Position numbers and translations under genes: made by a program. Of a DNA stretch of 64,000 bases, positions 1 through 64,000 are shown piece after piece. The DNA lies in assembly GCA_019635875.1 (NCBI GenBank), contig JAHBYP010000007.1, positions 186,001-250,000 of the forward strand, written 5' to 3'. The notes beneath the pieces are model-generated. The model was given only the letters and a program-made list of their open reading frames with translations. It was not told the origin of the DNA and made no database searches. Origin of the DNA: Alphaproteobacteria bacterium. GTDB lineage: Bacteria > Pseudomonadota > Alphaproteobacteria > Reyranellales > Reyranellaceae. How positions within the stretch are numbered: position 1 is the first letter of the stretch; each line of letters begins with the position of its first letter.

Positions 1-1
1 C

Positions 2-316
2 GCAGTGTTCGAGCCGCTGCCCAAGGCGTCGGCGACGCGCGAGGCGTGGTACCGCACGACCCTGGAGCGGCCGCTGGCGCTGGTGCAGGACGCGCTGAGG
101 CCGCTCGATCCGGGCGCGAACGACGAGGAGCGGCGGATCGCGGCGCTGTCGACCTGGGGCGCGCTGCACGGCGTCGTGACCCTGGTCGAGGGCGACGGCC
201 GCATCGGACGGCTCGATGCGGCGCCGGCGGCCGAAATGGTGCACTTCCTGATCGACTGCGTGATCGCCGGCCTGGCCGCGCGGCGCAAGGCGGCGCGTCG
301 CAACGGTCGCTCATGA
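2..316 (+). CDS. TetR/AcrR family regulator, C-terminal part (cut by window edge)
   Basis: The reading frame is open to the left edge, so the start and the DNA-binding helix-turn-helix lie outside the window. About 104 residues remain. They contain a TWGALHG stretch followed by a VVTLVEGDG segment, which resembles the WHG-type C-terminal ligand-binding and dimerisation domain of TetR regulators. TetR proteins normally repress neighbouring genes and are released by a small ligand; the ligand here is unknown. The stop codon overlaps the ATG of the next gene (ATGA), so the two are probably co-transcribed. An internal GTG at 5 is unlikely to be the true start. Confidence 0.65.
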   Translation, partial: AVFEPLPKASATREAWYRTTLERPLALVQDALRPLDPGANDEERRIAALSTWGALHGVVTLVEGDGRIGRLDAAPAAEMVHFLIDCVIAGLAARRKAARRNGRS

Positions 317-1842
317 GCCTGGACGACGCCGATCGCGCGCATGAAGCGGGCCGGCTGGAGGAAGCCGTCGCGCTCTATCGCGAAGCGTTGAAGCGCCAGC
401 CCGATTCCGCCGAGGGCTGGTACGGGCTGGGATCGGCGGCGCAGGCGCTGGGCGCGCAGGGTGAAGCGGCCGAAGCGCTGGCGCGATCGATCGCCTGCGG
501 TGCCAGCGCGGCACCGGTCCGTCTCGCGCTGGGCCGCGCGCAGTTCGCGCTGGGCGAGGTCGAGGCGGCGATCGATCAGTACGCGCGGGTCGAGGGCGCG
601 CACCGCGCCATGGCGCTGATGAACAAGGCGGTGGCGATTCCGGGCGATCCGCGGGCCGACAATGCCGCCGTGTTGCGCGCGCGCCGCGACTGGACGCGCG
701 TCGAAGCGGCGAGGATCAAGGCGGCGCCACAGGCGGAACGGCGCCAGCGCACCCCAGGCGACAAGCTGCGGGTGGGCTATGTCTCCTCGTTCTTCGGCGC
801 GGCCAACTGGATGAAGCCGGTTTATGGCGTGATCAACCGGCACGACCGCGCGGCCCTCGAGGTGCACATGTTCGCCGATGGCGGCGTGCCGTCGGCCGAG
901 GTCGGCTATCGCGACCACGACGCCGACATCGTGCACCGCATCCGCAATGCGGGCACCGCCGAGCTGGCCGACTATATCCGCCGCGTCGGCGTCGACGTGC
1001 TGGTCGACCTCAACGGCTTCAGCGTGCCGGGCCGCCTGGGGCTCTACCTGCGACGGCCGGCGCCGGCGGTCATCGGCTGGTTCAACATGTTCGCCACGTC
1101 GGGGATGCCGGGCTACGGCCACATCGTCGGCGACGAGCAGGTGATCCCCAGGCGCGAGGAGCGCCACTACGGCGAGCGTGTCTGGCGCGTGCCCGGCAGC
1201 TACCTTGCCTTCGAGGTGGCCTACCCGGTGCCCGACGTCGCGCCGCCCCCTTGCCTGGCCAATGGTCACCTCACCTTCGGCTGCCTGGGCTCGCAGTACA
1301 AGATCACCGACGGCGTGATCGCCGCCTGGGCGGCGATCCTCCAACGCGTGCCGACGGCGCGACTCCACCTGCGCAACGGCGAGTTGTCCGACGAGTCCAA
1401 TCGCCGTGCCCTGCTGGGCCGTTTCGCCAGGGCCGGGATCGAAGGCGCGCGCATCGACATGGAGGGACGCGCCGCGCATTTCGACTTCCTCGCTTCGTAT
1501 GCGTGCGTCGACATCGCGCTCGACACATTTCCCTACAACGGCGGCACGACCACGACGGAGGCGCTGTGGCAGGGCGTGCCGGTGCTTTCCTTCGACGGCG
1601 ACCGCTGGGCTTCGCGCACCAGCAAGTCGCTGCTGGCGGCCGCCGGGCTGGGCGACTGGTGCCTGGACGACCAAGCGGCCTACGTCGAGCGCGCGATCGC
1701 GCTGGCGCTGGATCCGGCGATGCCGGCGACGCTTGCGGAGATGCGCGCGGGCATGCGCGCGCATCTTCTGGCCTCGCCGGTCTGCGACTGCGGACGGCTC
1801 TGTCGCGCGCTCGAGGACATCTATCGGCAGGTCGCCGGCTGA
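313..1842 (+). CDS. TPR-containing OGT-like (SPINDLY family) glycosyltransferase
   Basis: This is a 509-residue protein. The first ~110 residues form two or three TPR-like helical repeats (AGRLEEAVALYREALKRQP, then WYGLGSAAQALG). The C-terminal ~350 residues resemble the catalytic region of O-linked GlcNAc transferases of the SPINDLY type, including LRVGYVSS near residue 150 and DTFPYNGGTTTTEALWQG followed by GVPVLSFDGDRWASR. Such enzymes are cytoplasmic and transfer a sugar from a nucleotide sugar to protein Ser/Thr; in bacteria the targets are mostly unknown. The ATG at 313 overlaps the upstream TetR stop by four bases. A longer frame reading back to 46 lies out of frame over the TetR gene and is not supported. 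Confidence 0.85.
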   Translation: MSLDDADRAHEAGRLEEAVALYREALKRQPDSAEGWYGLGSAAQALGAQGEAAEALARSIACGASAAPVRLALGRAQFALGEVEAAIDQYARVEGAHRAMALMNKAVAIPGDPRADNAAVLRARRDWTRVEAARIKAAPQAERRQRTPGDKLRVGYVSSFFGAANWMKPVYGVINRHDRAALEVHMFADGGVPSAEVGYRDHDADIVHRIRNAGTAELADYIRRVGVDVLVDLNGFSVPGRLGLYLRRPAPAVIGWFNMFATSGMPGYGHIVGDEQVIPRREERHYGERVWRVPGSYLAFEVAYPVPDVAPPPCLANGHLTFGCLGSQYKITDGVIAAWAAILQRVPTARLHLRNGELSDESNRRALLGRFARAGIEGARIDMEGRAAHFDFLASYACVDIALDTFPYNGGTTTTEALWQGVPVLSFDGDRWASRTSKSLLAAAGLGDWCLDDQAAYVERAIALALDPAMPATLAEMRAGMRAHLLASPVCDCGRLCRALEDIYRQVAG

Positions 1843-1844
1843 AC

Positions 1845-3011
1845 CTATTTCACGCGCTCGAGGATGCTGACGTAGTTCGCCACCGCGGCGCCGCCCATGT
1901 TGAACACGGCGCCGAGCGTCGGCGCGGCCAACTGCATCGGCCCGGCGGCCTCGGCAAGCTGCATCGAGCTCATCACGTGCATCGACACGCCGGTGGCGCC
2001 GACCGGATGGCCCTTGGCCTTCAGCCCGCCCGAGACGTTGACCGGCAGCTTGCCGTCGCGCTCGGTCCAGCCCTCGAGGATGGCGCGCTCGCCCTGGCCA
2101 CGCGGTGTCAGCCCCATCGCCTCGTACTCGATCAGCTCGGCCGAGGTGAAGCAGTCATGAGTTTCGACGAAGCTGAGATCCAGCAGGTCGAGCCGCGCCG
2201 ACTGAAGCGCGCGCTGCCAGGCGAGCGTCGGGCCGTCGAACTGGATGATGTCGCGCCTGCTCATCGGCAGGAAGTCGTTGACGTGCTCGGCGGCGCGAAA
2301 CGCGATCGCCTGCTTCATGCCCAGCGCCGTGTCGCTGTCGGCGAGGATCACCGCGGCGGCGCCATCGGTCACCGGCGAGCAGTCGGTGCGCTTGAGCGGG
2401 CCGGCGACAAAGGGGTTCTTGTCGGAGGGATTGCGGCAGAAGGCGTAGTCGAACTCGCGCTGGAAATGGGCGTAGGGGTTCTTCACCCCGTTGCGGTGCG
2501 CCTTGACAGCGATGCGCGCGAGCGCGTCGGACTTGTCGCCGTAGCGCTGGAAATAGGTCGAGGTGATCTTGCCGAAGATGCCGGCGAAGCCGGCCTCGAT
2601 CTCGGCCTCTTCGGCGACGTAGGACGCCTTGATCAGCACGTCGCCGGCCTGCGCGCTGTTGAGCTCGGTCATCTTCTCGACGCCGACCACCAGCACGAAG
2701 CGCGCCTTCCTCGCCGCGAGCGAGTTGATGCCCATGTGGATCGCCGCGGAGCCGGTGGCGCAGGCGTTCTCGACCCGGGTCGAGGGCTTGAAGCGCAGGT
2801 CGGGATGGGCCTGCAGCGGCAGCGAGGAGTGGAACTCCTGCTTCACGAAGCCGCCGTTCATGTTGCCGACGTAGATGACGTCGACGTCTTTCGGCTCGAT
2901 GCCGGCATGGGCGATCGCCTCGCTGGCGACCTTCACCACCAGCGATTCGCTGGTCTCGCCGTCGAGCTTGCCGAACTTGGAATGGGCCCAGCCCACGATG
3001 CAGGCGGTCAT
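1845..3011 (-). CDS. Thiolase family protein (acetyl-CoA acetyltransferase, SCP2/SCPx-like)
   Basis: The 388-residue product has thiolase hallmarks. The nucleophilic cysteine is probably C84 in ENACATGS. There is a DCFTSAE segment in the C-terminal half, and the acid/base region GHPVGATG is followed by an NMGG segment near the C terminus. Thiolases cleave 3-ketoacyl-CoA with CoA or condense two acyl-CoA units. This subtype, lacking the second canonical cysteine loop of FadA/AtoB enzymes, is closer to the SCP2/sterol-carrier thiolases and its substrate cannot be told from sequence. The ATG at 3011 is preceded by AGGAGA at good spacing, which favours it over a start 19 codons upstream. It converges on the glycosyltransferase gene with a 2-base gap. 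Confidence 0.88.
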   Translation of the reverse strand: MTACIVGWAHSKFGKLDGETSESLVVKVASEAIAHAGIEPKDVDVIYVGNMNGGFVKQEFHSSLPLQAHPDLRFKPSTRVENACATGSAAIHMGINSLAARKARFVLVVGVEKMTELNSAQAGDVLIKASYVAEEAEIEAGFAGIFGKITSTYFQRYGDKSDALARIAVKAHRNGVKNPYAHFQREFDYAFCRNPSDKNPFVAGPLKRTDCSPVTDGAAAVILADSDTALGMKQAIAFRAAEHVNDFLPMSRRDIIQFDGPTLAWQRALQSARLDLLDLSFVETHDCFTSAELIEYEAMGLTPRGQGERAILEGWTERDGKLPVNVSGGLKAKGHPVGATGVSMHVMSSMQLAEAAGPMQLAAPTLGAVFNMGGAAVANYVSILERVK

Positions 3012-3259
3012 GGCGGTCTCCTTGCGCGATGCTGATCCGACCCTAGTGATCCGGATCGACGCGGTCAATTATGTGTATATGCACTCGTTCGCCAGCGCCG
3101 CAAGAGGGCGCCGAGGCGAAACCTTGGCGGGGAGGCGGCGAAAGCGCGTCGCCGGCTCACGCCATCGTGTGGCCGGGCGGGACGCTCCAGCCGCAAACGG
3201 TGCCTACCTCGAAGCGGTGACGGACGTTGTTGTCCTGATCCCTTCACGAGGAGGCAGTC

Positions 3260-3595
3260 ATGCTGAAACCCGTCCTGATCGCGACCACGGCCCTGGCGGT
3301 GATCGCGGCTCCGGCGCTGGCGCAGGCCCAGTACTACAGCTCGCCGCCGGTGCGCGTCGAGGTGGTGCCGCAGCGGCCGGCCGGCGAGGACGTGAAGCCT
3401 CTGGGTTACTGGCAGCCGGGCTACTGGAGCTACCAGAACGGCCAGCGCGTCTGGGTGTCGGGTCACTGGGTTGACACGTCACCGCGCAACCGGGTCATCG
3501 AGTACCGTGAGGTGCCGGCCTATCGTGAGGTGCCGGCCTATCGCGAGCCGCCGGCCGCCTGGCGATACGTCCCGGGCCACTGGACCTACGACTGA
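3260..3595 (+). CDS. Small secreted YXWGXW-repeat-like protein
   Basis: The 111-residue product starts with a clear Sec signal peptide (positively charged MLKP, hydrophobic core, APALAQA cleavage region). The mature part is rich in Tyr, Trp and Pro with aromatic repeats (GYWQPGYWSY, VSGHWVD, YVPGHWTYD) typical of the YXWGXW repeat family of periplasmic or surface proteins of unknown function. Residues ~80-98 carry PAYREV repeated twice plus a variant PAYREP. The ATG is preceded by AGGAGG at 3248-3253. It stands alone: the upstream thiolase diverges and a strong hairpin follows. Export is well supported; function is unknown. Confidence 0.8.
   Translation: MLKPVLIATTALAVIAAPALAQAQYYSSPPVRVEVVPQRPAGEDVKPLGYWQPGYWSYQNGQRVWVSGHWVDTSPRNRVIEYREVPAYREVPAYREPPAAWRYVPGHWTYD
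3506..3556 (+). repeat. In-gene 18-bp tandem repeat (PAYREV units)
   Basis: Two identical 18-bp units occupy 3506-3523 and 3524-3541. A diverged third unit runs to 3556. They encode repeated PAYRE-V/P hexapeptides inside the YXWGXW-like protein, a likely site of length variation between strains. Confidence 0.85.
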
Positions 3596-3608
3596 GGCTT
3601 CTGCGAAA

Positions 3609-3645
3609 CGAACGCCGCCGGCGGAATTCCCGCCGGCGGCGTTCG
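3609..3645. terminator. Convergent hairpin terminator
   Basis: A perfect 16-bp inverted repeat with a 5-base loop (AATTC) lies between the ends of the secreted-protein gene (+) and the VOC gene (-). It has no long T-run on either strand, but its strength and convergent position make a bidirectional terminator the likely role. Confidence 0.7.
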
Positions 3646-3655
3646 CGCGTCTGCG

Positions 3656-4018
3656 TCAGCCCATCACGAAGGCGTTGAGCTTATTGCCGTCGGGGTCGCG
3701 GAAATAGCCGGCATAAAACGTATCGCCGCGTGGCCCGGGCTTGCCCTCGTCGGTCGCGCCCATCGACATCGCCAGATTGTAGATGCGGTCGACCTGGGCC
3801 TTGTCCTTGGCCGCCAGCGCCACCATCACGCCGTTTCCAACGCTGGCCGGCTTGCCGTCGAACGGCCTGGTGAGCGCGATGCCGGCGCCGCCGCCGGACC
3901 ATGCGATGAAGCTCTCGAACTCCATGATGCGGCGCGCACCCAACTCGGCGGCGATCGCGTCGTAGAACTTCGCCCCGCGGGCGAGATCGCTGGTTCCCAA
4001 GGTCACATAGCCGATCAT
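3656..4018 (-). CDS. VOC family (glyoxalase/bleomycin resistance-like) protein
   Basis: This 120-residue single-domain protein has a vicinal oxygen chelate fold pattern: an N-terminal YVTLGTSDLARGAKFYDAI strand-helix, a central GNGVMVALAAKDKAQVD segment and a C-terminal AGYFRDPDGNKLNAF strand. VOC proteins act as metal-dependent lyases or dioxygenases, or bind drugs. The usual N-terminal metal-ligand His at the first strand is replaced here (YVTL), so the chemistry is uncertain. The ATG at 4018 has AGGAGG seven bases upstream. It is divergent from the dehydratase gene. Confidence 0.85.
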   Translation of the reverse strand: MIGYVTLGTSDLARGAKFYDAIAAELGARRIMEFESFIAWSGGGAGIALTRPFDGKPASVGNGVMVALAAKDKAQVDRIYNLAMSMGATDEGKPGPRGDTFYAGYFRDPDGNKLNAFVMG

Positions 4019-4133
4019 CGGCGTTCCTCCTGTCGTCGATGCGACCAGCCTAGGCGACCTCCGCCGATTCCTCCAGACCGGCTCGCCGCGAAAGGCGTTT
4101 CGGTCTAGGCTGCGGCGCCAATCGGAGGAACCC

Positions 4134-5645
4134 ATGGCCGCGCCCCTTGCCATCCGCCTGCATGAAGCTGACAACGTCGTCGTTGCGCGCATGGATATCC
4201 TGCCCGGCACCGAGGTCGAGTCCGGCGCCAAGGCGGCGCAGACCATCCCCGCCGGGCACAAGATGCTGACGCGCGCCGTGAAGCGGGGCGAGCCGATCCG
4301 CAAGTACAACCAGATCATCGGCTTCGCCACCGATGATCTCGCGGCCGGCACGCATGTGCACACCCAGAACTGCGCCATGGGCGATTTCGAGCGCGACTAC
4401 GCCTTCTGTGCCGATGCGCGGCCCACCGACTACGTCGCCGATCCCGCGACCTTCCAGGGCTATCGCCGCGCCGACGGCCGCGCCGCGACGCGCAACTACA
4501 TCGGCATCGTCACCACGGTGAACTGCTCGGCCGCGACCAGCCGCATGATCGCCGCCAGGCTGGCGCCGGTGCTCGCGGACTATCCCAACATCGACGGCGT
4601 CGTGCCGCTGACCCATGGCGGCGGCTGCGGCATGGCGGCGTCGGGCCTCGAGATGGACGTGCTGCGCCGCACCCTGGCGGGCTACACGCGCCATCCCAAC
4701 ATGGCGGCGGTTGTCGTGCTCGGCCTGGGCTGCGAGGCCAACCAGATCTCCGGCCTGATGCATGCCGAGGGCCTGAAGGAGGGCCCCAAGCTGATCCCGA
4801 TGGCGATCCAGGAGGAGGGCGGCGTGGCCAGAACCGTCGGTCGCGCCGTGTCGTTCCTGCAGGAGCTGCTGCCCGAGGCCAACAATGTCAGGCGCGAGCC
4901 GATCCCGGCCAGCGAGCTCATCCTCGCGCTGCAATGCGGCGGCTCCGACGGCTATTCCGGCATCTCCGCCAATCCGGCGCTGGGCGCGGCGGTCGACCTT
5001 CTGGTGCGCCACGGCGGCTCGGCGGTGCTGAGCGAGACGCCCGAGATCTACGGCGCGGAGCACCTGCTGACGCGCCGCGCCGTGAGCCGCGCGGTCGGCG
5101 AGAAGATCGTCGAGCGCATCCGGTGGTGGGAGGACCACTGCGCGCGCACCGGCGGCGAGATGAACAACAACCCGTCGCCCGGCAACAAGGCGGGCGGCCT
5201 TACGACCATTCTGGAGAAGTCGCTGGGCGCCGTGGCCAAGGGCGGCACGACCAATCTGGTCGATGTCTACAAGTACGCCGAGCCGATCACCGCCAAGGGC
5301 TTCGTTTACATGGATACGCCCGGCTACGATCCGGTCGCGGCCACCGGCCAGGTGGCGGGCGGCGCCAACGTGCTGTGCTTCACCACCGGCCGCGGCAGTG
5401 TCTTCGGCTGCAAGCCGACTCCGTCGATCAAGCTCGCCACCAACTCCGCGCTGTACCGCCGCATGACCGACGACATGGACATCAACTGCGGCACCGTGGT
5501 CGACGGCGAGGAGAGCATCCAGCAGGCCGGCCGGCGCATCTTCGAGCTGATCCTGCGGGTGGCCTCGGGCGAGAAGACCAGGAGCGAGGCGATGGGCATC
5601 GGCGACGACGAGTTCGAGCCGTGGAAGATCGGCGCCACGATGTGA
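4134..5645 (+). CDS. UxaA family dehydratase (altronate/galactarate dehydratase-like)
   Basis: The 503-residue product has an N-terminal SAF-type domain (about 1-95: IRLHEADNVVVARMDILPGTEV, then the HKMLTRAVKRGEPIRKYNQIIG segment). It is followed by a UxaA/GarD-type catalytic region with THGGGCGM, VLGLGCEANQI, ALQCGGSDGYSG and MDTPGYDPVAATG. Members dehydrate sugar acids such as D-altronate or galactarate to 2-keto-3-deoxy sugar acids, using iron. The length matches the family. No uronate catabolism genes are adjacent, so the substrate is not fixed. GGAGG sits six bases before the ATG. Confidence 0.88.
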   Translation: MAAPLAIRLHEADNVVVARMDILPGTEVESGAKAAQTIPAGHKMLTRAVKRGEPIRKYNQIIGFATDDLAAGTHVHTQNCAMGDFERDYAFCADARPTDYVADPATFQGYRRADGRAATRNYIGIVTTVNCSAATSRMIAARLAPVLADYPNIDGVVPLTHGGGCGMAASGLEMDVLRRTLAGYTRHPNMAAVVVLGLGCEANQISGLMHAEGLKEGPKLIPMAIQEEGGVARTVGRAVSFLQELLPEANNVRREPIPASELILALQCGGSDGYSGISANPALGAAVDLLVRHGGSAVLSETPEIYGAEHLLTRRAVSRAVGEKIVERIRWWEDHCARTGGEMNNNPSPGNKAGGLTTILEKSLGAVAKGGTTNLVDVYKYAEPITAKGFVYMDTPGYDPVAATGQVAGGANVLCFTTGRGSVFGCKPTPSIKLATNSALYRRMTDDMDINCGTVVDGEESIQQAGRRIFELILRVASGEKTRSEAMGIGDDEFEPWKIGATM

Positions 5646-5682
5646 GGTTCGCGGTGCTGGGCAGTCCGGCCGCATCGCCGCC

Positions 5683-7440
5683 ATGAAACGTCGCCTCAGC
5701 GCCATCGTCAGCGCCGACGTCGTGGGCTTCAGCCGTCTGGTCGAGGCCGACGAGCCGCGCGCGCTGACCGCCGTCGCCGGCGTCTTCCGCAACGTCGTCG
5801 AGCCGGCGGTGAAGCGTCACGGCGGTCGGGTGGTGAAGACAACGGGCGACGCCGCCCTGATGGAGTTCGAATCGGCGGTCGAAGCGGTGCGCTGCTCCGT
5901 CGAGATCCAGGCCGGCGTGCAGCGCAGCGGCGCGTCGGTCCCGGCGGAGCGGCGGGTGCAGGTCCGCATCGGCATCAACGTCGCCGACGTGGTGGTCGAA
6001 GGCGACGACATCTTCGGCGACGGCGTCAACATCGCCGCCCGGCTGCAATCGCTGGCCGAGGCCGGCGGCATCCTGCTGTCGGATCGCGTGCGCGAGGACA
6101 TCGAGGGCAAGATCGAGCTGCCGCTGATCGACCTCGGCGAACGGCGCCTGCACAACATCATGCGCCCGCTGCGCGCCTGGGCGGTGGTCGACGACGTGCC
6201 GGCGCCGCCGGTGCAGCCGCAGCTGACCCTGCCGGCGCGGCCCTCGATCGTCGTGCTGCCCTTCGACAGCATGGGCAACACGCCATCCGACGAGGCCTTC
6301 GTCGACGGCATCTGCGAGGATGTGACGACGGAGCTGTCGCGTTTCTCCTCGCTGTTCGTGATCGCGCGCAACAGCGCCTATACCTACAAGGGTCGCGCCG
6401 TCGACGTGCGCCAGGTCGCCCGCGAGCTGGGCGTGCGCTACGTGCTGGAAGGCAGCGTCCGTATGTCGGGCAAGCGTGCGCGCATCAACGCCCAGCTGAT
6501 CGACGCGCTCTCCGGCGGCCATCTGTGGGCCGAGCGCTACGACAGCGTGGTCGAGGACGTCTTTGACGTGCAGGAGGACATCACGCGCCGCATCGTCGCC
6601 GCCGTCGCGCCCGAGGTCGAAGCGGCCGAGGTGGCGATCCTGCGTCGGGCGAGGCCGGCCAATTTCGGCGCCCATGAGCGCGCCCTGCGCGCCTGGGCGG
6701 ATGCCAACCAGGCCTATGTGCGCGGCGACGCGCGACTGCGCGACCACGCCATCGCCCAGGCCGAGGAGGCGCTGGGACTCGACGCCGGCTGCGGGCGCGC
6801 GCTGTCGACGCTGGCCTTCGCCTATTGGCAGCACGCCAATTTCCGCACCGGCCTGCCGCCGGAGGAGGCGGTCGCGCGGGCCATCGAGGCGGGCAGCCGC
6901 GCGCTTGAGCTCGATCGCGGCAACTACATGGCGCGCGTCTATCGCGGCGCCGCGCTGTGGATCGGGCAGAGATTCGACGAGGCGCTCGACGACATGCGCG
7001 ACGCCTGGCAGCAGAACCCCAACGACGTCGGCACGCTGATCGCGCTGGGCTGGGCCGAGGTCGCGTCCGGCGACACCGCCAGCGGCACGCGCCGCCTGCG
7101 CGAGGCGTTGCGCATCAGCCCGCGCGATCCGCAGCAGTACAATGCCTATACCTGCCTTTGCGCCGGCAGCTTCGTCGACGCCGACTACGCGCGCGGCGTC
7201 GAGTGGGGCAATCTCGGCAAGCGGCAGCAGCCGGGCTACGCGCCGAACATCCATTATCTGGCGCTGAACTATGCCGGGCTGGGCGACATGGCACGTGCGG
7301 CGGCCGAGATCGCGCAGCTGCGCAAGATCGCGCCGGAATGGCTGGAGCAGCGCCTGGCGGGGTTCTCGGCGCTGGTCCGGCCGGAAGATCGCGCGCGGTC
7401 GCTGGAGCTGTTGCGCCAGGCCGCCGGCCACGCAGGATGA
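5683..7440 (+). CDS. Class III adenylate/guanylate cyclase fused to TolB-like and TPR domains
   Basis: This is a 585-residue three-part protein. Residues ~1-170 are a class III cyclase homology domain with both metal-binding Asp sites (SADVVGFSRL and TTGDAALMEF), the substrate Lys before TTGD and the transition-state Asn/Arg pair in DGVNIAARL, so it looks catalytically competent. Residues ~185-310 resemble the TolB/FlgO-type N-terminal domain (SIVVLPFDSMG, YVLEGSVRMSGKRARINAQLID). Residues ~330-585 are TPR-like repeats. This architecture is common in alphaproteobacteria and is thought to be cytoplasmic signalling. The gene lies 37 bases after the dehydratase. Confidence 0.87.
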   Translation: MKRRLSAIVSADVVGFSRLVEADEPRALTAVAGVFRNVVEPAVKRHGGRVVKTTGDAALMEFESAVEAVRCSVEIQAGVQRSGASVPAERRVQVRIGINVADVVVEGDDIFGDGVNIAARLQSLAEAGGILLSDRVREDIEGKIELPLIDLGERRLHNIMRPLRAWAVVDDVPAPPVQPQLTLPARPSIVVLPFDSMGNTPSDEAFVDGICEDVTTELSRFSSLFVIARNSAYTYKGRAVDVRQVARELGVRYVLEGSVRMSGKRARINAQLIDALSGGHLWAERYDSVVEDVFDVQEDITRRIVAAVAPEVEAAEVAILRRARPANFGAHERALRAWADANQAYVRGDARLRDHAIAQAEEALGLDAGCGRALSTLAFAYWQHANFRTGLPPEEAVARAIEAGSRALELDRGNYMARVYRGAALWIGQRFDEALDDMRDAWQQNPNDVGTLIALGWAEVASGDTASGTRRLREALRISPRDPQQYNAYTCLCAGSFVDADYARGVEWGNLGKRQQPGYAPNIHYLALNYAGLGDMARAAAEIAQLRKIAPEWLEQRLAGFSALVRPEDRARSLELLRQAAGHAG

Positions 7441-7453
7441 GGAGAGAACAGAG

Positions 7454-8845
7454 GTGAGTGGTCCCTGGTACATGGGCCTCGTCGAGGCCGGCCGCGCGAT
7501 CGCCGCGCGCAAGCTCTCGTCGGTCGAGCTGACCACGGCGATGCTCGATCGCATCGCCGCGCTCGATCCCAAGCTGCATGCCTACGCCACCGTCACCGCC
7601 GATCTTGCGCTCGCGCGCGCCCGGGCCGCCGACGGCGAGATCGCAGCCGGCCGCTCGCGCGGCCCGCTGCACGGCGTGCCGATCGCGGTGAAAGACCTCT
7701 GCTACACCAGGGGCATCCCGACCGGCGCCGGCATGGCGATCCATCGCGACTTCCGGCCCGACCACGACGCCACCGTGGTGGTGAAGCTGACCGACGCGGG
7801 TGCGGTGTCCCTGGGCAAGCTGCAGCTCACCGAGGGTGCGTTCGGCGCGCATCACCCCGAGATCACGCGGCCAGTGAATCCCTGGCAGGCCGAGGCCTGG
7901 ACCGGCGTGTCGTCGAGCGGCTCGGGTGTGGCGACGGCGGCCGGGCTTTGCTTCGGCTCGCTGGGCAGCGACACCGGCGGCTCGATCCGCTTTCCCTCGA
8001 CCGCCAATGGCATCACCGGGCTGAAGCCGACCTGGGGCCGCGTCAGCCGCTATGCCGTGTTCGAGCTCGCGGGCTCGATGGACCATATCGGCCCGATGAC
8101 GCGCAGCGCCATCGACGCGGCGGCGATGCTGGGCGCGATCGCCGGCGCCGACGCCAACGATCCGACGGCGTCGGCCGAGCCGGTGCCGGACTATCTCGCC
8201 GGCATCGATGGCGGCATCAGGGGCGTGCGGATCGGGCTGGACCGCGCGCTGATCGCCAGCGCCGATTCCGACGTGCTGCGCGTGATCGACGAGGCCGAGC
8301 GCGTGTTGCGCGGCCTGGGCGCGAGCATCGTGCCGGTGACGGTGCCGGCACCCGATCGCGTGGTGGCCGAATGGGTCACGCTCTGCGCCGTCGAGGCCGC
8401 GGTGGCGCACGAGGCCACCTTTCCATCGCGCGCCGACCGCTACGGCCCGGTGCTGCGCATGCTGCTCGAGCGTGGCCGCTCGGTCGACGGGCTGACCATC
8501 TCAAGGATCTGGACAGAGCGGCAGAACTTCTCCGGCGCGCTCGCCACGCTGATGCGCGAGGTCGACCTCTTGCTCGTGCCGGCGATGAGCCGCGCCGCGC
8601 TGAGCTGGGCGACGATCGAGGCGGCGGGCCGCGAGCCGGCAGAGATCGCCGGCCGCCTGCGCTATACCGCGCCCTTCGACATGAGCGGTAGTCCGACGAT
8701 CACCCTGCCGGGCGGATTCACCGCCGCCGGCCTGCCGATCGGCTTCCAGCTCGTCGGCCGGCATTTCGACGAGGCGATGGTGCTGCGCGCCGGCCACGCC
8801 TTCCAGGGTGCCACCGACTGGCACGGCAAACGCCCGCCGCTGTGA
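7454..8845 (+). CDS. Amidase signature family protein
   Basis: The 463-residue product carries the amidase-signature Ser-cisSer-Lys triad: K80 in VAVKDLCYTRG, S153 in the SSSGSG stretch and S177 in SDTGGSIRFPS, spaced as in the family. These enzymes hydrolyse amide bonds or, as GatA, act in tRNA-dependent amidation; the lack of gatB/gatC nearby argues for a stand-alone amidase. I chose GTG at 7454 because GGAGAG lies about 8 bases upstream; ATG at 7472 is the alternative. It follows the cyclase gene by 13 bases, so the two probably share a transcript. Its stop codon abuts that of thiE. Confidence 0.88.
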   Translation: MSGPWYMGLVEAGRAIAARKLSSVELTTAMLDRIAALDPKLHAYATVTADLALARARAADGEIAAGRSRGPLHGVPIAVKDLCYTRGIPTGAGMAIHRDFRPDHDATVVVKLTDAGAVSLGKLQLTEGAFGAHHPEITRPVNPWQAEAWTGVSSSGSGVATAAGLCFGSLGSDTGGSIRFPSTANGITGLKPTWGRVSRYAVFELAGSMDHIGPMTRSAIDAAAMLGAIAGADANDPTASAEPVPDYLAGIDGGIRGVRIGLDRALIASADSDVLRVIDEAERVLRGLGASIVPVTVPAPDRVVAEWVTLCAVEAAVAHEATFPSRADRYGPVLRMLLERGRSVDGLTISRIWTERQNFSGALATLMREVDLLLVPAMSRAALSWATIEAAGREPAEIAGRLRYTAPFDMSGSPTITLPGGFTAAGLPIGFQLVGRHFDEAMVLRAGHAFQGATDWHGKRPPL

Positions 8846-9457
8846 TCAGAGCAAGGCGCGCGCCGCGGCTGCCGGATTCGTCGCGCCGAGGATCGCCGAC
8901 ACGACGCAGATGCCGTTGACGCCTGTCGCCCTCACGGCGGCGGCGTCGGCTGGGCCGATGCCGCCGATGCCGACCATCGGCAACCGGGTTGCGGCGCGGA
9001 TCGCGGCGAGACCATCGAGGCCAATTGGCGCTGAGGCATCGGATTTGGTGCCGGTGGCGAACACCGGGCCGACACCGAGATAGTCGACGCCGTCGAACTT
9101 GCCGTCACCGAGCTGTCCGCGGTTCTCGATCGACAGCCCGATGATCGCGTCCGGTCCCAGCTGCTCGCGCGCGATGCGTGGCGGCAGGTCGCGCTGCCCG
9201 AGATGCACGCCCTCGGCGCCGATGGCGCGGGCGATGTCGATGCGATCGTTGACCAGCAGCGGCACACCGCTGCCGGCGAGCGCCGCGCGCAGCTCCAATG
9301 CCTCGGCAAGAAAGGCGCGGGCGTCGTTGCCCTTGTCGCGGATCTGCACCAGCGTCACGCCGGCGCGCACGGCGGCCTCGACGATTGGCCGGAGCCGGCG
9401 GCCGGCGGCGTAGCCGCGATCGGCGACGAGATAGAGCCTTAGGGCCTCGCGCCTCAC
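8846..9457 (-). CDS. thiE: Thiamine phosphate synthase ThiE
   Basis: The 203-residue TIM-barrel enzyme joins the HMP-pyrophosphate and thiazole-phosphate moieties to make thiamine monophosphate. Family landmarks are LYLVAD at the N terminus, VQIRDKG, LLVNDRIDIA, GVHLGQRDLP, YLGVGPVFATGTK and VGIGGIGPAD. It starts with GTG at 9457, overlapping the thiM stop by four bases, so it is translated with thiM. No thiC, thiD or thiG is in the window. The pair is best read as the salvage/coupling branch controlled by the upstream TPP riboswitch. Confidence 0.93.
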   Translation of the reverse strand: MRREALRLYLVADRGYAAGRRLRPIVEAAVRAGVTLVQIRDKGNDARAFLAEALELRAALAGSGVPLLVNDRIDIARAIGAEGVHLGQRDLPPRIAREQLGPDAIIGLSIENRGQLGDGKFDGVDYLGVGPVFATGTKSDASAPIGLDGLAAIRAATRLPMVGIGGIGPADAAAVRATGVNGICVVSAILGATNPAAAARALL

Positions 9458-10251
9458 GACAGATCAAGGCCGGTGCGAATCGCGGTCGAGTCGAGGTTGT
9501 GCAGCGCGTCCATCAGGCCGACGCGCAGCGAGCCGGGCCCGAGCGCCTCCTGCCCGGCGATCTCGCCGGCCAGGCCGAACAACGCGGTGGCGACGGCGGC
9601 GCTGTGCAACGGATCGTCGCCGACGGCGAGGAAGGCGCCGATGATCGCCGTCAGCGCGCAGCCCAGCGCCGTGACCCGCGGCATCAGGGGATGGCCGTTG
9701 GTCGTGCGCAGGACGCGCTCGCCGTCGGTGGCGATGTCGACCACGCCGGTGACCACGACCACGCAACCCGCGGCCTTGGCGAGCTGGCGCGCCGGCGCCT
9801 CGGCCTCGGCGACATCGCGCGTGCTGTCGACGCCCTTCTGGCCGGTGCCGGCGAGGCCGGCGAGCACCATGATCTCCGAGGCGTTGCCGCGAACGACCGT
9901 AGGCTTCAGCCTTAGCAATGTGGCGGCTGCCCTGCGGCGCAACGTCGTGGCGCCGACGCCAACGGGATCGAACACCCAGGGCTTGCCGGCGCGGCTCGCC
10001 GCGTCGATGGCGACCTCCATGCTGCGGACCCAGTCGGGGCTCAGCGTGCCGATGTTGACAGTCAGTGCGTCGGCGATGGCGGCGAACTCGGCGACCTCCT
10101 CGCGCGCATGCATCATCGCCGGCGAAGCGCCGATGGCGAGCACGGCATTGGCCGCCGTGTCCATGGCGACGAAGTTGGTCATGCAATGCACCAGCGGCGA
10201 ACGCCCGCGCACACGTTGGCGAAGCAGGCAGGCGTGGTCGATCAGATTCAT
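9454..10251 (-). CDS. thiM: Hydroxyethylthiazole kinase ThiM
   Basis: The 265-residue ribokinase-fold enzyme phosphorylates 4-methyl-5-(2-hydroxyethyl)thiazole for thiamine salvage. Recognisable segments are PLVHCMTNFVAMDTAANAVL near the N terminus, SPAMMHAREEV, PWVFDPVGVGAT, VRGNASEIM, and the C-terminal ALGCALTAIIGAFLAV, which carries the ATP-site GC motif. The ATG at 10251 lies directly after the TPP aptamer; its only good Shine-Dalgarno (GGGAG) is inside that aptamer. A longer frame reaching 10326 would run through the riboswitch and is rejected. It forms an operon with thiE by a four-base overlap. Confidence 0.93.
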   Translation of the reverse strand: MNLIDHACLLRQRVRGRSPLVHCMTNFVAMDTAANAVLAIGASPAMMHAREEVAEFAAIADALTVNIGTLSPDWVRSMEVAIDAASRAGKPWVFDPVGVGATTLRRRAAATLLRLKPTVVRGNASEIMVLAGLAGTGQKGVDSTRDVAEAEAPARQLAKAAGCVVVVTGVVDIATDGERVLRTTNGHPLMPRVTALGCALTAIIGAFLAVGDDPLHSAAVATALFGLAGEIAGQEALGPGSLRVGLMDALHNLDSTAIRTGLDLS

Positions 10252-10255
10252 GGCT

Positions 10256-10337
10256 CCGTCTCCCTTCGCTGGCATGATCCAGATCAGGTTCGATGGGTGT
10301 TTTCTCAGCCCCGCGACGCGGCGCACCCCAGCGGTGA
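10256..10337 (-). promoter_or_regulatory. TPP riboswitch (THI element) controlling thiM-thiE
   Basis: Read on the minus strand, the conserved TPP aptamer parts occur in order: CUGGGGUGC, a GC-rich P3 hairpin, GGCUGAGAAAA, ACCC, GAACCUGAUCUGG, AUGCCAGCG and AGGGAGA. The closing P1 helix can form between CCGCU (10334-10330) and GACGG (10260-10256) with one mismatch. The 3' part contains GGGAG, the only suitable ribosome binding site for thiM, ending about 8 bases from its ATG. TPP binding should therefore block translation directly. Confidence 0.95.
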
Positions 10338-10341
10338 GAGA

Positions 10342-10370
10342 ACGATAATGGGCCGCGACCGTGGTTTCAA
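10342..10370 (-). promoter_or_regulatory. Candidate sigma-70 promoter for thiM-thiE
   Basis: On the minus strand TTGAAA (10370-10365) and TATCGT (10347-10342) are separated by 17 bases. The predicted transcription start is near 10335, which is exactly where the TPP aptamer's P1 helix begins. This agreement supports the assignment, although no experimental start is known. Confidence 0.55.
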
Positions 10371-10419
10371 CAGCGGGGAGGTGACGCGGCGATCCGCGGC
10401 CGGCGGACCGATGATCGTC

Positions 10420-12294
10420 CTAGTCGGAGTCCTTCACGGCGGCGGACAAAGTCGCCTGCGTCGCCGGCCGGCGAAGCCAGAGCTGCGAGACGACGACAAT
10501 GACGGTGAGGCCACCGCCGATCAGGTCCGTGACCAGCCCCGGCTTGATCAGCACGAGCGACGCCGCGAAGAGCAGAATCCGCTCCCAGAAGAAGGATTCG
10601 CGCAGCAGATAGCCGTGCAGCGACGAAGCCAGCAGCGTCACGCCGATTGTCGAGGTGATGACGGTCAGCAGGATGTCGTGCCAGGCGCCGATCAGCATCA
10701 GCGTCGGCGCGAAGACGAACATGAACGGCACGATGTAGCCGGTCGCGCCGAGCTTCACGGCGTCGAGGCCCGTGCGCCACATGCCGCCGCCCGACAGCCC
10801 GCAGGCGGCGAAGACCGCGATTGCCACAGGCGGCGTGATCGCCGACAGGATGGCGAAATAGAAGACGAACAGATGCGCGCTCTCGACCGCGACGCCGAGC
10901 TTGACCAGCGCCGGCACGAGCAGCGCGACCTGGATGATGTAGGCCGGGGTGGTCGGCAGGCCCATGCCGAGCACGATGCCGGCCAGCGCCGTCAGGACCA
11001 GCGCCGGAATCAGCGAATCCTGCGACAGCCTCACGACGAGGCCGGTGAAATCGATGCCGACGCCGGTCAGCGAGATGATGCCGATGACGATGCCGGCGGT
11101 GGCGCAGGCGGCGGCGACGGCCAGCGTGCCGCGCGCGCCGTCGTTGAGCGCGCCGACGATGTTGCCCAGCGTCACGACGTGCCGCGTCGTCCTGCGCAGC
11201 GCCGCGACGGGGAACACCGACGCGATGCCGCACAGCGCGGCATACGGTGCGCTGTATCCCGCCATCAGCACGCCGACGATGACGATCAGCGGCAGGAACT
11301 GGTGCCCGCGGTCGCGCAGCACGGCACCGGCGCGCGGCAGATCTGCGCGCGGCAGGCCGCGCATGCCGGTGCGCTTGGCCTCGAAATGCACCGCGAAGAA
11401 TACCGCGAGGTAGTAGAGCAGCGCCGGCAGGAACGCCCAGATGGCGACCTGCAGGTAGCCGACGTTGAGGAACTCGGCCATGACGAAGGCGGCCGCGCCC
11501 ATGATCGGCGGCATGATCTGGCCGCCGGTCGACGCCACCGCCTCGACGGCGCCGGAGAAGGATGGCCGGTAGCCGATGCGCTTCATCAGCGGGATGGTGA
11601 AGACGCCCGTGGTCATCACGTTCGACACGGCGCTGCCCGAGATCGTTCCGAACATGCCGCTGGTGACAATCGCGACCTTGGCCGGCCCGCCCGGCGCCCA
11701 GCCGGTCAGCGCCATGGAGATGTCCATGAACAGCTTGCCGGTCTCCGTACGCTCGACGAAGGCGCCGAAAAGAACGAACAGGATGATGTAGCTGGCGCAG
11801 ACCGCGAGCGGGATGCCGAAGATGCCCTCGGTCGTCATGTAGGTCTGGTCGAGCATCATCTGCGCATCGGTGCGCGTGAAGATGAAGGCGTAGGCGACGA
11901 AGGCCAGGGCGGTGAGCGGCAGCGCGCCGCCCAGGATGCGGCGCGTGCCCTCGAAGATCAGGCCCACCAGGGTCAGCCCCATCACCCAGTCGAGCGGACG
12001 CAGGTCGTCGACCGTCGCGAAGCGGGTGATGAAGTACTCGTACTCGACGAAGATGTAGCCGATCGATATCACGCTGCCGGCGATGAACAGCCAGTCGAGA
12101 AGGCCGGGAGGGCTGCCCGAGCTGCCCTTCAGTCCGGTGTGAATGAGGAAGATCAGCACCATCGCGAAGATCAGGTGGATGGCGCGGAAGGTCAGCGGTT
12201 CGGGCACGCCGACCACCGCCACCCACAAGTGATAGACCGAAAACGCGACCGCGATGCCCGAAGTCAGCAACGCGGTCGCCCGCCCGTAGGTCAT
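10420..12294 (-). CDS. TRAP transporter fused permease (DctQM-type, TAXI-TRAP)
   Basis: This 624-residue, highly hydrophobic protein has about 16 membrane segments. It corresponds to the fused small and large permease subunits of TAXI-type TRAP transporters. The large-subunit signatures are visible: FGTISGSAVSNVMTTGVFTIPLMKR, GGQIMPPIMGAAAFVMAEFL and GLPTTPAYIIQ. These inner-membrane secondary transporters import organic acids or similar solutes using an ion gradient with a periplasmic binding protein. The binding protein gene lies 34 bases upstream on the same strand, so the two form a complete transporter operon. Substrate unknown. Confidence 0.93.
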   Translation of the reverse strand: MTYGRATALLTSGIAVAFSVYHLWVAVVGVPEPLTFRAIHLIFAMVLIFLIHTGLKGSSGSPPGLLDWLFIAGSVISIGYIFVEYEYFITRFATVDDLRPLDWVMGLTLVGLIFEGTRRILGGALPLTALAFVAYAFIFTRTDAQMMLDQTYMTTEGIFGIPLAVCASYIILFVLFGAFVERTETGKLFMDISMALTGWAPGGPAKVAIVTSGMFGTISGSAVSNVMTTGVFTIPLMKRIGYRPSFSGAVEAVASTGGQIMPPIMGAAAFVMAEFLNVGYLQVAIWAFLPALLYYLAVFFAVHFEAKRTGMRGLPRADLPRAGAVLRDRGHQFLPLIVIVGVLMAGYSAPYAALCGIASVFPVAALRRTTRHVVTLGNIVGALNDGARGTLAVAAACATAGIVIGIISLTGVGIDFTGLVVRLSQDSLIPALVLTALAGIVLGMGLPTTPAYIIQVALLVPALVKLGVAVESAHLFVFYFAILSAITPPVAIAVFAACGLSGGGMWRTGLDAVKLGATGYIVPFMFVFAPTLMLIGAWHDILLTVITSTIGVTLLASSLHGYLLRESFFWERILLFAASLVLIKPGLVTDLIGGGLTVIVVVSQLWLRRPATQATLSAAVKDSD

Positions 12295-12328
12295 GGCCGG
12301 CTCTCCATCGCCTCCTGTCGAGCCGCCG

Positions 12329-13267
12329 TCAGAGGGCGCCCTTCTCCCTGAAGTACTTCTCGGCGCCGGGGTGGAACGGCATCGCCGTCTTCGCGCCCAT
12401 CGTCTTGACGGTGGCGCCCTTGAACGAGGCGTTCACCGACTCGAGCGTCGGGATCCCCTCGACCAGCGCCGCCGTCAGCTTGTAGACGAGGTCCGCCGGC
12501 AGCTTGCAGCTGACCAGCAGATGGGCGGGGAACTGCACCGTATTGGCGTCCCTGGCCATGCCCGGATACATCGCCTTGGGAATCGCGTAGCGCATGAAGC
12601 CGCCGTTCTTCGCCCGCATCTTCTCGAACACGTCGTCCGGGATGTCGAGCATTTGCAGCGGTCGCGAGTTGGCCATGTCCATGTAGGCGCCGGACGGTGC
12701 GGTCGTGATGTTGAACGAGGCGTCGATCTGCCCGTCCTTGAACATGTTGGTCTGGTCGGCGATGCTGCCGTAAGCCAGCTTCGAAAGCCCCTTGGCGCCG
12801 ACTCCCGACAGGTCGAGGATCATCTGCGCGACGACTTCCGTCGTGTTGCCGCGCGGCAGCGTGCCCACCGCCTTGCCCTTGAGATCGGCCAGCGTCTTGA
12901 TGCCCTTGTCGGCGCGCACGCCGATGTGCTGGACCTGGGCATAGAGGTTGGCCATATGGCAGTTGTTCTTGTAGGGCGCGGTGATGCCCTGGCCGATGCC
13001 GTTCATGGCGTCGACCGACGATATCAGGTTGCCCATGCCGAGATCGGCCTTGCCCTCCTCGATCGCCTTGAGGTTGATCAGGCCGGCGCCCGGCCGGTTC
13101 TCGACCTTGATGTCGGGAATGGCCTTGTCGAAGAGTCCCTTGATCGCGCCGGCGATCGGCACCCAGGAGCCGCCCGCCGGCCCAGTGAAGAAGGTGACCT
13201 GCTGCGCCGAAGCCGGCAGAGCAAACAGCGCCGCAGCCACGGCGGCGGTTCCCATGAACAGTCTCAT
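12329..13267 (-). CDS. TAXI family TRAP transporter solute-binding protein
   Basis: The 312-residue product begins with a signal peptide (MRLFMGTAAVAAALFALPASAQ). The TAXI-family core follows: FFTGPAGGSWVPIAGAIKGLF, VENRPGAGLINL, MGNLISSVDAMNG and LKGKAVGTLPRGNTTEVVAQ. It captures the solute in the periplasm and delivers it to the fused permease encoded immediately downstream. GGAGGA lies six bases before the ATG at 13267, which decides the start over one six codons upstream. Ligand unknown. Confidence 0.92.
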   Translation of the reverse strand: MRLFMGTAAVAAALFALPASAQQVTFFTGPAGGSWVPIAGAIKGLFDKAIPDIKVENRPGAGLINLKAIEEGKADLGMGNLISSVDAMNGIGQGITAPYKNNCHMANLYAQVQHIGVRADKGIKTLADLKGKAVGTLPRGNTTEVVAQMILDLSGVGAKGLSKLAYGSIADQTNMFKDGQIDASFNITTAPSGAYMDMANSRPLQMLDIPDDVFEKMRAKNGGFMRYAIPKAMYPGMARDANTVQFPAHLLVSCKLPADLVYKLTAALVEGIPTLESVNASFKGATVKTMGAKTAMPFHPGAEKYFREKGAL

Positions 13268-13394
13268 CGCGCTTCCTCCGAACACACAGTGAGGGCGATC
13301 TGCGTCGCCCTCGGAGCGGCACTATCAGTGCCGTCGGCGGGTTTCGCAAGCACCTCCTCGCGGGCGTGATAGTCTGCGGCCCCCGGGGAAGCCA

Positions 13395-14261
13395 ATGACG
13401 CGATCCTATCGTTCGATCTTTCGTCCCGGCCTGTTCGCCGGCCAGACCATCATCGTCACCGGCGGCGGCAGCGGCCTGGGCCGATGCGCGGCACACGAGC
13501 TGAGTTCGCTCGGCGCGCGGCTGGCGCTGATCGGCCGCACGCGCTCGAAGCTCGAGGCGGTGCGCGAGGAACTCGGCGTTCCCGACACCGTGATCCACGC
13601 CGCCGACCTCAGGCGCGAGGACGAAGTGAAGGCGGCGATCGGCACCGTGCTCGACGCCGCGGGCCGCATCGACGGGCTGGTAAACAACGCCGGCGGCCAG
13701 TTCCCGGCCAAGCTGCGCGACATCTCGCTCAACGGCTGGAACGCAGTGGTCGCCAACAACATGACTGCGACCTTCCTGGTATCCAAGGAGGTCTATCTGC
13801 GATGGATGGAGGCCAATGGCGGCGCCATCGTCAATGTCGGCGCCGACTGGGAGCTGGGCATGCCGGGCATGGGCCACAACGGCTCGGCGCGCGCCGGCCA
13901 GGCGACCTTCACCTACACGGCCTCGGTCGAATGGGCCCATTCGGGCGTGCGCGTGAACAGCGTCGTGCCGGGCTTCATCGCCTCGTCGGGCCTCGATCGC
14001 TACCCCGAGAGCGCGCATGGCGTGCTGCGCGGCGTCGTCGGGCGCGTGCCGCTGAAGCGCCACGGCACCGAGTCGGAGATCGCAGCCGCCATCGTCTTCC
14101 TGCTGAGCGAGGCGGCGGCCTATGTCACCGGCATCCAGGTGCGTGTCGATGGCGGGCTGCACAACAACGCGCGCTCCTCGTTCTACGAAGTGCCTGACCA
14201 CGACCGCTCGAAGCCCTACAACGGCTTCCCACTCTACCGTCCACCCAAGATGCTGAGTTGA
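13395..14261 (+). CDS. SDR family oxidoreductase, atypical active site
   Basis: This 288-residue Rossmann protein has the TGGGSGLG nucleotide-binding loop (residues 22-29), NNAGG at 98-102 and a C-terminal GIQVRVDGG segment. It resembles peroxisomal trans-2-enoyl-CoA reductase/dienoyl-CoA reductase-like SDRs. The classical Ser-Tyr-Lys set is absent: the Ser position reads NVGA (147-150) and the YxxxK site reads NGSAR (162-166). A role in acyl-CoA metabolism is possible but not shown. It overlaps or abuts the HAD gene that follows, suggesting one transcript. Confidence 0.82.
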   Translation: MTRSYRSIFRPGLFAGQTIIVTGGGSGLGRCAAHELSSLGARLALIGRTRSKLEAVREELGVPDTVIHAADLRREDEVKAAIGTVLDAAGRIDGLVNNAGGQFPAKLRDISLNGWNAVVANNMTATFLVSKEVYLRWMEANGGAIVNVGADWELGMPGMGHNGSARAGQATFTYTASVEWAHSGVRVNSVVPGFIASSGLDRYPESAHGVLRGVVGRVPLKRHGTESEIAAAIVFLLSEAAAYVTGIQVRVDGGLHNNARSSFYEVPDHDRSKPYNGFPLYRPPKMLS

Positions 14262-14272
14262 GTCAGTCGCCC

Positions 14273-15148
14273 ATGAATGAGATCAAGGGGTTGCGGGACA
14301 TCGCCGACCGCTACGACGCCTACATCCTCGACGTCTGGGGCGTGCTGCATGACGGCGTGAAGCCGTACGATGGCGTGCTGCCGACGCTTGAGGCGCTGAA
14401 GCGGGCCGGCAGGCCGGTGCTGCTGCTGTCCAACGCGGCACGCCGCTCGGTGTCGGTGACGCCGCATCTCGCCGGGATCGGCGTGCCGCGCGCGCTCTAT
14501 CGCGACATGCTGACCTCGGGCGACGAGACCTGGCGCGGCCTGCATACGCGCGGCCGCGCCGACGCCGATCCGTTCTATCGCGATCTCGGGCGGCGCTGCT
14601 TCGTGATCGGCTCGGGCCGCGATCCCGGTTTCTTCGATGCCCTGGATGTCGAGCCTGTCGAGGACCCCGCCACGAGCGACTTCATCCTGGCCAATTCCCT
14701 GCAGCGGCCCGGCATGACGCCGGCCGACTTCGAGGACGCGATGCAGGCGGCGCGCGGTAACGGCGCCGCTTTCATCTGCGCCAATCCCGACCTCGTGGTC
14801 GTCTACGCCGGCAAGCTGGAGTACTGCCCCGGCTCGCTGGCGGCGCGCTACGAGGAGCTGGGCGGTTCGGTGATGTACCACGGCAAGCCCTACGCGCCGG
14901 TCTATGCGCGTGCCCTTGCCATGCTGGGCAATCCCGATCCGCGCCGCGTGCTGTGCGTCGGCGATTCGCTGCGCACCGACATCGCCGGCGCCCATTCCGC
15001 AGGGCTCGACAGCCTTCTGCTGGCCGGCGGCATCCACAAGGAGGAGTTCCTGCGTATGGACGGCACGGCCGATGCCGCGGCGATGACGGCGGCGGCCGAG
15101 AAGCAGGGCGTGCGTCCGACCTGGCTGGCCTGCCGGCTCGACTGGTAA
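14273..15148 (+). CDS. HAD-IIA family hydrolase (TIGR01459-like)
   Basis: This is a 291-residue haloacid dehalogenase-type phosphatase. Motif I is ILDVWGVLHDG (nucleophile and acid Asp pair modified to DxW, as in the TIGR01459 group). Motif II is LLLSNAARR and motif IV is VLCVGDSLRTDIAGAHSAG. The family is widespread in alphaproteobacteria; the substrate is probably a sugar phosphate or nucleotide, but unproven. The ATG at 14273 is used here. A TTG at 14258 would give five more residues and overlap the SDR stop (TTGA); neither has a strong ribosome binding site. Confidence 0.86.
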   Translation: MNEIKGLRDIADRYDAYILDVWGVLHDGVKPYDGVLPTLEALKRAGRPVLLLSNAARRSVSVTPHLAGIGVPRALYRDMLTSGDETWRGLHTRGRADADPFYRDLGRRCFVIGSGRDPGFFDALDVEPVEDPATSDFILANSLQRPGMTPADFEDAMQAARGNGAAFICANPDLVVVYAGKLEYCPGSLAARYEELGGSVMYHGKPYAPVYARALAMLGNPDPRRVLCVGDSLRTDIAGAHSAGLDSLLLAGGIHKEEFLRMDGTADAAAMTAAAEKQGVRPTWLACRLDW

Positions 15149-15160
15149 GGGGCGCGGTTC

Positions 15161-16957
15161 ATGCCGCGACGCGACTGGGTCTGGCATTTCGACGATCTGT
15201 CGCCCGCGCGCCTGTGGGTGGCGATCGCCGACACCAACCGCATCAACGAGGCGCTGGGCGTGCCGGCCTACACGCTCGATGAGATCCCTCAATCCAATGG
15301 CACCGTGCTGCGCCGCGGCATCGGCAGGGTCGCCGGCATGGAGCTCGCCTGGGAGGAGAAGCCCTACGAGTGGGTGACCAATCGCCAGTTCCGCCAGACC
15401 CGCGTCTTCTCCAGAGGCCCGTTCGAGCGCTTTGGTCCGATCGTCGAGATCCTAGCCGACGGCGCGGGCTCGCGCGTCACCTACACGCTGCAATGGGAGC
15501 CGCTGACCTGGATCGGCCGGCTGACCGGACGGCGGCTGACCGAGAAGGCCGGCGCCGCGATCAAGCGGCGGATCGAGGAGGCCGCCCAGTTCCTGCGCGG
15601 CGAGCGGCCGACAATGTTCGACTTCCCGCCACCGGAGCCGCCATCGGGGGCGGCGGAACGCGCCGAGGCTATGATCGGGCTGGCCGAGGGCACGGGCTAC
15701 GCGCATGGCCTGGCACGCCGCCTGGTCGAGCGCATCCGGGCCAGCATGGATGTCGACCTGCAGAACATGAGGCCCAAGGCCCTGGCGCGGCTGTGGGGTG
15801 TGCCCGAGCGGCACGCCGTCGAGCTCTGCCTCGCCGGCGTCAAGAGCGGCATGCTCGACATGCGCTGGAACCTGCTGTGCACCAATTGCCGCGGCGCCAA
15901 GGTCGCGGTGCCGTCGCTCGACCAGCTGCCGCGCGGCGCGCATTGCGCCTCCTGCAACATCGAGTACGGCCGCGACTTCGCGCGCAACGTCGAGCTGGGC
16001 TTCGCGCCCGCCGCCTCGCTGCGTCCGGTGGCGGCCAGCGGCTTCTGCCTCAGCGGCCCCAGCGTCACGCCGCACGTCGTCGTACAGCAGCTCCTGGCGC
16101 CCGGCGAACGACGCACGGTCGACGCCGACATCGCGCCGGGCCGCTATCGCCTGCGCACGCTGCATCCCGGCGAGGCGGTCGAGGTCGAGCACGAGAGCGG
16201 CGCCTTCCCCGGGCTGCGCGCGACGGCCGGTGGCGTCGAGGCGCTGCCGGCCGGCGAGACGGGTACGATCACCCTCGTCAACGATGCCGGTTTCGAGCTG
16301 GCACTGCTGATCGAGACGCGCGAGTGGGTGCGCGACGCGCTGACCGCCCATGAGGTCACCACGCTGCAGGCCTTCCGCGACATGTTCTCGGGCGCGACGC
16401 TCAGGCCCGGCGACGAGGCCGGTGTCGGCCAGGTGGCGATCCTGTTCACCGATCTGCGCGGCTCGACGGCGATGTACGAGAGCATCGGCGACGCGCAGGC
16501 CTTCAATCTCGTGCGCGAGCATTTCGCCGTGCTCGGCCGCGTCGTGCGCGACCACAACGGCGCGGTGGTCAAGACCATCGGCGATGCGGTGATGGCCGCC
16601 TTCACCGATCCGGCGGAAGCCGCCGGCGCCGCGCTGGCGATCCGCGAGGCGATCCTCGGATTCGATCGCAGATTCGCCAGCGAGCACGGCATCGCGGGCG
16701 GGCTGGTGGTGAAGCTTGGCGTGCACACCGGCCCCTGCATCGTCGTCACGCTCAACGATCGCCTCGACTATTTCGGCGGCACGGTGAACATGGCGGCGCG
16801 GCTGCAGGGCCAGTCGGCCGGCGGCGACATCGTGCTGTCGCGCGCCGTCGCCGACGACCCCGCGGTGCGCCCGCTGATCGCCGACCTGCCCAGCCGGGCC
16901 GAGACCGTGGCGCTCAAGGGCTTCACCGAGCCCGTGCCTTTCGTGCGCGTGCTGTAG
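15161..16957 (+). CDS. Class III cyclase with N-terminal SRPBCC-like domain and zinc-ribbon-like module
   Basis: This 598-residue protein has four visible parts. Residues ~1-145 resemble an SRPBCC/START-like lipid- or ligand-binding fold. Residues ~160-330 contain two CxxC pairs (LLCTNCRG and HCASCN) like a zinc ribbon. A beta-rich section (~280-400) resembles the DUF5939 region. Residues ~425-598 are a class III cyclase domain with intact metal sites (FTDLRGST, TIGDAVMAAF), the substrate Lys before TIGD, and YFGGTVNMAARL. It is probably an active cytoplasmic nucleotide cyclase with a ligand- or redox-sensing front end. It starts 12 bases after the HAD gene. Confidence 0.85.
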   Translation: MPRRDWVWHFDDLSPARLWVAIADTNRINEALGVPAYTLDEIPQSNGTVLRRGIGRVAGMELAWEEKPYEWVTNRQFRQTRVFSRGPFERFGPIVEILADGAGSRVTYTLQWEPLTWIGRLTGRRLTEKAGAAIKRRIEEAAQFLRGERPTMFDFPPPEPPSGAAERAEAMIGLAEGTGYAHGLARRLVERIRASMDVDLQNMRPKALARLWGVPERHAVELCLAGVKSGMLDMRWNLLCTNCRGAKVAVPSLDQLPRGAHCASCNIEYGRDFARNVELGFAPAASLRPVAASGFCLSGPSVTPHVVVQQLLAPGERRTVDADIAPGRYRLRTLHPGEAVEVEHESGAFPGLRATAGGVEALPAGETGTITLVNDAGFELALLIETREWVRDALTAHEVTTLQAFRDMFSGATLRPGDEAGVGQVAILFTDLRGSTAMYESIGDAQAFNLVREHFAVLGRVVRDHNGAVVKTIGDAVMAAFTDPAEAAGAALAIREAILGFDRRFASEHGIAGGLVVKLGVHTGPCIVVTLNDRLDYFGGTVNMAARLQGQSAGGDIVLSRAVADDPAVRPLIADLPSRAETVALKGFTEPVPFVRVL

Positions 16958-16962
16958 TCATC

Positions 16963-16990
16963 TCCCTCTCTCTGCTTGCGCGGAGAGGGA
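16963..16990. terminator. Convergent hairpin
   Basis: An 8-bp inverted repeat (TCCCTCTC / GAGAGGGA, loop of 12) fills the gap between the cyclase (+) and the depolymerase-like gene (-). It is a plausible bidirectional terminator and resembles the CCCTCTCC-type repeats elsewhere in the window. Confidence 0.45.
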
Positions 16991-16991
16991 A

Positions 16992-17936
16992 TTAGCGCAG
17001 GCGCCAGCGGCGCAGGAAATCCCAGACCGTGTCGGTGATGTTGAGCGCGCTGGATGCCGGGCCGACGATCGACTCCGGCAGCATGTCGCGATCGCCGCCG
17101 GCCCATCGGTGGCCCAGTCCTTCGACCAGCACGTAGCGCACCTCGACGCCGTCGCGGCAGGGGCCCGCCAGCTCGAGGCGCACCGATGGCGCCATCGTCG
17201 TGCGCGTCGGCGGCGGGCAGCCGTTGAGCTCGCGCCAGCGTTGGCTGATCGCGCCATGCGCCGGCTTGGTGAAGGTGGTGCCCCAGGGCGAGCGCACCGG
17301 CCCGCCCTGCACCGGGTTGAGCGGATCGCGATCGCCCGAGAGATAGAGGAAGGGCATGGCGCGCACCGGCGAGGTTGGCGGCACGACGACGATGCCGGCG
17401 ATGGGCGCGACGGCGGCGTAGCGATTGGCGCGATCGACCGCCATGCGCTGCGCCATCCCCGCACCGCTGGAGAAGCCGGTGACGTAGATGCGCGCGCGGT
17501 CGATCGGCGTGGCGCGCGCGATATCCTCGACCATGGCGTCGATGAAGCCGACATCGTCGCTGCCGCGGATCGCCGCATTGCCGCGCGCGCCGCCGTCATT
17601 CCAGAAGCGCGGGTTGGTCAGGACATTCGCCGGCCGGTCGGGGAACGGCCGCCAGGCGTCGGGCCCGGCGACGACGAAGCCCTCGCGCTCGGCCTTGCGC
17701 TCCCAGCCGTAGCGGCGCACCGCATGCTCGCCATTGCCGCCCGCGCCGTGCAGCATGATGACCAGCGGCCGCGCGCCGGCGCTCACCGCCGAAGCCCCGG
17801 CGACATAGTAGGTGCGGCTGATACCGGCGACACTAATGGTGCGCTGCTCGCCCGCCCCGGCCAGCGTCGCCGACAGCACGACCATGGTGAGGCCGAGCAC
17901 GATCGCCGCCAGCGCCCAACGGCTCGCATACGGCAT
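16992..17936 (-). CDS. Secreted PHB depolymerase/LpqC-like alpha/beta hydrolase
   Basis: The 314-residue product has a signal peptide at its N terminus (hydrophobic LAAIVLGLTMVVLSATLAGAG) and a family-typical core: PLVIMLHGAGGNGEH (oxyanion hole), VGFIDAMVEDIA, and VTGFSSGAGMAQRMA with the nucleophile elbow G-x-S-x-G. There is a likely acid in LSGDRDPLNP and a His in LVEGLGHRWAGGD. These enzymes hydrolyse polyhydroxyalkanoate or aromatic esters such as feruloyl esters outside the cytoplasm. The ATG at 17936 follows GAGGGAGG. It lies 66 bases after the hydrolase upstream on the same strand. Confidence 0.87.
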   Translation of the reverse strand: MPYASRWALAAIVLGLTMVVLSATLAGAGEQRTISVAGISRTYYVAGASAVSAGARPLVIMLHGAGGNGEHAVRRYGWERKAEREGFVVAGPDAWRPFPDRPANVLTNPRFWNDGGARGNAAIRGSDDVGFIDAMVEDIARATPIDRARIYVTGFSSGAGMAQRMAVDRANRYAAVAPIAGIVVVPPTSPVRAMPFLYLSGDRDPLNPVQGGPVRSPWGTTFTKPAHGAISQRWRELNGCPPPTRTTMAPSVRLELAGPCRDGVEVRYVLVEGLGHRWAGGDRDMLPESIVGPASSALNITDTVWDFLRRWRLR

Positions 17937-18002
17937 CGCGGCGCCTCCCTCGACAGGTCCCGTCGATGGATACGCAGGAACGGTGCCGCCCATCCCCGCG
18001 CT

Positions 18003-18950
18003 TTAGCGGCCGAAGAAGGCCGCCATCACGCCCGCCGCCTCGTCGTTGGCAACCAGGCCTTGCCTGAGGAATCGGGTCAGCGAGAAGAAGCCATGGATGG
18101 TGCCGGGAAACTGGCTGTAGACGGTGCGCACGCCCGCCGCCCGCAGCTTCGTGGCATAGGCCAGGCCCTCGTCGCGCAGTGGATCGTAGCCGGCGGTCAG
18201 GACATAGGCCGGTGGCAGGCCGGACAGGTCCTCGGCCAGCAGCGGCGACATCCTGGGATCGCGCTGATCGATGCCCGGCGGCGCATAGTGGCCGAAGAAC
18301 CAGTCCATCAGCTCCTGGGTGAGGAAATAGCCCTCGCCCCTGGCCCGCCGCGCCTCGGCGTGGCCGACGCTGTCGGTGGCGGGATAGATCAGCATCTGGA
18401 AGGCCGGCATGGCCTCGCCCGACCACTTCGTCTGCTGGCACACGACGGCGGCGAGATTACCGCCGGCGGAATCGCCACCGACGGCGATGCGATCGGCACT
18501 GGTGTCGAAGCCGGCGGCGTTGTCCCTGATGTGGCGGAACGCCGCCAGCGCGTCATCGACCGGCGCCGGGAAGCGGTGCTCCGGCGCTAGGCGGTAGTCG
18601 ATCGAGATCACCTGGCAGCGGCTCTTGTTGGCCAGCCGCCGGCAGGTCGAGTCGTGCGTCTCGATGTTGCCGATCACGAAGCCGCCGCCGTGATAGTAGA
18701 CCAGCGACGGGATCGTCTTCTCCTCGACATGCATCGGCCAGTAGCGGCGCCAGGCGATCGCGCCGGCCGGTCCCGGCAGCGTGCCGTCGAGCACGCGCGC
18801 GACGTCGGGCGGATCGGCCTCGCCCTCGCAGGACATGCGATCGACGGCGGGCCGGCCCACCGAGACCGGCAGGTCGCTGAGCTTGGGGCGACCGGCGGCG
18901 GTCGCCTTCTCCAGCAGGTCGAGGAAGAGGCGGACTTCGGCGTCGAGCAT
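18003..18950 (-). CDS. Alpha/beta hydrolase (hormone-sensitive lipase family)
   Basis: This 315-residue protein shows the HSL-family motifs: the oxyanion-hole HGGGFVIG near residue 85, SIDYRLAPEHRFPAPVDDA, and the nucleophile GDSAGGNLAA near residue 160. The acid region is TAGYDPLRDEG and the terminal His is in TIHGFFS. It is a cytoplasmic carboxylesterase of broad ester specificity with no signal peptide. It follows the TctC gene by only 7 bases and precedes the secreted depolymerase-like gene, so uptake of a carboxylic acid and ester hydrolysis may be linked. Confidence 0.92.
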   Translation of the reverse strand: MLDAEVRLFLDLLEKATAAGRPKLSDLPVSVGRPAVDRMSCEGEADPPDVARVLDGTLPGPAGAIAWRRYWPMHVEEKTIPSLVYYHGGGFVIGNIETHDSTCRRLANKSRCQVISIDYRLAPEHRFPAPVDDALAAFRHIRDNAAGFDTSADRIAVGGDSAGGNLAAVVCQQTKWSGEAMPAFQMLIYPATDSVGHAEARRARGEGYFLTQELMDWFFGHYAPPGIDQRDPRMSPLLAEDLSGLPPAYVLTAGYDPLRDEGLAYATKLRAAGVRTVYSQFPGTIHGFFSLTRFLRQGLVANDEAAGVMAAFFGR

Positions 18951-18957
18951 GAGGGTC

Positions 18958-19932
18958 CTAGTCGATCTTGATGTTGGCGGCCTTGATGATCGCGCTCCAG
19001 CGGGCGCGTTCCTCGGCGATATGGGCGATGGCGATCTCGGACGTGCCCGGATCGACGATGCCGCCCTGGGCGGCGAAGGCGTCGATGACCGCCTTCTGCT
19101 TCAGCGTGTCGACGGCGGCGGCGTTGAGCCGCGCGCGCGCCGCCGCGGGAACGCCCGATGGCGTGAGCAGCGCGTACCAGTTGTCGGAGATCACCTTGGG
19201 GAAGCCGGCCTCGACGGCGCTGGGCACATCGGGCAGCAGCGGCGAGCGCTTGGCGCTGGTCATCATCAGCGGTTTCAGCGCGCCGCTGCGGAAGTGTGCC
19301 AGCATCGCGGTGATATCGAGGATCGCCATCTGCACGCGGCCGGCCAGCAAATCGACGATCGCCGGCGCGGCGCCGCGATAGGGCACGTGGACGATGTCGA
19401 TGCCGGCCTCGCGCTTGAACAACTCGCCGGCGAGGTGGGTGATGCCGCCCAGCCCGGCCGAGCCGTAATTGATCTTGCCCGGCGCCGCCTTGGCCTTGGC
19501 CACCAGCTCGGCCATCGTATTGACGCCCTGGCCGGGATGCACGCCCAGCACCTCCTGCACGCGCGTCACCAGGGTGATCGGCGCGAGGTCCCTTGCGACG
19601 TTGTAGGGGATGGTCGCCAGCAGCTGCGGCATCAGGGTCAGCGCGCTCGGGCTGCCGAGCCCGAACACATGGCCGTCAGGCGCCGACTTGGCGACGAAAT
19701 CGACGCCGGTGACGCCGGCCACCCCGGTCTTGTTCTCGACCACGACGCTCTGGCCCAGCCGCTCCGACATGCCCCGGGCCAGCAGCCGGCCGAAGACATC
19801 CGCCGGTCCGCCGGCCGGGAAGGGCACCACCAGGGTCATGGTGCGGCTGGGGAAGGTCTGCGCCAGCGCCGGCGCGGGCAGGGCGGCCAGGCCGGCCATG
19901 CCGGCCAGCGCCCCACGCCTTGTGATCCTCAT
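18958..19932 (-). CDS. Tripartite tricarboxylate transporter substrate-binding protein (TctC/Bug family)
   Basis: This 324-residue protein has an N-terminal signal with a Tat-like RRGAL sequence ([19 protein letters not shown]) and an ALAQ cleavage region. The Bug-family core follows: [49 protein letters not shown] and [19 protein letters not shown]. It binds small carboxylates in the periplasm. No TctA/TctB membrane genes are in the window, so it is an orphan receptor, as is frequent in genomes with large Bug families. Start at 19932; the frame continues 32 codons upstream without support. Confidence 0.93.
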
Positions 19933-20081
19933 GGTCCGCTCCCACGTTTCTTGCATGCGGCGCGACTGTGCCTGTTTTCGCCATACGGCGGAAGGTGCGG
20001 CGACCGGCTTTGCCTGCAACGGGCGCATGCGCTAAGACCGGCCGCAGGGCGTGCCGCAGGCAGGACCCGCAGGGCAGGACG

Positions 20082-22238
<2,157 letters not shown>

Positions 22239-22240
22239 TC

Positions 22241-22362
22241 TCCCTCTCTCCGCGAGCGGGGAGAGGGTCGGGGTGAGGGGCTGTTGCCGGTTGCGCACGG
22301 CGAAGGTGCGCCACTTGGTGCAACCCCTCACCCCAACCCTCTCCCCGTAGACGGGGAGAGGG
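22241..22362. repeat. Intergenic imperfect inverted repeat (CCCTCTCC type)
   Basis: Two arms built from CCCTCTCC...GGGGAGAGGG and GGGGTGAGGGG, facing their near-complements AACCCCTCACCCC and CCCTCTCCCC...GGGAGAGGG, form a long hairpin. It fills the gap between the mutase (+) and the DUF3108 gene (-). It probably ends both transcripts, and belongs to a repeat type seen again near 32.9, 53.7, 55.2 and 63.3 kb. Confidence 0.7.
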
Positions 22363-22371
22363 AGGAAGACC

Positions 22372-23256
22372 TCAGCGGTTCATCGCCTGGTAGTCCTCGG
22401 GCCGGAAGGCGCGGATCTCGCGCTTCTTCAGGCGGCCGACCAGCGTGCCCCAGCCGGTCGACAGCGTGACCCGCACCGGGAACTCGATGCCGCTGTCGTC
22501 CAGCCTGCCCAGCCAGACCCGGATCGGATCGTCGTCGGTGGCCTGGTCCTTGGGATTGCCGTCGCCGTAGCCGGCGATCTTCTTCATCCGCATCTCGCAG
22601 GTGTTGGTCTCGCCCGAGAATAGCGTGGTGAAGCCGTCAGGCAGCACCTGCTTCGTGGCCGGGCCGGCGACCAGGTCGAAGCGCCTCTTGCTGTCGAACA
22701 TCTTGATGGTGCGGTTGCACGGACCGCCCGGGCTGAAGGCGGCGACGATCAGGCCGGTCGCCGGATCGACCGCGCCCTTCTTCTGCGCCGGCGTGGGCTT
22801 GAAGTGCTCCGGCTGGTCGAGATTGGTGTGCCTCTCGTCGAGCGAGCCGTCGGGCAAATAGCGCACGATCCAGCTGCGCTTGAAGTCGCGGCCCACGGCG
22901 ATGCCGGTATAGGCGGTGCCTGGCGTCACGCCGGCGGGGCCGAGCGTGCCGATGGCCTGGTTGCGCGAGCCGAACGCGGCCGTCAGGGCCCGCAGCACGC
23001 CTTCGTTGCGCACGCTCATGTCGAGCTGGTAGCGCGAGCCGTCGATGCGGGTGATGGTATCGACCGTCAGGGTCCTGAGCCCGATGACGTGGACCTCGTA
23101 CTCCAGCACGATGACCTTGCTCTGCGGCGGCGCGGTATTGGCTCGCGGCCCCTGCGCCTGGGCGGCGGTCCCGCCCAGGGCGGCCGCCAAGGTCAGGGCA
23201 GCCAGTATCCTGCGGCCCTTGCCAGCGCGTCCGATCGCTCTCATGTCCATTCCCAT
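22372..23256 (-). CDS. DUF3108-like exported protein
   Basis: The 294-residue product has a signal peptide (a basic stretch GRAGKGRR, then ILAALTLAAALGG and an AQAQ cleavage region). The mature part is beta-rich, with VIVLEYEVHVIGLRTLTVD, DGSRYQLDMSVRNEG and a C-terminal RVTLSTGWGTLVGRLKKREI. It resembles the DUF3108 family of periplasmic proteins of unknown function. Start at 23256 has GGAG seven bases upstream; ATGs at 23250 and 23244 are alternatives that keep the signal peptide. It is divergent from the Atm1-like gene. Confidence 0.78.
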   Translation of the reverse strand: MGMDMRAIGRAGKGRRILAALTLAAALGGTAAQAQGPRANTAPPQSKVIVLEYEVHVIGLRTLTVDTITRIDGSRYQLDMSVRNEGVLRALTAAFGSRNQAIGTLGPAGVTPGTAYTGIAVGRDFKRSWIVRYLPDGSLDERHTNLDQPEHFKPTPAQKKGAVDPATGLIVAAFSPGGPCNRTIKMFDSKRRFDLVAGPATKQVLPDGFTTLFSGETNTCEMRMKKIAGYGDGNPKDQATDDDPIRVWLGRLDDSGIEFPVRVTLSTGWGTLVGRLKKREIRAFRPEDYQAMNR

Positions 23257-23369
23257 CAGGCTGCTCCAGCGGCTCCCTGCAAGACTTTGGGCCGGATTCG
23301 CGGTATGGGGGCCGCCGCGCGGCATATCCCGTCCGTTCCGCGTCGTCCAGCATCGGTATCAGTCATCAT

Positions 23370-25235
23370 ATGTCGTCGCCCGACTCCCCTCTGCCCAACA
23401 TCAAGGCCGCCCATGCCTGGCGGGTGGTGCGCATCCTTCTGCCCCACCTCTGGCCACGCAATGCGGTGGAATTGCGGCTGAGAGTCGTTACCGCCGGTGT
23501 CCTGCTGGTGCTGGCGAAGCTGGTCAATGTCAACGTCCCGCTTCTCTACAAGTACGCCGTCGATTCGCTGTCGGATCAGCGCGCGCAGGTCGTCGCGGTG
23601 CCGATCGTGCTGCTGGTCGCCTATGGCGTCGCGCGGGTGGCGGCGCAGGCCTTCGGCGAGATGCGCGACGCGATCTTCGCCAAGGTGGCGCAGCGCGCCG
23701 TGCGCTCGCTGGCGCTCACCACCTTCGAGCACATGCACAAGCTCGCGCTGCGCTTCCATCTGGAGCGCCGCACCGGGGGCCTGTCGCGCGTCATCGAGCG
23801 CGGCACGCAGGCGATGGACTTCCTGATCAACTTCATGACCTTCAACATCATCCCGACGATCCTGGAGATCCTCCTGGTCGCCGGGATCATGTGGTGGCTG
23901 TACGACTGGCGCTTCGCCGCCGTCACCATGGCGGCGATCGCCGGCTACATCCTGTTCACCATCAAGCTCTCGGAATGGCGCACCTCGCTGGTGCGGCGCA
24001 TGAACGAAAGCGACACCGAAGCCAATGCGAAGGCCATCGACTCGCTGCTGAACTACGAGACGGTGAAGTACTTCGGCAACGAGAAGCACGAGGCGGCGCG
24101 CTTCGACGTGGCGCGCAAGGCCTACGAGCGCGCCGCCGTGAAGAGCCGCGTGTCGCTCTCCATCCTCAACGTCGGCCAGGGCTTCATCATCTCGACCGGC
24201 CTGGTGATTGTCATGGCGATGGCCGGTCAGGAGGTGATCAACGGCAGGATGACGATTGGCGACTTCGTCGCGGTCAACGCCTTCCTGATCCAGCTGTACC
24301 AGCCGCTGAACTTCCTCGGCTTCGTCTATCGCGAGATCCGCACCGGCCTGGTCAACATGGAGAAGATGTTCGGCCTGCTGCAGGCCGACATCGAGGTAGC
24401 CGACAGGCCCGGCGCGCCGACGCTCGCGCCCGGGCCGGGGGCAGTGCGCTTCGAGCACGTCGATTTCCGCTACGAGGCCAACCGCCAGATCCTGCACGAC
24501 GTGACGCTCAGCGTGCCGGCCGGCCACACAGTGGCGATCGTCGGTCCGTCGGGCGCCGGCAAGTCGACGGTGTCGCGCATCCTCTATCGCTTCTACGACG
24601 TCGCCGGCGGCAGGGTCAGCATCGACGGCCAGGACATCCGCGACGTCAGCCAGGCCAGCCTGCGCGCCGCCATCGGCATCGTGCCGCAGGACACGGTGCT
24701 GTTCAACGACACCATCTACTACAACATCTGCTACGGCCGTCCCGAGGCGACACGCGCGCAGATCGAAGAGGCCGCGAAGCTGGCGCGCATCCACGACTTC
24801 ATCACCAGCCTGCCCGAGGGCTACGACACCATGGTCGGCGAGCGCGGGCTGAAGCTGTCGGGCGGCGAGAAGCAGCGCGTCGCCATCGCGCGCACGATCC
24901 TGAAGGATCCGCGTATCCTGCTGTTCGACGAGGCGACCAGCGCGCTCGACACGCGCACCGAGCAGGAGATCGCCCAGTCGCTGCGCGAGGTCTCGCGCGG
25001 GCGCACCACCATCGTCATCGCCCATCGCCTGTCGACCGTGGTCGACGCCGACGAGATCGTCGTGCTCGTCCAGGGCCGCGTCGCCGAACGCGGCACGCAC
25101 ACGGCGCTGATGGTCAGGAACGGCGTCTATGCCGACATGTGGCGCCGCCAGGCCGAAGCCGCCGAAGAGGCGCTGGCCGAGACTCCGCAGGCACCATCGC
25201 TGCGCTCCGAAGGCCGACTGCGCGCGGGCGACTGA
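23370..25235 (+). CDS. atm1: Atm1-type ABC exporter (ABCB7/HMT1 family)
   Basis: This 621-residue half-transporter has an N-terminal six-helix membrane domain (~30-340) and a C-terminal ATPase domain. The ATPase domain has Walker A GPSGAGKST starting at residue 392, Q-loop VPQDTVLFND, signature LSGGEKQR, Walker B ILLFDEATSALD and the switch His in IAHRLS. The conserved LLNYETVKYFGNEKHE segment marks the Atm1/ABCB7 group, which exports glutathione-linked sulfur or metal compounds and supports iron-sulfur and heavy-metal homeostasis. It acts as an inner-membrane homodimer. The last codons are repeated downstream (see the 18-bp direct repeat). Confidence 0.93.
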   Translation: MSSPDSPLPNIKAAHAWRVVRILLPHLWPRNAVELRLRVVTAGVLLVLAKLVNVNVPLLYKYAVDSLSDQRAQVVAVPIVLLVAYGVARVAAQAFGEMRDAIFAKVAQRAVRSLALTTFEHMHKLALRFHLERRTGGLSRVIERGTQAMDFLINFMTFNIIPTILEILLVAGIMWWLYDWRFAAVTMAAIAGYILFTIKLSEWRTSLVRRMNESDTEANAKAIDSLLNYETVKYFGNEKHEAARFDVARKAYERAAVKSRVSLSILNVGQGFIISTGLVIVMAMAGQEVINGRMTIGDFVAVNAFLIQLYQPLNFLGFVYREIRTGLVNMEKMFGLLQADIEVADRPGAPTLAPGPGAVRFEHVDFRYEANRQILHDVTLSVPAGHTVAIVGPSGAGKSTVSRILYRFYDVAGGRVSIDGQDIRDVSQASLRAAIGIVPQDTVLFNDTIYYNICYGRPEATRAQIEEAAKLARIHDFITSLPEGYDTMVGERGLKLSGGEKQRVAIARTILKDPRILLFDEATSALDTRTEQEIAQSLREVSRGRTTIVIAHRLSTVVDADEIVVLVQGRVAERGTHTALMVRNGVYADMWRRQAEAAEEALAETPQAPSLRSEGRLRAGD

Positions 25236-25238
25236 CGG
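25221..25238 (+). repeat. 18-bp direct repeat, copy 1 (3' end of atm1)
   Basis: The 18 bases that include the last codons and the TGA stop of the Atm1-like gene recur exactly at 25988-26005, 767 bp downstream, in front of the second MNT gene. The pair brackets the first MNT/HEPN module. Confidence 0.9.
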
Positions 25239-25275
25239 ACGATGCCGTGGTATAAGGCTGACCGGAGCGGATGCG

Positions 25276-25572
25276 ATGAGACGCGACGAGGCCATCAATC
25301 GCCTGAAGGCGGCTGAGCCCGCATTGCGGGCGCGCGGCGTGAGGCATCTTGTGCTGTTCGGCTCGGTTGCCCGCGATGAATCGCGAACCGACAGCGACGT
25401 TGATGTGCTGATCGACGTCGATGCATCGGCGAAGTTCTCACTGCTGGATCGAGCCGGGGTGGTCAACGCGTTGACCGACTCCCTGGGCTGTGCCGTCGAT
25501 GTCGTGCGCCGTGACCTGCTCCCTTCGCAGTCGCTGGGACGCATACTTCCGGACAGCGTGGACGTATTCTGA
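25276..25572 (+). CDS. MNT-domain nucleotidyltransferase antitoxin (MntA-like), module 1
   Basis: This 98-residue minimal nucleotidyltransferase has the motif GS (residues 29-30) followed by D41 and D43 in SDVDVLIDV, the metal-binding set of the polymerase-beta-like fold. MntA-type proteins neutralise HEPN ribonuclease toxins by adding AMP to them. The ATG at 25276 is used; the stop overlaps the HEPN start (TGATG), the usual antitoxin-toxin coupling. The antitoxin looks intact although the partner HEPN frame is broken. It lies 40 bases after the Atm1-like gene. Confidence 0.88.
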   Translation: MRRDEAINRLKAAEPALRARGVRHLVLFGSVARDESRTDSDVDVLIDVDASAKFSLLDRAGVVNALTDSLGCAVDVVRRDLLPSQSLGRILPDSVDVF

Positions 25573-25926
25573 TGCCGCAACGGGATTCGCGCGGGCCCTT
25601 GCGCGATATCCTGAGGTCATGCTCGCTTGTGGCAAGCTGGGGTGGCTGGACGGTCGCTCGAGGAGTTCATCGCCGATCGCATGTTGCAGGCCGCTGTCGA
25701 ACGAGAGATCGAGATAGTTTCCGAGGCAAGTCGGCGGGTCGCCGACGAACTCAAGGTTCGCCGACCAGATCTGCCTTGGCGAGACATTGCCATGGTAGGC
25801 AACGTGCTGCGTCACAAGTACGGCGAGGTCATCGATCCTGAGATTTGGCAGATCGCGATGCTCGATCTGCCGGCTTTGGCAGTTGCGGCTGAACAGTTGC
25901 TGCGGAGTTTGGGCGAACCGGACTGA
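25572..25926 (+). pseudogene. HEPN-domain toxin (HepT-like), module 1, frameshifted
   Basis: The ATG at 25572 overlaps the antitoxin stop and opens a frame that begins like a HepT protein (MPQRDSRGPLRDIL) but loses similarity after about 14 codons. The remainder of the domain is in the next frame from about 25627: GRSLEEFIADRML, AAVEREIEIVSEASRRVADE and WRDIAMVGNVLRHKYGEV, ending at 25926. One extra base between about 25614 and 25647 explains this, because 34 bases separate DIL from GRSLEEF where whole codons are expected. The RNase motif arginine of Rx4-6H is Gly here (GNVLRH). Without correction no full toxin is made. Confidence 0.75.
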
Positions 25927-25973
25927 GTACTGGCGTCGCTTGCGTGGTCTGTCGATGTCCAGTGCCAGTACTC
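25925..25973. terminator. Inverted repeat at end of MNT/HEPN module 1
   Basis: A perfect 10-bp inverted repeat (GAGTACTGGC / GCCAGTACTC) with a 29-base loop starts inside the HEPN stop codon. It could be a terminator or a module boundary; there is no T-run. Confidence 0.4.
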
Positions 25974-25987
25974 GGCACCGGGCCGGG

Positions 25988-26005
25988 CGCGCGGGCGACT
26001 GACGG
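25988..26005 (+). repeat. 18-bp direct repeat, copy 2
   Basis: This is an exact copy of 25221-25238, the end of atm1, placed 37 bases before the second MNT start. Bases after both copies are also partly alike (GTGGTA, and CCGGAG...CGATG at the start codon), so the two modules share their upstream region. Confidence 0.9.
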
Positions 26006-26042
26006 CTTGCCCGTTGTGGTAGGAGCGCGGCCGGAGGGTCCG

Positions 26043-26342
26043 ATGCTGAAGGACGAGGTGATCGACTTTCTGAGAAGGAGGGAGCCCGCGCTGCGCGACA
26101 TGGGCGTGGTAAGGCTTGCCTTGTTCGGATCAGTGGCGCGCGGCGAGGAACGCCCCGCCAGCGATATCGACGTCATGATCGAGGTTTCACCCGACGCTCG
26201 CTTTTCGCTGCTGGACCGTATCGGCATCCAGCACGATATCGAGGACGCCTTCGGTCGCCATGCGCAGGTCTGCGAGCCCCAGGAACTGCCGCAGGCCGTT
26301 GCCGTCCGGGTTGCACGGGACTCAGTGACGATCTTCGGATGA
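26043..26342 (+). CDS. MNT-domain nucleotidyltransferase antitoxin (MntA-like), module 2
   Basis: The 99-residue protein is related to the module 1 antitoxin along its whole length (LFGSVAR, then FSLLDR and a GxxAxV segment). The GS pair is at 29-30 with D41 and D43 in ASDIDVMIEV, so the nucleotidyltransferase site is intact. The stop overlaps the next ATG (ATGA), as expected for an antitoxin followed by its HEPN toxin. Divergence from module 1 is substantial, so the two are old paralogues or separately acquired relatives rather than a fresh duplication. Confidence 0.88.
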   Translation: MLKDEVIDFLRRREPALRDMGVVRLALFGSVARGEERPASDIDVMIEVSPDARFSLLDRIGIQHDIEDAFGRHAQVCEPQELPQAVAVRVARDSVTIFG

Positions 26343-26693
26343 ACGATCGGGACCACCGCGCGACGCTGCTTGGCCTGCGGCGGGACCTGGCGCGCCTGGA
26401 ACGGCTGTCGGCCGATACGGTGCGCGACAAGTATCTTGCCGACGAGGATCTGCAGGACATCGTTGAGCGCAGGCTGGAAAGAATTTTCAGAAGCCGTTCG
26501 TCGATTGCCCGCGCACATGATTGGGAGGAGGCCCGAGATTCCGTGGCGTCGTGTCGCCGATCTCGGGAATGTGCTGCGGCACGCCTACGATCGAGTCGAC
26601 CAGAACAGACTCTGGGAAATCCTGGTTGGGGATGTCTCGGCGTTGCATCTGGCGGTTGACGCACTATTGCGCGGCCTCGACGAGACCGGCTAG
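26339..26693 (+). pseudogene. HEPN-domain toxin (HepT-like), module 2, frameshifted
   Basis: The N-terminal half is in the frame of the ATG at 26339 (LRRDLARLERLSADTVRDKY, then EDLQDIVERRLERI). The C-terminal half is in the next frame (SEAVRRLPAHMIGRRPEIPW, then ADLGNVLRHAYDRVD), ending at 26693. Removing one T from the TTTT run at 26484-26487 restores RRLERISEAVRRLP, which fits the HepT consensus well. The active-site region again reads GNVLRH instead of RNxxxH. This is the second broken HEPN gene in a row, each beside an intact antitoxin. Confidence 0.78.
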
Positions 26694-26727
26694 ACACGCG
26701 GTCCCGCTTCCCGGACCGGTCCCTGTC

Positions 26728-27900
26728 ATGGCCTCGGCCGCACCACCCTCGCAGGCCGGCGCTTCGGCGCTGTGGCCTGTCTACGTCGCGATCTTCGGCG
26801 CCGGCGTCATGATGGGCACGTCGATCCCCATCGTGCCGCTGGCGCTGGAGGAACGCGGCGTCGACCGCACCACCATCGGGCTGAGCGGCGCGCTGTGGTC
26901 GGTCGGGCTGCTGGTGTTCGGCGCCTACATTCCGCGCTGGGCCGAGCGCGTCGGCGCGGTGACCCTGATCTGGATCGCGCTGATCGGTTCGGCGGTGATC
27001 CAGCTGGTGCAGGCTTTCACGCTCGATCTGCCGGTCTGGGCGATCCTGATCCTGTGGTCGGCGCTGCGCTTCGTGCAGGGCGCGGCGGTCGGCATCCCGT
27101 GGCTGGTGACCGAGATCTGGATCAATCTCGTGGTCGAGGAGCGCAGGCGCGCCCGCGCCCTGGCGCTCTATTCCACGTTGATCGCCGGCGGCCTGGCCGC
27201 CGGGCCGCTGGTGCTGCAGGTCGTCGGCGTGACCGGCGCGGCGCCGTTCGTCGCCTGTGCCGTGCTGACGCTGGCCGTCGGCCTGCCGTTGCTGGCCGCG
27301 CGCGGCGCGCCGCGCATCGAGCCGGAGGCGGGCGGGCGCCTGATGGACACGGTGTGGATCGCGCCCGTGGCGATGCTGGCGGCGCTGGCCGCGGGCACGG
27401 GTGAGACGGTGGTCTTCACCTTCCTGCCGGTCTACGGCGTCGAGATCGGCGTCGACGCCAAGGGGGCGACGCTGTGGCAGACGGCGTTCGTGATCGGCAA
27501 CCTGGTGCTGCAGATGCCGATCGGCTGGCTCGCCGACCGGCTGCCGCGCCTGGGCGTGATGCTGGCCTGCGTGCTGTCCAGCGTGGCGGCTTCCGCCATC
27601 CTGCCGTTCCTCGGCGCGTCGCCGTGGACGGTGTGGCCGCTGCTGGTGATCTGGGGCGGCGCCTCCTTCGGCATCTACACGGTGGGCCTCACCATCCTGG
27701 GCCAGCGCTTCGCCGCCGGCGACATGGCGCGCGCCAACGCCGCCTTCGTGATGATCTACACCGTGGGCAGCCTGGTCGGCCCGCCGATCAGTGGTGCTGC
27801 GATGGACATCTTCGGCGGCCGCGGCCTGGGCTGGTCGCTCGCCGTGGCCTATGCGCTCTGCGCGCTGGCCATGGTGGCCATGAGGCGGTATCGCGCGTGA
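26728..27900 (+). CDS. MFS transporter
   Basis: The 390-residue protein has about 12 membrane segments in two halves separated by a cytoplasmic loop near residue 200. MFS features include YIPRWAERVGAV after helix 2, FVQGAAVGIPWLVTEIWINLVVEERRRAR across helices 4-5, and GWLADRLPRLGVM in the second half. It is an inner-membrane secondary transporter, probably for a drug or small organic compound; the substrate cannot be read from sequence. The ATG at 26728 follows the broken HEPN gene by 34 bases. Confidence 0.88.
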   Translation: MASAAPPSQAGASALWPVYVAIFGAGVMMGTSIPIVPLALEERGVDRTTIGLSGALWSVGLLVFGAYIPRWAERVGAVTLIWIALIGSAVIQLVQAFTLDLPVWAILILWSALRFVQGAAVGIPWLVTEIWINLVVEERRRARALALYSTLIAGGLAAGPLVLQVVGVTGAAPFVACAVLTLAVGLPLLAARGAPRIEPEAGGRLMDTVWIAPVAMLAALAAGTGETVVFTFLPVYGVEIGVDAKGATLWQTAFVIGNLVLQMPIGWLADRLPRLGVMLACVLSSVAASAILPFLGASPWTVWPLLVIWGGASFGIYTVGLTILGQRFAAGDMARANAAFVMIYTVGSLVGPPISGAAMDIFGGRGLGWSLAVAYALCALAMVAMRRYRA

Positions 27901-28013
27901 GCCCGGTGGACCTCGCGGCGCTCGGGCGGCGCATGCCCGAGGTGGCGCTTTCCGGGAGCGGCGCCTGCCGCCGCGTTACTGACTTTTCGGGCGCCATCGG
28001 CTAGACCGCAGCC

Positions 28014-29012
28014 ATGACCGCCGCCGCCTCGCGCTCGCAGGCCCCCGACGATCCGCTGCATGCCCCGCTGCTCGCCGGCGATCGCCGGGCGCTGGCGCGC
28101 GCCATCACGCTGGTCGAATCGACGCGCGAGGACCATCGCCGGCGCGCCGATGCGTTGCTGGCCGCGCTGCTGCCGCGCACCGGCCGCTCGACGCGGCTGG
28201 GCATCACCGGCATCCCCGGCGTCGGCAAGTCGACCTTCATCGAGCGCTTCGGGCTCGAGCTGATCGGGCAGGGCCGTCGCGTCGCGGTGCTGGCGGTCGA
28301 TCCCTCGTCGAAGCGCACCGGCGGCTCGATCCTGGGCGACAAGACGCGCATGGAGAAGCTGTCGCGCGACGCGAACGCCTTCATCCGCCCGTCGCCCGCC
28401 GGCACGACCCTGGGCGGCGTGGCGCGGCGCACGCGCGAGGCGATGCTGCTGGTCGAGGCTGCCGGCTACGACGTCGTGATCGTCGAGACGGTGGGTGTGG
28501 GCCAGTCGGAGACGGCGGTTTCCGACATGGTCGACATGTTCGTGCTGCTGCTGCCGCCGGCCGGTGGCGACGACCTGCAGGGCATCAAGAAGGGCGTGGT
28601 CGAACTCGCCGACCTGCTGGTGGTCAACAAGGCCGACGGCGAGCTCAAGGCGGCCGCCAACCGCGCCGCCGCCGACTACGCCAATGCGCTGCGCCTGCTG
28701 CATCCCGCCACGGCGCAATGGACGCCCGAGGTGCGCACCTGCTCGGCGGTCCAGGGCACCGGCGTCGCCGAAGTATGGCAGGCCGTCGGCCGCTTCCGCG
28801 CTGCCGTCGGTGAGCCCGGCATCGCGAGGCGCCGCGCGACCCAGGCGCGGGCCTGGCTGTGGAACGAGGTCGGCGAGACGCTGATGAGCGCGTTGCGCAC
28901 CCATCCCGACGTGAAGCGCCAGGTGGCGCCGCTGGAGCGCGAAGTCGAGCGCGGCGCGCTCACGCCCTCGGCCGCCGCGCGCCGCCTGCTCGAGGCATTC
29001 CTCGGCCGATGA
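28014..29012 (+). CDS. meaB: Methylmalonyl-CoA mutase-associated GTPase MeaB
   Basis: This 332-residue G3E-family P-loop GTPase has Walker [10 protein letters not shown] (66-74), [30 protein letters not shown], and VVNKADGE as the base-specificity loop. MeaB gates cofactor loading and protects methylmalonyl-CoA mutase from inactivation. Its client enzyme is encoded about 6 kb upstream, separated by atm1 and the toxin-antitoxin modules. The stop overlaps the start of the YcgN-like gene (ATGA). Confidence 0.93.
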
Positions 29013-29563
29013 AGAAGCGCACCATCACCCAGGGCCGCAAGGCGGTCGCCAAGAGCATCGCGCGCAAGCTGGGCGTGAAGGCCAACGGCACGCGCGGCAG
29101 GAAGGTCGACCGCGCCAAGGTGGCGGGCGAGGCGCTGCCGTTCTGGCGGCGCAAGACGCTCTCGCAGATGAGTCTGCGCGAGTGGGAGTCGCTGTGCGAC
29201 GGCTGCGGTAAATGCTGCGTGCACAAGCTCGAGTGGGAGGGCACCACCGAGGTGGTGCAGACCAATGTCTGCTGCCAGATGCTCGACACCCACACCTGCG
29301 CCTGCAAGGACTATCCCAATCGCAAGCAGGTGGTGCCGGACTGCATCCAGCTCACGCCCGGCGTGGTCGCCGAGATGGACTGGCTGCCGCAGACCTGCGC
29401 CTATCGCCTCGTGCTGCAGGGCAAGGATCTCTACTGGTGGCATCCGCTGGTCTCGGGCGATCCCGAGACCGTGCACGAAGCCGGAATCTCGGCGCGCGAC
29501 AAGGTGATCTCCGAGCTGGAGGTCAAGGATCATCGCGACCACGTGCTCGACGACTGGATGTGA
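29009..29563 (+). CDS. YcgN family (UPF0260) cysteine cluster protein
   Basis: The 184-residue protein has a basic N-terminal tail (~1-45) and then the conserved cysteine cluster: [39 protein letters not shown] and LPQTCAYR. These cysteines probably bind zinc or an iron-sulfur cluster. The family is widespread in proteobacteria, and its biochemical role is not settled. It overlaps meaB by four bases and precedes the GNAT gene by two, so all three are likely co-transcribed. Confidence 0.88.
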
Positions 29564-29565
29564 CC

Positions 29566-30111
29566 ATGGCGGACCCGGTGCTGGTCACCGAGCGGCTGAT
29601 CCTGCGGCCGTGGCGGGATGAGGATCTCGCGCCCTTCGCGGCGATGAACGCCGATGCCGAGGTCATGCGCCACTTTCCGGCAACGCTCAGCCGGGCCGAG
29701 AGCGACGCCATGGTCGGCCGGGCGCGTGAGCACCTGGCGACACGCGGCTTCGGCAATTGGGCGGTCGAGGTGCCGGGTGTGACGCCCTTCGCCGGCTTCA
29801 TCGGACTGAACGTGCCGCGCTTCGAGGCCCACTTCATGCCCTGCGTCGAGATCGGCTGGCGGCTGGCTCGGGAATCCTGGGGCAAGGGCTACGCCACCGA
29901 AGGCGCCCGTGCTGCGCTGACCTTCGGATTCGCTACCCTGAAGCTGCCGCAGATCGTCTCCTTTACCGCGGTCGACAACCACCCCTCGCGCCGCGTGATG
30001 GCGCGGCTCGGCATGCGACACGAGCCGGCCGACGACTTCGACCACCCGGCGCTGCCCGAAGGCCATCGCCTGCGGCGCCACGTGCTGTATCGCCTGGTGG
30101 CGCCTACCTGA
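29566..30111 (+). CDS. GNAT family N-acetyltransferase (RimJ/RimL-like)
   Basis: This 181-residue acetyl-CoA-dependent acyltransferase has the N-terminal VTERLILRPWRDEDLAPF typical of the RimJ/RimL group. A VEIGWRLARESWGKGYATEGARA segment contains the acetyl-CoA pyrophosphate loop, and FTAVDNHPSRRVMARLGM is near the C terminus. The substrate may be a protein N terminus, an amino acid or a small amine; it cannot be assigned. Its ATG lies two bases after the YcgN stop. Confidence 0.9.
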   Translation: MADPVLVTERLILRPWRDEDLAPFAAMNADAEVMRHFPATLSRAESDAMVGRAREHLATRGFGNWAVEVPGVTPFAGFIGLNVPRFEAHFMPCVEIGWRLARESWGKGYATEGARAALTFGFATLKLPQIVSFTAVDNHPSRRVMARLGMRHEPADDFDHPALPEGHRLRRHVLYRLVAPT

Positions 30112-30148
30112 CTGATTTTCAATGGATTTTCGTCTCCGGCGGGTGCTG

Positions 30149-30177
30149 CTTGACCGCGCCGGCCCGGTTGCGTACAA
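30149..30177 (+). promoter_or_regulatory. Candidate sigma-70 promoter for rpmB
   Basis: TTGACC at 30149-30154 and TACAAG at 30172-30177 are separated by 17 bases, close to the alphaproteobacterial housekeeping consensus. They sit in the gap between the GNAT stop and rpmB. A start near 30184 is predicted. Confidence 0.6.
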
Positions 30178-30190
30178 GTCCGCCCGCACG

Positions 30191-30219
30191 CCGGCCCCTC
30201 GGGCCGGTTCTTCGTTTTT
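30191..30219 (+). promoter_or_regulatory. Terminator-like leader hairpin before rpmB
   Basis: A 7-bp GC stem (CCGGCCC / GGGCCGG, loop CTC) is followed by a T-rich run (TTCTTCGTTTTT) and ends 13 bases before the rpmB ATG. It is downstream of the candidate promoter, so it could be an attenuator of rpmB as well as a terminator of the upstream transcript. Confidence 0.5.
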
Positions 30220-30232
30220 CGGGACCCGTATC

Positions 30233-30538
30233 ATGACCCGTCGTTGCGAGCTCTCCGGCAAGAGCGTCCAGGTCGGCAACATCGTCAGCCACGCCAACAA
30301 CAAGACCAAGCGGCGCTTCCTGCCCAACCTGCAGGACACCTCGGTGCTGTCGGACATCCTGGGCCACAGCGTGCGCCTGCGACTGACCCCGCGCGCCATC
30401 CGCACCCTGGAGCACAATGGCGGGCTCGATTCCTACCTGCTGGGCACCGGCAACTCCAAGCTCTCCGACGAGATGAAGGCGCTGAAGCGCCGCGTCGTCG
30501 CCGCTAAGGCCCGCAAGGAAGCCAAGGCTGCCGCCTGA
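30233..30538 (+). CDS. rpmB: 50S ribosomal protein L28
   Basis: The 101-residue protein starts MTRRCELSGKSVQVGN and includes NIVSHANNKTKRRFLPNLQ, which are the L28 family signatures. The basic C terminus (KRRVVAAKARKEAKAAA) is typical of the alphaproteobacterial form. L28 is part of the large ribosomal subunit near the E site. It has its own promoter candidate and a strong intrinsic terminator, so it appears to be a single-gene unit. Confidence 0.97.
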   Translation: MTRRCELSGKSVQVGNIVSHANNKTKRRFLPNLQDTSVLSDILGHSVRLRLTPRAIRTLEHNGGLDSYLLGTGNSKLSDEMKALKRRVVAAKARKEAKAAA

Positions 30539-30565
30539 TCGCAAGATTCAGCATCGAACGAACGA

Positions 30566-30590
30566 GGCCCGCGCGAGCGGGCCTTTTTTT
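30566..30590 (+). terminator. Rho-independent terminator of rpmB
   Basis: A perfect 7-bp stem GGCCCGC / GCGGGCC with a GCGA tetraloop is followed directly by seven T residues (30584-30590). It is the clearest intrinsic terminator in the window. Confidence 0.93.
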
Positions 30591-30626
30591 GTTGGCCAAC
30601 GCGCCGCGCGCAGAATCAGATTCACC

Positions 30627-30654
30627 CTGCCATCCCGAGCGCAGCGAGGGAACC
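30627..30654. repeat. Solitary half-copy of the CATCCCGAGCGCAGCGAGGG repeat
   Basis: This matches one arm of the perfect inverted repeats at 37.6, 42.8 and 58.2 kb but lacks the partner arm. The adjoining bases (AATCAGATTCACCCTG) also resemble, in reverse, the flank of the 42.8 kb copy, so the dispersed unit is longer than the hairpin itself. Confidence 0.7.
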
Positions 30655-30742
30655 AGGGAAGCTGCCTGGATGCCTGGCTGATCTCGCGATGATATTTGCG
30701 CTTGTTGGCCGCACGTGGCTCTGGCGGATGGCGTGCTTCCGC

Positions 30743-32833
30743 TCACCACTTGATCAGCGGCAGGATGCTGGACCGGTCGTCGGTCCACACGCCCCAATGC
30801 GGCTGCGGAGTCACCGGCGTGATGATGGGCTTGAGGATGGGTGAATCGATCAGCGCCGGATCGCGCGTGATCACCATCCAGTCGCTGACGATGAAGCCGC
30901 TGGTATCGAGGTCGCGCGCCAGCACGGCGTACAGGCCGCGCCGCTGGGCCGCGTTCACCACCAGCGGCGCCAGGTCGAAGAACTTGTTGCTGACATGCAC
31001 CACGAGCGCGCCGTTGCGCGCGACGTGCTTCATGTAGATGTCGAAGGCTTCGATGGTCAGCAGGTGGATGGGGATCGCGTCGCCGCTGAAGGCGTCGATG
31101 GCGAGCAGGCCGTACTCCTGCGGCTCTTCGCGCTCGAGCCGGATGCGCGCGTCGCCGGGCACGATCTCGACCACGGCCGGCGTGCGGTTGACGAAGGTGA
31201 AGTCGCGCCGTGCCACGATCGGCACGACGGGATCGATATCGTAGAAGCGCACGATGTCGCCGGCGCGGCCGTGGGCCGCCATCACGCCGCTGCCCAGGCC
31301 GACGACGCCGATGCGCCGTGGCGCCGCGGACAGCGAGCGCAGCACGCGGCCGATGCCGGATTCCTCGCGGTAATAGCCGGTGGCCTGCAGCTGGCGCTCG
31401 ATCGCCATCATCTGGAAGCCGTGCAGGATTGCGCCATGCACCAGCGAGCGCGAGTGGTCCTGCGTGTCCTTGTTGCTCTCGGTGACGCGCAGCACGCCGT
31501 AGAAATTGCGCTGCACCGAGACGGTGCGCGAGCGGTCGGTCTCGTAGCGATCCCACACCGCGAGGGCGCCGCTGCCGAACACCAGCACGACGAGCGCCGC
31601 GGCCATGCCGCGCAGCGCGGCGGTCTCGAGCCACTCGGCGGCGCCGATGGGCCTGCCGCGCCGCCAGCGCCACCAGGCCATGATGCGCGACTCGAGGCGC
31701 GGGATGGCGAGCGCCATCGGCACGGCCACCAGCGCCAGCACGATGCCCAGATCGTACTGGTCGTGAAGCGCCACCGGCGCCACGAGGCCGATCGCCAGGC
31801 CGCCGAGTGCGCCGCCCAGGGCCATCGCCAGGTAGTAGGGGCCGAGCTTCGACGGGGCGGGCCGTCGCGCCGACACCTCGCCGTGGCAGAACAGGCAGAC
31901 CATGAACAAGCCGCCGACGAAGACCAGCAGGTTGGGCTTGAGCTTGAAGCCGAACGGGTCGGTGATCAGCGTCCACGCCATGGCACCGGTCGCCAACGCG
32001 GCGGCGATCAGCCACATCGGCCGCACATAGCCCAACCTGCCGTCGAACCACGCCACGAAGGTCAGCAGATAGACGGCCAGCGGCGGGATCCACAGCATCG
32101 GCACCGGCGCCACGTCCCGGGTGAGGAACTCGGTGACCGCGACCAGCAGGGCCGAAGGGATCGCCGCCAGCACCACGATCATCCACAGCGGCGACGGCGC
32201 GGTGTCGATGCCCATGTCCTTGGCCGGCGCCGCGGGGGCCGGCTCGATGTCGTCGGCCCGCACGATGCGCCAGGTGAAGGCGAGGATCAGGGTAGCGTAG
32301 AGGGCGTAGCAGGCGGACCAGACCCAGGTCTGCGCCTGCAGTCCCAGCGCCGGCTCGATGACGAAGGGATAGGCGACCAGCGCCGCCAGCGAGGCGGCGT
32401 TGGACAGCGCGAACAGCCGCCACGGCGCGGCGCCGGCGCGCGCCAGCCAGCCCTGCACCAGCGGGCTGGTCGAGGCGAGGATGGCGTAAGGGGGGCCGAT
32501 GCCCAGCGCCAGGGTGATCAGGATGCCGAGCGCCGGATCGATCGTGCCGTCGGCCGAGAAATTGCCGCTCAGGCCCAGCGGCAGCGCAGCGAGGCTGGCG
32601 AGGACCAGGGCGGCGTGCAGCCAGCGCTGCCTGCGCCAGCCGAACTTCGTCGTGACGAAGGCGGCGTAGGCATAGCCCAGCAGCAACATCACCTGGAAGA
32701 ACACCAGGCAGGCGCTCCAGATCGCCGATCCGCCACCGAAGCGCGGCAGGAGCAGACGACCGACGATCGGCTGCACCAGGAACAGCAGCAGGGCGCCCAG
32801 CATGACCGCGCCGGCGGCGAGGACGCGGGTCAT
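30743..32833 (-). CDS. Fused membrane domain/spermidine synthase-like protein, intact copy
   Basis: The 696-residue protein has an N-terminal hydrophobic region with roughly 12-14 membrane helices (~1-425). A soluble C-terminal domain (~430-696) is like the S-adenosylmethionine-binding fold of polyamine synthases (RIGVVGLGSGVMAAHGRAGD, VRFYDIDPVV, LLAIDAFSGDAIPIHLL). Fused proteins of this kind are annotated as spermidine synthase-like; true aminopropyl transfer has not been shown from sequence. A second, frameshifted paralogue lies at 35.5-37.5 kb. Start at 32833. Confidence 0.87.
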   Translation of the reverse strand: MTRVLAAGAVMLGALLLFLVQPIVGRLLLPRFGGGSAIWSACLVFFQVMLLLGYAYAAFVTTKFGWRRQRWLHAALVLASLAALPLGLSGNFSADGTIDPALGILITLALGIGPPYAILASTSPLVQGWLARAGAAPWRLFALSNAASLAALVAYPFVIEPALGLQAQTWVWSACYALYATLILAFTWRIVRADDIEPAPAAPAKDMGIDTAPSPLWMIVVLAAIPSALLVAVTEFLTRDVAPVPMLWIPPLAVYLLTFVAWFDGRLGYVRPMWLIAAALATGAMAWTLITDPFGFKLKPNLLVFVGGLFMVCLFCHGEVSARRPAPSKLGPYYLAMALGGALGGLAIGLVAPVALHDQYDLGIVLALVAVPMALAIPRLESRIMAWWRWRRGRPIGAAEWLETAALRGMAAALVVLVFGSGALAVWDRYETDRSRTVSVQRNFYGVLRVTESNKDTQDHSRSLVHGAILHGFQMMAIERQLQATGYYREESGIGRVLRSLSAAPRRIGVVGLGSGVMAAHGRAGDIVRFYDIDPVVPIVARRDFTFVNRTPAVVEIVPGDARIRLEREEPQEYGLLAIDAFSGDAIPIHLLTIEAFDIYMKHVARNGALVVHVSNKFFDLAPLVVNAAQRRGLYAVLARDLDTSGFIVSDWMVITRDPALIDSPILKPIITPVTPQPHWGVWTDDRSSILPLIKW

Positions 32834-32886
32834 GGGCGGGCTCCAGTCTTTCCGCGACAGGCAGCGCGACCGCAGATGGCGTTCTG

Positions 32887-33008
32887 CCCTTCTCCCCGCG
32901 AAGGCGGGGAGAAGGAAGCGATCGCCCTGCCCGAGAGAGCAAGCGCGGCGCGCGCCCGCGGCCGTCTTGCGTCCTTCGGGCGACTTCCCGCTCCGCGAGA
33001 AGGCGAGG
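32887..33008. repeat. Intergenic inverted repeat (CTTCTCCCCG type), imperfect
   Basis: A compact hairpin, CTTCTCCCCGC / GCGGGGAGAAG, at 32889-32912 is followed by a diverged partner with CTTCGGGCGACTTCCCGCTCCGCGAGAAGG up to 33008. It occupies the gap between two minus-strand genes. Confidence 0.6.
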
Positions 33009-33020
33009 TGCGCGCTGGCC

Positions 33021-34055
33021 TCACGGCGTCAGCTCGAAATGCAGCAGGATGGTGCGCTGCAGGGGGTTGAAGTTGTTGTCCGACAGCAGCCACAGCAGCG
33101 TCCCGCCGCGCGGCCCGTGAACGGCGGCGACGCCTTCGAGATTGTCGACCGAAAACGGGTGGCGCAGCCATGCCAGCTCCTCGCCGCGCACTACGGTGTT
33201 GGGCCGCAGGTCGGCGACCGTCAGGCGCTTGACCGCGACGCGCGCGCCGCGCGCGAAATCGAAGGCGCGTTCCAGCACTACCAGGTCGCCGTCGGGCAGC
33301 AGCGCCATCGACGTCGGTCGATGATCGGCGTCGCGCGTCTGATAGTGGAATTTGTGCCAGGTCGCGCTGGCGTCGACGAGCCAGCCGACCACTGTCCCCG
33401 GCCGTTCGCTCGCGGCCTCGCTGAGCAGCACGGTGCGGCGATCGGGCAGCACCGCCATCGCCTCGACGCCGCCATTCACCGGCTGCCAGCGGAACTCCGG
33501 CGGCGTGGTCAGGCGGCGCGACCGGCCGGCCAATCCCTGGCCGGCGCTCTCCTCGCCGGGCGGGTAGTGCATCACGCGGTGGTCGCGCTCGAAGCTCACC
33601 AGCCAGCCGCCGTCGGGCAGCCGCGCCAGGCCCTCGGCGTCGGTCGCGAGCTTTCCGGCCAGCAGCCGGCCGTCCTCGCCGCGCAACGAGCCGACCATGC
33701 CCGACGCGACGCCGACCAGGTGGCCCCTCTTGTCGTAGCGTAATGTCGCGGCGAGCCATGAGCCTTCGTCGGAGACGCTGCGCAGGGCACGGCCATCCTG
33801 GCCGATCCAGAGGTCGGACCAGCCACCGAAACGCGGCTCCGGCGAGGTCAGCACGAGCCCGCCACGCCAGCGCAGCTTGCCCACCTCGGTGACGGTGGGC
33901 TCATCGACGTTGAGCGGGATGGCGTGCGCCTCGATCTCGATCGCCACGGCCGGCGCCGGCTCGCGTGCGGCCGTCGAGCAGGCAGTCGCCAGCCACAGAG
34001 CCACGACCAGCGCCGGCAAGCCGGTCGCGATGTCGCGGATGCGGGACGGAACCAT
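33021..34055 (-). CDS. Exported esterase-like phytase-fold protein
   Basis: The 344-residue product has an N-terminal export signal (GLPALVVALWLATACSTAA) that may be a lipoprotein signal with the Cys in ATACS, although the lipobox is imperfect. The remainder resembles the 'esterase-like activity of phytase' beta-propeller family: GGWSDLWIGQDGRALRSVSD, TDAEGLARLPDGGWLVSFER, GGVEAMAVLPDRRTVLLSE and VDNLEGVAAVHGPRGGTLLW. The activity in this family is poorly defined. Start at 34055; it is divergent from the dienelactone hydrolase-like gene. Confidence 0.82.
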   Translation of the reverse strand: MVPSRIRDIATGLPALVVALWLATACSTAAREPAPAVAIEIEAHAIPLNVDEPTVTEVGKLRWRGGLVLTSPEPRFGGWSDLWIGQDGRALRSVSDEGSWLAATLRYDKRGHLVGVASGMVGSLRGEDGRLLAGKLATDAEGLARLPDGGWLVSFERDHRVMHYPPGEESAGQGLAGRSRRLTTPPEFRWQPVNGGVEAMAVLPDRRTVLLSEAASERPGTVVGWLVDASATWHKFHYQTRDADHRPTSMALLPDGDLVVLERAFDFARGARVAVKRLTVADLRPNTVVRGEELAWLRHPFSVDNLEGVAAVHGPRGGTLLWLLSDNNFNPLQRTILLHFELTP

Positions 34056-34136
34056 GCGGTTGGGGTCTCGGAGGACAAGACGGACGGCTCGATTGTGCCA
34101 TGGCGAGGCCATCAATCCACGCCTAGAATCGCGCCC

Positions 34137-34931
34137 ATGACGGAACGACGACGGATGGCCCGGCGCGGCCTGCTGGGCGGCCTCGCGGCGGCCGCCGTGG
34201 CCCCCGCCGTGCTGGCGCAGGGGCGCCGCCAGCCCCTGGCCGAGGATGCCGCCGTGATCACGGTGCCCGGCCACGGCGAGTTCACCGGCAAGCTGACGCC
34301 GACCAGGCTGCCGGCCAAGCCGGCACCGGGCATCGTGCTGGTGCATGACGGCTTCGGCGTGACGCCGCAGATGCAGGTCTACGCCGACGCGCTGGCCTTC
34401 GAGGGCTATGTCGCCCTGGTCGTCGATCTGTTCCGCGGCAAGACCGCCGGCACCGACCTCGAGGCGGCCGAGCTGGCGCGCACGGCGATCGCCGAGGACG
34501 CGGCGATCAAGGCCATCGCCATGTGGGCGGACTGGCTGCGCTCGCGCGACTTCATCGACCGCAGGCTGGGACTGGTCGCCTTCGGCCCGTCCTGCGCCTG
34601 GTCGCTGGCGGCGGCGCGGCAGACCCTGATCCACCCGATGGCGTTCTTCTACGGCCGCGTGCAGTTCAGCGAGGAGGACGCCAAGCGCTACCCCAACCAC
34701 GTCATCGCCCATTTCGGCGATCGCGACGATGTCGCCGGGCCGGCCTGGCGCTACGAGATGGAGAACCGCTTCCGCCGCATCGGCTCGAAGCTGACCCAGG
34801 TCCACCACTATCCGGCGGGCCGCAACTTCGCCAACCCGCTGGCCAAGGCCTACGCCAAGCTCGACGCCCAGGTGGCGTGGAACGCCACCGTGGCGTTCTT
34901 CGTCTCGCAGCTGGGACGGCCGGAGAAGTGA
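34137..34931 (+). CDS. Dienelactone hydrolase family protein, exported, altered catalytic site
   Basis: The 264-residue product has an N-terminal twin-arginine-like signal (MARRGLLGGLAAAAVAPAVLAQ). Its alpha/beta hydrolase core has GIVLVHDGFGV, LVAFGPSCAW (elbow with Ser152 where dienelactone hydrolases carry Cys) and HFGDRDDVAGP for the acid. The C-terminal His expected in a YPGAxHGF context is not there; the sequence reads YPAGRNFANP. Hydrolase activity is therefore doubtful or uses another residue. It overlaps the next gene by one base (TGATG). Confidence 0.82.
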   Translation: MTERRRMARRGLLGGLAAAAVAPAVLAQGRRQPLAEDAAVITVPGHGEFTGKLTPTRLPAKPAPGIVLVHDGFGVTPQMQVYADALAFEGYVALVVDLFRGKTAGTDLEAAELARTAIAEDAAIKAIAMWADWLRSRDFIDRRLGLVAFGPSCAWSLAAARQTLIHPMAFFYGRVQFSEEDAKRYPNHVIAHFGDRDDVAGPAWRYEMENRFRRIGSKLTQVHHYPAGRNFANPLAKAYAKLDAQVAWNATVAFFVSQLGRPEK

Positions 34932-35494
34932 TGGCGCGGGCGCGAGCGCGGGTCGTCATCCTGAACGGCGTCGGCAGCGTGGGCAAAAGCGCCACGGCCC
35001 GCGCGCTCCAGGCGATCGCCACCAGGCCGTTCCTGCATGTCGCCATGGACGCGTTCCTGGAGATGCTGCCTGCGGCCATGCTCGATCATCCCGACGGCCT
35101 GGTGTTCGAGCGGGCGGAGCATGACGGACTGCCGGTCATCGCCATCAAGGGCGGCCCCGTGCTCGAGCGTGCCATGCTGGGCATGCGTCACGCCATCGCC
35201 GCGCTGGCGGCGCAGGGCAACGATCTCATCGTCGACGAGGTGATGCTCGACGCCGCCCCGGTGCGGCAGTACCGTGACCTGCTGAAGGATGTCGACCTGC
35301 GCCTGGTCGGGCTGTTCGCGCCGCTCGACGTGCTCGAAGCCAGGGAGCGTGCGCGCGGCGATCGGCAGATCGGCCTGGCGCGCTGGCAGCATGATCGCGT
35401 CCATCGCGGGATCGTCTACGATCTCGAAGTGGACACGGCGGCGATGCCGCCCAGCGCGTGCGCCGAGCTGATCCGCGAGCGCTTCGATCTCTGA
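34931..35494 (+). CDS. Chloramphenicol phosphotransferase-like P-loop kinase
   Basis: The 187-residue P-loop protein has Walker A GVGSVGKS at 13-20 in VVILNGVGSVGKSATARAL, followed by FLHVAMDAFLEMLP. This resembles the chloramphenicol 3-O-phosphotransferase family, where the Asp of the second segment acts in catalysis. DLIVDEVMLD fits the Walker B region, and ARERARGDRQIGLARWQ supplies lid arginines. Homologues are often simple small-molecule kinases unrelated to resistance, so the substrate is open. It is coupled to the dienelactone hydrolase-like gene by a TGATG overlap. Confidence 0.85.
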   Translation: MARARARVVILNGVGSVGKSATARALQAIATRPFLHVAMDAFLEMLPAAMLDHPDGLVFERAEHDGLPVIAIKGGPVLERAMLGMRHAIAALAAQGNDLIVDEVMLDAAPVRQYRDLLKDVDLRLVGLFAPLDVLEARERARGDRQIGLARWQHDRVHRGIVYDLEVDTAAMPPSACAELIRERFDL

Positions 35495-35497
35495 GGG

Positions 35498-37488
35498 CTA
35501 CCACTTCAGCGCCAGCAGCGGCGCGGCGAAGTCGTCGGTCCAGGCGGGGCCGCGGGCCGGCGCCTCGCTCGAGGCGGGCGCGATGCGGGCGTGGGCCAGC
35601 GGCGCGGGCTTGCGCGACAGCAGCACCCATTCGCTGATCGCCGCGCCGCTCACCGGATCGCGGTCGCCGACATAGCGCGCCTGCAGGCCGCGCGCCCTGG
35701 CGAGTGCACCCACCACCGGCGGCAGGACCAGGAACTTGTTGCTGACATGGAAGGCCAGGATGCCCTCAGGCGCGAGGTGACGCAGATAGACGTCGAGCGC
35801 CTCCAGGGTCAGCAGGTGCACCGGGATCGCGTCGCCGGAGAACGCGTCGATCGCCAGCACGTCGTAGCGCTGCGGCGGCTCGCGCTCCAGCACCAGCCTT
35901 GCGTCGCCCAGCACCGTCTCGATGGCGGCCCTGCTGTCGCCGAGATAGGTGAAGTCGCGCCTCGCCATGGCGATCACGGCGGGGTTGATCTCGTAGAAGC
36001 GCATCGTGTCGCCGTCGCGGCCATAGGCTGCGAGCGCGCCGGCGCCCAGCCCGACCACGCCGATGCGCGCGGGACCGTGTTCCATCCGCGCCTCGACGGC
36101 GCGGCCGCCGCCGCCCTCGCGTCGGTAATAGCCGGCGGCCTCGCGGCGGCGCCCGGGGCTCAGGAACTGGCGGCCGTGGATGATGGTGCCGTGCACGATC
36201 TGGCGCTCGCGCCGACCTCGAGCAGGCGCAGCACGCCGTAGAAATTGCGGCTGGAGACCACCGACTCGGCGTGCTCCCTGAAGAACTGGGCGCCGAGAAG
36301 CAGCAGGGGCCCGCCCAGCGCGACGGCGGTGAAGACCGGCGAGGCCGGCCTGCCGGCGCGGATGCGCAGCAGGATCAGGCCGACCAGGGCGGCGAGCGCG
36401 ACGTCGAGCTCGAAGTAGTTGGGCAGCAGCAGCGGTGCTGCGACGCCGACCAGCAGGCCGCCCAGCGCGCCGCCGGCGGCGACGGTGAGATAGAAGCCGG
36501 TGAGATGGCGCGGCGCCGGGCGCATCTGCGCCAGCTCGCCGTGGCAGATCATGCAGCCGACGAAGACCAGGCCGGCCGAGACGACGAGCTGCGCCGGCAG
36601 GCTGTCCTTCAGGCCGGGCACGCCGCGGGCGAGGGCGAAGCAGACGACGACCGCGATGAACAGGATGGCGTAAAGCGGCAGACGATAGGCGCGCTCGCGC
36701 TCGAAGCAGAGGATGAAGCTGACGAGGTAAAGCGCCAGCGGCACGACCCACAGCAGCGGGAACGAGGCGACGTCCTGGGTCAGGTGGTTGGTGACCGCCA
36801 GCAGCAGGACGGAGCCCAGGGCGGCCAGCCCGGTCCACACCAGGTAGTCGCGCGCGCCCGGCGGCGGCGCGCTACTGGTTTTGGTGGCGCCTTTGGCGTC
36901 GGCCGCCGGCAGCCGCGCGTCGAGCGAGGCGGTGACGGCGAGCACGACGGCGAAGACCATGTACAGGCCGGACCAGACCCAGACCTGTCCGGCGGTGGCG
37001 AGCCACGGCTCGAGCAGCACGGGATAGCCGAGCAGCGCCAGCAGCGAGGCGAGGTTGGAGAGCGCGAAGAGCCGATAGGGGCTGACGCCGGGCCTCGCGC
37101 GCGCGAACCAGGCCTGGGCCAGCGGCCCGTTGGCCGCCAGCAGCGCGAAGGGCAGGCCGATGGTGGCGAGCAGGAAGAGCAGGATGCGTGGCGCCGGTGC
37201 GTCCTCGCCCGAGGGCTTCCACGAGGCGTCGGCGGAGATCGGCAGCCACAGCAGGCTGAGCGTCAGCAGTGCCAGGTGCAGCACGGCGCGCGGCCGGGGC
37301 GCGAGATGGCGGATGACGAGATGGGCATAGGCGTAGCCCGCCAGCAGCGCCACCTGGAAGAAGACCATGCACACGGTCCACACCGAGGCGGCGCCGCCGA
37401 ACCACGGCAGCATCTGCCGCGCCACCAGCGGCTGGACGAGGAACAGCAGGAACGAGCCGAGGAAGATCGCGGCGGCGTGCAGCGGCAT
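35498..37488 (-). pseudogene. Fused membrane domain/spermidine synthase-like protein, frameshifted copy
   Basis: The gene reads from 37488 as a multi-helix membrane protein (FLLFLVQPLVARQMLPWFGG near the N terminus) down to SSRNFYGVLRLLEV near 36215. It then continues in another frame as ERQIVHGTIIHGRQF, IGVVGLGAGALAAYGRDGD and LAIDAFSGDAIPVHLLTLEAL to the stop at 35498. The intact paralogue at 30.7-32.8 kb joins the same two segments in one frame (NFYGVLRV through VHGAILHG), so a one-base deletion near 36200-36216 is the simplest explanation. Either the gene is inactive or the assembly has an error in this GC-rich run. Confidence 0.82.
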
Positions 37489-37553
37489 GGTTCGCCGATT
37501 CGTTGGCCGGCGGGAACCGGCTCAGAGGGACGGCGATTCTAGCACGCCTGCCG

Positions 37554-37607
37554 TCCCGAGCGCAGCGAGGGATCCAGAGTAGCCTGGATCCCTCGCTGCG
37601 CTCGGGA
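37554..37607. repeat. Perfect 23-bp inverted repeat (TCCCGAGCGCAGCGAGGGA type)
   Basis: The arms are 37554-37576 and 37585-37607 with an 8-base loop, located just past the cobT stop. This is the same repeat as at 42.8 and 58.2 kb. It may terminate the cobS-cobT transcript. Confidence 0.92.
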
Positions 37608-37613
37608 TGACAC

Positions 37614-39539
37614 TCAGTGCCGGCGCGACCCGGCGGAGATGGCGGCGCTGATCTTGCGGCCGGCGCGGCGCGAGGCGTCGGCGGTGCGCGCGTCGCCTTC
37701 CTCGTCGAACAGCGAGGCGAGCTGCTCCATCATCGTGCCGCCGAGCTGGTCGGCGTCGACGATGGTGACGGCGCGCTTGTAGTAGCGGGTAACGTCGTGG
37801 CCGATGCCGATGGCCACCAGCTCGACCGGCGAGCGCAGCTCGATCCAGTCGATCACGTCGCGCAGGTGGCGTTCGAGATAGTTGCCGGGGTTGACCGACA
37901 GGGTCGAATCGTCGACCGGCGCGCCGTCGGAGATCACCATGAGGATCTTGCGTTCCTCGGTGCGCGGGATCAGGCGGTTGTGCGCCCACAGCAGCGCCTC
38001 GCCGTCGATGTTCTCCTTGAGGATGCCCTCGCGCAGCATCAGGCCGAGGTTCTTGCGCGCGCGGCGCCACGGCGCGTCGGCGCTCTTGTAGACGATGTGG
38101 CGCAGGTCGTTGAGGCGGCCCGGGTTTGCCGGCTTGCCGGCGGCGAGCCACTGCTCGCGGCTCTGGCCGCCCTTCCAGGCGCGCGTCGTGAAGCCCAGCA
38201 GCTCGACCTTCACGCCGCAGCGCTCCAGCGTGCGCGCCAGGATATCGGCGCTCATCGCCGCCACCGTGATCGGCCGTCCCCGCATCGAGCCGGAATTGTC
38301 GATCAGCAGCGACACCACGGTGTCGCGGAAATTGGTGTCCTTCTCCTGCTTGTAGGACAGCGGCTGCGTCGGGTTGGCGACGATGCGCGCCAGCCGCGCG
38401 CCGTCGAGCATGCCCTCGTCGAGGTCGAACTCCCAGGAGCGGTTCTGCTGCGCCATCAGCCGGCGCTGCAGGCGGTTGGCCAGCTTGCCGATCACGCCCT
38501 GCAGGTGCGAGAGCTGCTGGTCGAGGTGCTGGCGCAGGCGCGCCAGCTCATCGGCGTCGCACAGATCGGGCGCATCGACCACCTCGTCGAACTTGTTGGT
38601 GTAGGCGTGGTACTGCTGGCCGTGCGGCTCGTTGCTGAGCGCGCCCGGCGGCAGCCACGGACGCTCGGCGCGGCCCGGCTCGTCCTCGTCGCCCGAGCCC
38701 ATCTGCATCTCGGTCTGCGCCTGGTCGGCGGTGGTCTCCGAGCTGTCGTCCTGGTCCTGGGTGTCGTCGGTCTCCTCGCCGGTGGCGCCGTAGCCGTGCG
38801 TCTCCGAGGAGTCCTGGCCGTCCTCGCCGGTCTCGTTGCTTTCGCCGTCGGGATTCTCGCTCTGGTCCTGGTCCTCGTTGGACTCGTCCTCGAGGTCCAT
38901 CGCGTCGTCGCTCAAGTGCAGGTCGCGGATCAGGCGACGCAGCGCGCGCGAGAAATTGTCCTGGTTGGTCGTGGTCTCGGCCAGGCGCTCGAAATCCTTG
39001 CCGGCGGATTTCTCGATCTCGTCGCGGAACAGCTCGACCATGTCGCGCGCCGCCTCGGGCATCGGCGTGCCCATCAGCTTCTCGCGCACCATCAGGCCGA
39101 CGACCTCGGCGAAAGGCGCGTCGTCCTTCGAGCGCACGCGGCGATAGCCGCGCTGCTCGCAGCGCTCGGTCCACAGCTGGTCGAGGTTCTGCGCCACGCC
39201 GGGCATCTTGCGCGCGCCCAGCGATTCGACGCGCACCTGCTCGACCACGTCGTAGACGGCGCGCGCCGCCTCGCCACTGGGCATGCGGCGCAGATGCAGC
39301 TTGCGATCGTGATGGCGCATCTTCAGCGCCATCGAATCGGCCTCGCCACGGGCGCGCGCCACATCCTCGGCCGGCAGGTCGCGCGCCGGCACGGTGATGC
39401 GCGCCTCGTTGCCCATGGCGGTGCCGCCGTCGGGCACGAAAGTGACGTTGACGTCCTTGCGCGAGATGGCGCGCATGGTCGCCGACGTCAGCCGCCGGAA
39501 TTCCTCGATCGGGGTCGAGTCTTTGCTGGTTGTCGCCAC
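37614..39539 (-). CDS. cobT: Cobaltochelatase subunit CobT
   Basis: This 641-residue protein has an N-terminal helical part (~1-210), a long acidic Asp/Glu/Ser linker (~211-287), and a C-terminal von Willebrand A domain with the MIDAS motif DNSGS (414-418). CobT with CobS (an AAA+ ATPase) and CobN forms the aerobic-pathway chelatase that inserts cobalt into hydrogenobyrinic acid a,c-diamide for cobalamin. cobS lies 16 bases upstream on the same strand. CobN is not in the window. The product supplies B12 for enzymes such as the mutase encoded at 20-22 kb. Confidence 0.95.
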
Positions 39540-39555
39540 GACGCGCTCCCGCGCC

Positions 39556-40536
39556 TCAGTGCAGCTTGGCCTTGCCGTGGCCGGTCGGCAGCTCCTTGCC
39601 GAAGCAGCGCTGGTAGTACTCGGCGACGGTGGTGCGCTCGACCTCGTCGCACTTGTTGAGGAAGGTCAGCTTGAAGGCGAAGCCGATGTCGCCGAAAATC
39701 TCGGCGTTCTGCGCCCAGGTGATCACCGTGCGCGGCGACATCACGGTCGAGATGTCGCCGGCAATGAAGCCCGCGCGCGTCAGGTCGGCCAGCGCCACCA
39801 TGTTGTTGACGGTCTTGCGGCCGGCATCGGTGTCGTAGGTCTTCGACTTGGCGAGCACGATGCCGACTTCCTGGTCGTGCGGCAGGTAGTTCAGGGTCGT
39901 GACGATCGACCAACGGTCCATCTGGCCCTGGTTGATCTGCTGCGTGCCGTGATAGAGGCCGGTCGTGTCGCCCAGGCCGACGGTGTTGGCCGTCGAGAAC
40001 AGCCGGAACGAGGGGTGCGGGCGGATCACCTTGTTCTGGTCGAGCAGGGTGAGCTTGCCCTCGACCTCCAGCACGCGCTGGATCACGAACATCACGTCGG
40101 CGCGGCCGGCGTCGTACTCGTCGAACACCAGGGCGGTCGGCGACTGCAGCGCGTAGGGCAGGATGCCCTCGCGGTACTCGGTCACCTGCTTGCCGTCCTT
40201 CAGGACGATGGCGTCCTTGCCGATCAGGTCGATACGGCTGATGTGGCTGTCGAGGTTGACGCGGATGCACGGCCAGTTCAGCCGCGCCGCGACCTGCTCG
40301 ATATGCGTCGACTTGCCGGTGCCGTGATAGCCCTGGATCATCACACGTCGGTTGTGGGCGAAGCCGGCCAGGATCGCGAGCGTCGTGTCGTGGTCGAACA
40401 GGTAGTCGGGATCGAGCACCGGAACGTGCTCGGTCGGCGTCTTGAAGGCGGGGGCCTTCATGTCGCTGTCGATGCCGAACGCCTCGCGAACGGAAACGGT
40501 GGTATCGGGTACTTGCTGGCCGGAAGCGGACGTCAT
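39556..40536 (-). CDS. cobS: Cobaltochelatase AAA+ subunit CobS
   Basis: The 326-residue AAA+ ATPase has Walker [10 protein letters not shown] (69-77), Walker [11 protein letters not shown], and sensor region [11 protein letters not shown]. It is a MoxR-like ATPase that powers cobalt insertion together with CobT and CobN. The N terminus matches the family ([15 protein letters not shown]). The ATG at 40536 lacks a strong Shine-Dalgarno sequence; a start 25 codons upstream runs into the leader hairpin and is less likely. Confidence 0.95.
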
Positions 40537-40557
40537 CACAAAATCCAAACGTGGAAA

Positions 40558-40576
40558 CCCCGGCGGGACGCCGGGG
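40558..40576. other. GC hairpin in the cobS leader
   Basis: A perfect 8-bp stem (CCCCGGCG / CGCCGGGG, loop GGA) lies 22 bases before cobS. The 283-base gap between cobS and the next gene shows no B12-box or other cobalamin riboswitch core that I can recognise. The hairpin's role is unknown. Confidence 0.4.
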
Positions 40577-40819
40577 GAGCGGAGGATGGCAGGGCGGCTA
40601 CAGCGCTGCAAGCGCGCAATCGTCGCGATATTCCGCTTGCTGGCATGCCCTTCCGAGGGGGCAATTCCCCAGCCCGATCAAGCCCTTGCCCCGTTGCTGC
40701 AGCGCGATGCGGACAATTCCTGACGGCGTTACACACGAGACATGAAAGGCACGCCCGCGAGATGGGAACGTGACACGGCCGGCGCAAGGTGGCGACAGGT
40801 GCAAAAGGGAGATCACGCC

Positions 40820-41512
40820 ATGCAAATCGTCGCCATGGGCGCCCGGGACTTCTCCGGGATCGACGGCCTTCAGGATCCGGTGCGCTCGTCCGTCGAGCGC
40901 TCGACCCGCGGGCCGCGGCGCAAGCTGGTGGAGCGCTGCACCAATCTGCTGTCGGCGGGCATCGCCCGGGCGCCTTCGTACGAGCGCAACTGGATGCTGG
41001 CCCGCTCGTTCCCACAGGACGGCCCGGCCTTCGCCAGCGGTCAGATCGCCGAAGCGGTTGCCAACTGGTTGTGCACCGGCCGGGTCATGCCGGCGGCGAC
41101 AAGCGGCCTCAGCCGCTATCAGCTCGGCCAGAAGCGCGGCGCGCACGGGGTCTACGAGACCTACACGCTGGCCACGTTGCTGCGCGACGCCTGGCGCAAC
41201 TATCCGGAGCTGCAGCCCATCCTGGTCGAGGGCTCGCCGGATGCGCCGAATGCCAAGACCGTGCGCGAGCTCAGCCCCGTGCGACGCACCCACCACTTCG
41301 TCATGCTGCGCATGGGCGGTCGCCTGTACGTCGTCGATGGCGTTCGCGGCATGGTCTTCGACAGTCTGCGCACCTATCTCGGCGCCGTCATGCTGGCCGG
41401 CCACTGGGGCGAGTCGAGCGTGCGCATGAAGTGGTTCCGCATCTTCGAGGGCGGCCGCGAGGTCGATCGCAGCATCGTCGCCGAGGACAGCTGGGAAACG
41501 CCGGTCATGTGA
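40820..41512 (+). CDS. Hypothetical protein
   Basis: I do not recognise this 230-residue protein. It is soluble, without signal peptide or membrane segments. Visible pieces are a basic N-terminal stretch (RSTRGPRRKLVERCTNLL), a middle ATLLRDAWRNYPELQPILVE and a beta-rich end (RTHHFVMLRMGGRLYVVDGVRG, then MKWFRIFEGGREVD). The ATG at 40820 has AAGGGAG eight bases upstream, which is better than an ATG at 40742. It is divergent from cobS and followed 128 bases later by the AI-2E family gene. Confidence 0.65.
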   Translation: MQIVAMGARDFSGIDGLQDPVRSSVERSTRGPRRKLVERCTNLLSAGIARAPSYERNWMLARSFPQDGPAFASGQIAEAVANWLCTGRVMPAATSGLSRYQLGQKRGAHGVYETYTLATLLRDAWRNYPELQPILVEGSPDAPNAKTVRELSPVRRTHHFVMLRMGGRLYVVDGVRGMVFDSLRTYLGAVMLAGHWGESSVRMKWFRIFEGGREVDRSIVAEDSWETPVM

Positions 41513-41640
41513 GCGGGCGCGCCGCCGCCCCAACGACGTCGACGGCGGGCCGATGTCCGGATTGTGGCCGCTGAACCTTTGGCCGCGCCGGGCGTTGTCT
41601 GGGGGGTCGCGATGCCCGCGTCCCGTCACCGGACTGCCTG

Positions 41641-42813
41641 ATGCGCTCGACGTTCCTTTCGTCGGCCTTCGTGCCGCTGGCGGCTTTCCTCATCTGCGGC
41701 GCGCTGGTCATCGCCGGCCTGGTTTACGGCGCCGATCTGCTGGTGCCGCTGGCGGCGGCCGGGCTGCTGGCCGCCACCCTGGCGCCGCTGGTGCAACGGC
41801 TGAAGCACGCCGGCGTGCCGCGCGTGGCCACCGTGGTCCTCTGTGTCAGCCTGCTGGTGAGCGGCTTCACCTTCGTCGCCGCGGTGATCGGCACCCAGGT
41901 CGCCGATCTCGCGCGCGACCTGCCGAAATACGAATTCTCCATGCGCGTGAAGCTGCGCGCCATCGCCCGCGACCTGCCCGAGGAGGGTGTGATCGGCCAG
42001 GCCGCCGCCACCCTGCAGCGCCTGGGCCGCGACCTGGAGAAGAGCGCCGCGCCGGCGCCCAGGCCGCCCGACGGCGGCGCGCCGCCGGTCGCGGTGCAGG
42101 TGCAGGCGCCGCCGCTGACGCCGGGCGAGATCGCCGGCGGCATCATCGGCCGCATCGCCCATCCGGCGATCAGCCTGGGCCTGGCCGTGCTGCTGCTGGT
42201 CTTCCTGCTGCTCGAGCACGAGCAATTCGCCCACCGCCTGTCGCGCTCCTTCGGCGAGAGCCGCATGGAGCACGTACGCGCCGCCTTCGACGACATCGTG
42301 CTCAATATCGGCCGCTACCTGCAGGCCATGCTGGCGCTCAACACCACCTTCGGCGTCGTCATCGGGCTGGGCCTGTTCGCGCTGGGCGTGCCCAACGCGC
42401 TGCTCTGGGGCCTGGTCGGCGCCGTGCTGCGCCTGGTGCCCTATGCCGGCGTGCCGCTGGCCTCGATCGGCCCGCTTCTCGTGGCCATCGCCGTGGGCGA
42501 TGGCTGGCTGGTACCGATCCTCGTGCTGGTGCTGTTCCTCGGGCTGGAGCTGGTGATCGGCAACCTCGTCGAGCCGATCCTCTACGGCAGCCGCGCCGGG
42601 CTGTCGCCGCTGGTGCTGCTGCTCGCCGCCGCCTTCTGGGGCGCGGTGTGGGGCGGCATCGGCCTGATGCTGAGCACGCCGCTCACCGTCTGCCTCGCCG
42701 TGCTCGGCCGCCACGTGCCGCAGCTGCGCTTCGTCTCCGAGCTGGTCGGCGCCGAGCCCAAGTTCAACCCGCAATACGACCGCCTGCGCCGCAAGCGTGT
42801 CGCCAAGGCATAG
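41641..42813 (+). CDS. AI-2E family transporter (PerM/TqsA-like)
   Basis: This 390-residue membrane protein has about eight helices: two near the N terminus, a long soluble loop (~80-165, with a Pro/Ala-rich piece), then a cluster from ~170 on. Family-like segments are LVYGADLLVPLAAAGLLAATLAPLV, FGVVIGLGLFALGVPNALLWGLVGAVLRLVPYAG and NLVEPILYGSRAGLSPLVLLLAAAFWG. Members include AI-2 exporters, Na/H antiporters and permeases of unknown substrate. ATG 41641 opens directly with hydrophobic sequence. Inner-membrane location is certain; the substrate is not. Confidence 0.88.
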   Translation: MRSTFLSSAFVPLAAFLICGALVIAGLVYGADLLVPLAAAGLLAATLAPLVQRLKHAGVPRVATVVLCVSLLVSGFTFVAAVIGTQVADLARDLPKYEFSMRVKLRAIARDLPEEGVIGQAAATLQRLGRDLEKSAAPAPRPPDGGAPPVAVQVQAPPLTPGEIAGGIIGRIAHPAISLGLAVLLLVFLLLEHEQFAHRLSRSFGESRMEHVRAAFDDIVLNIGRYLQAMLALNTTFGVVIGLGLFALGVPNALLWGLVGAVLRLVPYAGVPLASIGPLLVAIAVGDGWLVPILVLVLFLGLELVIGNLVEPILYGSRAGLSPLVLLLAAAFWGAVWGGIGLMLSTPLTVCLAVLGRHVPQLRFVSELVGAEPKFNPQYDRLRRKRVAKA

Positions 42814-42828
42814 GCCGATCCGATCCAA

Positions 42829-42895
42829 CTGTCATCCCGAGCGCAGCGAGGGATCTACGGTTGGCCTGGATCCCTCGCTGCGCTCGGGATGACAG
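42829..42895. repeat. Perfect 27-bp inverted repeat (CTGTCATCCCGAGCGCAGCG type)
   Basis: The arms are 42829-42855 and 42869-42895 with a 13-base loop. They are identical to the arms of the 58.2 kb copy. The element is followed by AGAGTGAT, which is shared with the partial copy near 47.5 kb. Confidence 0.93.
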
Positions 42896-42998
42896 AGTGA
42901 TCGCTACGCCCAGGGTGACGGGCGAATCTGATTCCGCGCGCGTCGCCCTAGCTTTGCGATAGAGTGGGCACCGCGTTCCACCACCTCCATGGTTGCCC

Positions 42999-43556
42999 GT
43001 GTCGTCCCCCGTGTCGTCCGACGATGTACTCGACCCGCGTTTCTGGTCCCGGCCGACAGCCAATCGCCATGGCGACATCGACGTCGACGACATCTATGTC
43101 GCCGTCGGCCGCGCGCTCAGCGAATGGTCGATGGTCGAGATCGCGCTCGGTCGGCTCTACGCCGCGCTCGACGGCGCCGCGCCGCACACCGCCTGGAGCG
43201 TCTACGCCTCGGACCGCGATCCGCGCGCGCGCCACGCCCGGCTGGGCGCGGCGGCGCAGATGCGCTTCGCCGACGGCGAGAGCGAGGACAGCGCGACCTG
43301 TCGCCGCCTGATCGAGGCCTGCGGCCACGCCGCCCAGCGCCGCGACGACGTGGTGCACGGCATCGCCGTGCTGTTCCGCCCCGGCGCGCTTGACGGCAGC
43401 TACCTGGTGCCGACCGGCTTCACCGCCGGCGACTCCAACGTGCCGGAATACGCCTACACCGCGGCGCAGATCACCACCCTGCGCGGCCGGTTCGCGCGGC
43501 TGCAGGACGAGATCAACGTGCTGATCCTGCGGCTGCAGGTGGCGGGCGGAAGCTGA
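42999..43556 (+). CDS. Hypothetical protein with HEPN-like Rx4H motif
   Basis: This is a roughly 185-residue, mostly helical soluble protein with no assigned family. It contains SEWSMVEIALGRLYAAL and CGHAAQRRDDVVHGIAV; the latter has an R-x4-H arrangement followed by Gly, as in some HEPN-fold RNases. The start is uncertain: GTG 42999, GTG 43011 and TTG 42993 are all in frame and none has a clear ribosome binding site. A partly overlapping ATG frame from 42989 shows no protein-like composition. It is a single gene ending at a convergent hairpin before accA. Confidence 0.6.
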   Translation: MSSPVSSDDVLDPRFWSRPTANRHGDIDVDDIYVAVGRALSEWSMVEIALGRLYAALDGAAPHTAWSVYASDRDPRARHARLGAAAQMRFADGESEDSATCRRLIEACGHAAQRRDDVVHGIAVLFRPGALDGSYLVPTGFTAGDSNVPEYAYTAAQITTLRGRFARLQDEINVLILRLQVAGGS

Positions 43557-43601
43557 GGCTCCCGGGCGCGCACCGTCCAGGCAGCGGCTTTCAGCGCGTT
43601 T

Positions 43602-43654
43602 GGGCCGCGTCGCTCCAGCGACGCATCATGAGCGCCGCTGGAGCGGCGCGGCCC
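43602..43654. terminator. Convergent hairpin before accA end
   Basis: Nineteen-base arms (GGGCCGCGTCGCTCCAGCG and its near-complement at 43636-43654, one mismatch) with a 15-base loop lie between convergent genes. A bidirectional terminator is likely. Confidence 0.6.
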
Positions 43655-43680
43655 GAAGACAGCCCACAAATGATGTGCGA

Positions 43681-44640
43681 CTACAACCCGATCTGGCCCA
43701 TCGCCAGGAACTTGTCCCGCCGCGCGCGGCGCACGGTGTCGCCGTCGAGCGATTCGAGGTCGGCGAGGTGGCGTGCGATGGCGTCGCCGGCGGCCTTGAC
43801 CGCGGCTTCGGGGTCGCGGTGCGCACCGCCGACGGGCTCGGGCACGATCTCGTCGCAGACCGCGAGCTTTTTCAGGTCGTCCGACGTCATGCGCATCGCC
43901 TCGGCGGCTTCCTGCGCCTTGTCGGCCGAGCGCCACAGGATCGAAGCGCAGCCCTCGGGGGTGATCACCGAATAGACCGCGTGCTCCATCATCAGCACGC
44001 GGTTGGCGGCGGCGATGGCGATGGCGCCGCCCGAGCCGCCTTCGCCGATCACCAGGCTCACCAGGGGCACGCGCAGATCGAGGCAGACCTCGATCGAGCG
44101 GGCGATCGCCTCGCCCTGGCCGCGCTCCTCGGCGTCGATGCCGGGATAGGCGCCGGCGGTGTCGACGAAGGTCACCACCGGCAGGCCGAAGCGGTCGGCC
44201 AGCTGCATCAGGCGCTGCGCCTTGCGGTAGCCCTCTGGCTTCACCATGCCGAAATTGTGCTTCACCCGCGATTCGGTGTCGTCGCCCTTCTCCTGGCCGA
44301 TGATCACCGCCGGGCGGCCGGCGATGCGGCCCAGCCCGCCCATGATCGCAGCGTCCTCGGCGTAGCCGCGATCGCCGGCCAGCGGCGTGAACTCCTCGAC
44401 CAGGCCGGCGATGTAGTGCGTGGCGTGCGGCCGCTCGGGGTGGCGCGCCACCTGCACGCGCTGCCAGGCGGTGAGCTTGGCGTAGGTGGCGCGGATCTGG
44501 CGGTCGACCTTGGCCTGCAGCTTGCTGACCTCGTCGGCGATGTCGATGCCCTCGGACTCGCCGCTGCCCTGATGCCTCAGCTCGGCGATCTTGCCTTCAA
44601 GGTCAGCGATGGGCTTCTCGAAGTCGAGATAGGTCGGCAT
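43681..44640 (-). CDS. accA: Acetyl-CoA carboxylase carboxyltransferase subunit alpha
   Basis: This 319-residue protein has the full AccA layout: an N-terminal helical region (FEKPIADLEGKIAELRH), HPERPHATHYI, and FGMVKPEGYRKAQRLM. The carboxyltransferase core follows with FVDTAGAYPGIDAEERGQ, LVIGEGGSGGAIAI and MMEHAVYSVITPEGCASILW. With AccD it transfers the carboxyl group from biotin to acetyl-CoA, giving malonyl-CoA for fatty acid synthesis. The start ATG at 44640 lies 37 bases after the lyase-like gene on the same strand. Confidence 0.97.
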   Translation of the reverse strand: MPTYLDFEKPIADLEGKIAELRHQGSGESEGIDIADEVSKLQAKVDRQIRATYAKLTAWQRVQVARHPERPHATHYIAGLVEEFTPLAGDRGYAEDAAIMGGLGRIAGRPAVIIGQEKGDDTESRVKHNFGMVKPEGYRKAQRLMQLADRFGLPVVTFVDTAGAYPGIDAEERGQGEAIARSIEVCLDLRVPLVSLVIGEGGSGGAIAIAAANRVLMMEHAVYSVITPEGCASILWRSADKAQEAAEAMRMTSDDLKKLAVCDEIVPEPVGGAHRDPEAAVKAAGDAIARHLADLESLDGDTVRRARRDKFLAMGQIGL

Positions 44641-44677
44641 ACGGCGCTTCTACTCCCGGGATGGCCCGACGCTGGCC

Positions 44678-45658
44678 TCAGGCCGTGATCCCGAGACGGC
44701 GCGCCATGCCGAGCAGGACTTCTGCCTGCTTGATCGAGGCATTGTCGATCAGTTTTCCGTCCAATGCCACCGCGCCCTTGCCGGCGGCCTGGGCCTCGAC
44801 CATGGCGTCCAGAACGCGCCTGGCCTTGGCCAGTTCCTCCTTCGAGGGCCCGAACACCTCGTTGGCCAGCGCCACCTGCGAGGGGTGGATCGCCCATTTG
44901 CCCTCGCAGCCCAGCACCGCGGCGCGGTTGGCCTGGGCGCGGAAGCCCTCGGGGTCGGAGAAATCGCCGAACGGCCCGTCGATTGGCCTGAGCCCATGGG
45001 CGCGGGCGGCCACCACCATGCGCGAGATCGCGTAGTGCCAGGGATCGGCCCAGACGAAGTCGCGCCTGCCCTCGGAATCCTTGTCGGTGAGCACGCCGTA
45101 TTGCGGGTGCGGGCCGCCGATGTTCACCGTCTTGGCCTTGGTCGAGGCGGCGTAGTCGGCGACGCCGAAATGCAGCGACTCGTTGCGCTTGCTGGCGCCG
45201 GCGATGGCCTCGACGTTGGCCATGCCGAGCGCGGTCTCGATGATCATCTCGAAGCCGATGCGCTTCTTCGCCTTCGTCGCGGTCTCGATCTGGGTGACCA
45301 GCATGTCGAGCGCGTAGATGTCGGCGGCGGTGCCGGCCTTGGGGATCATGATCAGGTCGAGCTTGTCGACCGCGCCCTCCAGCACGTCGATCACGTCGCG
45401 GTACATCCAGTGGGTGTCGAGCCCGTTGATGCGCAGCGACAGGGTCTTGCCGCGCCAGTCGACCTCGTTGAGCGCCTGGATGACGTTCCTGCGCGCCTGG
45501 TCCTTGGCGTCGGGCGCCACGGCGTCCTCGAGGTCGAGGAAGATCACGTCGACCGGGCCCCTGGCGGCCTTCTCGAACAGCTCGACCCGGCTGCCCGGAA
45601 CGGCCAGCTCGCTGCGGTTCAGGCGCGCGGGCGCCGGCTCGGCGATCGTGAAGCTCAT
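44678..45658 (-). CDS. HpcH/HpaI-CitE family lyase (L-malyl-CoA/beta-methylmalyl-CoA lyase-like)
   Basis: This 326-residue TIM-barrel enzyme has FLDLEDAVAPDAKDQARRNV with acidic metal ligands, an IMIPKAGTAADI segment, GFEMIIETALGMANVEAIA (the metal-binding Glu), LHFGVADYAAS and KWAIHPSQVALAN. These match malyl-CoA lyases such as Mcl1, which cleave malyl-CoA or methylmalyl-CoA to glyoxylate plus acetyl- or propionyl-CoA. Presence with methylmalonyl-CoA mutase would suit an ethylmalonyl-CoA-type or glyoxylate route, but crotonyl-CoA carboxylase is not in the window. The exact substrate is inferred. Confidence 0.86.
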   Translation of the reverse strand: MSFTIAEPAPARLNRSELAVPGSRVELFEKAARGPVDVIFLDLEDAVAPDAKDQARRNVIQALNEVDWRGKTLSLRINGLDTHWMYRDVIDVLEGAVDKLDLIMIPKAGTAADIYALDMLVTQIETATKAKKRIGFEMIIETALGMANVEAIAGASKRNESLHFGVADYAASTKAKTVNIGGPHPQYGVLTDKDSEGRRDFVWADPWHYAISRMVVAARAHGLRPIDGPFGDFSDPEGFRAQANRAAVLGCEGKWAIHPSQVALANEVFGPSKEELAKARRVLDAMVEAQAAGKGAVALDGKLIDNASIKQAEVLLGMARRLGITA

Positions 45659-45723
45659 GGGGCTCTTTCCCTATGCTGCACTTGCGAAGGTGCGGCGCAA
45701 TAAGAGGGAAAGGCCGGCTTGAG

Positions 45724-47370
45724 TCAATGGCGTGTCCCGTCACCCGCCGGCGCCTCGGCGCCATCCTGGGGATGGGCGCCGACGCGTTCGACCCACGCCG
45801 ACAGCCGCCGCCGCGCCTTGATCGCCACGTCGGCGCTACGCCGCAATGTCCGCGCTTGGTCCAGCGCGTCCTCCATTGCCTCGACAGGCAGCAGGCCGGC
45901 GGCGCAGGTCCGCAACAGGTCGGCCTTCACGCGCTGATAGGCGGTGTCCACTCGCCGGATCTCGTCGTCGAATGACGCTGCCTCGACCCCGGAACGCATC
46001 TCGAGGCTGTGCAGGGCGGCCGCCCGCAGCTCCTGCCATTCGTTGCGCATGGCGATATCGGCCCGCGGCGGGGCGGCCGCCAGGCCAGGGGTGAGGGCGC
46101 CGAGATCGTCGAGATGCTGCGTTGCCCGGATGAGATCCGGCAGGGCGGCGACGACGTCCTCGGGCAGCGGGTTGCCGCTGAGCCTGCCGATGAACGACCG
46201 GGCCTGACGCGCGAGCTGCGCCAGCGCGTCGCGCTCGCCCGTCGGCATGGCGTGGGCGCCGGGCATCGCGGCGATCCGCACGCGCGCGGCGCGGAAGGCG
46301 ATGTCGGTCATGCGCTCCAGTTCCAGGACCAGACCGCGCAGCGCCAGCGTCGGCACGCCGATCAGTGTCGCGTCGAGGAAGCGCGGTTGCGCGAGCTTCT
46401 CGGCGGCGGAAACGTACAGCCGCTCCAGCTGGCGCACGATGCGCTCGCCGGCCGGCCACATCAGCGCCGCGCCCAGCAGGTTGAAGCCGGTGTGGAAGAG
46501 CGCCAGGGTCGTCGGAACGTCGTCGCCCGCGCCCGTCCACCCCGCGACAAGCCGGCACGCGAACAGCAGCGGCTGCAGCAGCGCCATGGCGACAACGCCG
46601 GTCATGACATTGAAGAGGATGTGCGCGCTGGCCACGCGCCGGGCCGGAGGCGTCGCATTGAGCGCCGCGAACAGGGCGGTGGAGGTCGTGCCGACATTCG
46701 TGCCGACGACGGCGGCGGCGGCCAGCGGCAGCGGCACGCCGCCCGTGGCGCTCGCGGTCAACGTCAGGGCGATCGCCGCGCTCGACGACTGGGTCATGAC
46801 GGTGAGCAGGGCGCCGAGGCCGAAGAAGGCGGCGATCGTCGACCAGTCGTAGTGCTCGAGATTGAGCTCCGTGATGCGGCCGGACATGCCGGCGAACCCG
46901 TCCTGCAGCACGCTGATGCCGAGGAAGAAGGCGCCGAATCCGGCGAGCGCCTGTCCCGCGCCGGCCAGCTCGACCCGTCCGCGCGCCGCCATGCGCAGCA
47001 GCATGCCGATGCCGATCAGCGGCAGCGCGAGCGCGCCGACCTCGACCTTGACGCCCACCAGCGCGACCAGCCAGCCGGTCATCGTGGTGCCGACATTGGT
47101 TCCGATGACCACCCAGAGCGCCTGCTTGAGGGTGAGCAGGCCAGCGTTGACGAAGCCGACGGCGGCGACGGTCACGGCGCTCGAGGATTGCACGATCGCC
47201 GTGATCAGCACGCCGGTCATGAAGCCGCGGGCGGCGGAGCTCGTCCAGGTCTCGAGAATGCTCTTCAGGGCGCTGCCGGCCGCCAGCTTCAGGCCGTCGG
47301 TCATCATCCACATGCCGAGCAGGAACAGGCCGAGGCCGCCGAGCAGGGAGGCGAGGTCCGTGACGGTCAA
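45724..47370 (-). CDS. Na/Pi cotransporter family protein (NptA/YjbB-like)
   Basis: The 548-residue product has two inverted membrane repeats, each with QSSSA (VQSSSAVTVAAVGFVNAG and TQSSSAAIALTLTA) and GTNVGTT, the signature of type II sodium/phosphate cotransporters. The C-terminal ~200 residues are helical and PhoU-like. It should move phosphate across the inner membrane; bacterial members may export it. The start is TTG at 47370 with GGAG eight bases upstream. No ATG exists before the first membrane helix except one that adds an unsupported 23-residue basic leader. Confidence 0.85.
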   Translation of the reverse strand: MTVTDLASLLGGLGLFLLGMWMMTDGLKLAAGSALKSILETWTSSAARGFMTGVLITAIVQSSSAVTVAAVGFVNAGLLTLKQALWVVIGTNVGTTMTGWLVALVGVKVEVGALALPLIGIGMLLRMAARGRVELAGAGQALAGFGAFFLGISVLQDGFAGMSGRITELNLEHYDWSTIAAFFGLGALLTVMTQSSSAAIALTLTASATGGVPLPLAAAAVVGTNVGTTSTALFAALNATPPARRVASAHILFNVMTGVVAMALLQPLLFACRLVAGWTGAGDDVPTTLALFHTGFNLLGAALMWPAGERIVRQLERLYVSAAEKLAQPRFLDATLIGVPTLALRGLVLELERMTDIAFRAARVRIAAMPGAHAMPTGERDALAQLARQARSFIGRLSGNPLPEDVVAALPDLIRATQHLDDLGALTPGLAAAPPRADIAMRNEWQELRAAALHSLEMRSGVEAASFDDEIRRVDTAYQRVKADLLRTCAAGLLPVEAMEDALDQARTLRRSADVAIKARRRLSAWVERVGAHPQDGAEAPAGDGTRH

Positions 47371-47520
47371 GGCGTTGTCTCCGAAGCGGCGAGCGGCGTG
47401 CGTGCGTCGCGGGCACGATAGCAAGCCAGGGCGATCCACGCGAAGCGCGGGACGGGCCGCGGGCGCGCTGTTTCGCCTCGGCGATTCGTTCGGTCAGAGC
47501 CAAGCCCGAACACGTGCCCC

Positions 47521-47558
47521 TGCTGGATTCCCCCGCTGCGCTCGGCATGACAGAGTGA
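47521..47558. repeat. Partial, diverged copy of the CTCGGGATGACAG repeat
   Basis: CTGGATTCCCCCGCTGCGCTCGG and CATGACAGAGTGAT match the right arm and flank of the 42.8 kb repeat with a few changes. No left arm is present. It lies in the gap between two divergent transporter genes. Confidence 0.65.
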
Positions 47559-47595
47559 TTCGATCCACGCGCAATACGCGTTAGTGTCGCCCGTC

Positions 47596-49074
47596 ATGGA
47601 ACGCAGCACGACTCCCGCGCCGCTGTTGAGCCTGCCGGCGGCCATCGGGCTGGTCGCGGGGATCGTGACATTCGGCGCCACGCTCGTCATCGAGGCGCCC
47701 GCCGGGCTGCCGGTCGCCGGCTGGCGCACGCTCGGCCTCGCCCTGATGATGGCGATCTGGTGGAGCACCGAACCGGTGCCGATCGCCGTCACGGCGCTGC
47801 TGCCGCTGATCGTGCTGCCGATCATGGGCATCGCCGACATCGGCGGCGCCGCGGCGCCGTACGCCAACCCGCTCGTCTATCTCTTTCTCGGCGGTTTCCT
47901 CCTGGCGGCGGCGGCCAGTCGGTGGGGGCTTCACGTGCGCATGGCGCATGTCGCCGTGCGATCGATCGGCGGCGGGCCGCGGCGACTGGTTCTCGGCGTC
48001 ATGTGCGCGGCGGCCTTCCTGTCGATGTGGATCAGCAACACCGCGGCGGTCGTGCTCCTGCTGCCGGTGGCATCGTCGATCATCGCCGCCGTCGAGGAAG
48101 CCGCCGGACCCGGCGAGGACGCCCGGCGCTTCGCCCGCGCGCTGATGCTTGGCCTCGCCTACGCGGCGAGCATCGGCGGCGTCGGCACGCTGATCGGCAC
48201 GCCGCCCAACGCGCTGCTGGCGGGCTATCTGCTGGAGCGACACCACATCGATCTGTCGTTCGTCGCGTGGTCGGCGATGGCCATGCCGCTGGTCGCGGTC
48301 TTCCTGCCGCTCGCCTGGCTGATCCTGACCCGCCTGGTCTTTCCGCTCGGGCACAGTCTCGCGAAGCTCGACGGAGACGGTGGCGTGCTCGGGCAAGGGT
48401 CGGTCGGGCGCGGCCTCACGGCCCCCCAGCGGCGCCTCGGCGCGCTCTTCCTGCTGGCGGCGGGATTGTGGGTGGGCCGGCCGTTCCTCAACCGCCTGCC
48501 GGGCCTCGAGGGGCTGAGCGATCCCGGCATCGCGCTGCTGTGCGCCGCGCTGCTGTTCGTGATCCCCAGCGGCGAGCCTGCCGATCGCCGCTTCCTGCTG
48601 GTCTGGCGCGAAACGCGCGACATCCCCTGGCAGATCCTGATCCTGTTCGGCGGCGGCCTGTCGCTGGCCGCGGCGATCGATTCCAGCGGGCTCGCCGCCT
48701 GGATCGGCGGCGGCCTGGCCGGCCTGGAGGGCATGCCGGCGCCCGCGTTCCTGCTCGTGCTGACGACGAGCGTCGTCGTGCTGACCGAGCTCGCCAGCAA
48801 TACCGCGACGGTCGCGGCGTTCCTGCCGATCGTCGGCGCGATCGCCGGCGCCCACGGCATGGATGTCGTGACCCTGTCGGCGGCGGTGGCCATGGCCGCG
48901 AGCTGCGCCTTCATGCTGCCGGTGGCGACGCCACCCAACGCGCTCGTCTTCGCGACAGGTCACGTGCGCGTCGTCGATATGGTGCGCGCGGGAATTGCCA
49001 TGAACATTCTGTCCGTCGCGCTCGTCTCCCTCGCGGCGTGGTTCGCATCGCCGCTGCTCGGCTCCCTGAAATAG
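47596..49074 (+). CDS. DASS/SLC13 family anion:sodium symporter
   Basis: This 492-residue protein of about 12 helices has the paired SNT motifs of the divalent anion:Na+ symporter family: WISNTAAVVLLLPV and ASNTATVAAFLPI. The matching TPPNAL loops are IGTPPNALLAGYL and VATPPNALVFATG. It transports dicarboxylates or sulfate with sodium across the inner membrane. ATG 47596 is used; GTG 47584 would add four residues. It is divergent from the Na/Pi gene with about 225 bases between them. Confidence 0.92.
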   Translation: MERSTTPAPLLSLPAAIGLVAGIVTFGATLVIEAPAGLPVAGWRTLGLALMMAIWWSTEPVPIAVTALLPLIVLPIMGIADIGGAAAPYANPLVYLFLGGFLLAAAASRWGLHVRMAHVAVRSIGGGPRRLVLGVMCAAAFLSMWISNTAAVVLLLPVASSIIAAVEEAAGPGEDARRFARALMLGLAYAASIGGVGTLIGTPPNALLAGYLLERHHIDLSFVAWSAMAMPLVAVFLPLAWLILTRLVFPLGHSLAKLDGDGGVLGQGSVGRGLTAPQRRLGALFLLAAGLWVGRPFLNRLPGLEGLSDPGIALLCAALLFVIPSGEPADRRFLLVWRETRDIPWQILILFGGGLSLAAAIDSSGLAAWIGGGLAGLEGMPAPAFLLVLTTSVVVLTELASNTATVAAFLPIVGAIAGAHGMDVVTLSAAVAMAASCAFMLPVATPPNALVFATGHVRVVDMVRAGIAMNILSVALVSLAAWFASPLLGSLK

Positions 49075-49083
49075 CCTTCCGCG

Positions 49084-50073
49084 CTACTCCTTGTCCGGCG
49101 TGCCGCCGCCCGCCAGCGGATGGTGGTCCTGGACCAGCGCCTTGAGTTTCTCGTCGAGCACGTGGGTGTAGATCTGCGTCGTGGCGATGTCGGCGTGGCC
49201 GAGCATCATCTGCACGCTGCGCAGGTCGGCGCCATGCGCCAGCAGATGGCTGGCGAAGGCGTGGCGCAGCACGTGCGGCGAGACGCGGCGCGGGTCGAGA
49301 TTGGCCTCGATCGCCAGCTCCTTGAGCAGCTGGCCGAAGCGCTGGCGGGTGAGGTGGCCTTCGGCGGCGCGCGAAGGGAAGAGATAGGGCGAGGACTGGT
49401 CGGGCTTGAGCGTCGCGCCACGCGCGCCCAGCCAGGCGAAGATCGCCGCGCGCGCCGGCTCGCCCAGCGGCACCAGGCGCTCCTTGTTGCCCTTGCCGCG
49501 CACGATCAGCGCGCGCGGGTCGCGCTCGACGGCGGCCAGCGGCAGGCTCACCAGCTCCGACACGCGCAGCCCGCCGGCGTAGAGCAGCTCGAGCAGCGCG
49601 GCGAGCCGCAGGCCCTCGGTCGCGTCGCGTCGGTGCGCCGCCTGGATCAGGGCGGCGACCTCGCCGGTCGACAGCACCTTGGGCAGCGGCCGGCCGAGCT
49701 TGGGCGAATCGAGCGTCGCCGAGGGATCGTCGGGGCGGCGGCCGTCGGCCAGCAGGAAACGATAGAACTGGCGGATCGCCGAGAGCCGCCGTGCCGCGGT
49801 GCCGGCGCCCATGCCGGCGTGGCGCAGGCTGGCGATGTAGGCGCGCAGCGCATCGGTGTCGGCGTCGAGCGGCCGCATCCTGCGCCGCGCCAGGAAGCCC
49901 GTCAGGTCGTCGAGGTCGCGGCCATAGGCCTGCTCGGTGTTGCGCGCCGCGCCGCGCTCGGCGACCAGCATCTCGATGAACATCTCGACCTGCGGGTCGC
50001 GCGGCGGGCCCTCGCGCGGGCGGCGGCCGCGACGATCGCGCAGCCGGGCGGGGGCACGCGGGCGGGCGGCCAT
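49084..50073 (-). CDS. xerD: Site-specific tyrosine recombinase XerD
   Basis: The 329-residue recombinase has a complete active site: R170 (GGLRVSEL), K194 (GKGNKE), H267 and R270 (HVLRHAF), H293 (LGHADIATTQIY) and nucleophile Y302. The SAM-like N-terminal domain spans ~30-115; a basic N-terminal tail of about 28 residues precedes it. XerC/XerD resolve chromosome dimers at dif with FtsK. The location next to aroK-aroB and the lack of mobile-element genes support the housekeeping role. It begins 2 bases after the preceding gene. Confidence 0.93.
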   Translation of the reverse strand: MAARPRAPARLRDRRGRRPREGPPRDPQVEMFIEMLVAERGAARNTEQAYGRDLDDLTGFLARRRMRPLDADTDALRAYIASLRHAGMGAGTAARRLSAIRQFYRFLLADGRRPDDPSATLDSPKLGRPLPKVLSTGEVAALIQAAHRRDATEGLRLAALLELLYAGGLRVSELVSLPLAAVERDPRALIVRGKGNKERLVPLGEPARAAIFAWLGARGATLKPDQSSPYLFPSRAAEGHLTRQRFGQLLKELAIEANLDPRRVSPHVLRHAFASHLLAHGADLRSVQMMLGHADIATTQIYTHVLDEKLKALVQDHHPLAGGGTPDKE

Positions 50074-50075
50074 GG

Positions 50076-51668
50076 CTACAGCCCCGCCAGGATCGCGTAT
50101 TCGAGCGCGAAGGAGCGCGCCAGATCGACACGCTTGATGCGCATGAAGGCGCGCAGGATGGCCGCGACCTTCGCCGGCTCCAGGCTGGCCAGCGGCGTCG
50201 ATCCGGCCAGCGCGGCGGCCCGGCAGATCGTCTCGGCGAAGCGCTCGGCCTGCGCGGCGGCGAGCAGCGCGGCGATCGCCGGATCGGATGTGTCCTCGGC
50301 GGCGCTGGGCGCGAGCGAGGCCAGTGCGTCGCGCGAGGCCGCGTTCATCGCCGACAGCACCGCATGCAGGGTCGGCGCGGTGCGCGGGCGCAGCGCGGCG
50401 CGGCGCTGCATCAGCTCGGGATCGAGCGGCACGCGGTTGCCGAGCCCGGCGATGGCGGCCAGCGGCGCCAGCAGCGCCACGCGATCATCGGTCTGCTGCG
50501 CGGCGCCGGCCCGTGCCGCCGCGAACCACTCGGCGGCGCGATCGAAGCGCTCCAGGGTCAGCACGGCGCGCAGCCCCGCGGCGGCGAACTCGGCATGCGC
50601 CGGCGTCGGCCGTGCCGCGGCGATCGCCGGGGACAGCGCGCGGATGGCGCTGCCCGCGGTGTCGTACGACACCTGATAGAGCCGGTGGGCGAGGATGACG
50701 CGCTGCTCGTTGCTCGCCGCACCCTGCGCCTGGGCGAAGACCACCGCGCGCCAGGCCGTCGGCGAGGTCGCCGCCGATTCCTTCAGCCCGCGCGAGAGCT
50801 CGCCATAGAACTCGGCGAGCCGGTCCGGCTCGGTCACGCCGGCGCGCTCGGCGCGCTCGGCGATCTCGACGCGATGCGCCAGGGGGATGGCCCGGTTCTC
50901 GATCGCCGCACGCAGCACGCCCGGCGAATCGGAGCCGGTCAGCGGCGTCGGCAGGCCGGCGATGTCGATCAGCGCCAGGATCAGGCCGTCCTCGGTCGGG
51001 CTCACCGACGGCGCCGTTGCGCCGTTCAGGATCCGATCCGCCAGCGCGATGAAGCCGGCGTCCCCCTGGCCGCGCAGGGCATCGAGCCCGGCGCGCGCCG
51101 CCTCGTTGCGGCGCGCGTGCAGATGGCAGACGACCGCCGCCTGGCGCCACCACGTCTTGTCGATGTGCTCGACCGCCGCCTTGACGCGCCCGCAGGCGCT
51201 GTCGCGCTGTCGCGCGCGCATCAGCGCCTCGGTCACGATCTGCGCCGTCATCGGTCCTTCGCCGCCGCTGCCCAGGCGCAGCAGCTCGTGGGCGTTCTCG
51301 GCCTCGCCCATCGCCGCCAGCTTCTCGACGCGCAGGCTGAACAGGAGCGGCAGCGCGCCATCGGGCCGGGGCGGCGCCGGCCCCGCAGTGAGCAGGCGGA
51401 ACTGCAGGTCGCGCAGGACCCGCGACTGGGGCGCCGAAGGCAGGCCCAGGACCAGGGCGCGGGCTTCGGCCATCGACGTGCCGTGCCACGTCCAGCCCGG
51501 GACCCCGGCGCTGCGCGTGTCGACCAGGCCGATCCGGTCGAGCGGATTGCTTGGCGCCGACGGCGGCATGACGTGTCGCTGCGGCGTGTCCTGGGCCTGC
51601 ACGGCACCCCAGGACAGCACGCAGCCGACCAGCGTCGCGACGACGGCGCTAGCGCGAGAAGCGGTCAT
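50076..51668 (-). CDS. Exported helical-repeat protein of unknown function
   Basis: The 530-residue protein has a signal peptide (VVATLVGCVLSWGAVQAQ) and a long Ala-rich helical body that looks like TPR/antiparallel alpha-alpha repeats (FSLRVEKLAAMGEAENAHELLRL, and EFAAAGLRAVLTLERFDRAAEWF). Two cysteines in DSACGRVKAA and AAVVCHLHARR could pair in the periplasm. I know no function. Its position between the small membrane ORF and xerD, all on one strand with tiny gaps, suggests an operon. Confidence 0.8.
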   Translation of the reverse strand: MTASRASAVVATLVGCVLSWGAVQAQDTPQRHVMPPSAPSNPLDRIGLVDTRSAGVPGWTWHGTSMAEARALVLGLPSAPQSRVLRDLQFRLLTAGPAPPRPDGALPLLFSLRVEKLAAMGEAENAHELLRLGSGGEGPMTAQIVTEALMRARQRDSACGRVKAAVEHIDKTWWRQAAVVCHLHARRNEAARAGLDALRGQGDAGFIALADRILNGATAPSVSPTEDGLILALIDIAGLPTPLTGSDSPGVLRAAIENRAIPLAHRVEIAERAERAGVTEPDRLAEFYGELSRGLKESAATSPTAWRAVVFAQAQGAASNEQRVILAHRLYQVSYDTAGSAIRALSPAIAAARPTPAHAEFAAAGLRAVLTLERFDRAAEWFAAARAGAAQQTDDRVALLAPLAAIAGLGNRVPLDPELMQRRAALRPRTAPTLHAVLSAMNAASRDALASLAPSAAEDTSDPAIAALLAAAQAERFAETICRAAALAGSTPLASLEPAKVAAILRAFMRIKRVDLARSFALEYAILAGL

Positions 51669-51795
51669 GGGGGATCTGGATCTCGATGCTGCGCGTGGGG
51701 GGCGGCACGTCGATGATCGCCAGCATCACGAAGCCGGCCAGTGCCAGCACCAGGAGAAAGCCGAGGAGGATCGTACCGAAGCCCAGTCTCGACAT
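51649..51795 (-). CDS. Small single-pass membrane protein, 48 aa
   Basis: A short frame starting at ATG 51795 encodes MSRLGFGTILLGFLLVLALA and onward: one hydrophobic helix, then DVPPPTRSIEIQIPHDRF and a stop at 51649. The last 20 bases overlap the beginning of the exported protein gene, the layout expected for translational coupling. The N-terminal basic residues and the single helix predict an inner-membrane anchor with a periplasmic tail. The ribosome binding site is weak. Similar tiny membrane proteins at this locus may exist in relatives; function unknown. Confidence 0.65.
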   Translation of the reverse strand: MSRLGFGTILLGFLLVLALAGFVMLAIIDVPPPTRSIEIQIPHDRFSR

Positions 51796-51953
51796 ATTGT
51801 CGGTACTCGCAGGTGGATAGAGAGGGATGAACCGGGGCGCGCCGGCATGGGGCGCGCCTCACGCCGCCGCTTGTGCGATCACGGCCAAGCGGCGATATAG
51901 GGCGGGACACTACTCCGCAGAAGCAAGACAGGCAACGCGCGTATGCGCGCAAC

Positions 51954-52556
51954 ATGTTGAGAATCATCGCAGAATCGGCCGAAATCGTGGACGATCAGCG
52001 CCCCGCCGCGGCGAATCCCGCCATTGTCCGCACCGTCGCCCTGGTCGGGCTGATGGGCGCGGGCAAGAGCGCCATCGGCAAACGCCTGGCCCAGCGGCTG
52101 GGCCTGCCCTTCGTCGACGCCGACACCGAGATCGAGGCGGCGGCCGGCTGCAGCATCGAGGAATTCTTCGAGCGCTTCGGCGAGGCGGCGTTCCGCGCCG
52201 GCGAGCGCCGCGTGATCCAGCGCCTGCTCGACGGGCCGCCGCACGTGCTGGCGACCGGCGGCGGCGCCTTCATGGACCCGCTGACCCGGGCCGTGATGCG
52301 CGAGAAGGCGACCACCATCTGGCTGCGCGCCGACCTCAACGTGCTGTTCGAGCGCGTGTCGCGGCGCACCAACCGGCCGCTGCTGAAGAACGGCGACCCG
52401 CGCGGCACGCTGGAGCGCCTGATGGCCGTGCGCTATCCGGTCTATGCCGAAGCCGATCTCGTGGTCGACAGCCGCGACGCGCCGGCCGACCGCACGGCCG
52501 AGGAGGTGCATGCAGCGCTGATGCGCCATGTCGGCGCGACGACGGGAGGCACGTGA
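51954..52556 (+). CDS. aroK: Shikimate kinase
   Basis: The 200-residue P-loop kinase phosphorylates shikimate at the 3-hydroxyl. Walker A is GLMGAGKS (32-39), the shikimate-binding Asp pair is in VDADTEIE, GGGAF is the conserved glycine loop, and RTNRPLL is the lid. It has an N-terminal extension of ~25 residues compared with E. coli AroK. The stop overlaps the aroB start (TGATG), as is usual for the aroK-aroB pair in proteobacteria. Confidence 0.95.
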   Translation: MLRIIAESAEIVDDQRPAAANPAIVRTVALVGLMGAGKSAIGKRLAQRLGLPFVDADTEIEAAAGCSIEEFFERFGEAAFRAGERRVIQRLLDGPPHVLATGGGAFMDPLTRAVMREKATTIWLRADLNVLFERVSRRTNRPLLKNGDPRGTLERLMAVRYPVYAEADLVVDSRDAPADRTAEEVHAALMRHVGATTGGT

Positions 52557-53686
52557 TGAGCGGGCAGGCGCGGCGAGTGCCGGTGGCGCTGGGCGAGCGC
52601 GCCTACGACATCCTGATCGGCCCCGACCTGATCGCGCGCGCCGGCGAGCATTGCGCGCCGCACGTCCCCAGGCGCCGCGCCATCGTCGTCACCGACGAGG
52701 CGGTGGCGCAGCTGCATCTTCAGAAGCTGGTCGCAGCGCTGGGCTCCGCCGGCATCGAGGCGCCCGCAGTGGTCGTGCCCGCCGGCGAGGCGAGCAAGGA
52801 CTTCGGCGAGTTCGGCCGGCTGATCGAGGCACTGCTCGACCAGCGTCCCGACCGCGACACCGTGCTGATCGCGCTGGGTGGCGGCGTGGTCGGCGATCTC
52901 TGCGGCTTCGCCGCCTCGGTGCTGTTGCGCGGCGTCGACTTCATCCAGGTGCCGACCACGCTGCTCGCCCAGGTCGACAGCTCGGTGGGCGGCAAGACGG
53001 CGATCAACACGCGCCACGGCAAGAACCTGGTGGGCACCTTCTATCAGCCGCGCCTGGTGCTGGCCGACACCGGCGTGCTCGACACGCTGCCGCGCCGCGA
53101 GCTGCTGGCGGGCTATGCCGAGATCGCCAAGTACGGGCTGATCGACGACGAGCCATTCTTCGCCTGGCTCGAGAGCAACGGGCATCGGGTGATCGACGGC
53201 GACGCGCGCGCGCGCGGAGAGGCGATCGCGCGCAGCTGCACGAGCAAGGCGCGCATCGTGGCGCAGGACGAGCGCGAGCAGGCCGGCGTGCGCGACCTGC
53301 TCAATCTCGGCCACACCTTCGGCCACGCGCTGGAGAAGGAAACCGGCTACGGCGGCGGGCTGCTGCACGGCGAGGCGGTGGCCATCGGCATGGTCCTGGC
53401 GTTCGACATGTCGGCGGCGCTCGGCCTTTGCCCGGCGGCCGACGCGCGGCGCGTGCGCGCCCATCTCGAGGCGGTCGGCCTGCCGGTCTCGCCGCTGACC
53501 ATCGCCGGCAGCAATGTGCGCGGCTGGGACGCCGCGCGGCTGGTCGAGCACATGGGCGCCGACAAGAAGAACCGCGACGGCAAGCTCACCTTCATCCTGG
53601 CGCACGGCATCGGCCGGTCCTTCGTGCGCCGCGGCGTCGACGGCGCGGCTGCGCTCGACACCATGCGGCGCGCGCTCGCGGCGTGA
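52556..53686 (+). CDS. aroB: 3-dehydroquinate synthase
   Basis: The 376-residue enzyme converts DAHP to 3-dehydroquinate in the shikimate pathway. It uses NAD and a divalent metal. Conserved elements are PAGEASKD, ALGGGVVGDLCGFAAS (NAD site), VPTTLLAQVDSSVGGKTAIN, and the metal ligands in NLGHTFGHALE and LLHGEAVAIGM. GGGAGG lies seven bases before the ATG. An in-frame GTG one codon earlier is the only alternative. Confidence 0.96.
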   Translation: MSGQARRVPVALGERAYDILIGPDLIARAGEHCAPHVPRRRAIVVTDEAVAQLHLQKLVAALGSAGIEAPAVVVPAGEASKDFGEFGRLIEALLDQRPDRDTVLIALGGGVVGDLCGFAASVLLRGVDFIQVPTTLLAQVDSSVGGKTAINTRHGKNLVGTFYQPRLVLADTGVLDTLPRRELLAGYAEIAKYGLIDDEPFFAWLESNGHRVIDGDARARGEAIARSCTSKARIVAQDEREQAGVRDLLNLGHTFGHALEKETGYGGGLLHGEAVAIGMVLAFDMSAALGLCPAADARRVRAHLEAVGLPVSPLTIAGSNVRGWDAARLVEHMGADKKNRDGKLTFILAHGIGRSFVRRGVDGAAALDTMRRALAA

Positions 53687-53698
53687 GTACGGAATCTT

Positions 53699-53823
53699 TA
53701 CCTTCCCCCGGAGGGGGAAGGTGGCGCGGAGCGACGGAAGGGGATGTCGAAGACGGACTGCGGCGTTCGTCTCCGGCATCCCCCTTCCGCCCTTCGGGCA
53801 CCTTCCCCCTCCGGGGGAAGGTA
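53699..53823. repeat. 125-bp intergenic inverted repeat with nested hairpins
   Basis: Perfect 25-bp arms (53699-53723 and 53799-53823) are each themselves a CCTTCCCCC/GGGGGAAGG hairpin. The inner part is also partly complementary (GAAGGGGATG with CATCCCCCTTCC). It lies between aroB and the CorC-like gene and ends 10 bases before that ATG, so it probably affects its expression. Confidence 0.9.
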
Positions 53824-53833
53824 TGATGGCGCC

Positions 53834-55117
53834 ATGATCGAGAATCTGCTGACGCCGGAAGTCGTGGTGCCGCTGGTCGCGGTCTGCGTCGCCGGCTCGG
53901 CGTACTTCTCCGCCGGCCGCGCCGCGCTGATCCATGCCGCGCGGCCGCGCATGCATCGCCTGGCGCAGCTGGGCAATCGCCGCGCCCGGCTGGTCGGCGC
54001 GCTGATCGATCGACGCGACGACGTGATCGGCGCGCTGCGCCTGGGCAACATGGTGGTCAACATCGCGGTCGCTTCGCTGACCACGGCGCTGCTCGCCTCG
54101 ATGTACGGCGTCTATGGCGTGGTCTACGCCGCGGTGCTGGCCCTGGTACTGATCCTGCTGCTGGGCGAGATCCTGCCGCGCAGCCTCACCCAGCTCGGCC
54201 CCGACCGCGTGGCGCTGTTCCTCGCGCCGGCGCTGCAGCTCACCGCGGCGTTGCTCGGGCCGGTCATGGAGGGCGGCGCGCGCATGGTGCGCCGGCTGCT
54301 GCGCCTGCCCGATCCGCGCCTGCGGATCGACCACGATTCGGCGGCGCACGAACAGCTGCTGCGCGGCGCCATCGAGCTGCACGACGAGGCCGGCGACGAG
54401 AAGGACGCGCCCGACGAGAAGAAGATGCTGCGCTCGGTGCTCGACCTCGCCGAGCTGACGGTCGCCGCGGTGATGACGCCGCGCGGCAATGTCGAGGCGC
54501 TCGACGCGGCGCAGCCGGTCGCCGGGCTGGTCGAGAAGGTGCTGGCCAGCCCGCACACGCGCATTCCGCTCTATCGCGGCCAGCCCGAGAACATCGTCGG
54601 CGTGGTGCACGCCAAGGCGCTGTTTCGCGCCGTGCACCACCACCAGGGTCCGCTCGACACGCTGGGCCAGCAGGGCTTCGTCACCGCGCCCTGGTTCATC
54701 CTCGAGACCATCTCGCTGCTCGACCAGCTGCAGGCCTTCAGGAAGCGCCGCGAGCACTTCGCCGTGGTCGTCGACGAGTACGGCGCGCTGCAGGGCGTGG
54801 TGACGCTCGAGGACATCCTCGAGGAGATCGTCGGCGAGATCGACGACGAGACGGATGTGCGAGTCGCCGGCGTCGAGGCGCTGGGCGACGGCAGCTTCAT
54901 CTGCCTGGGCTCGGTGCCGGTGCGCGACCTGATCCGCGAGTTCGGCTGGCGCCTGCCCGAGGACGTCGCCACCACCATCGCCGGCATCGTCCTGCACGAG
55001 GCGCGGCGCATCCCCGAGGTCGGCCAGACCTTCGCCTTCCACGGCTTCCGCTTCGAGGTGCTGGCCCGCGAGGGCAACCGCATCGCGAGGCTGAAGGTGA
55101 CACCGGCCACAGCATGA
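53834..55117 (+). CDS. HlyC/CorC family transporter (CNNM-CBS)
   Basis: The 427-residue protein has an N-terminal CNNM/DUF21 membrane domain (~1-160, four hydrophobic segments including VVYAAVLALVLILLLGEILPRS). A CBS pair follows (~200-330: LTVAAVMTPRGNVEAL, FAVVVDEYGALQGVVTLEDILEEIVGEI), and a C-terminal transporter-associated domain begins near residue 345. Members mediate magnesium or cobalt efflux or homeostasis. It follows aroB after the long inverted repeat, a neighbourhood common in alphaproteobacteria. Confidence 0.92.
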   Translation: MIENLLTPEVVVPLVAVCVAGSAYFSAGRAALIHAARPRMHRLAQLGNRRARLVGALIDRRDDVIGALRLGNMVVNIAVASLTTALLASMYGVYGVVYAAVLALVLILLLGEILPRSLTQLGPDRVALFLAPALQLTAALLGPVMEGGARMVRRLLRLPDPRLRIDHDSAAHEQLLRGAIELHDEAGDEKDAPDEKKMLRSVLDLAELTVAAVMTPRGNVEALDAAQPVAGLVEKVLASPHTRIPLYRGQPENIVGVVHAKALFRAVHHHQGPLDTLGQQGFVTAPWFILETISLLDQLQAFRKRREHFAVVVDEYGALQGVVTLEDILEEIVGEIDDETDVRVAGVEALGDGSFICLGSVPVRDLIREFGWRLPEDVATTIAGIVLHEARRIPEVGQTFAFHGFRFEVLAREGNRIARLKVTPATA

Positions 55118-55120
55118 TTT

Positions 55121-55272
55121 CTTCTCCCCGCGAAGGCGGGGAGAAGGTGCCGAGCGTCAGCGAGGCGGATGAGGGGCTTCCTCGCGCAACGACCAACGCC
55201 GCTGCTGTCGAGACTCAGCGAAGCCCCTCATCCGCCCTTCGGGCACCTTCTCCCCGCCTTCGCGGGGAGAAG
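55121..55272. repeat. 152-bp intergenic inverted repeat (CTTCTCCCCGCGAAGG type)
   Basis: Perfect 31-bp arms (55121-55151 and 55242-55272), each able to fold alone, enclose a second complementary pair (GCGGATGAGGGGCTT with AAGCCCCTCATCCGC). It follows the CorC-like stop and precedes the DUF2889 gene. Confidence 0.92.
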
Positions 55273-55347
55273 GAACAAGACATTGCCCGTCGCGCCGTCG
55301 CCGCTATAGTCGCGGCCACATCCGACAGACTTCCAGCGAGCCTCTCC

Positions 55348-56022
55348 ATGCCTCTTTCCGCGCCCGTCGCGCGCCAGCACCTGCACACGCGTCGCGTCAC
55401 CTGCACCGGCTATTTCCGTGAGGACGGCCTGTTCGACATCGAAGGCCAGATCACCGACGCCAAGACCTACGAGCACGACAACGAGTGGCGTGGCACGCTC
55501 AAGCCGGGCGACTACGTGCACAACATGTCGATCAGGCTCACCATCGACCGCAAGATGGTGATCCACGACGTCGAGGCCTGCACCGACAACTCGCCCTACA
55601 GCATCTGCGGCGACGTCGCGCCCAATTTCAAGGCGCTGATCGGCCTGCGCATCTCCGGCGGCTTCCTCAAGGCCGCGCGCGAGCGCGTCGGCGGCACCAG
55701 GGGCTGCACGCACATCGTCGAGCTGCTGGGCCCGGTCGGCACCACGGCCTACCAGACCATCGGCTCGGACAAGGCCGAGGAGCTCAGCCGCGAGCACTGG
55801 CACCGGCAGCTGGCGGCGCGCGGCGAGCAGCCGCCCGCGAAGAGGAAGCTCGGTGTGAAGGACTACCGTGCGCCCTCGGTGATGAACACCTGCCACGCCT
55901 GGGCGGAGGACGGTCCGGTGATCCGCCGCTGGGCGCCGCTGTCCTACACCGGTCCGGACCGCGAAACGGTGCGCGAAGAGGCCGAGGCGCGGGTCGCCGC
56001 GGGGCTTCCGCCCGAGGCATAA
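55348..56022 (+). CDS. DUF2889 family protein
   Basis: The 224-residue protein has the DUF2889 pattern: HTRRVTCTGYFREDGLFDIEGQITDAK near the N terminus, IRLTIDRKMVIHDVEACTD, and a GGTRGCTHIVELLGPVGTTAYQTI segment with a Cys-His pair. It is soluble, with no signal peptide. The family is found in proteobacteria and its function is not established. ATG 55348 gives the expected N terminus. It ends 24 bases before the nuclease-like gene. Confidence 0.87.
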   Translation: MPLSAPVARQHLHTRRVTCTGYFREDGLFDIEGQITDAKTYEHDNEWRGTLKPGDYVHNMSIRLTIDRKMVIHDVEACTDNSPYSICGDVAPNFKALIGLRISGGFLKAARERVGGTRGCTHIVELLGPVGTTAYQTIGSDKAEELSREHWHRQLAARGEQPPAKRKLGVKDYRAPSVMNTCHAWAEDGPVIRRWAPLSYTGPDRETVREEAEARVAAGLPPEA

Positions 56023-56046
56023 ACCGAGAGTCAGGAGGCAGGCACC

Positions 56047-57174
56047 ATGGCAGACCGAGTATTCGCACTTGGTGCCGATCAGAAGCTTGTCGAACTGACG
56101 CGTGCCGGGTTCGTCTCCGAGGATGTGTTCCAACGCATCCTTGCTGACCACCCGGCAATTTTGGGCGGTCCCGATGGTGGAACACCTCTGCTGATCCGGC
56201 GCGAACAGCCTATTCCCGACAATGCGGAGTCCGGAGGCCGATGGTCACTCGACCATCTGTACGTCGACCGCAGCGGCGTTCCGGTCCTGGTCGAGGTCAA
56301 GCGATCGACGGATACGCGTCTACGTCGGGAAGTCGTCGGCCAGATGCTGGACTACGCAGCGAACGGCGTCGTGTACTGGCGATTGGACGTGCTAGTTGAT
56401 GCGTTCGAGGAGACATGCAGAGCGCGGGGTGAGAACGCCGAGCAAGTGCTGAACGAGTTCCTCGACTCTTCCGTCTCGATCGAGGCGTTCTGGAAGACGG
56501 TCGAGGCCAATTTGCGCGCAGGTCATGTGCGCATGGTGTTTGTTGCTGATCATGTGCCGCCTGAGCTTCGCCGCATCGTCGAGTTCCTCAACGAACAGAT
56601 GCGGCCGGCGGAAGTGACGGCGATCCAGATCGCCCACTTCCAGGGTGCCGACGGCGGACGCGTCCTTGTGCCCCAAATTATCGGCGAGACTGAGCGCGCG
56701 ACGGCCGTCAAGAGCGTCGACGGCACGCGAACACCGATCTCTACCGACGAATGGATCGCGAAGCTCGCCGAAGCACATGGAGAGGATGCGGCGTCAGCCA
56801 CCCGGCGACTGGTCGAATGGCATATCGCACAGGGTGGCGACTGCGGGCCGACAGCGAGCCAGGATGCACTGTTCTTCCGGGTTAGAGGTGATGACGGACG
56901 TGATGCGTGGGCCTACTTCGTACGGCACGGAAGTGGCGGTCGACTTGAAGTGGCGCTGGGCTATCTGCAGAACCGGCCATTACTGAGGTCCGATGCGGCG
57001 CGGGGCGAAGTGGTGAATAGGCTGCGCTCGGTTCATGACATCGATATCCGGTTCTCAGGCAAGCTGACTGGATACCCCTCATTCCCTGTTTCAAGCCTCT
57101 TGTCCGAGGTGGCGTGGGCCGGGTTCACCGCCTTTGCAAAATGGCTCCTGGACAGGGCCCGTAGGGTGGACTGA
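56047..57174 (+). CDS. PD-(D/E)XK nuclease-like protein
   Basis: The 375-residue protein has a plausible PD-(D/E)XK core: D69 in WSLDHLYVD, E83 and K85 in VLVEVKRST, and Q99-x3-Y103 in VGQMLDYAA. A helical region and a second alpha/beta part (~230-375, with ATRRLVEWHIAQGG and LFFRVRGDDGRDAWAYFVRH) follow. Such folds occur in restriction, repair and defence nucleases. Its DNA is visibly less GC-rich than its neighbours and it interrupts an otherwise conserved neighbourhood, which suggests horizontal gain. No partner genes lie beside it. Activity and target are unknown. Confidence 0.7.
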   Translation: MADRVFALGADQKLVELTRAGFVSEDVFQRILADHPAILGGPDGGTPLLIRREQPIPDNAESGGRWSLDHLYVDRSGVPVLVEVKRSTDTRLRREVVGQMLDYAANGVVYWRLDVLVDAFEETCRARGENAEQVLNEFLDSSVSIEAFWKTVEANLRAGHVRMVFVADHVPPELRRIVEFLNEQMRPAEVTAIQIAHFQGADGGRVLVPQIIGETERATAVKSVDGTRTPISTDEWIAKLAEAHGEDAASATRRLVEWHIAQGGDCGPTASQDALFFRVRGDDGRDAWAYFVRHGSGGRLEVALGYLQNRPLLRSDAARGEVVNRLRSVHDIDIRFSGKLTGYPSFPVSSLLSEVAWAGFTAFAKWLLDRARRVD

Positions 57175-57262
57175 GTCGGGTCGGGCGGTCTTGCCGATCC
57201 CTCTCGCGGCCACGTCAGGAAACCCGTACGCTCTCCCTCAATAATGTCGGGTGAGAAACGCC

Positions 57263-58228
57263 ATGACCCTGAATCGTCGGACGCTACTGGCGTCCACGCT
57301 TAGCGCGATGACTGCGGGCGGTGCTTTGGCACAGAGCAATTGGCCCAACAAGCCGGTGAAGCTGGTGGTCGGCTTCACGCCGGGCAGCGCCACCGACGTC
57401 TCGGGTCGGCTGTTTGCGCAGGTCTTCAGCGAGCTGTGGGGCCAGTCGGTGATCGTCGAGAACGTGCCGGGCAACAGCGGCGCCATCGGCGTCGACCGCG
57501 TCGCCAAGGCGGCGCCCGACGGCTACACCCTGATGTGGACGGGCAACGCCGCGATCACCATCCTGCCCAGCCTGCAGTCGCTGCCCTTCGATCCGATCAA
57601 GGACTTCGCCTACATCTCGACGACCCTGGTCACCGGCTCGGTGATCATGGCCAACAACGACCTGCCGGTGAAGACGCTGCCCGAGCTGATCGCCCACGCC
57701 AGGGCCAATCCAGGCAAGCTGAGCTACGGCAGCCCGGGCGTCGGCACGCCGCAGCACATCGCCGGCGAGCTGCTCGGCAAGCTGGCCGGCATCAAGATGG
57801 AGCACGTGCCCTATCGCGGCGCGCAGATGACCGACACCCTGAGCGGCGTCGTGCCGATCGCCATCCAGAACGCCGGCGCCTCGATGCCGCTGATCCGCGA
57901 TGGCCGCCTGCGCGGCCTGGCCGTGACCTCGGCCAAGCGCAGCGGCGCGGCGCCCGACCTGCCGACCGTGGCCGAGCAGGGCTTCCCCGGCTTCGAGGCG
58001 GCGTCGTGGTTCGCCATCATGGCGCCCGCCGGCACGCCGCAGCCGATCCTCGAGAAGGTGCGCCAGGCCGCGCTCAGGGCGCTGTCGGACAAGGAACTGC
58101 TGAAGAAGCTGGCCGCGCTGGGCCTCGATCCGCTCGGCAGCACCGGCGAGGAGACCAGGGCCGCGGTCGCGCGCGACATCCCGAAATGGGCGCAGGTCAT
58201 CAAGGATGCCGGCATCCCGCGCAATTGA
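57263..58228 (+). CDS. Tripartite tricarboxylate transporter substrate-binding protein (TctC/Bug family)
   Basis: The 321-residue product has an RR-containing signal peptide (MTLNRRTLLASTLSAMTAGG, cleavage after ALAQ). The Bug core follows: KLVVGFTPGSATDVSGR, VIVENVPGNSGAIGVDRVAKA, GKLSYGSPGVGTPQHIAGELL and VPYRGAQMTDTLSG. It is a periplasmic carboxylate receptor. This is the second Bug protein here and again without TctA/TctB. ATG 57263 is preferred over GTG 57251 because it gives a normal twin-arginine-type start. Confidence 0.93.
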   Translation: MTLNRRTLLASTLSAMTAGGALAQSNWPNKPVKLVVGFTPGSATDVSGRLFAQVFSELWGQSVIVENVPGNSGAIGVDRVAKAAPDGYTLMWTGNAAITILPSLQSLPFDPIKDFAYISTTLVTGSVIMANNDLPVKTLPELIAHARANPGKLSYGSPGVGTPQHIAGELLGKLAGIKMEHVPYRGAQMTDTLSGVVPIAIQNAGASMPLIRDGRLRGLAVTSAKRSGAAPDLPTVAEQGFPGFEAASWFAIMAPAGTPQPILEKVRQAALRALSDKELLKKLAALGLDPLGSTGEETRAAVARDIPKWAQVIKDAGIPRN

Positions 58229-58237
58229 GGCCGCGAC

Positions 58238-58306
58238 CTGTCATCCCGAGCGCAGCGAGGGATCTACGCGGTCGCCCGAGATCCCTCGCTGCGCTCGGGA
58301 TGACAG
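58238..58306. repeat. Perfect 27-bp inverted repeat (CTGTCATCCCGAGCGCAGCG type)
   Basis: The arms are 58238-58264 and 58280-58306 with a 15-base loop. They are identical to the arms at 42829-42895, 15 kb away, while the loops differ. Confidence 0.93.
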
Positions 58307-58313
58307 CAGGTTG

Positions 58314-58409
58314 CTAGAGCATCGAGCGTCAAAACGAACTCAGCCGTCTTCCTGGGAGCGCCGGCGCTCCCAAAGACGTGTGATTCCGCCTTTTCGTTCG
58401 TCGCTCTAG
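58314..58409. repeat. Nested palindrome between convergent genes
   Basis: A perfect 20-bp palindrome (TGGGAGCGCCGGCGCTCCCA, 58353-58372) is enclosed by CTAGAGC (58314-58320) and GCTCTAG (58403-58409), the latter overlapping the stop of the PNPOx gene. It may serve as a terminator for the minus-strand operon. Confidence 0.6.
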
Positions 58410-59038
58410 GCTTCTTTCTTGTCGGCGGCGGGCGGCACGCCCGGCGTCGGCTGGCGCGGATGGATGTGGTCCTTGAAGTCGGCGAAGCCCTTCCACGCCG
58501 GCTCGACCGGCGCCTGGCCCTCGACCGGTATGTAGATCGACGGTTCCGCCAGGCTGAGCCTGGGGATATAGCGCGGGCAATTGGGGAAGATGGCGCGCGC
58601 CTTCACCCGCACCACCATCTGTGCGCCGACGCATTGGGTCAGCAACGGATCCTCGCGATCGATGCTGGCCGTGCCGTTGACGCGCAGTCGGCGTGGCCGA
58701 TTGTGCAGGTCGATGAACAGCAGGCCGACGCCCGGATTGACCAGCAGGTTGCCCAGGCTCTTGAACTGGCCGTTGCCGTCGTAGTCGGGAAACGCCAGCT
58801 CGTCGTCGGCGGTGACGCGCACGAAGCCCGGCGCGCCGCCCTTGAACGAGCAGTCCGGCCGGCCCTCGGCATCGGCGGTGGCGAGGAAGAAGTAGATCGA
58901 CTCGCCGATGAAGGCGCGATCGGACTCGCTGAACGCCACCCGCGTCAGCTTCTCCTCGAGACGATCGGCGATGCGACGGCTGTCGAAGCGGTCCTGAAGC
59001 TCGCGGTTGCCGGCGTGGTACATGATCGAGTCGGACAT
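58406..59038 (-). CDS. Pyridoxamine 5'-phosphate oxidase family protein
   Basis: This 210-residue FMN-binding split-barrel protein has YFFLATADAEGRPDCSFKGG, FPDYDGNGQFKSLGNLLVNPGVGLLFID and RLRVNGTASID, typical of the general PNPOx-like family rather than PdxH. It could act on flavin-dependent oxidation of a small molecule; many relatives bind F420, FMN or heme. It is the third gene of a minus-strand operon with the Cys-rich exported protein and the serine hydrolase (gaps of 22-24 bases). Confidence 0.88.
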   Translation of the reverse strand: MSDSIMYHAGNRELQDRFDSRRIADRLEEKLTRVAFSESDRAFIGESIYFFLATADAEGRPDCSFKGGAPGFVRVTADDELAFPDYDGNGQFKSLGNLLVNPGVGLLFIDLHNRPRRLRVNGTASIDREDPLLTQCVGAQMVVRVKARAIFPNCPRYIPRLSLAEPSIYIPVEGQAPVEPAWKGFADFKDHIHPRQPTPGVPPAADKKEA

Positions 59039-59060
59039 CGGCGCCTCCCCCGGCGCGGCG

Positions 59061-60320
59061 TCACCTGATGATCGCTGCCTGCACCATGGTGCGGAACTGG
59101 TTGCGCAGGAAGATGCGGTCGTAGTCGTTGACCTGCACCATGTAGAGCGCCATCAGCCGGCGCTTCGGATCGATCCAGAACAGCGTGCCGGCATTGCCGG
59201 CCCAGCCGTACTCGCCCACGGAGCCGGGCAGCGCCGCCATGCCGGTGCTCTTGCGCACCTCGAAGCCGAGGCCGAAGCCCATCCCCGGCGGCCGGCCGGG
59301 CGCCATGCCGACATGGTCGGCGGTCATGAACTCGATGGTCTGCGCGCCCAGCAGGCGCCTGCCGTTGAATGTGCCGCCATTGGCGAGCATCAGCATGAAG
59401 CGCAGGTAGTCGTCGGTCGAGCCGACCAGCCCGCCGCCGCCCGACTCGAAGGCCGCCCTGACGCCGACGTCGAAACGCGGTGTCGGCGGCCGGTCCTTGC
59501 GGCTGACCGCGGGCTGCGCGGCGCGCGCCAGCTTCCCGGGCGGCAGCACGAAGGCGGTGTCGACCATGCCCAGCGGCCTGAAGATCGTCTCGTCGAGGGC
59601 CACGCCCAGGCTCTTGCCGGTGACGACCTCGACGATGCGGCCAAGGATGTCGGTCGACACGCCGTACTCCCAGCGCGTGCCAGGCGAGAAGCGCAGCGGC
59701 AGCTTCGACACCTGCCTGGCGAACTCCGCGTTGTCGACGGTGCGATCGCCGATCCTCGCCTCGCGATAGGCCTTGTTGACCAGCGAGTCGCCGCGCGTGC
59801 CGTAGATCAGCCCCGAGGTGTGGCGCAGCAGGTCCTGCACCGTCATTTCCCGCTGCGCCGCCGCCAGCTCGAGCAACGGCTTGCCGTCGGTGCCCGTCTT
59901 CTCGACACCGACCTTCATCTCGGCGAACTCCGGGATGTAGCGCGAGACCGGATCGCCGATCTGCATCCTGCCCTGCTCGACCAGCATCATGATGGCGACG
60001 CTGACGATCGGCTTGGTCATGGAGTAGATGCGGAACAGCGAATCCGGCTTCAGCGGCTCGCCCTTGTCGCGGTCGCGCATGCCCAGCACGCGGTGCCATG
60101 CGACCTTGCCGTCGCGCACCACCAGCATGATCGCACCCGGCAGCAGCCCGTTCTCGATATGACCACGCGTCACCGCCTCGAGCCGGACAAGCTGCTCGCC
60201 CGACAGGCCGACATCCTCGGGCCTGGTTGCCGAGGGCAGCAGCGTCTCGGCGCTGGCCTGCGCGATCGGCGTGAACGCCACCCATGCGGCGAACATCGCC
60301 GCCTTCAACGACCTCGACAT
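59061..60320 (-). CDS. Exported serine hydrolase (class C beta-lactamase-like)
   Basis: The 419-residue product has a signal peptide (FAAWVAFTPIAQASA). The beta-lactamase/penicillin-binding fold has the catalytic SxxK at S100-K103 (IYSMTKP) and a Tyr motif in RWEYGVSTDILG. The third motif region is EYGWAGNAGTLFWIDP, where the usual HxG is WAG. Relatives are esterases, D-aminopeptidases or lactone hydrolases; beta-lactam resistance is not implied. It follows the Cys-rich gene by 24 bases and may act with it in the periplasm. Confidence 0.9.
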   Translation of the reverse strand: MSRSLKAAMFAAWVAFTPIAQASAETLLPSATRPEDVGLSGEQLVRLEAVTRGHIENGLLPGAIMLVVRDGKVAWHRVLGMRDRDKGEPLKPDSLFRIYSMTKPIVSVAIMMLVEQGRMQIGDPVSRYIPEFAEMKVGVEKTGTDGKPLLELAAAQREMTVQDLLRHTSGLIYGTRGDSLVNKAYREARIGDRTVDNAEFARQVSKLPLRFSPGTRWEYGVSTDILGRIVEVVTGKSLGVALDETIFRPLGMVDTAFVLPPGKLARAAQPAVSRKDRPPTPRFDVGVRAAFESGGGGLVGSTDDYLRFMLMLANGGTFNGRRLLGAQTIEFMTADHVGMAPGRPPGMGFGLGFEVRKSTGMAALPGSVGEYGWAGNAGTLFWIDPKRRLMALYMVQVNDYDRIFLRNQFRTMVQAAIIR

Positions 60321-60344
60321 GGTTGTCCCCGGGGCTGCCGCTTC

Positions 60345-60908
60345 CTACTCGAGCTTGTTCTGGATGCGCGACGGCTGGTTGTACGGAATCTGCGCCGTGC
60401 GGCCGATGCCGACGGTGGCGCAGCCACCGTCCAGCGAGCAGGCCTTGTTCTTCGAGCAGATCGTGCCGCCGCCGCAATCCTGGTAGTAGGTCGTGTTCAT
60501 GCAGCGGCCGGCGCTGCTGCAGATGCGTCCCTGCTCGCAGCGCCCGTCGCCGCAGACCGGCCCGGTGCGCGGCCCGCCGCCGGTGCAATTGCCGGTGTTG
60601 GTGCAGGTCGAGCCGGGCGGGCAGATGCCGCCTGTGGTGCAGTCCGAATAGCCGATCGGCACGCAGGAGCCCGCCCGGTACTTGTGCTCGCGGAAGCCCG
60701 GCTCGCACCAGCTGCCGGTCGAGGTGCGCGTGCTGCCCGGCGGCGTGTTCACCCGCTCGCCGCACATATCGCCCTTGAGGCAGACATTGCCCTTCGGGCA
60801 GTACTTGCCGTTGCGGCAATCGACCTGCGCGAGGGCCGATGTCGCAAGGACGGCGGCGGCGATCAGCGCCACCAGGGTGGCTATTGCCCAGCGTGCGATT
60901 GCAGGCAT
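60345..60908 (-). CDS. Small exported cysteine-rich protein (EGF/knottin-like repeats)
   Basis: The 187-residue product has a signal peptide (WAIATLVALIAAAVLATSALA). The mature chain of about 160 residues contains 18 cysteines in repeated short loops such as CPPGSTCTNTGNCTGG, CGDGRCEQGRICSSAGRC and CSKNKACSLDGGC. This pattern looks like EGF- or knottin-type disulfide-rich modules, uncommon in bacteria. GGAGGAG seven bases before ATG 60908 fixes the start. It leads an operon with a serine hydrolase and a PNPOx protein. Its function is unknown; a secreted adhesin, inhibitor or envelope protein are options. Confidence 0.78.
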   Translation of the reverse strand: MPAIARWAIATLVALIAAAVLATSALAQVDCRNGKYCPKGNVCLKGDMCGERVNTPPGSTRTSTGSWCEPGFREHKYRAGSCVPIGYSDCTTGGICPPGSTCTNTGNCTGGGPRTGPVCGDGRCEQGRICSSAGRCMNTTYYQDCGGGTICSKNKACSLDGGCATVGIGRTAQIPYNQPSRIQNKLE

Positions 60909-60975
60909 CTGTGTTGCTCCTCCGACGGCGTTCCCCCTGCGTGGCCCCCGGGCGCAGCGTAGCAAGGGAATCCGC

Positions 60976-61365
60976 TCAGCGCACCAGCGCGACGAAGATC
61001 AGGATCATGCCGACATAGGAGACCAGGAAGGCGCCTGTGCGCAGCCAAGGTACGCCGGCGATATAGGCGCCGCCATGCGCGACGCGGCCCCAGAAGAAGA
61101 GCTGCGCGCCGATCGCCGTGCCCTGGCCGAACTTGTTGGTGACCGCGGCGACGATGATCAGCGCGGCGAAGGGAACCAGGTTCTCGACCATGTTGGCATG
61201 GGCGCGCCGGGCACGGCCGACCCATCCCTCCAGCGCCGGGAAGTCCTCGCGGTTGCCGGCCATGACCGGCAGGCCGAGCTTCAGCACCAGGGCGAGGGAG
61301 TAGGGCAGGGTGAGAGCCAGGCAGAGTGCGGCGCTCAATGCCAGAAACAGCAACTCGATCTGCAT
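60976..61365 (-). CDS. MAPEG family protein
   Basis: The 129-residue protein has four hydrophobic helices. ELLFLALSAALCLALTLPYSLALV forms the first, and VGRARRAHANMVENLVPFAALIIVA carries the conserved basic/Asn segment that binds glutathione in MAPEG enzymes. Bacterial MAPEG proteins are inner-membrane glutathione transferases/peroxidases or of unknown activity. ATG 61365 is preceded by GAGGAGG. It lies 67 bases upstream of the Cys-rich gene on the same strand, and is divergent from the EamA permease. Confidence 0.9.
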   Translation of the reverse strand: MQIELLFLALSAALCLALTLPYSLALVLKLGLPVMAGNREDFPALEGWVGRARRAHANMVENLVPFAALIIVAAVTNKFGQGTAIGAQLFFWGRVAHGGAYIAGVPWLRTGAFLVSYVGMILIFVALVR

Positions 61366-61462
61366 CGCCAGGTCCTCCTCGGTGTCGTGACGCGAAGTCT
61401 CGCCCCGGGACCCCGCGCGCGCAATCGGCCTGACGCCATCCGGCGTGATACAAGGCGCGCCG

Positions 61463-62323
61463 ATGTCGGCTCCCCCCTCGACGACAAGCCCGGTGCGCAC
61501 CGGTATCCTCTGCCTCGCTTCGGGCGCGGCGGCGTTCTCGATGTTCGACGCGCTCAACAAGGGCATGTCGGACTCGCTGCCGCTGGTGCAGCGCCTTTGG
61601 GTCTACTACCTCGCCTTCGCCGCCGTCATGGCGCTGGCGGTATGGCGGCGCGGCGATCGCGGCGCCTGGCGCTCGGCGCGGCCCGGCCTGCAGGTCGCGC
61701 GTGCGCTGGTGCTGGTGGTCGAGACCGGCCTGTTCGCCGCCAGCCTGCGCTACATCCAGCTCGCCGACATGCAGGCGGTGGCGGCCGCTTCGCCGCTCTT
61801 CGTGCTGGCGCTGTCGGCGCCGGCGCTGGGCGAGCCGGTGGCGCGCCGCGCCTGGATCGCCGTGGCGCTGGGTTTCGTCGGCGTGCTGGTCGTGGTGCGG
61901 CCGGGCCTGCGCGAGCTGAACCTCGGCTACGTGCTGGTGCTGATCGGCGCGGCGCTGTGGGCGCTCTACCAGATCCTGCTGCGCATTGTCGGCCGCGACG
62001 ATCCGCCGTCGACCACGGCGCTGTGGACGGCATTGGCGGGCGCGGCGGCGCTGACCTGCGTCGGGCCGTTCTTCTGGAGCTGGCCGGACGCCACAGGCTG
62101 GCTGATGCTGGCCGGGCTGGCCGCCTGCGGCACCCTGGGCCACGTGCTCTATTCGATCGCCTTCCGCCTGGCGCCGGCGGCGATCCTGCAGCCCTTCGGC
62201 TATCTCAACCTGGTTTTCGCCATCGTCTGGGGCTGGCTGATCTTCGCCCAGTTCCCCGACCTTTGGACCATCGCCGGCGCGGCCCTGATCGTCGTCGCCG
62301 GCATCGTCGCGCTGCGCGCCTGA
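61463..62323 (+). CDS. DMT family (EamA) transporter
   Basis: The 286-residue protein has ten predicted helices in two EamA repeats, e.g. ALVLVVETGLFAASLRYIQLADMQAVAAASPLFVLAL and a second repeat with AFRLAPAAILQPFGYLNLVFAIVWGWLIF. These proteins export metabolites, amino acids or drugs across the inner membrane. ATG 61463 is used; GTG 61445 upstream adds six residues. It ends three bases before the bolA stop on the other strand. Confidence 0.9.
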   Translation: MSAPPSTTSPVRTGILCLASGAAAFSMFDALNKGMSDSLPLVQRLWVYYLAFAAVMALAVWRRGDRGAWRSARPGLQVARALVLVVETGLFAASLRYIQLADMQAVAAASPLFVLALSAPALGEPVARRAWIAVALGFVGVLVVVRPGLRELNLGYVLVLIGAALWALYQILLRIVGRDDPPSTTALWTALAGAAALTCVGPFFWSWPDATGWLMLAGLAACGTLGHVLYSIAFRLAPAAILQPFGYLNLVFAIVWGWLIFAQFPDLWTIAGAALIVVAGIVALRA

Positions 62324-62326
62324 GCG

Positions 62327-62605
62327 TCAGCCGCCGGCCTCCTCGGGCGTGCGCGTGACCAGCGCCAGCGCGTGCAGGCCGGCGTCGAACTCGTCCTTGA
62401 GCAGGCCGTAGACCATGCGCTGCCGTGCCACGCGGCTCTTGCCGGCGAAGGCGGCCGACACGATATCGACGGTGAAGTGACTCTCGCCCTCGGCGCGCGC
62501 GCCGGCATGGCCGGCGTGCCTGGCCGAGTCGTCGGTGATGACCAGCCGTGCCGGCGCCAGGGCGGCGCTGAGCTTGCGGTCGATGGCGGCGGCGATGGCG
62601 CCCAT
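62327..62605 (-). CDS. bolA: BolA family protein
   Basis: This 92-residue protein is of BolA size and fold. It has an N-terminal helix (AIDRKLSAALAPARLVITDDS), a strand SHFTVDIVSAAFAGKSRVARQRMVYGLL containing the helix-turn-helix-like part, and a C-terminal DEFDAGLHALALVTRTPEE with the conserved LHAL. BolA proteins pair with monothiol glutaredoxins in iron-sulfur trafficking or act as regulators. The divergent arrangement with the J-domain gene is typical of alphaproteobacteria. Confidence 0.93.
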   Translation of the reverse strand: MGAIAAAIDRKLSAALAPARLVITDDSARHAGHAGARAEGESHFTVDIVSAAFAGKSRVARQRMVYGLLKDEFDAGLHALALVTRTPEEAGG

Positions 62606-62670
62606 GCTGGTCTCCGAGTCAAGAACGAAACTTCCTTGAGGCGTGCCCGCGGCACGCTCATAAATGTAGG

Positions 62671-63261
62671 ATGGTCCGAGGTTCGCGCAAATCGGTTCGC
62701 ACGACGGAGGCTCCCTCCGCCAATTTGCGCGTCTGCGAGCATCCCGGCTGCGCCGAGGCGGGCGAGTTCCGCGCACCGCGCTCGCGCGAGAGCCTCAACC
62801 AGTACCGCTGGTTCTGCCTCGGGCACGTGCGCGAGTACAATTCCAAGTGGGATTTCTACAGGGGCATGTCGGAGGACGAGATCGAGCGCCAGATCCGCGC
62901 CGACCAGACCTGGCGGCGGCCGACCTGGAAGATGAGCGGCCAGGCGCGGGCCAGGATGGCGGCCGATCCGCTCGAGCTGCTGCTCGATCCCTACGACATC
63001 CTGGCCGATTCCGGCGCGCGCGCGCGGCAGCGCCGGGCCCAGGCGCAGCCCAACGACCTGCCGGTCGCCGAGCAGCAGGCGCTTTCCATCCTCGACCTGA
63101 CCTGGCCGCAGACCCGGCAGGGCGTGAAGGCGCGCTACAAGGAGCTGGCCAAGCGCTACCATCCCGACGCCAATGGCGGCGGCCGCGAGGCCGAGGAGCG
63201 CATCAAGCAGATCAACCAGGCCTACACCACGCTCAAGCAGAGCCCGCACTTCGCGGAGTGA
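62671..63261 (+). CDS. C-terminal J-domain (DnaJ-like) protein
   Basis: The 196-residue protein has an N-terminal Cys/His cluster (CEHPGC ... WFCLGH) that may bind zinc and an aromatic DFYRGMSEDEIERQI segment. The C-terminal J-domain (~137-195) carries the HPD motif in KRYHPDANGG. It should stimulate an Hsp70 ATPase. The gene does not belong to the dnaK-dnaJ operon. The pairing with bolA is a known alphaproteobacterial arrangement; relatives near cobS-cobT are also common, although cobST lies 22 kb away here. Confidence 0.92.
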   Translation: MVRGSRKSVRTTEAPSANLRVCEHPGCAEAGEFRAPRSRESLNQYRWFCLGHVREYNSKWDFYRGMSEDEIERQIRADQTWRRPTWKMSGQARARMAADPLELLLDPYDILADSGARARQRRAQAQPNDLPVAEQQALSILDLTWPQTRQGVKARYKELAKRYHPDANGGGREAEERIKQINQAYTTLKQSPHFAE

Positions 63262-63295
63262 TTCCCTTCTCCCCGCCTTCGCGGCGAGAAGGGAA
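63262..63295. terminator. Convergent hairpin (CTTCTCCCCG type)
   Basis: Arms of 15 bases with one mismatch and a CTTC loop lie between the J-domain gene (+) and the TIGR02466-like gene (-). They match the CTTCTCCCCG repeat type of this genome. Confidence 0.65.
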
Positions 63296-63301
63296 CTCCC
63301 A

Positions 63302-63970
63302 CTAAGCCTTGCTCCGCACGTTGGCCTGCCACATCGGCGCGGCCAGCGTCTCGGTGTATTGCGGGATCATGAAGTTGAAGGCGACGCTGATGCGCTCGGT
63401 CTCGCTCTGGTTGCTGACCACGTGGTGGTGCAGCCAGGAGGGGAAGATCACCATGCGCCCGTCGCGCGCCGGCACCGACCGGCTGTTGGCCGTGCGCTCG
63501 GTGAACTGCTTGGGCCTGGGCATGATGACGAAGGATTGCGGCCGCGGATCGGAGAACACGATCTCGGCGGTGTCCGGTCCGGCCTGCACGTAGTAGGTGC
63601 CGCTGAGATAGTTGTTGGGATGCGTGTGCCGGGGGTGGTGCGCGCCGGGCGGGTTGATGTTGGCCCAGCAGCCGGTGATCACCAGCCTGTGGTCCTCCAG
63701 GCCGAGCCAGCGCATGGCGCCCTTGGCGGCCATGTGGGCGAGGTCGCACAGCGGCTGAAAGGACTGCAGCGTGTGCAGGTCCTGGTCGGTCTGCCAGTTG
63801 GCGCCCTTCTGGATCTTCGGCCGCGGCGTCAGCATGCGCTCGATCTCGCCGCGCAGGTGGTGGTTCAGCGGCCCGTGCTCCTCCGGCGCCAGGTCGATGA
63901 TCCACAGCGGCGTGGGAAACAGCTCGACGACGTCGAGCTTGGCGATCTTCGGTGGTCGTCCGCCGGTCAT
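63302..63970 (-). CDS. TIGR02466 family putative 2OG-Fe(II) oxygenase
   Basis: The 222-residue jelly-roll type protein has FPTPLWIIDL near the N terminus, WANINPPGAHHPRHTHPNNYLSGTYYV and IFPSWLHHHVVSNQSETERISVAFNF. These match the TIGR02466 group of putative 2-oxoglutarate/iron oxygenases, with His in the HTHP and LHHH segments as likely metal ligands and Arg in ERISVAF for the cosubstrate. Substrate unknown. AGAGGA precedes ATG 63970. Confidence 0.86.
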   Translation of the reverse strand: MTGGRPPKIAKLDVVELFPTPLWIIDLAPEEHGPLNHHLRGEIERMLTPRPKIQKGANWQTDQDLHTLQSFQPLCDLAHMAAKGAMRWLGLEDHRLVITGCWANINPPGAHHPRHTHPNNYLSGTYYVQAGPDTAEIVFSDPRPQSFVIMPRPKQFTERTANSRSVPARDGRMVIFPSWLHHHVVSNQSETERISVAFNFMIPQYTETLAAPMWQANVRSKA

Positions 63971-64000
63971 GATCGAAGGTCCTCTGCAAGCGGCGCCACT

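Follow-up and report, generated by a model that had tools for sequence, protein, structure and literature searches.

A four-module cysteine-rich protein encoded in a gene run with a serine hydrolase and a PNPOx-family protein in Reyranellaceae

Genes and features of the locus

The window analysed is a 64,000-nucleotide stretch of contig JAHBYP010000007.1 (assembly GCA_019635875.1) from an alphaproteobacterium of the family Reyranellaceae. Three open reading frames, all present and all reading in the same direction on the minus strand, encode a cysteine-rich protein (CYS), a serine hydrolase (HYD) and a PNPOx-family protein (PNPOx); their positions and those of the CYS modules are collected in Table 1.

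Table 1. Features of the locus, in window coordinates
Feature	Position	Strand	Basis and remarks
PNPOx	58406..59038	-	210 aa PPOX-type flavoprotein; PF01243, E 5.2e-15
HYD	59061..60320	-	419 aa; PF00144, E 4.7e-71
CYS	60345..60908	-	ORF; 187 aa, 18 Cys, exported-looking
CYS module 4, C145-C163 (5-5-5)	60420..60476	-	Cys spacing, module comparison
CYS module 3, C119-C136 (4-5-5)	60501..60554	-	Spacing; GP..C....C.....CSS.G.C, scytovirin-like part
CYS module 2, C90-C108 (5-5-5)	60585..60641	-	Cys spacing, module comparison
CYS central segment, C68 and C82	60663..60707	-	Cys positions, homologues; aromatic before C68, P-G after
CYS module 1, C31-C49 (5-5-5)	60762..60818	-	Cys spacing, module comparison
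CYS signal-peptide-like N-terminus, residues 1-28 (...TSALAQ)	60825..60908	-	By eye from translation
MAPEG-family membrane protein	60976..61365	-	PF01124, E 4.1e-20, scored on a longer ORF; synteny; start set at a Met

The intergenic gaps are 24 bases between CYS and HYD and 22 bases between HYD and PNPOx. The order MAPEG–CYS–HYD–PNPOx recurred in each of the three assemblies from the genus in which the locus is present; in the other two, CYS and HYD are separated by 15 and 16 bases (the former presuming a GTG start), and HYD and PNPOx either overlap by 4 bases or lie 18 bases apart. Because this gene order recurs, CYS, HYD and PNPOx probably form one operon and are probably co-transcribed. 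A tight operon of these three genes had been claimed in the original prediction, and confirmation of the reading frames, the short gaps and the preservation of the block all agree with it. CYS had also been said to lead the operon; it is first among the three genes named, but the MAPEG gene, with the same orientation and 67 bases further upstream, is retained in the block, and CYS may be the second of four genes. As for separate promoters, which had been named as evidence against the prediction, gaps within the run are too short for ordinary ones, and a scan of positions 58200-61700 returned neither promoters nor terminators, a result that carries little weight here.

HYD is a plain PF00144 member with the beta-lactamase fold (240 bits against a cut-off of 27) and, judged by eye, is exported-looking. 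Its SxxK motif, SMTK at residue 100, and its profile are shared with PF00144 serine hydrolases, but it fell below the cut-off of every NCBIfam model among the matches listed (25 of 42), the best of which was AcmB (170 bits; cut-off 550). PNPOx scored 56.3 bits against PF01243 (cut-off 28.1) and was not placed within the PPOX flavoprotein subfamily TIGR04025 (96 bits; cut-off 170). A defence-system reading was rejected, as PADLOC gave no match for any of the three proteins at E ≤ 0.01.

Modules and distribution of the cysteine-rich protein

The plan of CYS consists of four C-x5-C-x5-C-x5-C modules and two extra cysteines, with the spacing exact in modules 1, 2 and 4. Three exact matches to this pattern were reached in 3 of 20,000 shuffles of the mature protein, and among 300 stop-to-stop stretches of at least 100 aa in the window one alone, CYS itself, had any match to it; the cysteine spacing is beyond chance. 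Each of the 18 full homologues (18 of 18) keeps all 18 cysteines, and Cys, Gly and Pro account for 29 of the 37 invariant columns. Likeness between modules was assessed by column shuffles (n = 5000) with cysteines excluded and only rows of regular spacing retained (of 18 rows, 18 for module 1, 12 for module 2, 16 for module 3 and 17 for module 4). The observed score was reached by 11 shuffles for modules 1 and 2, 3 for modules 1 and 4, 71 for modules 1 and 3, 146 for modules 2 and 4, and 147 for modules 2 and 3; likeness of modules 3 and 4 was unsupported (1800 shuffles). In the AlphaFold2 model (mean pLDDT 86.7, pTM 0.64) residues 3-25 form a helix, and there is no lipobox ahead of C31. Judging from its N-terminus, CYS is likely to be exported, and it is likely to be held together by nine disulfides, with 1-3 and 2-4 pairing in each module predicted by analogy.

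An EGF- or knottin-like array had been suspected at first. This identity was rejected: the C-x5 spacing is regular, CYS matched no Pfam family at E ≤ 1, and the five Pfam families touched at E ≤ 1 by any of the 18 homologues include no EGF or knottin model. NCBIfam likewise gave no match for CYS.

Homologues of CYS were detected in 16 of 75 genomes of the family, one of them a fragment. Because of these homologues, the dN/dS of 0.21-0.54 among the three syntenic copies and the retention of all 18 cysteines, CYS is a real gene. In two of the three pairs the dN of CYS (0.27-0.28) exceeded those of HYD (0.12-0.18) and PNPOx (about 0.05); in the third pair CYS equalled HYD (0.089 and 0.094). Fast change is common among surface proteins. 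The occurrence is patchy, with two copies in 3 genomes and, by our reading, about eleven distinct genomic contexts, and genus groups did not cluster on a weakly resolved tree. Such a pattern would suit an accessory gene without a set function, moved around by duplication and loss, whose neighbours are meaningless; since 18 invariant cysteines and a dN/dS below 1 amount to selection on the protein, we consider this explanation unlikely.

Beyond the family, single-protein and profile queries of 385 genomes of the class returned two only, both from the same family. Five matches at E ≤ 0.01 were obtained from 398 genomes of the phylum, namely the window's own, L134 and L135-L137; the last three were read as chance reading frames, while L134 reads as a true relative and is the sole one found outside the family. 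With a module profile, 347 genomes of the class yielded the two family members and three places read as chance. A search of 40 genomes of the family of L134 yielded L134 itself and one place read as chance; the letters of L134 formed part of the queries in both of these searches. Distant relatives may be missed, because the wider searches scored just 8 to 20 of the first-look candidates in each genome. A weak match was recorded for G069 (E 0.005). Phage and plasmid collections contained no CYS match at E ≤ 0.01 and none of 27 pattern stretches from viral contigs was confirmed, for which reason a phage or plasmid origin was rejected. A search of open-licence PMC papers found none on Reyranella cysteine-rich proteins or on granulin domains in Alphaproteobacteria, and the CYS family was absent among the matches listed for granulin or cysteine-repeat and scytovirin-homologue papers.

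Relationship of CYS to the two enzyme genes

It had been called conceivable that CYS is a disulfide-rich partner of the hydrolase. In its full form this would make CYS a dedicated inhibitor, chaperone or targeting subunit of HYD, and the operon one functional system together with PNPOx. The shared direction, the short gaps and the recurrence of the block within the genus fit such a scheme, as does the homologue L032 of another genus, which is an exception in having a different PNPOx-family gene directly upstream. Against it, none of the 15 other full CYS homologues had a HYD or PNPOx match nearby (tblastn, E ≤ 1e-5, on fetched stretches, some of them shortened by contig ends). The reciprocal comparison gave the same picture: outside the genus, 0 of 27 HYD loci examined had CYS or PNPOx within up to 1.5 kb, and 0 of 27 PNPOx loci examined had CYS or HYD within that distance. 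At E ≤ 1e-60, moreover, 74 of the 75 genomes of the family contained HYD relatives, whether CYS was present or absent, versus 16 of 75 for CYS.

The neighbour survey divided, with co-occurrence in 3 of 3 assemblies of the genus in which the locus is present and no HYD match near 15 of 15 other full homologues on the fetched stretches, and the partnership claim was not supported. Among the loci examined, the MAPEG–CYS–HYD–PNPOx run is confined to the genus, and CYS–HYD–PNPOx is not a conserved system. HYD and PNPOx are probably ordinary enzymes, encoded in other places in relatives and not required as partners of CYS; CYS and the two enzyme genes are probably neighbours rather than partners, and a dedicated HYD partner is improbable.

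Structural likenesses and possible function

When a profile of modules 3-4 was searched against PDB sequences, the sole match at E ≤ 10 was scytovirin (E 0.032), a cyanobacterial oligomannose lectin (PDB 2jmv, 2qsk, 2qt4). The match covers both scytovirin repeats (singly, E 0.81 and 5) and includes the C-x5 spacing. Two decoy profiles with the same Cys columns and the others shuffled gave no PDB match at E ≤ 10. A mixed module profile also placed scytovirin first, at E 0.45, practically tied with a peptide toxin at E 0.46, and an hhalign comparison with scytovirin gave a probability of 30 and P 0.00054 over 21 columns. No match at E ≤ 10 was returned for the whole-CYS profile against PDB sequences or for L134 against scytovirin. 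With the cysteines set aside, the likeness to scytovirin was equalled by 169 of 10,000 shuffles for module 3 and 240 for module 1, and modules 2 and 4 showed none (1185 and 5120 of 10,000). The resemblance is faint at sequence level, lying below usual significance and coming mostly from module 3.

C-x5-C-x5-C-x5-C repeats are common to both proteins, as is the GP..C....C.....CSS.G.C stretch of module 3, and both are small, tandem and disulfide-held (predicted in the case of CYS). In passages of PMC8004682, scytovirin is an antiviral lectin with what is described as a novel fold, its sequence is called similar to hevein-like proteins, it is said not to bind chitin, and each domain carries three aromatic sugar-binding residues. 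According to the same passages it has two 90% identical domains joined by an inter-domain disulfide, whereas CYS has no near-identical pair, but four divergent modules and the C68/C82 segment.

Foldseek searches against the PDB gave no match at E ≤ 0.001 for CYS or for modules 3-4, and none for CYS against viral models (best E 0.008). For modules 3-4, hevein-type GlcNAc lectins, which are small disulfide folds (pokeweed lectin D2, Urtica agglutinin), occupied rows 1, 5 and 6 with non-significant E values of 1.1, 4.7 and 4.7; LDL-receptor types were as frequent as lectins. The hevein cysteine pattern includes an adjacent Cys pair, and CYS differs in having no adjacent cysteines as well as no Pfam match.

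In structural alignments against 184 chains, only zebrafish granulin AaE (6cku) reached Z ≥ 2, with Z 5.2 and rmsd 2.6 over 52 residues (59-110 of the CYS model), a Z of 5 being middling by the tool's own note; modules 3-4 alone reached Z ≥ 2 with 0 of 24 chains. Granulin AaE is described as a stack of four beta-hairpins (PMC7463432), and granulins as having a 12-Cys motif (PMC4527844). Just ahead of its final cysteine CYS has the same CPxGxxC turn as granulins and half-granulins, with an hhalign P of 0.004 over 13 columns, and it could on these grounds be a granulin-like hairpin stack exported to act on protists or other eukaryotic neighbours. This we regard as very improbable: neither CYS nor its homologues matched the Pfam granulin family (PF00396) at E ≤ 1, CYS lacks the CC pairs of the 12-Cys motif, the hhalign probability was 8.5, and the whole-CYS profile search did not retrieve granulin. 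An amoeba- or ciliate-associated life of Reyranella, drawn from passages of PMC7664032 that name it as one of the taxa linked with ciliates and Legionella in cooling towers, was too weak an argument and was set aside.

Evidence for an envelope context came from the homologues. One of the 18, identified by sequence as L043, is fused to a PG_binding_1 domain (E 2e-12). Five homologues lie divergently beside a run of peptidoglycan enzymes. At L042 this run comprises an SLT_2 transglycosylase, a DPBB_1+SPOR protein and a PBP5-type carboxypeptidase, and the opposite side there carries an M23 peptidase; these five count once because they belong to one clade. The remaining contexts had no envelope theme.

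Our tentative reading, to which we give a probability of roughly 0.4, is that CYS is an exported glycan binder of the envelope or extracellular space, co-transcribed with HYD and PNPOx yet not tied to them. Exported and oxidised, its four small hairpin modules would together build a stiff extracytoplasmic chain, and CYS would most likely bind glycans of the envelope or of contacted surfaces (peptidoglycan or exopolysaccharide) as a small multivalent lectin, its gene being probably co-transcribed in the genus within the MAPEG–CYS–HYD–PNPOx run. Glycan binding and the place of action are what we infer from the modules, the scytovirin and hevein likeness, the PG_binding_1 fusion, the peptidoglycan neighbours and the high dN; the weak scytovirin match, the Foldseek result and the structural alignment to granulin rather than to a lectin were counted on the other side. 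The original prediction had also allowed for a surface-interaction system, and such a role for CYS is favoured here, on other grounds.

Animals and plants offer familiar examples of disulfide-rich tandem modules, which to our knowledge have been little catalogued in bacteria. The CYS family is unnamed, has no Pfam or NCBIfam model, and combines a strict cysteine plan with a hint of scytovirin kinship; if glycan binding is true, CYS would be a small, stable scaffold, directly testable. More speculatively, and with low probability, the C-x5-C-x5-C-x5-C module could be a bacterial lectin unit that scytovirin has too, marking an unrecognised family of exported, disulfide-held glycan binders of two to four modules in Alphaproteobacteria and cyanobacteria, sometimes fused to peptidoglycan-binding domains.

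As a possible, if doubtful, alternative to the glycan-binder reading, CYS could have a structural or redox role in the periplasm or at the cell surface (a disulfide-stabilised spacer, thiol buffer or metal binder) and bind no glycan. CxxC and CxC pairs, typical of metal or redox centres, are absent from CYS, and patchy occurrence in many genomic places is ill-suited to a housekeeping part. In its favour are the even number of invariant cysteines, the predominance of Cys, Gly and Pro among invariant columns, and the long tails of the relatives L043 and L134, which by eye look coiled-coil-like and which in L134 gave weak Pfam coiled-coil matches.

Gene order at the locus

The three open reading frames described in the original prediction are present, all on the minus strand (see table below): CYS, a 187-aa, 18-cysteine protein that looks exported when its sequence is read by eye, followed by a serine hydrolase (HYD) and a flavoprotein (PNPOx), with intergenic gaps of 24 and 22 bases, respectively. 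The genome carrying them comprises 17 contigs (6.2 Mb). Both other assemblies of the genus in which the locus is present (L030 and L031) repeat the order MAPEG-CYS-HYD-PNPOx, with spacing tighter still, and the predicted tight operon is likely real but restricted to the genus. The remaining, fourth genome from this genus (67% complete) contains two CYS copies, located elsewhere; its best HYD match was 47%, and no PNPOx match was found at E ≤ 1e-50.

Features at the locus, elsewhere in the window and at related loci
Feature	Position	Strand	Description
MAPEG gene	67 bases upstream of CYS	as CYS	
CYS	60908..60345	-	ORF; no Pfam or NCBIfam match at E ≤ 1
HYD	60320..59061	-	beta-lactamase-fold serine hydrolase; PF00144, E 4.7e-71; SMTK at residue 100
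PNPOx	59038..58406	-	PF01243, E 5.2e-15
Inverted repeat	58238-58306		perfect, 28 bases, 13-base loop; between converging ends of PNPOx and TctC gene
Other core pairs	37552-37609, 42833-42891		24-base core of the inverted repeat, paired
375-aa gene	56047-57174	+	match to PDC-S11, a candidate defence family of PADLOC (E 5.2e-14)
Recurring sequence	53744-53830		translated start of 457-aa ORF at 53744
CYS relative	L134:1324-2274	+	exported-looking; three 4-Cys modules, then coiled-coil-like tail
CYS homologue	L043:7090-8286	-	apparent fusion to PG_binding_1 and coiled-coil-like tail
PNPOx-family gene	L032:8557-8982	-	just upstream of CYS homologue in a different genus

Homologues and their neighbours were then compared outside the genus. 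No HYD or PNPOx match (tblastn, E ≤ 1e-5) was seen beside any of the 15 full CYS homologues in the fetched stretches, some of which stop early at contig ends. For HYD and PNPOx, which had matches in 74 and 44 genomes, respectively, 30 loci each were examined, and 27 of each lay outside the genus. Neither CYS nor PNPOx accompanied any of these 27 HYD loci at distances of up to 1.5 kb, and neither CYS nor HYD any of the 27 PNPOx loci. Because the three genes stand apart at the loci examined there, the operon appears genus-confined and the proposal that CYS is a disulfide-rich partner of HYD is unlikely to hold. All 16 CYS-positive genomes do contain a HYD relative, yet so do 74 of 75 genomes overall, and this co-occurrence is therefore uninformative. 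The PNPOx-family gene at L032 is a different one, and its position may be due to chance.

In comparisons of the three syntenic copies, dN ranged over 0.09-0.28 (CYS), 0.09-0.18 (HYD), 0.04-0.05 (PNPOx) and 0.04-0.06 (MAPEG). CYS was highest in the two pairs involving the window and equalled HYD in the third (0.089 and 0.094). Every cysteine of CYS was kept.

Cysteine plan and distribution of CYS

The cysteines of CYS (31-37-43-49, 68, 82, 90-96-102-108, 119-124-130-136 and 145-151-157-163) form four 4-Cys modules, numbered 1-4 from the N terminus, plus two extra cysteines (68 and 82) between modules 1 and 2. All 18 were retained, with nearly fixed spacing, in 18 of 18 full homologues, a few of which have 1-3 further cysteines outside the core. 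Three exact C-x5-C-x5-C-x5-C matches occur, a number reached in 3 of 20,000 shuffles of the mature protein, and among the window's 300 long stop-to-stop stretches only CYS had any match. The modules are also alike beyond their cysteines in five of six pairs (3 to 147 of 5000 column shuffles reaching the score); likeness of modules 3 and 4 was unsupported (1800 of 5000). Given this regular plan, the resemblance between modules and the lack of a Pfam match at E ≤ 1, CYS is a tandem repeat protein, and the earlier EGF- or knottin-like label appears wrong.

With a family profile, CYS was detected in 16 of the 75 family genomes: 4 of 4 in the window's genus, 1 of 4 in genus g4 and 11 of 65 in genus g3 (one a fragment), and neither in the single g2 nor the single g5 genome. 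A class sample (385 genomes) gave no further homologue outside the family, and a phylum sample (398 genomes) gave one convincing relative, at L134 in another alphaproteobacterial family, the only one found outside. Together these proteins make up a new family that has no name yet; its members look exported and carry 4-Cys modules in tandem, and there are slight signs of a lectin origin.

Remote likeness and envelope context

AlphaFold2 models CYS as a series of short strands, with fairly good confidence (pLDDT 86.7, pTM 0.64). Foldseek searches gave nothing significant, LDL-receptor-type chains being as frequent as lectins in the lists. A structural second look (VIA) listed only the zebrafish hairpin-stack protein granulin AaE (Z 5.2, 52 residues); hhalign against a granulin alignment gave a probability of 8.5 over 13 columns.

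When a profile of modules 3-4 was searched against PDB sequences, the one match at E ≤ 10 was scytovirin, a cyanobacterial lectin with disulfides paired 1-3 and 2-4 (E 0.032, both repeats; E 0.81 and 5 when scored singly). Two decoy profiles that kept these cysteine columns matched nothing. A mixed module profile placed scytovirin (E 0.45) on a par with a peptide toxin, and hhalign gave a probability of 30; neither the whole-protein profile nor the L134 query matched it. Beyond the cysteines, likeness was limited to modules 3 and 1 (169 and 240 of 10,000 shuffles reaching the score, against 1185 and 5120 for modules 2 and 4). Scytovirin is described as a lectin that recognises oligomannose but not chitin, forms two disulfides within each domain and is close in sequence to hevein-like proteins (PMC8004682).

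Five g3 homologues (L038, L039, L041, L042 and L044) stand next to a divergently oriented gene run, which in L042 consists of SLT_2, DPBB_1+SPOR and Peptidase_S11+PBP5_C; the other four runs are its homologues, as judged by clustering and by eye. On the other side of CYS, L042 has a Peptidase_M23 gene and L039 a look-alike. These five copies adjoining peptidoglycan genes form a supported clade in an otherwise weakly resolved tree. Among the 18 homologues, one, L043 judging from its sequence, has a PG_binding_1 domain (E 2e-12) following its cysteine-rich part. Since no theme unites the remaining scanned neighbours (amidase, amidohydrolase, MFS, adenylate cyclase and riboflavin genes, among others), the envelope link amounts to one clade and one fusion. 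The weak likeness and envelope context together suggest that CYS may bind glycans, a tentative reading to which we give a probability of a little under 0.4. The tail of the L043 protein resembles part of an adjoining MORN-repeat gene.

Other features of the window

The 375-aa candidate defence gene looks like a recent insertion, because its flanking genes are nearly adjacent in two other assemblies of the genus. The inverted repeat beyond PNPOx is a dispersed REP- or MITE-like element, since its core, with no more than 2 mismatches allowed, occurs seven times in the window, two further pairs among them; perhaps it serves as a two-way terminator. The sequence at the start of the 457-aa ORF recurs at unrelated places (L034, L045 and L048; up to 92% identity), which marks it as a dispersed repeat and places the true start of the ORF probably downstream.
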